From positions 1 to 33,043 of the forward strand of contig MPMZ01000034.1 in NCBI GenBank assembly GCA_002238765.1: DNA of 33,043 nt, written 5' to 3'. Under the pieces are notes generated by a model. The model was not told the origin of the DNA. It did not search any database and saw only the letters and a program-made list of their open reading frames with translations. The position numbers and the translations under genes are program-made. The stretch's first letter is position 1; each line of letters starts with the position of its first letter. Origin of the DNA: Nitrospira sp. bin75. GTDB lineage: Bacteria; Nitrospirota; Nitrospiria; Nitrospirales; UBA8639. Below, one piece after another: positions 1 through 33,043 of this stretch.

Positions 1-183
1 CGCGTCGTCAAAATCCTCGTCATGGAAGGCGCCGCGGTTGCCGCCGAAGATCCGGTGATCGTGATTGAAGCGATGAAAATGGAAAACCGGGTCACCGCAC
101 CGATTGAAGGGACCGTCAAGGCCATCTACGTCAACGAAGGCGATCTCGTCAATTGCGATGAAACCCTGATCCGGCTCGAATAA
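1..183 (+). CDS. Biotinyl (biotin carboxyl carrier) domain, C-terminal fragment
   Basis: The window opens inside this gene; 60 codons and a TAA stop are visible. The fragment is a biotinyl/lipoyl-type domain with the signature EAMKMEN; the lysine at bases 76-78 would be the biotinylated residue, and the segment VNEGDLV is the usual hairpin that follows. AMKM (rather than the AMKL of the AccB at 17185-17631) is typical of carriers in propionyl-/acyl-CoA, pyruvate or oxoacid carboxylases. It could therefore be either a stand-alone carrier subunit or the tail of a larger carboxylase subunit; the missing 5' part decides. The alpha/beta hydrolase starts 25 bases downstream and may be cotranscribed. 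With accB it makes two distinct biotin acceptors in one window, both potential consumers of the biotin made through BioD at 14427. Confidence 0.85.
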   Translation, partial: RVVKILVMEGAAVAAEDPVIVIEAMKMENRVTAPIEGTVKAIYVNEGDLVNCDETLIRLE

Positions 184-187
184 ACAG

Positions 188-207
188 GGACCGACGAGCG
201 CCGGTCC
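188..207 (+). other. Short inverted repeat between the biotin carrier and hydrolase
   Basis: GGACCG at 188-193 pairs perfectly with CGGTCC at 202-207 around an 8-base loop, directly against the ATG at 208. There is no T-run, so it does not look like an intrinsic terminator. It would partly occlude initiation at 208, which slightly favours a later start for the hydrolase. The function is not established. Confidence 0.35.
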
Positions 208-1137
208 ATGCACGCAGGATGGATCGTCTCCGCCGCCGCGCCAATCGCCGTTGTGACAACCGCTTCCCCTCTTTGCAATCCCTCCCGCGTTGACCTGCTC
301 CATCGACACACCGTTCATACCACCATCGTGAACGGACATCACCTGGCCTATCTGGACCACGGGAAGGGGCCGCCCGCTATTTTGATTCACGGACTGGGTG
401 GCTCCATGTGGCATTGGGAACACCAACAGGTCTCGCTCGCCCGGTCGTGCCGGATCATGACGCCTGATTTGTTGGGTTCGGGACTATCCGAGAAACCTGA
501 AGGTATCTACTCTCCGGCCTTTCTCCTCGATACCTTCCATACGTTCATGGATCATCTCCGCATTGAGAAAGCCGTCCTGATCGGCAGTTCCATGGGTGCC
601 GGCATTGCCATCGGGATGAGTCTGGAGCATCCGGATCGCGTCGCCAAACTCGTGCTCATCGGAGGTTTTCCGGCCAACATTCTCGACAACATGCAATCAT
701 CGAGAACCAAACGGTTTATCAAACACCGGCCGGCACTCTGGCTATCAAAACTGGGGAGCCGGATAACAGGCCGATGGTCCATCAAACTGATCCTGAAAGA
801 AATCATCCACAACCAGGCCCTGATTTCTCCGATGGTCGTGGAACGTGTTCATCGCCTTCGCTTTCAGCCGGGATTCTTCCAGGCGATGTATTCACAACTG
901 GATCAGATCCCGGTATGGGAAACGACGTTTGCTCAACGCTTAGCGGACATTCCGCACGCCACGCTGATTCTGTGGGGCGCATACGACAAAGTCTTTCCTC
1001 TGACGGTGGGGCAAACCCTGCACGCGACCATTCCCCACAGTTCGTTCCTGGTGGCGCCGAATTCCGGACATCTCCCCCAATGGGAAAACCCCGACTTCGT
1101 CAACTCTGCCCTCCTGAAATTTCTGGACGGACAGTAA
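208..1137 (+). CDS. Alpha/beta hydrolase
   Basis: 309-residue alpha/beta-hydrolase-fold enzyme, substrate unknown. The complete catalytic triad is visible: nucleophile Ser128 in the elbow GSSMG, acid Asp260 after the strand LILWGAYD, and His288 in NSGHLPQWENP. The oxyanion-hole segment HGLGG lies at 61-65. A cap region sits between about 155 and 235. The first 40 residues do not look like part of the fold. The GTG at codon 41 (base 328), right before the first strand, is a possible true start, and no good ribosome-binding site precedes either start. It belongs to the broad group that includes esterases, haloalkane dehalogenase-like and C-C bond hydrolases; BioH-like function cannot be excluded, given biotin genes elsewhere in the window, but nothing here shows it. 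The stop codon is immediately followed by a dispersed hairpin repeat. Confidence 0.88.
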   Translation: MHAGWIVSAAAPIAVVTTASPLCNPSRVDLLHRHTVHTTIVNGHHLAYLDHGKGPPAILIHGLGGSMWHWEHQQVSLARSCRIMTPDLLGSGLSEKPEGIYSPAFLLDTFHTFMDHLRIEKAVLIGSSMGAGIAIGMSLEHPDRVAKLVLIGGFPANILDNMQSSRTKRFIKHRPALWLSKLGSRITGRWSIKLILKEIIHNQALISPMVVERVHRLRFQPGFFQAMYSQLDQIPVWETTFAQRLADIPHATLILWGAYDKVFPLTVGQTLHATIPHSSFLVAPNSGHLPQWENPDFVNSALLKFLDGQ

Positions 1138-1187
1138 GTCGGGTTAGCCCTTCGACTACGCTCAGGACAGGCGTAGCGGAATCCGAC
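1138..1187. repeat. Dispersed hairpin repeat, family A (50 bp, with core)
   Basis: Arms GTCGGGTT and AATCCGAC flank a core carrying the reverse complement of CCTGAGCGTAGTCGAAGG. It starts at the first base after the hydrolase stop codon. Other copies are at 9515-9559, 21567-21641, 24098-24147 and 31191-31240; coreless copies are at 9630-9659 and 31150-31177. Confidence 0.85.
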
Positions 1188-1252
1188 AACCCACCCGTCC
1201 GTCTAACTACCCTCCACTCATCCGACCTGCCCACGTCCGAGTCTCCCATTTC

Positions 1253-1281
1253 TTGACAGCCTCTCAATCCTGCCGTATAAA
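1253..1281 (+). promoter_or_regulatory. Sigma-70-type promoter for the peroxidase-tenA pair
   Basis: TTGACA at 1253-1258, a 17-base spacer and TATAAA at 1276-1281: a perfect -35 and near-perfect -10 with ideal spacing. Predicted transcription start is near 1288, giving a leader of about 55 bases before the ATG at 1344, too short for a thiamine riboswitch. Confidence 0.75.
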
Positions 1282-1343
1282 ATTTCAAGCCGACAATTCC
1301 CCGATCCGCCGGTCAATAGAACACCTAGAGGGAGGTCCGACTC

Positions 1344-1997
1344 ATGGGGAGTTTCATACGATGCCCGCGCATTCTCGTTAGCCTCATAGCTTTCCTGACG
1401 TTCAGTGGATGTACCGCATTCGAAACCCGGGTCGATTCAGGCTTCTCTTATCAATCCTTTCCGACCGCCAAGGGTACGGCCACTGCCGGTGCAGGATCCA
1501 CCATTGCCTTTCGGGATTCCTCCCTCGCATTGGCCGGCCCTGGGATTTCCACGGGAGAAGCACTCCGGTCCGTGAAATTGGCCGATGGAGATTTATCCCT
1601 CCGAGATATTACCGAGACGAAAGGCACGGTACGCATTATCAGCATCGTCCCTTCTCTCGACACAAAAGTGTGTGAACAGCAAACGCATTACCTCAGCGAG
1701 AAGAACAACGGCCTCGATGCGAAGGTCAACCTCTATACCATCAGCGTCGATACCCCCTTTGCTCAAGACCGTTTTGCCAAAGAAGCAAAAATCGACAACG
1801 TCACGTTTTTATCCGACTACCGGGGTGGAGAGTTCGGGCGCACCCATGGACTCTTATTGGACGGCCCGCATTTACTCGCCCGTGCGGTCATGGTGGTGGA
1901 TAAGAACAATGTCCTCCGCTATCTGCAAATCACCCCAAACCTTGCGAACATGCCGGACATGGAGGCTGCCTTCGCTGCCGCACGAGCCTTACTCTAA
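1344..1997 (+). CDS. Lipid-anchored thiol peroxidase (Tpx-like peroxiredoxin)
   Basis: 217 residues. A lipoprotein signal peptide ends in a lipobox (TFSGC, Cys23), predicting an acylated, membrane-tethered protein. Residues about 65-217 align with atypical 2-Cys peroxiredoxin Tpx: VPSLDTKVC (peroxidatic Cys110), then SVDTPFAQDRF and LLARAVMVVD, all Tpx hallmarks. Tpx reduces H2O2 and alkyl hydroperoxides, usually recycled by thioredoxin. In E. coli Tpx the resolving Cys95 follows FAQSRF; here that position is Ala145, and the mature protein has no other cysteine besides the lipidated one. It must therefore work as a 1-Cys enzyme or need an external thiol. A strong Shine-Dalgarno (gagggagg, 1328-1335) sits 8 bases before the ATG. 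tenA follows after 15 bases and is probably cotranscribed from the 1253 promoter. Confidence 0.87.
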   Translation: MGSFIRCPRILVSLIAFLTFSGCTAFETRVDSGFSYQSFPTAKGTATAGAGSTIAFRDSSLALAGPGISTGEALRSVKLADGDLSLRDITETKGTVRIISIVPSLDTKVCEQQTHYLSEKNNGLDAKVNLYTISVDTPFAQDRFAKEAKIDNVTFLSDYRGGEFGRTHGLLLDGPHLLARAVMVVDKNNVLRYLQITPNLANMPDMEAAFAAARALL

Positions 1998-2012
1998 CGC
2001 GCCGGAGAAATT

Positions 2013-2681
2013 GTGAGTTTCACCAAACGCCTACAGCAGATGGCCAAGCCGATCTGGGACGCGCAATTCAAACATCCTTTCGTGGCGGCCTTGGGGAAAG
2101 GCACGTTACCCCAACGCAAGTTCCGGTACTATATCCTGCAGGATGCCCGGTATCTCGAGGAACTCGCCCGGATATTCGCCTTGGGCGCGCAAAAGGCCCA
2201 AGACCCAGATACGGCTCTTCGCTTTGCCAAACTCGTTGAAGAAACCATCGTGGTCGAACGGGGGTTGCACGAAACCTACGGCAAACAATGGAAGCTCTCG
2301 GCGACAAAGATGCGCAACACGCGCCTTGCACCGACGAACTACGCCTACTGCCGGCACATGCGAAGCACGGCCCAAACCGGCACCCTGGCCGAACTCACGG
2401 TCGTGGCCCTTCCCTGCGCGTGGATCTACTGTGCCGTAGGCCAACATCTGTTGCATAAGGGTCCGCCATCTCCCAAACACCCCTATCGGGATTGGTTGCT
2501 GTTGTACGGATCTCCGGAATTCGCCGAAGTCACCCGGTGGATGCGTGCACTGGTCGACAAAGAAGCCAAACGGGCCGGCAGGGCCGAAAAAGAGCGGATG
2601 AGCGAAGCGTTTCTGACCAGTTCACGCTATGAATGGATGTTTTGGGACATGGCCTGGCGTGAAGAACAATGGCCTGTCTGA
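2013..2681 (+). CDS. tenA: TenA-family aminopyrimidine aminohydrolase (thiaminase II)
   Basis: 222 residues, all-helical TenA/PqqC-like fold. TenA hydrolyses aminopyrimidines derived from degraded thiamine so the pyrimidine can be salvaged for thiamine synthesis. Visible landmarks match Bacillus subtilis TenA in sequence and numbering: Asp44 in LQDARYLEE, Tyr112, nucleophile Cys135 in VALPCAWIY, and a C-terminal Glu207 in SSRYEWMFWDM. The length is normal. GTG is the start, preceded by GGAG 5 bases upstream, in the short gap after the peroxidase gene. Other thiamine-related genes in this window are thiE (15139-15789) and thiI (5630-6811), all unlinked. The closely related PqqC-type proteins are an alternative, but the conserved cysteine and Tyr/Glu set favour TenA. 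Confidence 0.87.
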   Translation: MSFTKRLQQMAKPIWDAQFKHPFVAALGKGTLPQRKFRYYILQDARYLEELARIFALGAQKAQDPDTALRFAKLVEETIVVERGLHETYGKQWKLSATKMRNTRLAPTNYAYCRHMRSTAQTGTLAELTVVALPCAWIYCAVGQHLLHKGPPSPKHPYRDWLLLYGSPEFAEVTRWMRALVDKEAKRAGRAEKERMSEAFLTSSRYEWMFWDMAWREEQWPV

Positions 2682-2699
2682 CCAAGCAGGATTGTTGAA

Positions 2700-2755
2700 C
2701 CTCTACCTCCCCTCGCCCGTCCTTACAAAAAAGGGGAATAAGAGAGGGCTACTCC
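2700..2755. repeat. Dispersed repeat, family B (copy 1)
   Basis: Begins CCTCTACCTCCCCTCGCCCG, continues through CCTTACAAAAAAGGGG and ends near GAGAGGGCTACTCCC. It closely matches the left part of the element at 13555-13644. It sits between two convergent genes and supplies the TAG stop codon (2749-2751) of the minus-strand beta-helix gene. Read on the minus strand, it contains a run of six Ts and may help terminate transcription. Confidence 0.7.
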
Positions 2756-3822
2756 CGCACAGGGCCACGAGCACCCAGGTACGGAAATTCGCCGACGTTC
2801 AACAGTGGGGAATCGGTCTGCAAGCGGTAATCCCCCTGATGTGGAGCGACAAACTTGGGCGCGGCATAGACATCCGAAAAAGCCTGGGACTTGCCCGGCG
2901 GAGGCCCGTCTTGACCGGCGACCTGATAGTTCACGTCGATATTGTGAAGTCCATTCTGCGCGATGTTCACGGGATGCTTGACTGACCACGCAATGCCCAC
3001 TTTGGCTCCGTCGATAATATTGCCGGCAACCGTGCCCACGGCATCGTCCTGAAACTTCACGCCTCCCTGGTTGTTGACAAGGGTATTCTGAATCAACATG
3101 GCTTCGGCTTGATCGGCCACAAGGACGCCTTCAAACAAGCTTCGCGTAATGACGTTCCGTTCCAGATGCACGATCGACGTGCCCCCAATCGACACGCCAT
3201 GGTCATTGTCGTGAATCAGATTATCAATCAGCGTGGCTTGAGAATCCGCAAACGCGATGCCCGTGGTTTCACTGCCGCCCACCACGCAGTGCTCAATGTG
3301 CACGTTGTGAACTTGTTGACCGAAGACGAAGCCGTTGACTTTGAGATTCTTGAGCGTCACTCCTTCGCCGTTAAATATTCCGACGCCCAACCCGCCGTGC
3401 TGTTGAACGGTCAAACCCCGAATTTCCACGTTCGTGGCCCCATAGGGCCACTTTCCGATATGCAAGGTGCCGACCCGTTTCAGGCCCGCGAGAAAGACTT
3501 TTTCCGGACCTTCACCAATGACCTTCAACCCTTCTTTACTGTGGACCGTCACGTCTTCGGCATAGCGCCCCGCCTTGATGAAGACGGTATCCCCATCCTG
3601 CGCTTGATCGATTGCCTCTTGAATGGACGTAAAGTGCCCGGACCCGTCCAAGGTCACGTACCAGGTTGATCCTGAACCGGACGTGCGTTCACGAGATCCG
3701 CCTGGCTCTTGAGCGAGCAACGCGCTTGTGCCGCACAACACAAGCAAAGCGCCAATGGTCAAAATGAGACTCTCCCCCAAAATTCTCGTCATCCGGCTTG
3801 GGTCCTCGTTGTTGACTGCCAT
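2749..3822 (-). CDS. Exported right-handed beta-helix protein
   Basis: 357 residues. The N-terminus carries a signal peptide (hydrophobic LILTIGALLVLCGTSALLA, cleavage predicted near residue 38). The mature part starts with a strand-rich segment, then SIQEAIDQAQDGDTVFIKAGRY, the classic opening of periplasmic NosD/DUF1565-type parallel beta-helices. Repeated rungs of the form N-x-I-x-x-N-x-x-G-V follow through about residue 280. Such proteins bind or cleave polysaccharides, or act as surface structural proteins; no catalytic residues can be assigned here. Two starts are possible: the ATG at 3822, used here, with GGAAAG upstream, and Met11 (ATG at 3792), with GAGG upstream and directly before the signal peptide. 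The gene is convergent with tenA and its stop lies in a family B repeat. Confidence 0.82.
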   Translation of the reverse strand: MAVNNEDPSRMTRILGESLILTIGALLVLCGTSALLAQEPGGSRERTSGSGSTWYVTLDGSGHFTSIQEAIDQAQDGDTVFIKAGRYAEDVTVHSKEGLKVIGEGPEKVFLAGLKRVGTLHIGKWPYGATNVEIRGLTVQQHGGLGVGIFNGEGVTLKNLKVNGFVFGQQVHNVHIEHCVVGGSETTGIAFADSQATLIDNLIHDNDHGVSIGGTSIVHLERNVITRSLFEGVLVADQAEAMLIQNTLVNNQGGVKFQDDAVGTVAGNIIDGAKVGIAWSVKHPVNIAQNGLHNIDVNYQVAGQDGPPPGKSQAFSDVYAAPKFVAPHQGDYRLQTDSPLLNVGEFPYLGARGPVRE

Positions 3823-3875
3823 TTGTTTCTTTCCGTCTCTTCCTCGTTTTGAGTCTCTTTGTTGAAGACATACGG

Positions 3876-3905
3876 GACATACAGGAAGCGCCTTTTCCCG
3901 GTCAA
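3876..3905 (-). promoter_or_regulatory. Weak candidate promoter for the beta-helix gene
   Basis: On the minus strand, TTGACC (3900-3905) and TATGTC (3876-3881) are separated by 18 bases. The -35 is good but the -10 matches at only three of six positions, so this is tentative. Confidence 0.3.
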
Positions 3906-4021
3906 GCTCACGACCTTCTGATACAACAACTCTAGTGGGAACTCCCCTTATTCCATCAACAAATGCACAACCTCGACACCCCGTTATCCCATGCGACTTT
4001 CGGAGATCGGCAAAAATCTCC

Positions 4022-4027
4022 TATACT
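4022..4027 (+). promoter_or_regulatory. Candidate -10 box very close to the coaE start
   Basis: TATACT ends 6 bases before the coaE ATG, so transcription starting 7 bases downstream would begin at the ATG itself. The -35 region (TTCGGA at 3999-4004, 17-base spacer) is poor. An AGAAGG also lies between the box and the ATG, so a leaderless message is a possibility rather than a firm call. Confidence 0.4.
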
Positions 4028-4033
4028 AGAAGG

Positions 4034-4678
4034 ATGATATTGATAGGCCTCACAGGAGGGCTCGCTTCCGGAAAAACAACGGTGGCAGGCCTGTTTCAGG
4101 AATGCGGCGCGTTCGTCATTCAAGCCGACCAGTTGGCCCGAACCGTGGTGGCACCGGGCAAAACGGCGTGGAAAGAGATTGTCAACACCTTCGGTCCCTC
4201 CGTTCTTCAAGCCGACCGCACGTTGGATCGAGTCGCCTTGGCCAAGCTGGTCTTTCATCATCCCCGGAAACTGTCGGCCCTGAATCGCATCGTGCACCCT
4301 CGCGTGGCACGCGAACAGGTCCGGCAAACAAATGCCATCGCCAGGCGGCATCCGAATGCCGTGATCATCTATGACGCGGCACTCTTGATCGAAGCGCAGG
4401 CGCATGAACGAATGGATCGTGTGATTGTCGTGACCGCCACCCAGCCCATCCAACTTCAGCGCGCCCGGCAGCGAGACGGCCTGCCCAAAAAAGAAGCCTT
4501 GGGACGAATTCGCGGACAATTGCCCTTGCGTACCAAGCGTCGATTTGCGGATCATATCCTGGATGGGACGTTGCCGGTGACCCGGCTCCGACCGCACGTG
4601 CGACAACTGTATCAGGAATTCCTTCAAGAAGCGGCGTTGCCGCGGCGAACGCAATCAAGCAGGCCTCGTCATTCCTGA
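4034..4678 (+). CDS. coaE: Dephospho-CoA kinase
   Basis: 214 residues. It phosphorylates the 3'-OH of dephospho-CoA with ATP, the last step of coenzyme A synthesis. The N-terminus is the family's P-loop, GGLASGKT at 8-15, followed by ADQLAR with the conserved Asp-Gln pair. LNRIVHPRV and the segment YDAALLIEA (CoaE usually has DVPLLFE) are family landmarks. The reading frame stays open to 3935, but the 33 extra codons are not CoaE-like, and the conserved MILIGLTGG fixes the start near 4034. AGAAGG abuts this ATG; a TTG two codons later (4040) would have better spacing, so the exact start may differ by two residues. It heads a coaE-trxB-thiI operon, with trxB 34 bases downstream. Confidence 0.93.
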   Translation: MILIGLTGGLASGKTTVAGLFQECGAFVIQADQLARTVVAPGKTAWKEIVNTFGPSVLQADRTLDRVALAKLVFHHPRKLSALNRIVHPRVAREQVRQTNAIARRHPNAVIIYDAALLIEAQAHERMDRVIVVTATQPIQLQRARQRDGLPKKEALGRIRGQLPLRTKRRFADHILDGTLPVTRLRPHVRQLYQEFLQEAALPRRTQSSRPRHS

Positions 4679-4712
4679 CCATTTTCATTTTTTTCACAAA
4701 GGATAGATCTTC

Positions 4713-5630
4713 ATGCACAACGTTATCATTATCGGATCGGGCCCCGCCGGACTCACGGCCGCCGTGTACACGGCTCGGGCCAACCTTTCACCGCTTATGA
4801 TTGAAGGCTCGCAAGCCGGCGGGCAACTCACTTTAACGACTGACGTTGAAAATTTTCCCGGATTTCCGCAGGGCATCATGGGGCCGCAACTCATTCAGGA
4901 CATGCGTGCCCAAGCCGAACGATTCGGCACGGCTTTTCAAACGGCTGACGTGACCAAGGTCGACCTCAACCAGCGCCCTTTTGCCGTCACGATCAATGAT
5001 GAAGAAACGGTTCACGCCCGATCGCTGATTGTTTCCACCGGGGCTTCGGCAAACCTCCTGGGCCTGGACTCGGAAAGTCGACTCCTCGGCCACGGGGTTT
5101 CGACCTGTGCGACCTGTGACGGGTTTTTCTTTCGAGGCCAGCCTATCGCCGTCATCGGAGGCGGCGACAGTGCCATGGAGGAAGCCACATTCTTGACGAA
5201 ATTCGCCTCCCACGTGACCATCGTTCACCGCCGGGACAAACTGCGGGCGTCCAAGATCATGCAGGATAAAGCCCTGAAGAATGAAAAGATTTCATTCCGC
5301 TGGAATTCAGTGGTGGAAGACATGCTGGGCGACGACGTCGTCACGGGACTTCGCCTGCGGGACAGCGTGACCAATGACACGACGACGCTGGATTGCAAGG
5401 GAGTGTTCGTGGCCATCGGGCATACGCCGAATACCCGGATCTTCAGGGGACAAATCGAGATGGATGCCAACGGCTACATTCAAACGTCACATGGGACGGC
5501 GACTAACGTGCCCGGAGTCTTCGCCGCCGGGGACGTCCAGGACCCTCACTATCGACAGGCAATCACGGCCGCCGGCACCGGATGCATGGCCGCGATAGAC
5601 GCCGAACGGTTCTTGGAGGCGGAAGGGTAA
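4713..5630 (+). CDS. trxB: Thioredoxin-disulfide reductase
   Basis: 305-residue flavoenzyme that transfers electrons from NADPH to thioredoxin; cytoplasmic. Domain order is typical: FAD-binding GSGPAG at 8-13, redox-active CATC (Cys132, Cys135), NADPH-binding GGGDSAMEEA at 149-158, HRRDKLRAS at 172-180, and the C-terminal FAD motif GDVQDPHYRQAITAAGTGC. Length matches the bacterial low-molecular-weight TrxB family. An AAAGG lies 10 bases before the ATG. The stop codon overlaps the start of thiI (TAATG), indicating translational coupling. Thioredoxin reduced by this enzyme could serve the thiol peroxidase at 1344 and the sulfur chemistry of ThiI, whose disulfide must be reduced each cycle; that connection is inference. 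Confidence 0.95.
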   Translation: MHNVIIIGSGPAGLTAAVYTARANLSPLMIEGSQAGGQLTLTTDVENFPGFPQGIMGPQLIQDMRAQAERFGTAFQTADVTKVDLNQRPFAVTINDEETVHARSLIVSTGASANLLGLDSESRLLGHGVSTCATCDGFFFRGQPIAVIGGGDSAMEEATFLTKFASHVTIVHRRDKLRASKIMQDKALKNEKISFRWNSVVEDMLGDDVVTGLRLRDSVTNDTTTLDCKGVFVAIGHTPNTRIFRGQIEMDANGYIQTSHGTATNVPGVFAAGDVQDPHYRQAITAAGTGCMAAIDAERFLEAEG

Positions 5631-6811
5631 TGCCCTATGCATTGGTTCACTATCACGAACTGGCGCTCAAGGGTCGCAACCGGGGCTTTTTTGAACAACG
5701 GTTGATCCAGCACCTCCAGAATTCTCTTAAGAAAACCACCGTGACCGAAGTCAGACCGCTTTCCGGCCGTATCCGGATCAGCCTTCCAAACGAATCGGCA
5801 TGGGAAGACGTACAGGATCGTATCCGTCATACCTTCGGAGTGGCGAACTGTTCCCTGGCCCATGCCCTGCCGATCGACTACGAGACGCCCGCACTCCAGC
5901 CGCTTTGCGAAGCCATTGCCGGCGCACTTGAAAGGAAGGCGTTCGAGACTTTTCGCGTCACGACCAAACGCGCGGACAAGCGGTTTTCAAAGACCTCCAT
6001 CGAACTGAACCGGGAAATAGGCGCGTACCTCTGTGCCGCAACCGGGAAACGCGTGCGTCTGAACGGGGCTGACGTCAACGTGGTCGTCGAAGTCGTCGAT
6101 CACACCGTGTACTTCTCGCTCGTCAAATACCCGGGTCCGGGAGGACTCCCCACGGGCATCAGTCGCAACGTGCTGTGCCTCATCTCGGGCGGCATCGACT
6201 CGCCGGTCGCCGCCTACCGGATGATGAAGCGTGGCTGCAGGGTCATCTTCGTTCATTTCCACGGCCGGCCCTATCTCTCACGGGCTTCCGAAGAAAAAGT
6301 GCGCGATCTCGTTTCCCTTCTCACGCGCTACCAATTGACGGCCCGGTTATACCTTGTCCCGTTCGGGGAGATTCAACGCCAAATCGTCGTCGATTCTCCC
6401 GCCCCCGTTCGCGTCGTCCTGTACCGACGGATGATGATGAGGATTGCGGAACAACTGGCCGAAAAGGAACACTGCTGGGGGTTGGTCACCGGTGACAGTC
6501 TCGGACAAGTCGCCTCCCAAACCGCAGAAAACCTCCAAACCGTGAGCCAAGTGGCTCACCTCCCTATTCTTCGTCCATTGATCGGGATGGACAAAATTGA
6601 AATTACCGATGAAGCCCAACAAATCGGAACCTTTGAAACGTCCATCGAACCGGACCAGGATTGTTGTACGTTGTTTGTCCCACGTCATCCGAACACGCGC
6701 TGCCGGCTCGACACCATTCAACAAACTGAAGAATCGCTGTCCATCCAAGACATGGTCCGGGAAGGGCTGGAAGCCGCCGAACTCGCCGAATTTTCTTTTC
6801 ATGCCTCCTAG
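5630..6811 (+). CDS. thiI: tRNA 4-thiouridine synthase / thiamine sulfur-transfer protein ThiI
   Basis: 393 residues. ThiI adenylates U8 of tRNA and exchanges it for sulfur to make 4-thiouridine, and in some bacteria supplies sulfur for thiazole. Visible: ferredoxin-like and THUMP domains (about 1-165), then a PP-loop pyrophosphatase domain with SGGIDSP at 186-192, VTGDSLGQVASQT at 286-298 and DCCTLFVPRHP at 344-354. Cys345/346 fall where E. coli Cys344 lies. The C-terminal rhodanese domain of E. coli ThiI is absent, so persulfide must come directly from a cysteine desulfurase or another carrier. The frame is open from 5582, but the ATG at 5630, overlapping the trxB stop, opens with the family's YALVHYHELALKGRN and has GGAGG 10 bases upstream. 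A short 9-bp hairpin follows the gene. Confidence 0.94.
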   Translation: MPYALVHYHELALKGRNRGFFEQRLIQHLQNSLKKTTVTEVRPLSGRIRISLPNESAWEDVQDRIRHTFGVANCSLAHALPIDYETPALQPLCEAIAGALERKAFETFRVTTKRADKRFSKTSIELNREIGAYLCAATGKRVRLNGADVNVVVEVVDHTVYFSLVKYPGPGGLPTGISRNVLCLISGGIDSPVAAYRMMKRGCRVIFVHFHGRPYLSRASEEKVRDLVSLLTRYQLTARLYLVPFGEIQRQIVVDSPAPVRVVLYRRMMMRIAEQLAEKEHCWGLVTGDSLGQVASQTAENLQTVSQVAHLPILRPLIGMDKIEITDEAQQIGTFETSIEPDQDCCTLFVPRHPNTRCRLDTIQQTEESLSIQDMVREGLEAAELAEFSFHAS

Positions 6812-6838
6812 GCCTGCCGTCTGATCGGGACGGAGAAA

Positions 6839-6861
6839 GATTGTCGGAATAGCCGACAATC
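6839..6861. other. Perfect hairpin after thiI
   Basis: GATTGTCGG (6839-6847) and CCGACAATC (6853-6861) form a 9-bp stem with a 5-base loop. There is no T-run, so it is not a canonical intrinsic terminator. The arm ATTGTCGG also borders family A repeat copies, so this may be a minimal relative of that family. Confidence 0.55.
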
Positions 6862-6868
6862 CCGTTCG

Positions 6869-6898
6869 TTGACAAGCTTCCGGCCCGGTGGATATAGT
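6869..6898 (+). promoter_or_regulatory. Sigma-70-type promoter, probable leaderless start
   Basis: TTGACA (6869-6874), 18-base spacer, TATAGT (6893-6898). Transcription should begin around 6905, 3-5 bases before the ATG at 6909. The open frame's alternative GTG at 6888 lies inside the spacer and would not be on the transcript, which is why 6909 is chosen as the start. Confidence 0.68.
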
Positions 6899-6908
6899 CG
6901 GTTCCATC

Positions 6909-7724
6909 ATGCCGGATCACGTCACACCGTTTACCGCTGCTCAAATCGGGTATAAATCCGTTCGTTTTTCCAGTAAGGGAGTTTTCGATACCCATAAAGA
7001 CCAGATGGTCGACCCCTACGCAGCCACGAGAATCCCCAAGGAGCATCAAGTCCAGGGGATTCAATACTGGCCTCAGGAAAAGGGGAAGTTTCCTTCTGTC
7101 CTCCTGCTCCACGATAAATGGGGGTTGACGGCGGAGTGGAAAGACCTGGCCATGCGACTGGCCTGTGAGGGGTACGTCGTCATGGTCCCGAACCTGTACG
7201 GCCGGCAGGGCGGCATGATCACGGCCAATGCCGAAGTCGCCGAGGCGCTGTCCGAACGCATCGACCTTTCGACGGTCCTGCAGGACATCAATGCCTCATG
7301 CGAATTTCTGAATGCGAATCTCCCCGAAGACCCCAATTTGGAATTTACCGTGCGGAACGCACATGCCGCGGTCGGACTGGGTTTGGGCGGAACCTTGGCC
7401 ATTCTGTTTGCTCTCAAACGAAAGCGGTTGCGGGCAGCCATCTCCTTTTACGGAAAACTTCCCGACCCGCTCGACTCGATCAAGAACATGTATTGTCCTC
7501 TCCTGTACCATGCCCCTGAAACGGATGAGACCGTGACGGCCGAGGGGCTTGCACAACTGACGCAAGTGGCACAAGAAGCGGGTAAAACCGTAGAAGTTCG
7601 TCAATATCCTGGCACAAGCCACGGATTTTGCGACCAGGTACAGCCCGACCGCTACGATGAACCGGCGGCCAGACAGGCTTGGGACGACACCATCTCTTTT
7701 CTCAAAAAACAATTACCCGTGTAA
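6909..7724 (+). CDS. Dienelactone-hydrolase-fold protein lacking the nucleophile
   Basis: 271 residues, dienelactone hydrolase (DLH) family by overall pattern: PSVLLLHDKWGL, GYVVMVPNLYG, an elbow region, AAISFYGK and PGTSHGF. In DLH the nucleophile elbow reads G-Y-C-x-G-G with a catalytic cysteine. Here it reads GLGLGG (156-161) with Gly158 at the nucleophile position. The acid on the strand before the elbow is also altered (LLHDKWG instead of HE-WG), while His238 and Asp206 remain. The protein is therefore probably not a hydrolase of the known mechanism; it may bind a ligand or have become structural. No Shine-Dalgarno is visible and the promoter lies 10 bases upstream, suggesting a leaderless transcript. 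It is cytoplasmic (no signal peptide). Confidence 0.8.
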   Translation: MPDHVTPFTAAQIGYKSVRFSSKGVFDTHKDQMVDPYAATRIPKEHQVQGIQYWPQEKGKFPSVLLLHDKWGLTAEWKDLAMRLACEGYVVMVPNLYGRQGGMITANAEVAEALSERIDLSTVLQDINASCEFLNANLPEDPNLEFTVRNAHAAVGLGLGGTLAILFALKRKRLRAAISFYGKLPDPLDSIKNMYCPLLYHAPETDETVTAEGLAQLTQVAQEAGKTVEVRQYPGTSHGFCDQVQPDRYDEPAARQAWDDTISFLKKQLPV

Positions 7725-7838
7725 CGCGACGCCGGGGCTCCAGCGAAGCCAATGTGCACCTTGAGCACGTGTGCCTCCAATGGCATTCCGAACGTTTCTC
7801 ACGTCGAGGGATTCCAAGCACCGGGTTCGAGTCGTTCG

Positions 7839-8945
7839 ATGAGATGGCGAGCTGTCATTCTCGCGGCTTTCCTGTTATGGCCACACGTTCTATTCGCAGC
7901 CGATTTTACGAATCTCCTGCAAAACAAAGCTCCTCAAGCCCTTGTTTCTGATAAAGACGCGACGGTCTTTTTCCTGAAAACGTTCGGAGCCTCCCTCGAA
8001 TTACCCAAAGGACTGCTGCAACGCAGGCGAGACCACTCCCCCCTCCCGAACGGGCTCACGCAACACCTGTCCCCCCTTGTGGCAAACCTCGCAACGTGGC
8101 ATCTCACAAACGACCTCCTGGCCGCTCTTGATCAGGGCAACGCGTCCACGATTCGATCGGTTCTCGATCGCCGGCAACAACAACTCAAGTGGCTCACGCC
8201 ATCCCAACCGGACCTGCCTGCACTCATGGCCCTGGCCGGAACCATTGCGCAATTGCAGCGCCCTGATCCCACCACGCAACCACTTTCTCCACACGACTCT
8301 GTATTCACGCTATGGCTCCATGAACACTATCCGAACTGGACCGGCACTCCGGATAGTTGGCTGACCCTGGCACAAACCGAAGGAACGGCGGGAGTGAAGA
8401 AACGACTGCGCGATTCCTGGGATCGCCTGACGACACAGGATGGCCGGCAGGAGAAGCCACTTCAGGAGGACCCGGCTCCGTCCATCCATCGATTCCTCCG
8501 TCATTTTTTTCTGCCGATCACCACGGCACACGTCCGGGCCACCCTCCTGCAATTACACGTCGGAAATGAACGGCGGGCATGGAAGCATTGGCAGGCAATC
8601 CGGCAATGGAGTCACGATCGAAAAAATGAACAGGGGCTTCAACGACTGTGTGGGACGTGGCAATGGCTCATTCATAATCACCAGAACCACGGCGACCATA
8701 AGACGGTCATGGTCTACCCTCCCCCATCACAATACCACCGGATGGATCCCCAACCGGCCACAATCCAAGTCCAAGGAGATACCGTCTACATCCGATGGGA
8801 ATTCCCGCGAGGCATCGTGCAGGAAGAAAGCCTGCTGCTGAGCGAGAAGGATCAACTCCTCTCAGGCAGCTTTGTGAACAACCTGGGACCCAATGGCAAC
8901 ATCACCGGCCGTCGCATCAAGCCGTGCCGGGAAATCGGGGGCTGA
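7839..8945 (+). CDS. Exported protein of unknown function
   Basis: 368 residues from this start. The sequence opens with MRWRAVILAAFLLWPHVLFA, a clear signal peptide with cleavage after LFA, so the product is periplasmic or surface-located. The frame is open back to an ATG at 7752, but the extra 29 residues precede the signal peptide and look untranslated. The middle (about 60-270) is helical, rich in Gln, Leu and Trp, with no motif I recognise. The C-terminal 70 residues contain beta-type repeats (QGDTVYIRWEFP, LSGSFVNNLG) reminiscent of small beta-sandwich or lipocalin-like ends. The 3' end overlaps the extended hicA frame on the other strand by 84 bases. No obvious ribosome-binding site. 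I do not recognise the family. Confidence 0.7.
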   Translation: MRWRAVILAAFLLWPHVLFAADFTNLLQNKAPQALVSDKDATVFFLKTFGASLELPKGLLQRRRDHSPLPNGLTQHLSPLVANLATWHLTNDLLAALDQGNASTIRSVLDRRQQQLKWLTPSQPDLPALMALAGTIAQLQRPDPTTQPLSPHDSVFTLWLHEHYPNWTGTPDSWLTLAQTEGTAGVKKRLRDSWDRLTTQDGRQEKPLQEDPAPSIHRFLRHFFLPITTAHVRATLLQLHVGNERRAWKHWQAIRQWSHDRKNEQGLQRLCGTWQWLIHNHQNHGDHKTVMVYPPPSQYHRMDPQPATIQVQGDTVYIRWEFPRGIVQEESLLLSEKDQLLSGSFVNNLGPNGNITGRRIKPCREIGG

Positions 8946-9260
8946 GCACAAAAACCGCATTAGGCAAATCCCAGGCAGTCCCCTCACCCTGCCCTCTTCC
9001 AAAGTGAGAGGATTCCGTAGCGGATTGTCAAATGACGCTTTGGCTAACCTAACGATCTTCCGGCTCAGTCCGGTTGTTTTCGCTAATCGGGCAAGCATTT
9101 TGGGGCCGACTTCAACGCTATCATGAAAGGCAAAGACAACGTCTGCCCATCCCTGTCGTTCCAAGACCTTGTGAGAACTTGTCGTTCTTTTAATCGACCA
9201 ACCGATGCGAAGCAATGCAGAGAGAACACGAGGAGCGCGAGTAGAAGGCCAGCGACTCAT
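8862..9260 (-). CDS. hicA: HicA-family toxin with run-on C-terminus
   Basis: HicA toxins are small mRNA-cleaving ribonucleases with a double-stranded-RNA-binding fold. Residues 1-70 fit the family: PRVLSALLRIGW, then SSHKVL with the catalytic-type His30, and FHDSVEVGPKMLARLAKTTGLS. HicA proteins usually end near this point. Here the frame continues to 132 residues through a family C repeat (8978-9011; it encodes LTLEEGRVRG) and 84 bases into the antisense of the upstream gene. The original stop was probably lost when the repeat arrived. The ATG overlaps the hicB stop (ATGA, 9257-9260), so translation is coupled in antitoxin-then-toxin order. Whether the elongated toxin still folds is unknown. 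Confidence 0.8.
   Translation of the reverse strand: MSRWPSTRAPRVLSALLRIGWSIKRTTSSHKVLERQGWADVVFAFHDSVEVGPKMLARLAKTTGLSRKIVRLAKASFDNPLRNPLTLEEGRVRGLPGICLMRFLCSAPDFPARLDATAGDVAIGSQVVHKAA
8978..9011. repeat. Short repeat fragment, family C
   Basis: GTCCCCTCACCCTGCCCTCT followed by TCC, AAAG and TGAGAGG. It resembles the common dispersed element whose CCCTCTC and GAGAGGG arms form a hairpin. It lies inside the extended 3' part of hicA. Confidence 0.5.
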
Positions 9261-9478
9261 GCCGCGTGAAATGATACGTTGAGTAACGTGTCAGGCAGGG
9301 CTTCTCCATGCTCCAGTCTGTCAGCCAAGACCCGAAGGGCTAGTGCTTGAACGGCAGCTTGTGTCTCGGAACGAGTGGCACCATAAGCCAGCACACCGGG
9401 AAGAGACGGAACTTCTCCAATCCAGCGGCCATCTTCTTCTTGCTCAAGTTCTACTTTAAATTGACTCTGATTCGCCAT
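9257..9478 (-). CDS. hicB: HicB-family antitoxin
   Basis: 73 residues. The pattern FKVELEQEEDGRWIGEVPSLPG followed by V-x-A-x-G-A-T is the partial-RNase-H-like fold of HicB antitoxins, which bind and neutralise HicA. A helix rich in Ala, Leu and Arg (SETQAAVQALALRVLADRL) follows. The protein ends without the ribbon-helix-helix or HTH DNA-binding tail of longer HicBs, so autoregulation is uncertain. GGAG lies 9 bases before the ATG. The stop codon overlaps the hicA start. A family A repeat lies 36 bases upstream of the start, where the promoter would be expected. Confidence 0.85.
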   Translation of the reverse strand: MANQSQFKVELEQEEDGRWIGEVPSLPGVLAYGATRSETQAAVQALALRVLADRLEHGEALPDTLLNVSFHAA

Positions 9479-9514
9479 ATTCGGTCTCCGTGCTATGGCC
9501 CATACAACCTGATT

Positions 9515-9559
9515 GTCGGATTACGCCTGTCCTGAGCGTAGTCGAAGGGCTAATCCAAC
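9515..9559. repeat. Dispersed hairpin repeat, family A (with core)
   Basis: GTCGGATTA and TAATCCAAC arms (one mismatch) around CCTGAGCGTAGTCGAAGG. It sits upstream of hicB, between hicB and putA. Confidence 0.85.
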
Positions 9560-9629
9560 CTACCCAACTCTCTCAAACCCTCGACCACGAGGAAAACCAT
9601 ACCCCATCGGACCACAAATTAACAGGGGA

Positions 9630-9659
9630 AGGTCGGATTACGCTGCGCTAATCCGACCT
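9630..9659. repeat. Coreless family A hairpin
   Basis: AGGTCGGATTA and TAATCCGACCT, an almost perfect inverted repeat with only CGCTGCGC between. It has the same arms as the cored copies but lacks the internal CCTGAGCGTAGTCGAAGG segment. It lies about 55 bases before putA. Confidence 0.85.
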
Positions 9660-9714
9660 ACTCCGATCTACCTGACTGGTTGGGAAAGGAGTAGAATGAA
9701 GAGGGAAGGCTGCC

Positions 9715-12690
9715 ATGCACGCGGATACGCTCCTCGAACCATCCATCCGGCACATCGGCCGCACGTTGGCCGAGCACTGTAAAATCGGCCCCCCGTCCGT
9801 CCTGAGTCAACGCTGGTGGAATGAGCTGCTCTTGGACTGGGGCATGCAGGATGAGGATTTCAAAGTCCAACTCTTCCGCTTTGTGGACGTGCTTCCCACG
9901 CTCAAAACGGATGAACAATTTACTCGGCTCCTTGCCGAATACTTCAGTCACACTCCGATTCTTCCCCAATCCCTCAAGTGGACGCTACGGAAACTTCCCG
10001 CCACCCGGATCGGCGTCCACGTCGGAGCCCTCGTGTTGCACAGGCAATTCACGCGCATGGCCTATACGTTCATTGCCGGAGACTCGATACAACACGCCAT
10101 ACCGGTCCTGAAGCACCTGTGGTTGTCGGGACGCGGTGCGTCCGTGGATCTATTGGGTGAAACCACCGTCAGCGAAGCAGAAGCCGATGAGTATCGAGAC
10201 CGGTGCGTGAATGCTCTTCTCGAGTATCATGCACAGGCTCAGAATTGGCCCGGCCGGCCGTTGCTCGAACGGGACCACCTCGGGGTCATCCCGCGCGTGA
10301 ACCTGTCGGTGAAAATTTCCGCCCTGTATTCACAGTTGGACCCGGCTGATCCTGATGGAAGTTTTGAAGGCGTGGCTGCACGGCTGCGGCCTATTCTGGA
10401 CGTTGCGTTGCAACTGCCGGCATCGCTGACCTTCGACATGGAACACTATGAGCTCAAGGATTTGACCTGTGAGATTTTCATGCGGATTTTCTCGCAACCC
10501 GCGTATCGGAACTACCCATGGGCGGGCATTGCTCTCCAAGCCTATCTCCGGGATGCCGGCCACACCTTGGATCGCCTCGTGGATTGGGTTCGACAACGCG
10601 GCTTCCCCATCACCATCCGGTTGGTCAAAGGCGCGTATTGGGACGAGGAAAACATTCACAACACGCAACGAGGCTGGCCCGTCCCCGTGTTGAGACGGAA
10701 AACCGAAACTGACGCCACCTTTGAATATCTCACCAAAACATTGCTGGCCCACCCGACGCTGCTCCGTCCGGCTTTTGGCACTCATAATTTGCGCAGTCTG
10801 GCTCATGCCGAGGCTGTGGCCCAATCCCGGAGCCTCTGCCCGGAGACCTGTGAATACCAGTCGCTCTATGGCATGGCTGATTCGTTGCAACGCGCCATTG
10901 TTCAATACGGTCGTCGCGTGAGAGTGTACACACCGGTCGGCCAACTTCTGCCCGGCATGGCCTATCTCGTGCGACGGTTGTTGGAAAACACTTCCAACGA
11001 ATCCTTTCTCACGCAACAGCGGAAGCGGGACACGCCCCTTGAGGTCTTACTCGCCCCACCGGAGACAACGCTTGCCCAGGCGAATTCTCTCGCTCAGCCG
11101 GATTTCAGCCCGCAGTTTCGCAATGAACCGCATACGGATTTTTCACGTGAAACCTCGCGTCTTGCCATGACTCAAGCCATCGAACGGGTCAAAGGACAAC
11201 TCGGACGGTCGCCTTCCTTCGCCGTACCTTCGACGGTCGGGCAGTTGCAAGACGAACTGGTATCGACCAATCCCAGCCGGCCGGACGAGGTCATTGCCCG
11301 TGTTCCCTGTTATGCCCCCGCTGAATTGGAACCGGTGATTGAAGCCGCGCATGAAGCGTTTCAGTCCTGGCGTCTCACGCCGGCCGGCGTACGCGCTGAC
11401 TATCTACGTACCGTGGCGAAACTCATGAAGCAACGCCGGTTTGACTTGGCCGCGTGGGAAATTCTTGAAACGGGAAAACCCTGGAGAGAAGCGGATGCCG
11501 ACGTCGCCGAGGCCATTGACTTTCTCGAATTCTACGCCGGCCACATGCGGCATCTGGATCGTCCACAACTCTTGGGATATGAGCCGGGCGAGTTGAATCA
11601 TCTCGAATGGCTACCGCGCGGAATGGCCGTGGTCATTTCCCCGTGGAATTTTTCATTGGCCATTCCCACCGGGATGGTCTCGGCCGCGTTGGTGACGGGT
11701 AATACCGTTCTCTTCAAGCCTTCGGAACGCTCGCCGATGATGGGCTACCATTTGTACGCCCTCTATAAGGAGGCCGGACTCCCCGACGGCGTACTGCATT
11801 TTCTCCCGGGCGGACCCGACGTCGGCGAAGCACTCGTCTCCCATCCCCGAATCCACGTGATCGCCTTTACGGGATCAAAAGAAGCTGGACTCGAGATTAT
11901 CCGGCAGGCTGCACACGTGTCACCCGGCCAATCGCATGTGAAACATACCATTGCGGAAATGGGAGGGAAAAACGCCATCATCGTCGATGAAACCGCGGAT
12001 CTGGATGAAGCCGTCAACGGGGTCCTGTCATCTTTCACCGGGTATCAAGGGCAAAAATGCTCTGCCTGTTCACGGGCCATCATACTCGAACCGGTGTATG
12101 AAGAGTTTGTCGCACGGTTGACCCAAGCCGCGCGTAGCGTACGTGTCGGTCCGCCGGAGAATCCGGCCCATCACATGGGGCCGATGATCGACGAACGCGC
12201 CCTCCGGAAAGTTCGAGCATACGTCGACGTCGCCAAGCAAGAAGGGATGATACTGCTGGACCGAAAAATGACCGGTGAGGGTTGGTTCCAGGGTCCCGTC
12301 ATCGTGACCGGGATACAGCCGCAACATCGAATGGCACGGGAAGAAATTTTCGGTCCCGTGGTCGCGGTGTTACGTTGCTCAACGTTCACGGAAGCCTTGC
12401 ACGTCGCCATGCAATCGGAATTTGCGCTGACCGGGGGGATATACTCCCGGAGCCCCTCCAATATTCACCGGGCCCGGGAAGCCTTCGACGTGGGAAATTT
12501 TTACATTAACCGCCCCATCACCGGATCGCTGGTCGGACGACAACCCTTTGGGGGCCATCGCCTGTCAGGGATAGGCGTCAAGGCCGGAGGAAAAGGGTAT
12601 CTGGAACAATTCATGGTTCAACGGCTGACGTGTGAGAACACCATGCGCCGGGGATTCGCGCCGGCTGAGCAGGACCGTCCCCCCCTGTAA
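9715..12690 (+). CDS. putA: Bifunctional proline dehydrogenase / P5C dehydrogenase
   Basis: 991 residues. It oxidises proline to glutamate: the FAD-dependent proline dehydrogenase makes P5C, whose hydrolysed semialdehyde is oxidised by the NAD-dependent aldehyde dehydrogenase, with channelling between sites. The PRODH barrel spans about 120-440: DLLGETTVSEAEAD (145-158), NLSVKISAL (196-204), IRLVKGAYWDEE (301-312) and AFGTHNLRS (353-361). The ALDH domain spans about 530-970: PWNFSLAIP with Asn645, general base Glu748 in IAEMGGKNA, catalytic Cys782 in GQKCSAC, and EEIFGPV. There is no N-terminal ribbon-helix-helix, so this is a minimal PutA that does not repress its own gene. GAGGGAAGG precedes the ATG by 6 bases. 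It is convergent with the exported protein at 12565-13443, overlapping by 126 bases. Confidence 0.95.
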   Translation: MHADTLLEPSIRHIGRTLAEHCKIGPPSVLSQRWWNELLLDWGMQDEDFKVQLFRFVDVLPTLKTDEQFTRLLAEYFSHTPILPQSLKWTLRKLPATRIGVHVGALVLHRQFTRMAYTFIAGDSIQHAIPVLKHLWLSGRGASVDLLGETTVSEAEADEYRDRCVNALLEYHAQAQNWPGRPLLERDHLGVIPRVNLSVKISALYSQLDPADPDGSFEGVAARLRPILDVALQLPASLTFDMEHYELKDLTCEIFMRIFSQPAYRNYPWAGIALQAYLRDAGHTLDRLVDWVRQRGFPITIRLVKGAYWDEENIHNTQRGWPVPVLRRKTETDATFEYLTKTLLAHPTLLRPAFGTHNLRSLAHAEAVAQSRSLCPETCEYQSLYGMADSLQRAIVQYGRRVRVYTPVGQLLPGMAYLVRRLLENTSNESFLTQQRKRDTPLEVLLAPPETTLAQANSLAQPDFSPQFRNEPHTDFSRETSRLAMTQAIERVKGQLGRSPSFAVPSTVGQLQDELVSTNPSRPDEVIARVPCYAPAELEPVIEAAHEAFQSWRLTPAGVRADYLRTVAKLMKQRRFDLAAWEILETGKPWREADADVAEAIDFLEFYAGHMRHLDRPQLLGYEPGELNHLEWLPRGMAVVISPWNFSLAIPTGMVSAALVTGNTVLFKPSERSPMMGYHLYALYKEAGLPDGVLHFLPGGPDVGEALVSHPRIHVIAFTGSKEAGLEIIRQAAHVSPGQSHVKHTIAEMGGKNAIIVDETADLDEAVNGVLSSFTGYQGQKCSACSRAIILEPVYEEFVARLTQAARSVRVGPPENPAHHMGPMIDERALRKVRAYVDVAKQEGMILLDRKMTGEGWFQGPVIVTGIQPQHRMAREEIFGPVVAVLRCSTFTEALHVAMQSEFALTGGIYSRSPSNIHRAREAFDVGNFYINRPITGSLVGRQPFGGHRLSGIGVKAGGKGYLEQFMVQRLTCENTMRRGFAPAEQDRPPL

Positions 12691-13443
12691 GCTGGCTTCT
12701 TCCAACTCCTCGGTAATTTCAATCAACCGGTCCTTTCCGACACCGACCATCGGAACCATCTGACGTTCGATATACTTGACCAATCCCACGCCTTTCACCA
12801 ACCACAGCGTCATCGTGTCGAATCCGGAAATCCGCGTACCGTCACCGGACAAATGCACCAACAACTGCATGTGCGCTTCCATGCGAATCGCCTTGTCATA
12901 CGTCCCTGACGGCACCGTCACGGCTTCCTGTCCATCGATACTCACCGTAGCCTGAATGTCCACTGTTTCCGCCTGTCCATCACGATCAAGATCCAAACCC
13001 AGGTTAAGGCTTGTTCGATCCAATTGATGAAAGGAACTTGGCATTTCAAGAGGAAACCGCACAATTTGGTAGGGGATCAACTGCCGTTCCAGGATCGTTC
13101 CCGGTTTGGAGCCATAGTAGCGAATGCCTGCGGCATCACGCAGATAATAACTATCGGTCGCCCCCTGGTCCCCGGGATTGGTATCGTGAAACACCGTGAC
13201 CATGACACCATCTTTTTTTTCTCTTCCCGTGATCTTGGAGACGTTCACAAAGGTCTTATCCTCGATCTGATTGACGACCCCTTCGCGTACACGCCCCCGA
13301 TACGTCCACTCGTTGCCCGTTTGATCGGGAAAATAGACGCCCGCATCCTGGATGATGATTGGCGTGCCCTGCCCAAACCCGGGACTGCTCCAGTTCACGA
13401 CAAGACCCAAGATCACCAGCGCTTTCAACCCGGTACCGACCAC
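12565..13443 (-). CDS. Exported protein of unknown function
   Basis: 292 residues from the GTG at 13443, chosen because AGGAGG lies 4 bases upstream and a signal peptide (GLKALVILGLVVNWSSPGFG) starts at once. The frame extends to an ATG at 13515, without a comparable ribosome-binding site. The mature protein is beta-rich: FPDQTGNEWTYRG, then strands, IDGQEAVTVPSGTYDKAIRM, and W-L-V-K-G-V-G-L-V-K. The P-x-G-x-Y/F-x-A and W-x-x-x-G-V-G patterns recall TapB/DUF3108-like periplasmic proteins with a beta-barrel or lipoprotein-carrier-like fold; this is a resemblance, not an assignment. The last roughly 40 codons run antisense into putA and look like read-through sequence, since the recognisable domain seems to end near EITEELEEASL. 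Confidence 0.75.
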   Translation of the reverse strand: MVGTGLKALVILGLVVNWSSPGFGQGTPIIIQDAGVYFPDQTGNEWTYRGRVREGVVNQIEDKTFVNVSKITGREKKDGVMVTVFHDTNPGDQGATDSYYLRDAAGIRYYGSKPGTILERQLIPYQIVRFPLEMPSSFHQLDRTSLNLGLDLDRDGQAETVDIQATVSIDGQEAVTVPSGTYDKAIRMEAHMQLLVHLSGDGTRISGFDTMTLWLVKGVGLVKYIERQMVPMVGVGKDRLIEITEELEEASLQGGTVLLSRRESPAHGVLTRQPLNHELFQIPFSSGLDAYP

Positions 13444-13554
13444 GATTCCTCCTGCTTTTTCGTTTTGACACGAAGGCTCAACTCTCTTTTCACCGTACCA
13501 TAGCCCCTTCAGCACGGCAAGACAGCGCGCCGGGGTTCGTTGTTCCGGCCAATG

Positions 13555-13644
13555 CCTCTACCTCCCCTCACCCCTCCTTACAAAGGAGGGGGATGGAGAA
13601 TAGCATGTCCCCGGTCTATACAGGGGAGGTCAGGTGGGGTAGAG
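13555..13644. repeat. Dispersed repeat, family B (complete, MITE-like)
   Basis: The left arm CCTCTACCTCCCCTCACCCC (13555-13574) and right arm AGGGGAGGTCAGGTGGGGTA, ending GAG (to 13644), are imperfect inverted repeats. CCTCC-TTACAAA-GGAGG forms an internal hairpin. It lies between the divergent exported-protein and SDR genes, ending 10 bases before the SDR ATG. A second, shorter copy is at 2700-2755. Confidence 0.72.
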
Positions 13645-13654
13645 TAGAATAGCC

Positions 13655-14422
13655 ATGGCATCGAAGCAAGCATTTCATCATGGTCAAGGCTCCAAAGGCC
13701 CCTCCATTCCAACGGTGCTCGTCCTCGGAGGCTCCGGGGCCATCGGGTCCGCGGTGTGTCTTCGATTTGCGCAAAACGGGTGGAACGTCGGAGTCCACTA
13801 TCATGTCAATGACGACTCGGCCGCCGACGTGCTGCAAAAAGTCGAACAACTTGGCCGGGAGGGCAGATCCTTTCAGGCGGATACGAGTGACTCACGTCAA
13901 ACCCACGTGCTGTTCGAGCAGGTGCAGACCGTGTGGCCCGAACTCGATGCGCTCGTGTGGTCGGTGGGCACAACCGTCGATCGCCTGACCGTCCGCATCA
14001 CGCCATCAGAATGGGAACGGATGCTGCACACCAATCTCACCGGCCTGTTTCTCTGTCTTCAAAGAGGGCTGCCCCTGTTTTCCAAACGGCGAGGAGGCGC
14101 CGTCACCGTCATGGGTTCCCTCAGCAGCGCCACGGGTGGAGCAGGACAGGCGGCCTACGCGGCTTGTAAAGCCGGAGCCTTGGGCTTGGTCAAATCGGCG
14201 GCTCAGGAACTCGGCGAGGCCAACGTCCGCGTCAACGCGATCTTTCCGGGCTGGCACCCATCGCGCCTGGCCGGAGACGCGTTTCCGGATCCGGACGAAC
14301 TTCACGCCCACGTCCTGGGACGCACCCCCTCGCTCGACGAGATCACTGAGTTCATCTACCGCTTGACCACGACTCGGGATATCTCCGGTCAGGTCTACAA
14401 CATGGACAACCGGATCTGGTAG
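13655..14422 (+). CDS. Short-chain dehydrogenase/reductase (FabG-like)
   Basis: 255 residues, classical SDR with a Rossmann fold. Visible: nucleotide-binding GGSGAIG at 25-31, Asn127 in HTNLTG, and the catalytic set Ser155, Tyr168 and Lys172 (YAACK). The C-terminal GQVYNMDNRIW matches the usual SDR ending. It resembles 3-oxoacyl-ACP reductases, but substrate cannot be read from sequence. The stop is 4 bases before bioD, so the two are almost certainly one transcript, hinting at a reduction tied to biotin or its pimeloyl precursor; that is inference. The first 18 residues are not SDR-like and the ribosome-binding site is weak, so the start is uncertain. A complete family B repeat ends 10 bases upstream of the ATG. 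Confidence 0.88.
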   Translation: MASKQAFHHGQGSKGPSIPTVLVLGGSGAIGSAVCLRFAQNGWNVGVHYHVNDDSAADVLQKVEQLGREGRSFQADTSDSRQTHVLFEQVQTVWPELDALVWSVGTTVDRLTVRITPSEWERMLHTNLTGLFLCLQRGLPLFSKRRGGAVTVMGSLSSATGGAGQAAYAACKAGALGLVKSAAQELGEANVRVNAIFPGWHPSRLAGDAFPDPDELHAHVLGRTPSLDEITEFIYRLTTTRDISGQVYNMDNRIW

Positions 14423-14426
14423 CGAC

Positions 14427-15179
14427 GTGCCGGACCAGCCGCTGCAACCACCGAAAGGCGTCTTCATTACCGGAACGGATACGAACGTGGGGAAGACCGT
14501 GGTGACGGCTGCGTTGGGCATGGCCCTTCAACAAACCGGCGGTACGGTCGGTATCATGAAACCCATCGAGACGGGCGCCACGCCGGACACAACCACTTCG
14601 GATGGACACCGGTTCAAGGGATTATTTGCGCCACACAAGAACGTGGACGTGCGCAATCTCTATGGCTTTCCCTCACCCGTGGCTCCAATCGAGGCCGCAC
14701 AAACGTCTCAACAACGTATCGACCTGGACGCGATCCTCGATGCATACCGGACCTTTGCCGTAAACCGTGACTATATGCTCATAGAGGGCGTCGGCGGCAT
14801 TCTTGTTCCCCTGACTCGAACACGTGACGTTCGTGACCTGATCGCGCTGCTGGGTCTTCCCTGCCTGATCGTGAGTCCCACAGGCCTGGGATCGATCAAC
14901 CATACGCGCTTAACCCTCATGGGACTCCGGCAGGCGGACATTCCGATTTTGGGGATTCTGCTCAATCACACGGACATCACCCCGGAAGAACAGCAGGAGT
15001 CTTCCGTCAGGCTGATCCGCGAACTCAGTGACGTGCCGGTCCTGGGCCCCCTCCCCTTTGAACCCAGCCTGAGAGCAAACACACGGGTTCGCCCCTCCCA
15101 GTGGGAAAGCGGCATCATGACACTCGCAACCCATGCAACTATTCGTGAAGCGGCGAGGATGGTGGGGGAAAGTGACTGA
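14427..15179 (+). CDS. bioD: Dethiobiotin synthetase
   Basis: 250 residues. It closes the ureido ring of 7,8-diaminopelargonate with CO2 and ATP to give dethiobiotin, the penultimate biotin step. Family landmarks: P-loop GTDTNVGKT at 16-24, substrate lysine in KPIETG at 45-50, EGVGGILVP at 120-128, and NHT near the adenine pocket. It starts with GTG 4 bases after the SDR stop. The other biotin genes (bioA, bioF, bioB) are not in this window. The 3' end overlaps thiE, on the other strand, by 41 bases. Its product ultimately supplies the biotin acceptors encoded at 1-183 and 17185-17631. Confidence 0.93.
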   Translation: MPDQPLQPPKGVFITGTDTNVGKTVVTAALGMALQQTGGTVGIMKPIETGATPDTTTSDGHRFKGLFAPHKNVDVRNLYGFPSPVAPIEAAQTSQQRIDLDAILDAYRTFAVNRDYMLIEGVGGILVPLTRTRDVRDLIALLGLPCLIVSPTGLGSINHTRLTLMGLRQADIPILGILLNHTDITPEEQQESSVRLIRELSDVPVLGPLPFEPSLRANTRVRPSQWESGIMTLATHATIREAARMVGESD

Positions 15180-15789
15180 TAAAGTCACGCATCGTCTGCT
15201 CGACGTGCGAGGCATCGAGGACCGCAGAGGCGACGGCAACGCCATTTGCTCCTGATTGAACGATCTCTTCAAGAGCATCCAAGGTAATCCCTCCGATTGC
15301 GAACACCGGCAATGGCGTCAGAGAACGAATGTCCCGTAATCCGGCAAGCCCCACCGGCGTTGTGAGAGTTTCTTTGGTCGTTGTGGGAAAGAGAGGGCCG
15401 TATCCGATATAGTCCGCGCCTCCCCGGGTCGCATGCGTCACTTCTTCTGGCCGATGGGTGGAGATGCCGATGATCTTCTGGTGTCCCATGATATTTCTCG
15501 CCAAATCCAGAGGAAGATCCTCCTGACCCAAGTGTACCCCGTCTGCCTCCACTGCCAAGGCCACGTCGCACCGATCGTTCACGATGAACAAGGCATCCGA
15601 GCGAATGGCCACGTCCCGCAATTCCCTGGCCTTGGCAAACATGTCTCGCTGGGCTCCGGTCTTGTTGCGATATTGAAACAAGCGGATCCCACACCCGGCT
15701 GCCAGTTCCATCACAAACGGCAGATGATACCGGGGAGCCCACTGCTCATCCAACAACAGATAGACGCCGGAAAGGGGAGGTTTTGACAC
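15139..15789 (-). CDS. thiE: Thiamine-phosphate synthase
   Basis: 216-residue TIM-barrel enzyme that joins hydroxymethylpyrimidine diphosphate and thiazole phosphate to thiamine phosphate. Motifs: FQYRNK at 38-43 (commonly LQLR-K), NDRCDVALA at 71-79, DGVHLGQEDLP at 83-93, GISTH at 108-112, GPLFPTTTK at 131-139 and FAIGGI. It begins 18 bases after accC and is the last gene of the aroQ-efp-accB-accC-thiE run. It overlaps the end of the opposing bioD by 41 bases. The TenI subfamily is the main look-alike; the complete diphosphate-binding and substrate motifs favour ThiE. Confidence 0.91.
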   Translation of the reverse strand: MSKPPLSGVYLLLDEQWAPRYHLPFVMELAAGCGIRLFQYRNKTGAQRDMFAKARELRDVAIRSDALFIVNDRCDVALAVEADGVHLGQEDLPLDLARNIMGHQKIIGISTHRPEEVTHATRGGADYIGYGPLFPTTTKETLTTPVGLAGLRDIRSLTPLPVFAIGGITLDALEEIVQSGANGVAVASAVLDASHVEQTMRDFISHFPPPSSPLHE

Positions 15790-15807
15790 GGGACAAGCGC
15801 CGAAACG

Positions 15808-17157
15808 CTACAGCCTGCGGCCGGCTAACAACCGGTCGAGAAAATTCGTGGACACGCCACCTTTTTGAAAATCGTGATCACGCAAGATGAGTCGTTGCAA
15901 CGGAATCGTCGTTTTGATCCCTTCCACGGTAAACTCATCGAGTGCGCGCTGCGCCCGAGCCAGCGCGTCCGCACGGTCCTGACCATGCACAATCAACTTG
16001 GCGATCAAGGAATCGTAGTGGGGATGGACCTGATCCATCGCTTCCAAGGACGTATCCACTCGAATCCCCGCTCCCCCGGGAACGTGAAAACGCGAGACGA
16101 CGCCGGGACTCGGAACAAAGGTCTCCGGACACTCGGCATTGATTCGACATTCGATACTGTGACCCTGCAACCGGACGTCCTTCTGTCGAATGCCTAACGG
16201 CATTCCGGCGGCCACGCGGACCTGCTCCTTAATGAGGTCAATGCCGGTGACCATTTCGGTGACCGGATGTTCGACTTGAATCCGAGTATTGACTTCCATG
16301 AAATAAAACTTTCGATTTTGATCGAGCAAAAATTCCACCGTCCCCGCGTTCCGATAGTGCACGGCTTTGACAACCTTGAGGGCCACGTTCCCCATTTCCT
16401 TTCTCAAGGAGTCGTCCACAACGGGAGATGGGGATTCCTCGACCAACTTCTGGTAGCGCCGCTGGATGGAACAGTCACGCTCCCCCAAATGAACCGCGTG
16501 GCCGTGTTCATCGGCCAACACCTGAATTTCCACGTGCCGGGGTTCGGGAAAATATTTTTCGAGATAGACGCCGTCATGGGCAAACCCCGTTCTCGCTTCC
16601 ACCTGCGCGGACAAAATGGCCTTCCCCAACTCGGCTTCACGACTGACGACCCGCATACCCCGTCCTCCTCCTCCGGCCGAAGCCTTCACCATCACGGGAT
16701 ATCCGAGTTCGCTCGCAACCTGAACGGCATGATCAAGATTACGCAGTTCACCTTTGCTGCCCGGCATGACGGGAATCCCATGCCGGAGCATGGTTTCCCG
16801 AGCCTTGGACTTGTCGCCCAACAGGGCGATATGTTCGGAAGTCGGCCCGATGAACGTGATGCCGATGGATTCGCAGATCTCGGCAAAATGCGCATTCTCC
16901 GCCAGAAACCCATAGCCGGGATGGATGGCATCGGCCCCGGTGATCTCCGCCGCACTCAACACGTTGGGAACGTTCAGGTAGCTCAAGGCACTGTCGGCCG
17001 GACCGATGCAGACCTGTTCATCCGCATGGTGCACGTATAAAGAACGCGCATCGACTTCAGAGTAGACGGCGACCGTCTTAATCCCCAACTCTCGACAGGC
17101 ACGGATGATTCGGAGGGCAATTTCTCCACGATTCGCAATCAGAATTTTCTTGAACAC
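15808..17157 (-). CDS. accC: Acetyl-CoA carboxylase, biotin carboxylase subunit
   Basis: 449 residues. The ATP-grasp enzyme carboxylates the biotin on AccB, first half-reaction of malonyl-CoA formation for fatty acid synthesis. Visible: [16 protein letters not shown] at the start, [10 protein letters not shown] (79-88), the ATP-lid glycine loop [11 protein letters not shown] (158-168), [13 protein letters not shown] (226-238), and the active-site segment [14 protein letters not shown] (288-301). Length is standard. GTG is the start, with GAGGA 7 bases upstream, 27 bases after accB. The carboxyltransferase genes accA and accD are not nearby. The enzyme might also serve the carrier domain at 1-183, but its neighbour accB is the obvious partner. 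Confidence 0.95.
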
Positions 17158-17184
17158 GGGTTTTCCTCGTGGAGTGAACGGGAT

Positions 17185-17631
17185 TCAGGGTAGAGGGTCG
17201 ATGACAAACAAGGGTTGTCCATATTCCACGCCGGCATCATTCTCGACCAGGACTTTGACGACCCGCCCATCGACTTCGGATTCGATTTCGTTCATCAGTT
17301 TCATGGCTTCGACGATGCACAGGACCTGCCCCCTGCTCACCAGATCCCCTTCTTCCACGTAGGGCTCGACATCAGGCGATGAGGACAGGTAGAACGTTCC
17401 GACAACGGGCGAGATGACCGTCAACAACCGGGACGACTCACTTGCCACGGAGTCTGCCAGCGTTTCAGACGATTGACCAGGCTCCGTGGAAGAAGTCGCC
17501 TGCACACCCGCGGTGGATTCACGTCGTATCCGGACGCGCACATCCCCGCGCTGGACTTCAATCTCGTTCAAATTCTGCTCATTCAGAATTTCAACCAGAT
17601 CTTGAATCTCTTTTCGTTGTTCGCTGTCCAT
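17185..17631 (-). CDS. accB: Acetyl-CoA carboxylase, biotin carboxyl carrier protein
   Basis: 148 residues. The N-terminal helical region (about 1-38) is followed by an Ala/Ser/Thr/Glu-rich flexible linker (about 39-70) and a C-terminal biotinyl domain. The acceptor is Lys111 in [11 protein letters not shown], the form typical of Acc[24 protein letters not shown] includes the thumb insert specific to acetyl-CoA carboxylase carriers. It starts 3 bases after the efp stop and precedes accC, the conserved arrangement, so levels of carrier and carboxylase are coupled. Confidence 0.95.
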
Positions 17632-17634
17632 GCC

Positions 17635-18198
17635 TCACGCCCGGACGCGTTCGACGTATGCCCTGGTCCGGGTATCAACTTTAATCACCTCACCGGTCTC
17701 CAGATATAACGGCACCTTGATGGTCGCTCCCGTCTCAACCATGGCGGGTTTCGCTCCTCCGGAGGCGGTATCTCCTCGAACACCGGGGTCGGTTTCCACG
17801 ACCTCCAACTCCATGAACATCGGCAACAGCATTGAGATGGGGTTGCCTTCGTAGAGCAGGATTTCCACCGTCGTGTTGTCTTTGAGCAGATCGGTGTCCT
17901 CTCCAAGTTGATTTTTTTGATAGGTGAACTGCTCATACGACGAAGTATCCATAAACGTGTAGGCATCACCGGCCGAATAGAGGAATTGCATCTCACACTC
18001 CTCCAAATCCGGTTCGTCGAACTTTTCACCTGACCGAAACGTTCTTTCCAGGACCTGGCCGGTTTTCAAATTCTTCAATTTGGTCCGCACGAACGCTCCG
18101 CCTTTGCCGGGTTTGACGTGCTGAAATTCCACGATATAATACGGCGTACCCTCCAACTCCATCCGGGTGCCATTTCGAAATTCTGCGGTTGAAATCAC
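17635..18198 (-). CDS. efp: Elongation factor P
   Basis: 187 residues, three beta-barrel domains. EF-P enters the ribosomal E site and relieves stalling at polyproline stretches. The tip loop reads HVKPGKGGAF with Lys32 at the apex, the lysine type (not the Arg32 rhamnosylated type); whether it is modified cannot be told, as no epmA/epmB or ymfI-like gene is present here. The C-terminus has GATIKVPLYLETGEVIKVDTRT, the family signature. GTG is the start, with AAAGGA about 10 bases upstream. It lies 89 bases after aroQ and 3 before accB. The histone-like protein at 26613, rich in K-P pairs, is a candidate for EF-P-assisted translation. Confidence 0.95.
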   Translation of the reverse strand: MISTAEFRNGTRMELEGTPYYIVEFQHVKPGKGGAFVRTKLKNLKTGQVLERTFRSGEKFDEPDLEECEMQFLYSAGDAYTFMDTSSYEQFTYQKNQLGEDTDLLKDNTTVEILLYEGNPISMLLPMFMELEVVETDPGVRGDTASGGAKPAMVETGATIKVPLYLETGEVIKVDTRTRAYVERVRA

Positions 18199-18287
18199 GA
18201 TTCACGTATCCTTTCTCTCACGCCAAAATTCAGATGATCAATAAACGTCTACGTTCACGCATTCGTCGCCGGGATTGCCAGGGAACA

Positions 18288-18761
18288 CTACGCGATCCCG
18301 ACTGACCCCGGCTGCTTGTCCCGGGCCCTTCTGACGTGGTCAACGACCGCCCGAACCCCGAGTTCATAGCTCAAAGCCCCAAACCCGCTGATTTGGCCGA
18401 TGGCCACCCCCGCCAGGTAAGAACGTTGGCGAAATTCCTCGCGTTGATGAATGTTCGACAAATGCACTTCAACCGTCGGCAAGGTGACACCCAAGATGGC
18501 ATCCCGAAGAGCCACACTGGTATGCGTATAGGCTGCGGGATTGATCACAATCGCATCAAATTGGCCGCGGGCTTCCTGAATCCACGAAACCAATTCTCCT
18601 TCGCTGTTCGAGTGTTTCGACTCAAGGGTGACCCCTTCGGCCTTCGCCAATTCCATGAGCCGGTCATTGATGGATTGCAGGGTCTGATTTCCGTACGTCT
18701 CCTGCTCGCGTACCCCGAGCATATTCAGGTTAGGCCCATGCAACACTAAGATCTTGATCAT
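18288..18761 (-). CDS. aroQ: Type II 3-dehydroquinate dehydratase
   Basis: 157 residues. It dehydrates 3-dehydroquinate to 3-dehydroshikimate in the shikimate pathway as a dodecamer. Landmarks: [13 protein letters not shown] (7-19), catalytic Tyr23 in ETYG, Asn75 in [10 protein letters not shown], catalytic His100 in [14 protein letters not shown], and the Arg that follows. Length is typical. The ATG has no Shine-Dalgarno; it is preceded by a T-run. It is first in the aroQ-efp-accB-accC-thiE run and no convincing promoter was found in the 234-base gap upstream, which otherwise holds nothing I can call. Confidence 0.94.
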
Positions 18762-18995
18762 AAAAACGTTCTGCTAGTATTTGATGAAGGAATGCATGCT
18801 CCAGGAGAGGAAGGGACAAGAGGCTCAGTTGCCGAGCATGCCCAAGTACACGACACGTCGAAGAATTCTAACAAGGCGACACACTCGGGTCAATGGCAGA
18901 GTTCCTTCAGCACAAGCTGATCCTCTCCTTTGTCTCCCGGCGGCCACTCAAAGAGAACAAGGGAGTCTCATCACAGGGCATCTCTCATCGCCCGT

Positions 18996-20537
18996 CTACG
19001 ACGGGGCCGCCAAATTGACTCTTTCAGACAGGACGCGACGCAGTTCCACCATTCCCAACGTGTCCCGTGCACAATAGGCATGTAGCGCCGAGGCCACACG
19101 TTGACGCTCGACCCAATCGGTCACGGCAAACATCATTTTGTGATACATGGCCGAGGCGGTTGCGCCGTCCTTGATTTCCAGGTCGCCATAATCCAATGAC
19201 GGGACAAGGGCCGGCAGGACGGATTTGATTGAAAACGATCCCTGAAAATCAGGATGGTAATAATGACTTTGCAGCACGTCCAAGAGATCCCAAAGGCGTT
19301 CCCCGACTCGCAGCAAATCTTTCCGCAGACGGGGCACGGCTTCGGCCAGTGCCTTCACGATGTACAGTTCATACTCGGAGTAGACGCAGATACTCCCTTC
19401 CTCTCCTACGGACTCCAGCAGGCTCATGGCGATGTCTTCACGCGGATCTTTCTGTTCGGTACACAAATAGGCGCTATGCCTCAAAGATCCGTCTTCCGCC
19501 TCCGTATGATTCGACCACTGAATCGGTATGGGCTGATAGGGGTGAGTATGTGCATACAAGGGAACGGCGGGCATCACCGTCTCGAAATCCAAATGATGGA
19601 CCGGGTACCGGACCGATTGCAGAACCTCCGCCAGCTTGGGCGACATCCATTCCACGTTCTCCCGTATCCGTTGTTGCAAGGGCGCCAGAGAAACCTGAGC
19701 AGGAATCTCGTCGATGGTCTCAATCCCCTGTTGACGCAGACGACGCACGAGGTCTTTACGACCGGGAAGAAAATAGATCCACCTCGCCGGTTTGGAAGCC
19801 GTACAATGCGCCCAGAACGGGCATTCATAGGGAGCGTGGCAATGGTGATCCGGCTCGACGTCGGGAGCTCGGCTTTGCCCGAGCATCGCACGCATCTCAT
19901 CCAGGCGCGAAGGAATATCCGGCAGTTTTTCATGAATCGCCTCGGTCAGGTCTTCGAGCGCGAACAAGCGTTGCAGATCCACGTCCCCCCCGGGATAGGC
20001 ATACTGCCGATTCACGTGCATCAAGAACACCCCGTTCAGGTCAAGGCCGTTTCCTCGGAGCACGTGGGTTTGTACCGCCAGGTCATTGAGGTGTACGGAT
20101 TTCACGCGTGAAGCGGCTTTCACTTCAATCAACCTCCAGGCACCATCGACGCGCTCGATCACGTCCACCCGAACCAACGTCCCTTCGAATTGAAAGGCCC
20201 CTTCAAAAATCGCGGGGACGTTCGGATCAGCCATCAGGGCCGCCGTTTTTTCCAGGGCGGCAGTCGAACGGCGATGATTCTCGGCAACCAACACGCCGCC
20301 GGGAAAATACCGATGCGCGATTTCATTAATTTCTTTCCCCATGTCCAGCATCAATTGGCGCCGGTCATCAATATCGGAGGCCAATTGGGGGGCATGGATC
20401 TCCAAATACAACCGTTTGTGGCATTGAAGGCCGGACAGAAATCTGGATTTGGAAAGACGGGGAGATTGCGGATTGCGGACTGCGGATTGTGGATCGCCGG
20501 AAAGAAACCCGGATGTGGGATCACGAGGACTTGTCAT
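18996..20537 (-). CDS. DUF2779 protein: Cas4/RecB-like nuclease plus DEDD exonuclease-like domain
   Basis: 513 residues from the ATG at 20537. The N-terminal part is PD-(D/E)XK-like: LSKSRFLSGLQCHKRLYLE (28-46), then RVDVIE (Asp125) and the E-V-K core (Glu138, Lys140). Cys39 with Cys233, Cys239 and Cys245 (CHAPYECPFWAHC) form a Cas4/AddB-style Fe-S cluster set. The C-terminal DUF2779 domain (about 310-510) shows RNase-H-fold exonuclease signs: HHLDFET (Asp317, Glu319), VYSEYE and YCARDT (Asp492). DNA or RNA trimming or repair is likely, but the substrate is unknown. No CRISPR array or cas gene is nearby. The frame is open to 20777, overlapping the DUF4112 gene, so the downstream ATG was chosen; it has no clear ribosome-binding site. 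Codons 14-26 lie in a 7-bp tandem repeat. Confidence 0.82.
   Translation of the reverse strand: MTSPRDPTSGFLSGDPQSAVRNPQSPRLSKSRFLSGLQCHKRLYLEIHAPQLASDIDDRRQLMLDMGKEINEIAHRYFPGGVLVAENHRRSTAALEKTAALMADPNVPAIFEGAFQFEGTLVRVDVIERVDGAWRLIEVKAASRVKSVHLNDLAVQTHVLRGNGLDLNGVFLMHVNRQYAYPGGDVDLQRLFALEDLTEAIHEKLPDIPSRLDEMRAMLGQSRAPDVEPDHHCHAPYECPFWAHCTASKPARWIYFLPGRKDLVRRLRQQGIETIDEIPAQVSLAPLQQRIRENVEWMSPKLAEVLQSVRYPVHHLDFETVMPAVPLYAHTHPYQPIPIQWSNHTEAEDGSLRHSAYLCTEQKDPREDIAMSLLESVGEEGSICVYSEYELYIVKALAEAVPRLRKDLLRVGERLWDLLDVLQSHYYHPDFQGSFSIKSVLPALVPSLDYGDLEIKDGATASAMYHKMMFAVTDWVERQRVASALHAYCARDTLGMVELRRVLSERVNLAAPS
20464..20498. repeat. Five-unit 7-bp tandem repeat in the nuclease 5' end
   Basis: Units read GATTGCG, GATTGCG, GACTGCG, GATTGTG, GATCGCC on the plus strand. 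The unit is not a multiple of three, and no in-frame start codon lies between it and the conserved LSKSRF motif of the nuclease, so gain or loss of one unit would shift the frame. Confidence 0.85.
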
Positions 20538-20669
20538 GGGCAACCGTTCTGCGAAGGCGGCTCTGCCGGCCTGGTCTACGCCAAGCCGGTTTGGCTCCTT
20601 CCGGGTCTTGACAAAACGACCGTTTTGTTCGAACAATCTCTTCGATACATGACTGTTTCTTGAGATTTC

Positions 20670-21200
20670 ATGGCCAGCGATCCTGATTCTCCTCAACAAC
20701 CCCTGGAGTTCGTTCCCGACGACGAGCAGGAACGGCAACGCGAAGCCCTGCGCGAGTCCGCCGATTCCATCGCCCATCTTCTTGATTCAGTCGTTCACAT
20801 CCCGGGGACTTCCATCCGCCTCGGCCTGGATGCCCTGTTGGGGCTCATTCCGGGGCTGGGTGACTGGATCGCCAATTTCATCGGTTCCACGATTTTGTTC
20901 CTCGCAGTCAAACTGGATGTGCCGAAGATCGTGATAGTCAGGATGGCTTTCAACGTGGGCATCAACACCATAATCGGTGCCATCCCGGGTCTCGGCGACC
21001 TATTTTCAATCTGGTTTCGAAGTAACCTGAAAAATGCCCGGCTGTTACGCCGTTATACCAGCAAACGGACGCCCCGCGCGACTTCCGGTGATTGGCTGTT
21101 CGTCATTGGATTGCTGACCGGGACGTTTGCCATCTCCATTGGGACGTTCGCTCTTATCCTATGGGGATTCCAAGCGCTATGGAACGTGGAACTTCAATAA
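20670..21200 (+). CDS. DUF4112 membrane protein
   Basis: 176 residues, DUF4112 family, function unknown. An acidic N-terminus (about 1-30) is followed by two copies of the signature loop: LIPGLGDWIANF at 59-70 and AIPGLGDLFSIWF at 104-116. Each is embedded in a hydrophobic helix pair. A final transmembrane helix spans about 142-170 (VIGLLTGTFAISIGTF). The duplicated I-P-G-L-G-D motif suggests an internal repeat or re-entrant loops. The ATG has only a weak GAG upstream. It is divergent from the DUF2779 nuclease, with 132 bases between them, so they may share a control region. It is followed by the 467-base gap containing the AT-rich island. Confidence 0.88.
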   Translation: MASDPDSPQQPLEFVPDDEQERQREALRESADSIAHLLDSVVHIPGTSIRLGLDALLGLIPGLGDWIANFIGSTILFLAVKLDVPKIVIVRMAFNVGINTIIGAIPGLGDLFSIWFRSNLKNARLLRRYTSKRTPRATSGDWLFVIGLLTGTFAISIGTFALILWGFQALWNVELQ

Positions 21201-21667
21201 GCCGTTTTCTTCAATTTACATGAAGGCAAACTCCCTTTCATGGCTGTGGATAACGTTCTCGAAATCTGAATTGACGCTTCAATCCTGCAATTGACACTTC
21301 CTGGGGTCTTATTTGTTTTGTCAGTCATGGCTTAATTTATTAAAAATAATAATAATCTTTATATATAATAAGTTATTTAAATTATTTAATCTTTTACATT
21401 AGCTTTATTTCATCTGCCATGCCACCTGAAATGTGTTCGATTCTATCAGCACATTTTGTTGATTACGTGTGGACCACCATGTGAATAGCCATTTCCAGTC
21501 AGACGCCATGGACCATCGACCAAGTTGCCTTGTTTTTGTGCATCTTGCATGAAAAATAGAGAAATTGTCGGATGACGCTTCGCCTGTCCTGAGCGTAACG
21601 GAGTGGAGTCGAAGGAAGCGTAGTCGAAGAGCTACTCCGACCTACTCTTCTTCACGACCCGGCTTCT
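21201..21667. other. 467-base gene-free region between convergent genes, with AT-rich island
   Basis: No convincing gene. It contains, in order: a near-identical pair of AATTGAC(G/A)CTTC boxes (21269-21280 and 21289-21300, 20 bases start to start); an extremely AT-rich stretch at about 21331-21412, made mostly of A/T runs in a mid-50s GC background; about 150 bases of ordinary sequence; and the long family A repeat (21567-21641). The flanking genes point inward, so this is not their promoter region. It could hold a small RNA, a protein-binding site or a remnant of acquired DNA. Confidence 0.7.
21567..21641. repeat. Expanded family A repeat (75 bp)
   Basis: Begins GTCGGATGACGCTTCGCCTG and ends GCTACTCCGAC. 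The core is lengthened by a partial duplication (GTCGAAGGAAGCGTAGTCGAAG). It lies 26 bases beyond the hemW stop codon. Confidence 0.8.
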
Positions 21668-22843
21668 TCACAGCAATGCCACGGCCACGGTATCGGCATA
21701 CCGCAGACCAAGGTCGGTCAAGGTCACTCGTCCTTGTTCTTCCACTTGCAACAACCCTTCCTCGCCCAATTGGCGAATTGTTTGGCGCAGGCCGGGTCTT
21801 TGCCGATTCTCCGTAGGGTTCAGCCTGACTCCGGATAACATCCGCAATCCCCAAATGACGCGTTCACGGTCTACCTGGTCATGGGATAAACACGTGATCT
21901 CATCCAAGGGCAACGTTCCTCTCTTCAGGGAATCGGCATACCATTCCAAATTTGCCACGTTTCCGAACCGGGCGTCACCAAGGCAGGATTGCGCACTCGG
22001 GCCAAGTCCGAGACAAGACCGGACTTGCCAATACCGCATATTATGACGACACTCATAGCCGGGCCGGCAATAATTGGAGATTTCATATCGCTCAAAGCCT
22101 GCGGCGGCCAAACGTTCGACGGCTCTCTCTTCCAATACGACCTGAAATTCCTGGTCAGGCTCTGCTCTCTTTCCCCGCATCACCTCCCGATAAAAAGGTG
22201 AACCTTCTTCCAGGGTGTAGGCGTAACAGGAGAGATGCGGAGGTGAAAGGGCGATGGCTTCGTCCAGAGTCCTTTGCCACGATGCCATCGACTGCCCGGG
22301 AAATCCGAACATCAGATCAAGCGAAATATTCGTAAAGCCCGCAGCCAGGGCCCAGGAGATGACTTGCCTCACGCCTACTCCATAAGAGCGCCCTCCCAAT
22401 TCCAGGAGTTCGGTCTGATCAAACGATTGCCCGCCCACGCTCAGCCGCGTAAACCCGGCCTGCCGGAGTGCTCGAAGAGCTTCCGCCGTGACGGTTCCCG
22501 GATGAACTTCCACGGATACTTCCGCATCGTCTTCCACCAAAAACCAACGCCGGATGGCATGCAAAATCCCGATGAGGTCCTGCGAAGGCAGAGTCGTCGG
22601 GGTTCCCCCGCCAAAGTAAATCGTGTGAACCGGAATCTTGCGGAGCCCTACGTCACGCGCATACAGGCAGAGTTCCTGTTCCAATCCGTCCAGGAACGTT
22701 TGAACACGCTTCTCCCGAGGACGCTCCATATAAAATGCGCAGAATCGGCAACGTTCCCGACAAAAGGGGACGTGCGCGTAGAGACCCAAATCCTCCACGT
22801 GAATCCGTCCAAGAGCATTTTTGAAATCAGCGACTGCCGTCAT
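21668..22843 (-). CDS. hemW: HemW-like radical SAM protein (heme chaperone family)
   Basis: 391 residues, radical SAM enzyme of the HemN/HemW family. The cluster motif is Cys28, Cys32, Cys35 (CRERCRFC) followed by AFY, the CxxxCxxCxF form. Next come YFGGGTPTTLP, EVHPGTVT (E-x-x-P in most HemW), RLSVGGQSFD, DLMFGFPGQ and the C-terminal HemN domain with YEISNYCRPGYECRHNMRYW and LGLGPSAQS. True coproporphyrinogen dehydrogenase HemN is longer at the N-terminus and has an extra motif, so the HemW role (heme binding and transfer) is preferred. AGGAAAG lies about 11 bases before the ATG. It is divergent from the methyltransferase. Confidence 0.87.
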   Translation of the reverse strand: MTAVADFKNALGRIHVEDLGLYAHVPFCRERCRFCAFYMERPREKRVQTFLDGLEQELCLYARDVGLRKIPVHTIYFGGGTPTTLPSQDLIGILHAIRRWFLVEDDAEVSVEVHPGTVTAEALRALRQAGFTRLSVGGQSFDQTELLELGGRSYGVGVRQVISWALAAGFTNISLDLMFGFPGQSMASWQRTLDEAIALSPPHLSCYAYTLEEGSPFYREVMRGKRAEPDQEFQVVLEERAVERLAAAGFERYEISNYCRPGYECRHNMRYWQVRSCLGLGPSAQSCLGDARFGNVANLEWYADSLKRGTLPLDEITCLSHDQVDRERVIWGLRMLSGVRLNPTENRQRPGLRQTIRQLGEEGLLQVEEQGRVTLTDLGLRYADTVAVALL

Positions 22844-22865
22844 AGACTCAATCTTTCCTGCTGGA

Positions 22866-22894
22866 AGTGTATCCTTGAATCAGCCTGCACTCAA
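22866..22894 (-). promoter_or_regulatory. Candidate promoter for hemW
   Basis: On the minus strand TTGAGT (22889-22894), 17-base spacer, TACACT (22866-22871). Each hexamer matches consensus at four of six positions. Expected leader is about 16 bases and includes the AGGAAAG ribosome-binding site. Confidence 0.4.
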
Positions 22895-23065
22895 CAACAA
22901 AACACTCATGATCACGGCATTCAGCCGCGCCGGCCGGATCATTCTTGATCATTGCGACACGTTCGAGATACAACGTCACGTCATGGCAGAATCAAATCTT
23001 ATCGCGCATATTGCTTATGACCGTTGCGCGTCAGAAACCAACTTATTCCATTTGGAGGCAAACAC

Positions 23066-24076
23066 ATGAACCAACCCCCGACTCCTGGAAACATCATGCA
23101 CTTGGGCACGGCATTTTGGGGATCCAAGACCTTACTCAGCGCAGTCGAACTTGAAGTTTTTACCGTTTTGGCAAAAGAGCCCATGGATGCCCTGACCCTG
23201 CGAAAACAAGTAGGTCTGCACGAGCGAAGCGCCTTGGACTTTTTCGACGCGTTGGTAGCCTTGGGCATGCTGGACCGGCAGGACGGGCTCTATTCCAACA
23301 CACCGGAGACGGACCTGTATCTTGATAAAGCCAAGCCATCGTATATCGGTGGATTCCTGTCAATGCTCAACGACCGGCTGTATGGATTTTGGGGCTCCCT
23401 GACCGAGGGGTTGAAAACCGGCCTCCCGCAAAACGAAGTCAAAGACGGGAAAAACGTTTTTGACATCCTCTACAGCGATCCGGCCAAGCTGGCAAGCTTC
23501 ATGCAAGCCATGACCGGCGTCAGCATGGGCTCCAGTAAAGCCATTGCGCAAAACTTTCCATGGAAGGACTATCGAACTTTGATCGATATCGGCTCGGCTC
23601 AAGGCGGCCTGGTCGTCGAAGTCGGCAAAGCGCATCCGCATCTGACCGGCGGAGGGTTCGACCTTCCCGTCACCGGACCCATCTTTGAACAATACGTGGC
23701 ATCATTCGGATTGAGCGATCGATTCAAATTCATCCCCGGGGATTTCTTTACCGATGAACTGCCTTCCGCAGATGTGCTTTCCATGGGGCACATCCTGCAC
23801 GATTGGGATTTGGAGCAGAAAAAGGCGCTGCTCCAAAAAGCCTATAACGCCTTGCCCGACGGTGGCGTCCTCCTGGTCTTCGAAGGGATCATTGATGACG
23901 AACGCCGCAAAAATGCGTTCGGGTTGCTATTGAGTCTCACGATGCTCATTGAAACGACGGGAGGATTCGACTATACAGGCGCGGATTGCTGCGGATGGAT
24001 GAAAGAAGCCGGTTTTCGGGAAACGCGCGTCGAACATCTGGCAGGTCCCGAATCCATGGTTATTGGGACGAAGTAA
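23066..24076 (+). CDS. SAM-dependent O-methyltransferase
   Basis: 336 residues. Two-part architecture of the Methyltransf_2/CrtF-type O-methyltransferases: an N-terminal winged-helix dimerisation region (about 15-100, with [25 protein letters not shown]) and a C-terminal Rossmann methyltransferase. The SAM motif I is DIGSAQG (174-180), an unusual form of D-I-G-G-G-x-G. HILHDWD (242-248) carries His245, the usual catalytic base of this family, and [17 protein letters not shown] is the post-motif segment. Substrates in the family are hydroxylated aromatics, quinones or carotenoids; nothing here decides. The frame is open from 23024, but the ATG at 23066 has GGAGG 7 bases upstream. It stands alone, followed by a family A repeat. 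Confidence 0.88.
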
Positions 24077-24097
24077 CCGTTCCATCCACCCAACGGT

Positions 24098-24147
24098 GTC
24101 GGATTACGCTTCGCCTGTCCTGAGCGTAGTCGAAGGGCTCATCCGAC
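24098..24147. repeat. Dispersed hairpin repeat, family A (with core)
   Basis: GTCGGATTACGC at the left, CCTGAGCGTAGTCGAAGG in the core and ATCCGAC at the right. It starts 21 bases after the methyltransferase stop and ends 10 bases before the TTGACA upstream of the toxin gene. Confidence 0.85.
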
Positions 24148-24156
24148 CTACACACC

Positions 24157-24182
24157 TTGACATGTAGTGGTAAATATACCAC
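24157..24182 (+). promoter_or_regulatory. Promoter element and palindromic operator of the toxin-antitoxin module
   Basis: A consensus -35 TTGACA sits at 24157-24162. Downstream is the inverted repeat GTGGTA-AATA-TACCAC (24167-24182), ending 9 bases before the toxin ATG. A -10 at proper distance from the TTGACA is not obvious. The palindrome is a plausible binding site for the HTH antitoxin, as toxin-antitoxin operons are usually autorepressed. Confidence 0.5.
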
Positions 24183-24191
24183 CATATAGGA

Positions 24192-24524
24192 ATGCGGGTG
24201 ATTTCATGGGTCAAAGCGGCTCAAAAGGATTTTACGAAATTTCCTCTTGAGGCTCGCCAAAAAATGATCCGCGCCCTGAAAATAGCGGCCGAAGGACAAA
24301 AGGCCGATCTTGCCAAACCCATGACGGGCCTAGGATCCGGGGTCTATGAAATCGTGTTGCGGCACAGCAGCAATACTTACCGCGTCGTCTATGCCGTGCA
24401 GATAGGCACCGACTTATGGGTGATTCATTCCTTTCAGAAAAAATCAACGAAGGGCATTTCGACGCCCAAACAAGATATCGACGTGATTAGAGACAGGATA
24501 AAATGGCTGAAGGAGAATGTATGA
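24192..24524 (+). CDS. higB: HigB/Gp49-family toxin (RelE superfamily)
   Basis: 110 residues, phage-derived Gp49-like/HigB family of RelE-fold ribosome-dependent mRNA interferases. The pattern WVKAAQKDFTKFPLEARQKM, KPMTGLGSGVYEIVLRHSSNTYRVVYAVQIGTDLWVIHSFQKKS is characteristic, with Arg, Tyr and the late Phe-Gln-Lys-Lys-Ser active-site strand. Toxin precedes antitoxin, the reverse of most modules but normal for higBA. The ATG at 24192 directly abuts AGGA; the GTG two codons later (24198) has better spacing and may be the true start. The stop overlaps the antitoxin ATG. Confidence 0.85.
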   Translation: MRVISWVKAAQKDFTKFPLEARQKMIRALKIAAEGQKADLAKPMTGLGSGVYEIVLRHSSNTYRVVYAVQIGTDLWVIHSFQKKSTKGISTPKQDIDVIRDRIKWLKENV

Positions 24525-24853
24525 TGAAAAAAGAACGACTCGAAGTCGTACGCGGCAGTGCTAACCCCTTTCGGGACGTTGGCCTTCCCAATCCTGAACT
24601 GGAAAACGCCCGCGCGACACTCGCAGCGGAAATTATTGGGATTCTCAATGAGCGAAACTTTTCAAAACGAAAAGCCGCCTCTATCACGGGGATTGATCCG
24701 GCGGACATCACCCGGATCCGAAATGCCGACCTCAAAGGTTTTTCCATGGATCGAATGATCAAAATCCTGGCAACCCTCAATCATCGAGTTGAGGTCAGAG
24801 TTCATCAGATCAGGACACGCAGATCGAAATCGGCAAACGTTTTGCATGCGTAA
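24521..24853 (+). CDS. higA: XRE-family antitoxin (HigA-like)
   Basis: 110 residues, DNA-binding antitoxin. The helix-turn-helix spans about 45-75: ILNERNFSKRKAASITGIDPADITRIRNADLKGFSMDRMIKIL, the pattern of the short HigA2-type (XRE) antitoxins paired with Gp49-like toxins. Two adjacent ATGs (24521 and 24524) overlap the toxin stop in ATGATG; AGGAG at 24511-24515 suits either. An upstream in-frame ATG at 24503 is less likely. The basic tail (TRRSKSANVLHA) is unusual and may reflect a secondary extension. Confidence 0.85.
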   Translation: MMKKERLEVVRGSANPFRDVGLPNPELENARATLAAEIIGILNERNFSKRKAASITGIDPADITRIRNADLKGFSMDRMIKILATLNHRVEVRVHQIRTRRSKSANVLHA

Positions 24854-24922
24854 CTCATCAGGGTCACTGGATAATCCGATCAGAGCAGCGTCGGCAACGC
24901 AACTGAAATGGGGCGGGAGAAG

Positions 24923-25011
24923 TGGTGCTGGAGGCCGGACTTGAACCGGCACGCTTCTTGCGAAGCACGGGATTTTAAGTCCCGGGTGTCTGCCTGTTTC
25001 ACCACTCCAGC
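24923..25011 (-). tRNA. tRNA-Leu (anticodon UAA)
   Basis: Read on the minus strand, the 7-bp acceptor GCTGGAG pairs with CTCCAGC, followed by A and an encoded CCA. The anticodon arm CGGGA-CTTAAAA-TCCCG shows anticodon TAA. The long variable arm (GCTTCGCAAGAAGC) is the class II feature of tRNA-Leu, and the T-arm carries GGTTCAAGTCC. No adjacent tRNA. It reads UUA and UUG codons. Confidence 0.97.
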
Positions 25012-25022
25012 AGGGGAAACTC

Positions 25023-25051
25023 ACTCTAGCATCACGTTACCGGAGTGGCAA
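25023..25051 (-). promoter_or_regulatory. Probable promoter of tRNA-Leu
   Basis: Minus strand: TTGCCA (25046-25051), 17-base spacer, TAGAGT (25023-25028), 11 bases before the mature tRNA 5' end, giving a 4-5 base leader. Both boxes are moderate matches but spacing and position fit well. Confidence 0.55.
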
Positions 25052-25092
25052 GAATTCACCTGCATTGTCAGGCCTGTGCCGTTCTCTCTTCA

Positions 25093-26097
25093 TCAACCCA
25101 ACACGTTCTTTTGATACCACACCCAAAACTGACGGACGCCTTCGTGTACCGTGAATTGCGGAACATAACCCAATAATTCTCGCGCCTTGGAAATATCGGC
25201 ACAAGTCGAGATAATGTCGGCCTCCGGCATGGGGGCGGAAACGACGCTGGCCTTTTGTCCAACGCACTCTTCGATCACCTGAACAAACTCTGCCAACGAC
25301 GTAGGCTCTCCTCGTCCGAGATTGATGACTTCGTACCCGAACGGCCGGTCGACGGCACTGACCACGCCTTGGACAATATCGCCCACAAACGTCCAGTCCC
25401 GATACATGTTTCCCGAATTATAGAGCGGGACTTCATGCCCGAAACAGATATTGTCCAGCACCTTATAGGCCATCATGTCCGGACGTCCTCTCGGTCCGTA
25501 CACCGTGAAAAACCTGACTGCCGTAAACGGCAGTCCATACACGTGATGATACGAATAGCCCAACAATTCTCCGGCCTTCTTGCTGGCGGCATACGGAGCC
25601 AGGGGACGATCGCAAGGGTCGTGTTCCTGAAAGGGGACGGCTTGTGTGTTGCCGTACACGGACGAGGTCGAAGCAAACACGAAGGTCGGGAACGAGACGC
25701 GCCGGGTCCTGCTCCCAATCCTTCCGACGGCGACATCCAGCAAATTGAGCGTCCCGTTGATATTCACGTCGCAGTAGAGATGGGGATTTTCTATCGAGAC
25801 TCGAACGCCGGCCATCGCCGCCAAGTGGACAATTCCTTCGATCTCATGGGATAAGAAGATCTCTTCCACGGTTTGCCGGTTTCGAATGTCTCCCTGGATG
25901 AACGTAAAGGCTTCGCCTGAGCCGTTTTGACGCAAGGCTTGGCGGACTTCGTCCACATTGGCACGTTTCCTGGCCGGATCATAATAGTCATTGAGGTTAT
26001 CCAGGCCCACGACCCGGTCGCCTCGGGCCACCAGCGCCTGGGCAGTATGGCTCCCGATAAATCCCGCTGCTCCCGTGACTAGGAGGGTTTTACTCAA
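25093..26097 (-). CDS. NAD-dependent nucleotide-sugar epimerase (UDP-glucuronate 4-epimerase-like)
   Basis: 334 residues, extended SDR. Rossmann motif GAAGFIG at 9-15, HLAAMAGVRVSIENP, STSSVYG, catalytic Tyr169 and Lys173 in YAASKKAGE, FFTVYGPRGRPDMM and YRDWTFVGDIV. The GRPDM signature is typical of UDP-glucuronate 4-epimerases, which make UDP-galacturonate for surface polysaccharide; related UDP-GlcNAc/Glc 4-epimerases are alternatives. The start chosen is TTG at 26097, because GGGGGAGG lies 4 bases upstream and the Rossmann fold starts at once; the frame is open to a TTG at 26133. No other sugar or glycosyltransferase genes are adjacent. It is divergent from the ClpS-like gene. Confidence 0.9.
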   Translation of the reverse strand: MSKTLLVTGAAGFIGSHTAQALVARGDRVVGLDNLNDYYDPARKRANVDEVRQALRQNGSGEAFTFIQGDIRNRQTVEEIFLSHEIEGIVHLAAMAGVRVSIENPHLYCDVNINGTLNLLDVAVGRIGSRTRRVSFPTFVFASTSSVYGNTQAVPFQEHDPCDRPLAPYAASKKAGELLGYSYHHVYGLPFTAVRFFTVYGPRGRPDMMAYKVLDNICFGHEVPLYNSGNMYRDWTFVGDIVQGVVSAVDRPFGYEVINLGRGEPTSLAEFVQVIEECVGQKASVVSAPMPEADIISTCADISKARELLGYVPQFTVHEGVRQFWVWYQKNVLG

Positions 26098-26156
26098 GCG
26101 CCCTCCCCCGTCCGTCACACCAGCATGGGGCAATAATCAAAACAACGTTTTCCATA

Positions 26157-26185
26157 TTGTGTGATCTGCGCCTCATGGGTACAAT
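26157..26185 (+). promoter_or_regulatory. Candidate promoter for the ClpS-like gene
   Basis: TTGTGT (26157-26162), 17-base spacer, TACAAT (26180-26185). The -10 is good, the -35 weak. Start of transcription near 26192 would give a leader of about 11 bases. Confidence 0.42.
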
Positions 26186-26202
26186 GCATTCCCCAAGACC
26201 GT

Positions 26203-26499
26203 ATGAGTACGCATCCCTCAACAGAAGTGACTGAAGTCACGGAACAGGAAACCGGTCTGGACGCCGGCCGTGACTTTGAAGCTGAAGTCATCGTTTATAA
26301 TTGCGATTGTCACACGTATCAACAAGTCATTGACCTGTTTTGCCGGCATATTCCCGGTATGACTTCATCCAAAGCCTTTGAGTTGGCATGGCGAATCGAC
26401 CACCATGGAAACGCCCGGGTCTATGAGGGAACGCACAAATCAGCTGAAACAATCGCAACGAAACTTGCTGCCGGTGGGTTACGAGTAGCCGTTCGCTAA
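26203..26499 (+). CDS. clpS: ClpS-like protease adaptor, divergent
   Basis: 98 residues. Residues about 25-98 follow the ClpS fold: FEAEVIVYNCDCHTYQQVIDLFC, HIPGMTSSKAFELAWRIDHHGNARVYEG, then HKSAETIATKLAAGG (ClpS has VAETKVAQV). ClpS binds destabilising N-terminal residues and delivers substrates to ClpAP. In E. coli ClpS the degron pocket uses N34-D35-D36 and H66; here the stretch is Asn33-Cys34-Asp35-Cys36, with a His67-His68 pair, so the first Asp is a Cys. Degron specificity may differ. The upstream GTG at 26161 would lie inside the candidate promoter, so ATG 26203 is preferred. No clpA or clpC is in the window. An acidic tail of about 20 residues (STEVTEVTEQETGLD) precedes the domain. 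Confidence 0.75.
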   Translation: MSTHPSTEVTEVTEQETGLDAGRDFEAEVIVYNCDCHTYQQVIDLFCRHIPGMTSSKAFELAWRIDHHGNARVYEGTHKSAETIATKLAAGGLRVAVR

Positions 26500-26612
26500 C
26501 CAATTTCCGCTACGCTTGCTTTGTTGTATTTTGCATCGATGTCGTTCGGGTTCGTTTCTTCAGTATCAAAAGTGGACCAGGGCTTTTTGCAACGGTTGTC
26601 GAACGATCATGG

Positions 26613-27251
26613 TCAGCGCGATCGTTTGGCTTTGGAAGCCGGCGTGAGCTTGGCCTTTTTCGTAGCCTGAGTCTTGGCTTGCGGTTTTGCCTTGAGCTGA
26701 GTTTTTGGCTTGATCTTTGGCTGAACTTTTGCTTGCGTGCGCGGCTTCACCAGAGGCTTGGCCGTCGGTTTGCGCGTGCCCTTCTTTTTCGCCGGACCTT
26801 GAGAGGAAATTGTGCGAGAAACCTTTTTCGGGGAAGGTTGCGCCTTCCGAATCGCCTTCGGCTTGCGGGCGGGTTTGGGGCTCTTGGTCTGAATTTCAGG
26901 AGAAACGTTTCTTTTGGATCGACTCGGCTTCGGCGAGGCAGATCCGGCCTTCGAAGCTGCCGGGCGCGTGACTGTCGGTGTAGCTTTGGGTTTTTTCGCC
27001 ACAACCTTATGTCTCTTGACGGGCTTTGGCTTGGAAGGAGCCGTCGGTTCTTTTGACTTGAGAGGACTGAGCACCGGAAGGGATTTGCGAATTTTTAAGG
27101 ATTTGAGGCTGTCCCCGCTATACACCCTCACCTGATACAATTCCATAAGCTGATGAACGGCCTTTTGGTCCCCTTTCCGAGCCAACTCCAGCAAATGCCG
27201 GCGCTGGTTCATTTCCTCTTCTTCAGTATGAGATGTAACCCGTCGCTCCAT
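26613..27251 (-). CDS. Histone H1-like lysine/proline/alanine-rich basic protein
   Basis: 212 residues. A short N-terminal helical segment (about 14-45: RRHLLELARKGDQKAVHQLMELYQVRV) is followed by about 150 residues composed mostly of Lys, Pro, Ala, Ser and Thr in short KPK, AKK and KPKA patterns, without a fixed repeat. Such tails occur in H1-like and AlgP-like bacterial nucleoid proteins and are expected to be disordered and bind nucleic acid. Function is therefore likely DNA or RNA compaction, but this rests on composition alone. ATG 27251 has AGGGCAGG upstream; Met14 (27212) is another possible start. It follows the small gene at 27334-27522 after 82 bases, on the same strand. Confidence 0.8.
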   Translation of the reverse strand: MERRVTSHTEEEEMNQRRHLLELARKGDQKAVHQLMELYQVRVYSGDSLKSLKIRKSLPVLSPLKSKEPTAPSKPKPVKRHKVVAKKPKATPTVTRPAASKAGSASPKPSRSKRNVSPEIQTKSPKPARKPKAIRKAQPSPKKVSRTISSQGPAKKKGTRKPTAKPLVKPRTQAKVQPKIKPKTQLKAKPQAKTQATKKAKLTPASKAKRSR

Positions 27252-27333
27252 ACCTGCCCTACGGTATCTTCACAGCACAGCCTTTTGCATGGAACAGAGT
27301 GAACACACGACAATGATGGTTCAGAATATGCAG

Positions 27334-27522
27334 TTATTTTTTTTGACCGAAGACCGCAGCATCACACGAAAAATATTTCAGTTGTTTGAAGGGGATAATG
27401 ATGACCTCCTTGGGAGTGTCAATTTCCAGGATTTCCATATCATCGCTGATCGTATGACGAAGAGCATCACTGACCATGAGTTCCTGGTTGTCGGTAAACA
27501 CCACTTTGACCCAATACTGCAC
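27334..27522 (-). CDS. Small protein of unknown function
   Basis: 62 residues, start GTG with AAGGAG 7 bases upstream, which is the main evidence it is real. Sequence MQYWVKVVFTDNQELMVSDALRHTISDDMEILEIDTPKEVIIIPFKQLKYFSCD looks like one compact alpha/beta fold with alternating hydrophobic strands (WVKVVF, MEILEI, VIIIPF). I do not recognise the family. It lies 93 bases after proC and precedes the histone-like gene on the same strand, so the three may be cotranscribed. No signal peptide or membrane segment. Confidence 0.7.
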   Translation of the reverse strand: MQYWVKVVFTDNQELMVSDALRHTISDDMEILEIDTPKEVIIIPFKQLKYFSCDAAVFGQKK

Positions 27523-27615
27523 AATGGACTCCTTTCTCCTCTTCGCGCTCCATTCAACTTCACCCGACGGTTCTCCGTCACGTACCCTGACGGCAAGCAG
27601 CCGCTGCAGTTCGTT

Positions 27616-28470
27616 TCATCGGCGGTGGGTAGCAGGCGATTTACCGGAGACAATAGCCTGTTGTCGCAACTCCTGACAACGAAGAGTCGCGCTCTCAACG
27701 GCGTCGATCACCGTTCCCCGCAGCCGGCCTTCCTCAAGCCGGTGCAAGCCGGCAATGGTCGTCCCGCCGGCTGATGCCACCTGGTCTTTCAAAGCGCCGG
27801 GATGCGCCTTCGTTTCAAGCACCATCTTTGCCGCACCCAACACCGTTTGCGCCGCCAGGAGTTGCGCATGAGCGCGGGACAACCCCATTTTCACGCCCCC
27901 ATCGGCCAACGCCTCGATGAACAGGTACACATAGGCCGGCCCGCCTCCGCTCAGACCGGTCACGGCATCCAAGTGCGATTCATCGACCACCACGACTTGT
28001 CCCATGGCTTCAAACACCGCCCGGGCCATCGTGAATTGTTCGGCCGTCACTCCTGGTCCGCGAGCCAAGGCTGTCACGCCCTCCAGGACCACAGCCGGGG
28101 TGTTGGGCATGGCCCGGACAACACGAGCCCTCGGATGCAATCCCGAAATAATGGCTGCAATGGGAACCCCTGCCGCAACGGTGATAATGAGTTGTCTGGC
28201 ATTACGCGATAAATCCAGCCCAGAAAAAACCTCACTCATAACTTGAGGTTTGACTGCCAAAAGGACTAGATCACTGGATGTCGCAGATTTGCGATTATCG
28301 TCAGAGACACGAATCTTGAAGGTCTTCCGAAAATGCGCCAGCCGTTTGGAATCCACGTCCGTGGCGCAAATCTGAGCGGCATTGACCAGACGCTTTTTCA
28401 ACAAACCTGAGACGATGGCTTCCGCCATGTTCCCTGCTCCGATAATTGCAATCCGTTTCCCTTTGAGCAT
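27616..28470 (-). CDS. proC: Pyrroline-5-carboxylate reductase
   Basis: 284 residues. It reduces P5C to L-proline with NAD(P)H, last step of proline synthesis; the opposite direction is catalysed by PutA at 9715. Landmarks: GAGNMAEAI at 11-19, LAVKPQ, RAMPNTPA, TGLSGGGPAYVYLFIEALADGGVKMGL and the signature SAGGTTIAGLHRLE. The frame is open to 28560, but the conserved MLKGKRIAIIGAG fixes the start at 28470. A promoter (28481-28509) sits 10 bases before this ATG with no Shine-Dalgarno between them, so the message is probably leaderless or nearly so. Confidence 0.94.
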   Translation of the reverse strand: MLKGKRIAIIGAGNMAEAIVSGLLKKRLVNAAQICATDVDSKRLAHFRKTFKIRVSDDNRKSATSSDLVLLAVKPQVMSEVFSGLDLSRNARQLIITVAAGVPIAAIISGLHPRARVVRAMPNTPAVVLEGVTALARGPGVTAEQFTMARAVFEAMGQVVVVDESHLDAVTGLSGGGPAYVYLFIEALADGGVKMGLSRAHAQLLAAQTVLGAAKMVLETKAHPGALKDQVASAGGTTIAGLHRLEEGRLRGTVIDAVESATLRCQELRQQAIVSGKSPATHRR

Positions 28471-28480
28471 AATGCCGGGG

Positions 28481-28509
28481 AGTATATCGTGGATTGTACG
28501 TCCATTCAA
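28481..28509 (-). promoter_or_regulatory. Promoter of proC, probable leaderless start
   Basis: Minus strand: TTGAAT (28504-28509), 17-base spacer, TATACT (28481-28486), then exactly 10 bases to the ATG. Expected transcription start is 3-5 bases before the initiation codon. Confidence 0.62.
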
Positions 28510-28575
28510 CTCATGACTGATGACGGCCCACGCCCATGCGTCCTGACCGGGAACCCGCAAGAGACCTGTTCTTTT

Positions 28576-28604
28576 TTGCCGGGCTGGAGTATATGGAGTA
28601 TAGT
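28576..28604 (+). promoter_or_regulatory. Promoter of the first HEAT-repeat gene
   Basis: TTGCCG (28576-28581), 17-base spacer, TATAGT (28599-28604). Divergent from the proC promoter 67 bases away. Leader about 55 bases, ending in an AAGAAGG ribosome-binding site. Confidence 0.58.
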
Positions 28605-28665
28605 AAATGCTCTACAAAGCAGCCACCCTCACTGCATGCCCACCCCATGCGAAAGAAGGCTTCTT

Positions 28666-29772
28666 ATGAAAAACTGGCCCATGGCGCTCATCATCTGTGC
28701 GACCATAAGCGCCTCAGTCGTTTTCGCGCCTCAGAGTTCAGCTCGCCGGACTTACTTTACGCCCGAACAAAAACAACAACTGCAAAAGGCTCAGACCGTA
28801 TACGTGAACGCACTGGCGCTCACCGAGAAAGGACGGACCGATCCCGGGCAGTTGCAGCGTCTCGTCTCCCAACGGCTGCAAGAAATAGGCTTTTCCGTGA
28901 CCGCCGATCGCACACAAGTCCATGACGTCGAATTCAAGGTGAAGTGCGAAGAACGAAAAACCTGGACCGGGACCACCGCAGCAGGAGGAGACGCCGAACT
29001 GCCTGATGCTCCAGCGCGACTCTGGAAAGGACCGGCGTGTTTGTTGACCTATATGCTCGATGGGAAAAATCTCGGATGGTATAAGGAAGTCCGGACGTCC
29101 TTCCAGGATGCCATGCAAGCTGCAAAAGAGGCAGGAGACAAAAATGCGGGGAGCTATGCCCTCACCAAATTGGCCAAACGCCTTGAGCAATACGATTTTC
29201 CGGTGCTGTTGGCCGCGGAATGGGGACAACCCGACCGGCTCACCAATCTGCTGGACACACCGGATACGCCGAAAATCCGCAAACTCTTCATTCTCTCCAC
29301 GTTGAGCGCAATTAAGGCCGAAGCGGCACTTCCCCATTTGACCAAGCTGATGCGAGATAAAGATCTGGCGCAGGAAGCCGTGGAGGCGCTCACCGGCGTC
29401 GGAGAAGATTCCATCCCCTTTCTCACCGATCTCTTTCAATCGTCAACGCAACCCCAGATTCAAGCCGCAGCCGCCAAAGCTTTGGGAGACGTGGCAGGGA
29501 GCAGTGGAAACCCCGCGGCGATTCCCCCCCTTCTTGAATACCTGAAAACCGCCCTGAAGAATTTCAACTCCTCAGCCGATATTAATTTCCCGGTTTTAAC
29601 CGAAGTCGTCTGGAGCCTCGGTAAATTGAGAGACGAAGACTCGCTCGAACCCATGGACGAACTGAACCAGAAAGTCTGGTTGATCCGAGACAATTCAAAA
29701 GAAATGGCAGCCCTTCGAGAGGCGGCGAATTGGACGTACAAGCAACTCGACCTGGACGGGCACGTGAGTTGA
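28666..29772 (+). CDS. Exported HEAT-repeat protein, paralogue 1
   Basis: 368 residues. The signal peptide MALIICATISASVVFAPQSSA is followed by a helical lead (TPEQKQQLQKAQTVYVNALALTEKG). Next comes a distinctive domain (about 85-155) with HDVEFKVKCEERKTW, GGDAELPDAPARLW, GPACL and LGWYKE. The second half consists of HEAT-type helical repeats (about 185-368: TKLMRDKDLAQEAVEAL, IQAAAAKALGDVA, VVWSLGKLRDEDSLEP). HEAT arrays are protein-binding scaffolds. Two cysteines in the middle domain are conserved in the paralogue and could form a disulfide in the periplasm. The frame extends to 28489, but the signal peptide and AAGAAGG 6 bases before ATG 28666 fix the start. Function unknown. The paralogue follows 172 bases downstream. 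Confidence 0.85.
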   Translation: MKNWPMALIICATISASVVFAPQSSARRTYFTPEQKQQLQKAQTVYVNALALTEKGRTDPGQLQRLVSQRLQEIGFSVTADRTQVHDVEFKVKCEERKTWTGTTAAGGDAELPDAPARLWKGPACLLTYMLDGKNLGWYKEVRTSFQDAMQAAKEAGDKNAGSYALTKLAKRLEQYDFPVLLAAEWGQPDRLTNLLDTPDTPKIRKLFILSTLSAIKAEAALPHLTKLMRDKDLAQEAVEALTGVGEDSIPFLTDLFQSSTQPQIQAAAAKALGDVAGSSGNPAAIPPLLEYLKTALKNFNSSADINFPVLTEVVWSLGKLRDEDSLEPMDELNQKVWLIRDNSKEMAALREAANWTYKQLDLDGHVS

Positions 29773-29944
29773 CGCCCGTACAATACGGCAATCCTTCGTC
29801 GCACGCCTCCACAAGACACGGTATGAGAGAGCCCATGAAACCGGGAGCCCCCCTCTTTCCTTACGTACCCATTATTCGGTACTATTCATATTCCAGTCAC
29901 TGCTTTTTCCAGGTTCACCCTGATTCCTGTCAGGAGGATTCATA

Positions 29945-31045
29945 ATGAGATACGTATCCGGCATACTCGTCTGTTTATTGTTTCTGACGGCCACGACCGA
30001 AAGCATGGCACGCCGAACCCACATGACAAACGAGCAAAAAGCACAATTAGCCAAGGTCCAAACCATATACGTCAACGTCCTGGCCCTGACGGAAGACGGG
30101 CGTGTCCCGCCGGCCGATTTGCTGGCAACGGCAAAGACACGGCTGGAGGCCATCGGATACAACATTGTGACCGACCGAAAAGAACCCCATGACGTGGAAT
30201 TCCGGGTCAAGTGCGAAGAACGGAAACGGTGGTCAGGCACAACGCGCTCGGGGGGAGACGCGGAACTGGCCGACGCCCCTGCTCGACTGTGGACGGGGCC
30301 GGCCTGTCTCTTCAATTATCGACTCGAAGGCCGGGATTTGGGGTGGTATAAAGAAACCCGCACCGCTTTCGTTGACGCCTATGCCGCGGCTCGAAAAGCC
30401 AAAGCCAAGAATTCCGGACAGTACGCCATGGAACAATTGAACCTGAAATTGCAGGAATTCGATTTTCCGGTCATGGTCGCTACGGAATGGGGACATACCG
30501 ATCGTTTGGCTGAACTCCTGCAGAACCCGGATACGGATAAACGCCGTAAACTTCGAATTCTGTCCACCCTTTCACGGGTTCAATCAAAACACGCTTTTCC
30601 CCATTTGGTGAAATTGGCCAGAGACGAAAACACCGAGTATGCTGAAGAAGCCATTATTGCGCTGGCCGGACTCGGCAGCTCGGCAACGCCCATCCTCACG
30701 GATATTTTTGTCACGACACAAAACTCGAAAATTCAGGCCGCCGCGGCCAAGGGACTCGGATTGGTCGGCGCCCACACGGGCGACCCCAATATCACCCCGC
30801 CGTTACTCGACTATCTCAATAAGAATTTGGAAGACATGGACGAGTCATCCGACATCGATTTTCCGGTGCTCACCGAAGTCGTCTGGTCGATAGGCAAACT
30901 CCGGAACGAAAAATCCATCGAACCAATCGAACAACTCAACATCAAGATCTGGCTCATTCGAGACACGTCGGACGAGATGAGAAAACTACGGGAGGCCGCC
31001 AACGTTGCCACGAAAATGGTGGATCTCGACTATCAGATCATGTAG
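29945..31045 (+). CDS. Exported HEAT-repeat protein, paralogue 2
   Basis: 366 residues, tandem duplicate of the gene at 28666-29772. By eye more than half the residues are identical over the full length, including ARRT after the signal peptide, HDVEF-VKCEERK-W-GTT, GGDAEL-DAPARLW-GPACL, LGWYKE-RT and the closing INFPVLTEVVWS-type HEAT unit (here DIDFPVLTEVVWSIGKLR). The signal peptide is MRYVSGILVCLLFLTATTESMA. CAGGAGG lies 8 bases upstream of the ATG. Divergence is spread evenly, so the duplication is not recent and both copies look maintained. The 172-base gap holds a GTACC/GGTAC inverted repeat at 29864-29881 but no clear promoter. Confidence 0.85.
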   Translation: MRYVSGILVCLLFLTATTESMARRTHMTNEQKAQLAKVQTIYVNVLALTEDGRVPPADLLATAKTRLEAIGYNIVTDRKEPHDVEFRVKCEERKRWSGTTRSGGDAELADAPARLWTGPACLFNYRLEGRDLGWYKETRTAFVDAYAAARKAKAKNSGQYAMEQLNLKLQEFDFPVMVATEWGHTDRLAELLQNPDTDKRRKLRILSTLSRVQSKHAFPHLVKLARDENTEYAEEAIIALAGLGSSATPILTDIFVTTQNSKIQAAAAKGLGLVGAHTGDPNITPPLLDYLNKNLEDMDESSDIDFPVLTEVVWSIGKLRNEKSIEPIEQLNIKIWLIRDTSDEMRKLREAANVATKMVDLDYQIM

Positions 31046-31149
31046 CCGCATCTTGCGGCGGTCCATTCGGGAACCGGCATGACGGTCCACGTTCACTCTG
31101 GCGTTGATGGAATGAAGGCACCCCATACGTGTCAATCCGAACCACGTAG

Positions 31150-31177
31150 GTCGGGTTAGCCGCAGGCGTAACCCGAC
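31150..31177. repeat. Coreless family A hairpin
   Basis: GTCGGGTTA and TAACCCGAC, a perfect 9-base inverted repeat around GCCGCAGGCG. It lies just before the cored copy at 31191. Confidence 0.85.
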
Positions 31178-31190
31178 AATTTGCAAAACC

Positions 31191-31240
31191 GTCGGATTAC
31201 GCTATGCCTGTCCTGAGCGTAGTCGAAGGGCTAATCCGAC
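31191..31240. repeat. Dispersed hairpin repeat, family A (with core)
   Basis: GTCGGATTACGC, core CCTGAGCGTAGTCGAAGG, TAATCCGAC at the end. It ends 10 bases before the only legal start codon of the next gene. Confidence 0.88.
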
Positions 31241-31250
31241 CTGCAACGAC

Positions 31251-31763
31251 TTGCAGAGGAGAGGAGAAGAGGGTGTCGCGTCCATCTTCGCCGTTACTCT
31301 CCTCATCCTCGTTGTCTGCGTTCCCTCCGTAGTGGCCCAAGCCGCCGATGCGGAGAGAGAACTCTCACGGCTCCAGGCGCAAGCGGAGGACGCCATGGCT
31401 CAAGGTGATCCCCAGGGCGCGGCCATCAGTATCGGCCGGGCCGCCCTGCTGGCATCTCAACTCGGCCAACAGCAGGCCCCTCAAACGGATCACCCGCCCT
31501 ACCGGCTCATGGTCGATCTGTTCAGGACTCAGGAACAGGTGTATCGCGCCATTGCCCTGTTTCAACAGAGCGGAGAGCGCACCCCTGTCTCGTCCGGAAT
31601 TTGCTCGCTCCTCTCTCTGGGCAGGCAACATGCCGCCCGGGCACTGAAGAACAATTCCGTCACTGCAGAAGGCCCGGCTTTTCACGAACCTCTTCATCAA
31701 CAAACTACGGAATGGCTGGAGATCGTTCAGGAATTACAACAGGATTGGAATTGCAGGCAATAG
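31251..31763 (+). CDS. Small exported protein, unknown function
   Basis: 170 residues. A hydrophobic signal peptide (ASIFAVTLLILVVCVPSVVAQA) is followed by a helical mature protein rich in Gln, Ala and Leu, with RLQAQAEDAMAQGDPQGAAISIGRAALLASQLGQ resembling a TPR-like or coiled-coil helix pair. There are two cysteines, one near residue 117 and one at the C-terminus. The only legal start in frame is TTG at 31251, 10 bases after a family A repeat and with no Shine-Dalgarno before it; a purine-rich GAGGAGAGGAG lies just downstream instead. The native 5' end may therefore have been displaced by the repeat. I do not recognise the family. Confidence 0.62.
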   Translation: MQRRGEEGVASIFAVTLLILVVCVPSVVAQAADAERELSRLQAQAEDAMAQGDPQGAAISIGRAALLASQLGQQQAPQTDHPPYRLMVDLFRTQEQVYRAIALFQQSGERTPVSSGICSLLSLGRQHAARALKNNSVTAEGPAFHEPLHQQTTEWLEIVQELQQDWNCRQ

Positions 31764-31839
31764 GCGTCACGTATAAAATTTTCGCCACTTCATGCACGAT
31801 AATGTCGTTTCTCAAGGATGCACCTGGGAAGGATTTAAA

Positions 31840-33043
31840 ATGAGCGGATCGCCACGCACCAGACATTCACCTCTACTATTCCGTGAACACAGCGCCAATG
31901 CGAAACTGGTTCTCGGATTAATATTCATTGCGGCAACGACCGTCATCACGCCACAAGTCAAGGCGGCTGACTGGGTGCCCTCCGTGGCCGGCAATATTCC
32001 CACCAATCCGGCGGATGCGGTGCGCCCCCTGACCGTGATCGACCGGGAGGATATCGAATTGTCCGGCATGAGAAACGTCTATGACCTGTTGAATTCGGGA
32101 TACGGGCGAGGGTACTTCAACAACTTCGGCAGCTTTCGGCCGTTCGTGGCCGGAGGCGACCGCGTCGCCATACTCATCAACGGCCGCCGCATTTCCGATT
32201 CGATCGTCGATCTGCACACCCTGCCGATATCGGGCATCGAGCGCATCGAGATCCTGGGAGACAGCGCCGCGGCCCTGCGCGGCGGACACGCCATCGGCGG
32301 TGCCGTCAACATCGTGCTCAAACGCGATCTTGACGGCCTTCAGGTCCAGGCGAGTCCTGCATGGACGACCCAAAGGGGCGGCGATTTCGGGCAGGGAAGC
32401 GTCCTGTGGGGAAGCGATCTGGGACGCGGTCATCTCACGATCGGTGCGGACCTGTTCCGGAGGGAGGAGATCCACGACAGGGACCGGGCCTACAGCCGCG
32501 CTTCGTGGACTCCCGGTGGCCTATTCGCCGACACGTCGGGCGTTTCGGTAGGCGGCAATACCCTCTTGATCAGGACGGGTAACAAAACGGTCGGACGCTC
32601 CCTTGGCGACTGCGAAGGCAGTGCTTACACCGGTGTGCTGGCCCAACCGCCGGGCGCCTCATCCGGCACAGGCTGCGGCTTTGCGTATGCCGACATCGCG
32701 GGGCACCTGCAGCCGAATGCTCGTTATGGACGGGAAAGCCTGTTTTTCAATTTCGATCACCCGCTCGGCACCAACGCCGACGTATACCTCGACTTTCGAG
32801 CTGCGTGGGCTGATACCGCAGAGCGCTATGCTCCATCGGTCGGCACCTTCTCCTTCACCCCCTCGGAGGTAATGAAACAGAAATTACGTCAAGATCCAGA
32901 ATTTGCCGCGCTCCCGGACAAGATCCGTGTCGCACATCGATTCGTCGGCCATGGCAATCGAGATTGGCGAACGGACACGGATGAATACGACGCCACACTG
33001 GGTTTCCGGGGCCGATTCTTGGACGATATCAACTATAACACCT
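31840..33043 (+). CDS. TonB-dependent outer-membrane receptor, N-terminal part (runs off the window)
   Basis: 401 codons are visible with no stop. A signal peptide with a long n-region ends near VKAAD (about residue 42), followed by a plug domain: PLTVIDREDIELSG, RVAILINGRR, LPISGIERIEILGDSAAALRGGHAIGGAVNIVLKRDL (about 65-170), a textbook TonB-dependent receptor plug. Beta-strand-rich barrel sequence follows (SVLWGSDLGRGHLTIGADLF). The ligand (siderophore, cobalamin, sugar or metal) cannot be told. No TonB box is obvious between signal peptide and plug. AAGGA lies 6 bases before the ATG. Codon use looks richer in GGC, CGC and ATC than in the HEAT-protein genes upstream, a hint of different origin. 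Confidence 0.87.
   Translation, partial: MSGSPRTRHSPLLFREHSANAKLVLGLIFIAATTVITPQVKAADWVPSVAGNIPTNPADAVRPLTVIDREDIELSGMRNVYDLLNSGYGRGYFNNFGSFRPFVAGGDRVAILINGRRISDSIVDLHTLPISGIERIEILGDSAAALRGGHAIGGAVNIVLKRDLDGLQVQASPAWTTQRGGDFGQGSVLWGSDLGRGHLTIGADLFRREEIHDRDRAYSRASWTPGGLFADTSGVSVGGNTLLIRTGNKTVGRSLGDCEGSAYTGVLAQPPGASSGTGCGFAYADIAGHLQPNARYGRESLFFNFDHPLGTNADVYLDFRAAWADTAERYAPSVGTFSFTPSEVMKQKLRQDPEFAALPDKIRVAHRFVGHGNRDWRTDTDEYDATLGFRGRFLDDINYNT

Follow-up and report, generated by a model that had tools for sequence, protein, structure and literature searches.

The window analyzed here is a stretch of 33,043 nucleotides of Nitrospira sp. bin75 (GenBank assembly GCA_002238765.1, contig MPMZ01000034.1). 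Its minus strand carries at positions 18996..20537 a DUF2779 gene of 513 codons, which is present in 49 of 59 related genomes and encodes a Cas4/RecB-like PD-(D/E)XK nuclease with a C-terminal DEDD RNase H-like exonuclease domain. Pfam PF11074 matches residues 314-436 with an E value of 1e-35 (123 bits; gathering cut-off, 23.3). The N-terminal half gives weak profile matches to TIGR03491 and Cas4, the best PDB fold matches of its model are Cas4 (E 4e-6) and AdnAB, and it represents a DUF83/Cas4-like PD-(D/E)XK domain with four cysteines. Invariant in 18 sequences are D125/E138/K140, C39/C233/C239/C245, and D317/E319/D417/D492. DUF2779 has been placed among the RNase H-like 3'-5' exonucleases with a DUF83 PD-(D/E)XK domain (PMC3985635), and the window's protein agrees with this family (F.17) in domain order and in the invariant catalytic residues of both nuclease domains; it is unusual only in its N-terminal lead, which contains an insertion. 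For the C-terminal domain AlphaFold reached a pLDDT of about 30, and the assignment of this domain therefore rests on Pfam and the literature; a sequence search for a solved structure found none. By sequence, the label "double nuclease" given in a first-pass annotation of this DNA appears sound.

Between the ATG start codon (20535..20537, minus strand) and the invariant LSKSRF motif, the gene contains an array of imperfect GATTGCG heptamers (CAATCCG in the sense of the gene) at 20464..20498, a feature not assigned to a strand. Its units read GATTGCG, GATTGCG, GACTGCG, GATTGTG, and GATCGCC, and the array is translated in the DUF2779 gene as DPQSAVRNPQS. TRF reported a period of 7 with 4.4 copies at 20464-20494 and a score of 48, the top score in the window, and the period-7 score of 16.2 exceeds the maximum of 12.4 among 200 dinucleotide-preserving shuffles of the whole window, so that the array is not a product of chance. 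The first-pass annotation had counted five units; the array is real, but the fifth unit is a partial match that overlaps a separate local duplication, and about 4.4 units is the fairer count. The units differ from one another and the longest exact period-7 run is 16 bp, i.e., the array is not a long, near-pure tract of the slippage-prone kind.

The same annotation had proposed that the repeat must be translated, that no usable start codon lies between it and LSKSRF, and that a change by one unit would shift the frame, and on these points it was right. Codons 2-42 of the 513-codon reading frame include no ATG, GTG, or TTG. The first TTG is codon 43, followed by others at codons 45, 52, and 62; codons 43 and 45 already belong to the conserved region. 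ATG recurs at codons 63 and 66, and all of these codons are past the invariant Cys39. Gain or loss of one 7-bp unit, computed on the window's gene, leads to a stop after about 58-59 codons. A frame-shifting repeat in a translated part without a downstream start is what is expected of a contingency locus, in which slippage of 7-bp units would toggle the nuclease within populations. A true precedent exists in neuO of Escherichia coli K1 / CUS-3, where 3-53 copies of AAGACTC vary among strains and produce many phase-OFF genotypes (PMC13001214). Both genes have 7-bp units that are translated at the 5' end of the coding sequence and whose copy number sets the frame, whereas the array described here has 4-5 impure units with an exact run of only 16 bp and is missing from most relatives.

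Comparison with congeners (Nitrospirales or Nitrospira MAGs; G000 is the window's own genome) showed the annotated N-terminus to be real, contrary to the alternative raised in the first-pass annotation that it is an accident, since close congeners, including those without the repeat, retain the same ATG and opening seven codons (MTSPRDP). In the orthologous DNA this start reads ATG-ACA-AGT-CCT-CGT-GAT-CCC, with differences that are mainly synonymous, and in three genomes (G006, G011, and G013) the stretch from the upstream stop to LSKSRF offers no ATG, GTG, or TTG other than this ATG. The array is absent in nine of the 10 close congeners, where MTSPRDP(T/S)R directly abuts LSKSRF; at these empty sites, the start codons are followed by (ACG or TCT)-CG(T/C) and then by CTT-TCC-AA(A/G)-TC. 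Alignment with G006, G010, G004, and others, in which MTSPR(D/Y)PTR runs straight into LSKSRF, delimits a 54-bp (18-codon) in-frame insertion that includes the array at 20460..20513 (minus strand; ends ambiguous by a few bases). The alternative suggestion that the repeat is a newcomer is thus borne out by the empty sites.

The tenth close congener, G005, belongs to another clade and contains at the same codon a separate heptamer insertion of 27 bp, likewise in frame. In a tree of the conserved part of the gene, the window's species groups with G004, G006, and G010 and G005 groups with G003, all four of which lack an array at this site, and two independent gains are therefore the simplest history. 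No out-of-frame allele was seen at the DUF2779 site among the 10 close congeners, a comparison between species with one consensus assembly each, in which standing variation within populations could be hidden. The distribution argues against a switch, as do the insert lengths of 54 and 27 bp, which are divisible by 3 but not by 7. The DUF2779 gene of G004 (L117 / L125, G004:C61) breaks into two frames around residue 255, i.e., away from the repeat site and in a genome without the array, by either a frameshift or an assembly error.

An assembly artefact, in which the array would be collapsed or chimeric and the true gene would have no array or one of another length, was also considered, because the genome is a draft of 115 contigs and dispersed repeats favor misassembly. 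However, the array of about 35 bp fits well inside one read, both flanks come from the same gene, the array has locus-specific substitutions, and a second species carries a comparable insertion at the site. We regard such an artefact as extremely improbable.

The conserved part of the protein begins directly behind the insertion with Arg27-LSKSRFLSGLQ (20426..20459, minus strand). Invariant columns at this protein start are R27, S29-S31, and G36-C39, and in distant relatives the lead before the invariant Arg27 is quite different in length and sequence. AlphaFold predicts residues 1-24 with a pLDDT of <50, an ordered fold from about residue 27, and a pLDDT of about 88 from residue 31. The variability of the lead across the family and its predicted disorder suggest that the repeat resides in a dispensable region. 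The same features bear on the possibility that the insertion alters the enzyme, either because the 18-residue lead or because the array as a DNA or RNA element tunes expression of the nuclease or binding of a partner. Two independent insertions at the same codon might be taken in its favor, and the insertion of a Rickettsia palindromic element into guanylate kinase altered substrate affinity (PMC2229807), but the lead before Arg27 is free to vary and predicted to be disordered, and most congeners do without the insertion. A functional effect of this kind appears very unlikely to us, and the array is probably without consequence for the enzyme.

The array is flanked by a near-duplication on the minus strand, whose upstream copy is located at 20496..20529 (core, 20496-20514) and whose downstream copy at 20430..20463 is the native sequence encoding RLSKSRFLSG. 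The two copies are identical at 26 of 34 positions (25/30 against the version of G010), and the 19-bp core at 16 of 19 positions, a value seen in 2 of 3000 shuffles (18/19 when the G010 version is compared). The array in NuoM is likewise flanked by near-copies of local sequence of 29-34 bp in G000, G003, and G011, and DUF2779 and NuoM are the two sites with a clear empty form at which such copies were found; none were recognized by eye at the DUF2779 insertion of G005 or at the ksgA array. This pattern suggests that at DUF2779 and NuoM a short stretch was duplicated, with the heptamers placed between the copies.

The heptamer is not confined to the DUF2779 gene. A search with the 20-mer GGATTGCGGATTGCGGATTG, allowing ≤3 mismatches, covered the window's own genome, congeners, and outside genomes. 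In the own genome it gave 59 matches, as opposed to zero with the reversed control. The matches group into 24 places, one of which (C71:31865) was discarded as an array, as the same 20-mer recurs in several congeners and is probably conserved sequence, leaving about 23-24 places. In most congeners the family is present but less numerous, and genomes outside the genus have 0-2 matches each, no more than the control. The same 7-bp unit thus occurs in tandem arrays at many places, both intragenic (AddB, NuoM) and intergenic, in some cases as facing inverted pairs (upstream of ksgA), with genome-wide placement based on pattern searches and individual loci rather than on a complete gene prediction. 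A defined element bounded by terminal inverted repeats and with constant ends, as known from MITEs such as the Rickettsia palindromic elements, was not found, as array lengths and ends differ at each examined site. Another dispersed repeat is present in the window at 21563-21645 (beginning with cttcgcctgtcctgagcgtaacggagtggagtcgaagg) and is matched by roughly 50 stretches of the own genome, with up to 98-100% identity over 36-48 bp.

Because 7 and 3 have no common factor, (CAATCCG)n encodes the same stop-free heptapeptide (NPQSAIR / QSAIRNP) in all three sense frames. The tested variants of the unit are likewise stop-free in the sense direction, CAATCAG has an antisense stop, and nearly all coding arrays are in sense direction. 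In AddB, heptamer arrays are found in frame at two linkers. Both linkers are occupied in G000, G003, and G012 (in G012, the second array is partly inverted), and G005 has an array at the second linker. AddB is open in every congener where it was found, with only a partial gene in G004. At least eight insertions, counting the AddB and DUF2779 arrays, are in frame, which at a one-in-three chance each gives a probability of about 1.5e-4, although the insertions are not fully independent. Neither the DUF2779 nor the AddB arrays included a disrupted allele in the one assembly available per species. The AddB-like gene of the own genome lies together with an AddA-like gene at L128:1764-8752 (G000:C115), and both contain arrays, at the two AddB linkers and at the AddA start; AddA also has a second repeat-like peptide, VLTRVEGPVLSNVEG. 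The N-terminal AddA array was not accepted as a coding example, since translation may actually begin at an ATG that immediately precedes LPDSH.

Heptamer peptides also occur in frame in the C-terminal tail of NuoM in G000, G003, G011, and G012. The number of units at the NuoM loci (L130 near 2694-2758, G000:C57; orthologues L162-L173) is 4 or 5, and the tail frames differ. The tail array comprises 33 nt in G003 and 26 nt in G011, exactly one unit apart, and the resulting frame change touches only the last residues. Slippage over evolutionary time is therefore real in the heptamer family, and this one-unit difference between species might speak for a switch at DUF2779. A facing inverted pair of arrays was detected in the intergenic region upstream of ksgA in G000 and G006 (L131 about 1561-1660; L179) and could form a hairpin; it is missing from the other congeners, of which G012 retains a stub. 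The arrays at KsgA and at a solute-binding protein were rejected as coding, as they are located upstream of the likely starts.

AddB, NuoM, and the region upstream of KsgA are unlikely switching targets, and the same argument led to phase variation being regarded as unlikely in the GGGAATC family of Xanthomonas (PMC4692102). Given also the empty sites, the frame-preserving insert lengths, and the impurity of the array, the on/off slippage switch envisaged in the first-pass annotation is not supported; we consider it highly improbable, and switching within populations is probably absent.

The heptamer family is a further case of the known dispersed heptanucleotide repeats. In Xanthomonas and Nostoc, GGGAATC and GGGGA(C/T)T heptamer repeats are dispersed (PMC4692102), and the likeness extends to many imperfect tandem arrays per genome, mostly intergenic with an intragenic minority, to some facing inverted pairs, to gene targets that are random in function, and to related species that do not share arrays at the same genes. 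In contrast, the unit GGATTGC of the current study has no GGG run, so that no G-quadruplex is expected, several arrays are in frame inside conserved proteins, and the empty sites are visible in congeners. Geobacter metallireducens has four tandem GGGACCG units at 49 places within and between genes (PMC2700814); the unit differs, and it is for the Geobacter elements that a regulatory RNA role was predicted. The TAACTGA repeats of Beggiatoaceae are another close precedent for dispersed heptamers, and a word search of a paper library for the heptamer unit itself returned nothing relevant. The precedent for in-frame insertion in conserved proteins is provided by the Rickettsia palindromic elements, reviewed with other in-frame MITE fusions in PMC2229807, which are also small dispersed repeats, both intergenic and fused in frame in conserved proteins, and apparently tolerated. 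In contrast to these palindromic elements of 100-150 bp, the arrays described here are tandem heptamers of 25-80 bp without common element ends.

Overall, the array in the DUF2779 gene is very probably a young, tolerated, and translated insertion of a genus-specific dispersed (CAATCCG)n family and not a phase switch. It would have been gained recently between the conserved start MTSPRDP and Arg27, probably accompanied by the duplication of some 30 bp of local sequence, and would now be translated as a disordered spacer of 18 residues. Its tolerance is explained by the hypervariable length and sequence of the lead, by a net insertion that is a multiple of three, and by a unit that is stop-free in the sense frames. 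That the same codon received an insertion on two separate occasions could point to more than coincidence and in this respect counts against a passenger, but a simple alternative would be a GATCC-like seed within the native sequence. A more far-reaching reading, which we think rather unlikely, would be that (CAATCCG)n is a self-spreading repeat suited to coding DNA, whose entry is accompanied by local duplications of about 30 bp and which repeatedly colonizes disordered linkers of DNA repair nucleases (two linkers of AddB and, twice independently, DUF2779), thereby serving as a source of new linker peptides in this genus of Nitrospirales.

A tandem repeat at a gene start whose unit is not a multiple of three is the usual signature of a phase switch, yet it can be a tolerated passenger, and one comparison at the genus level tells the two apart. 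DUF2779, AddB, and NuoM are conserved genes in which the states before and after entry of a heptamer repeat can be cleanly compared, and these cases bear on the origin and spread of heptamer repeats, which are common and little studied.
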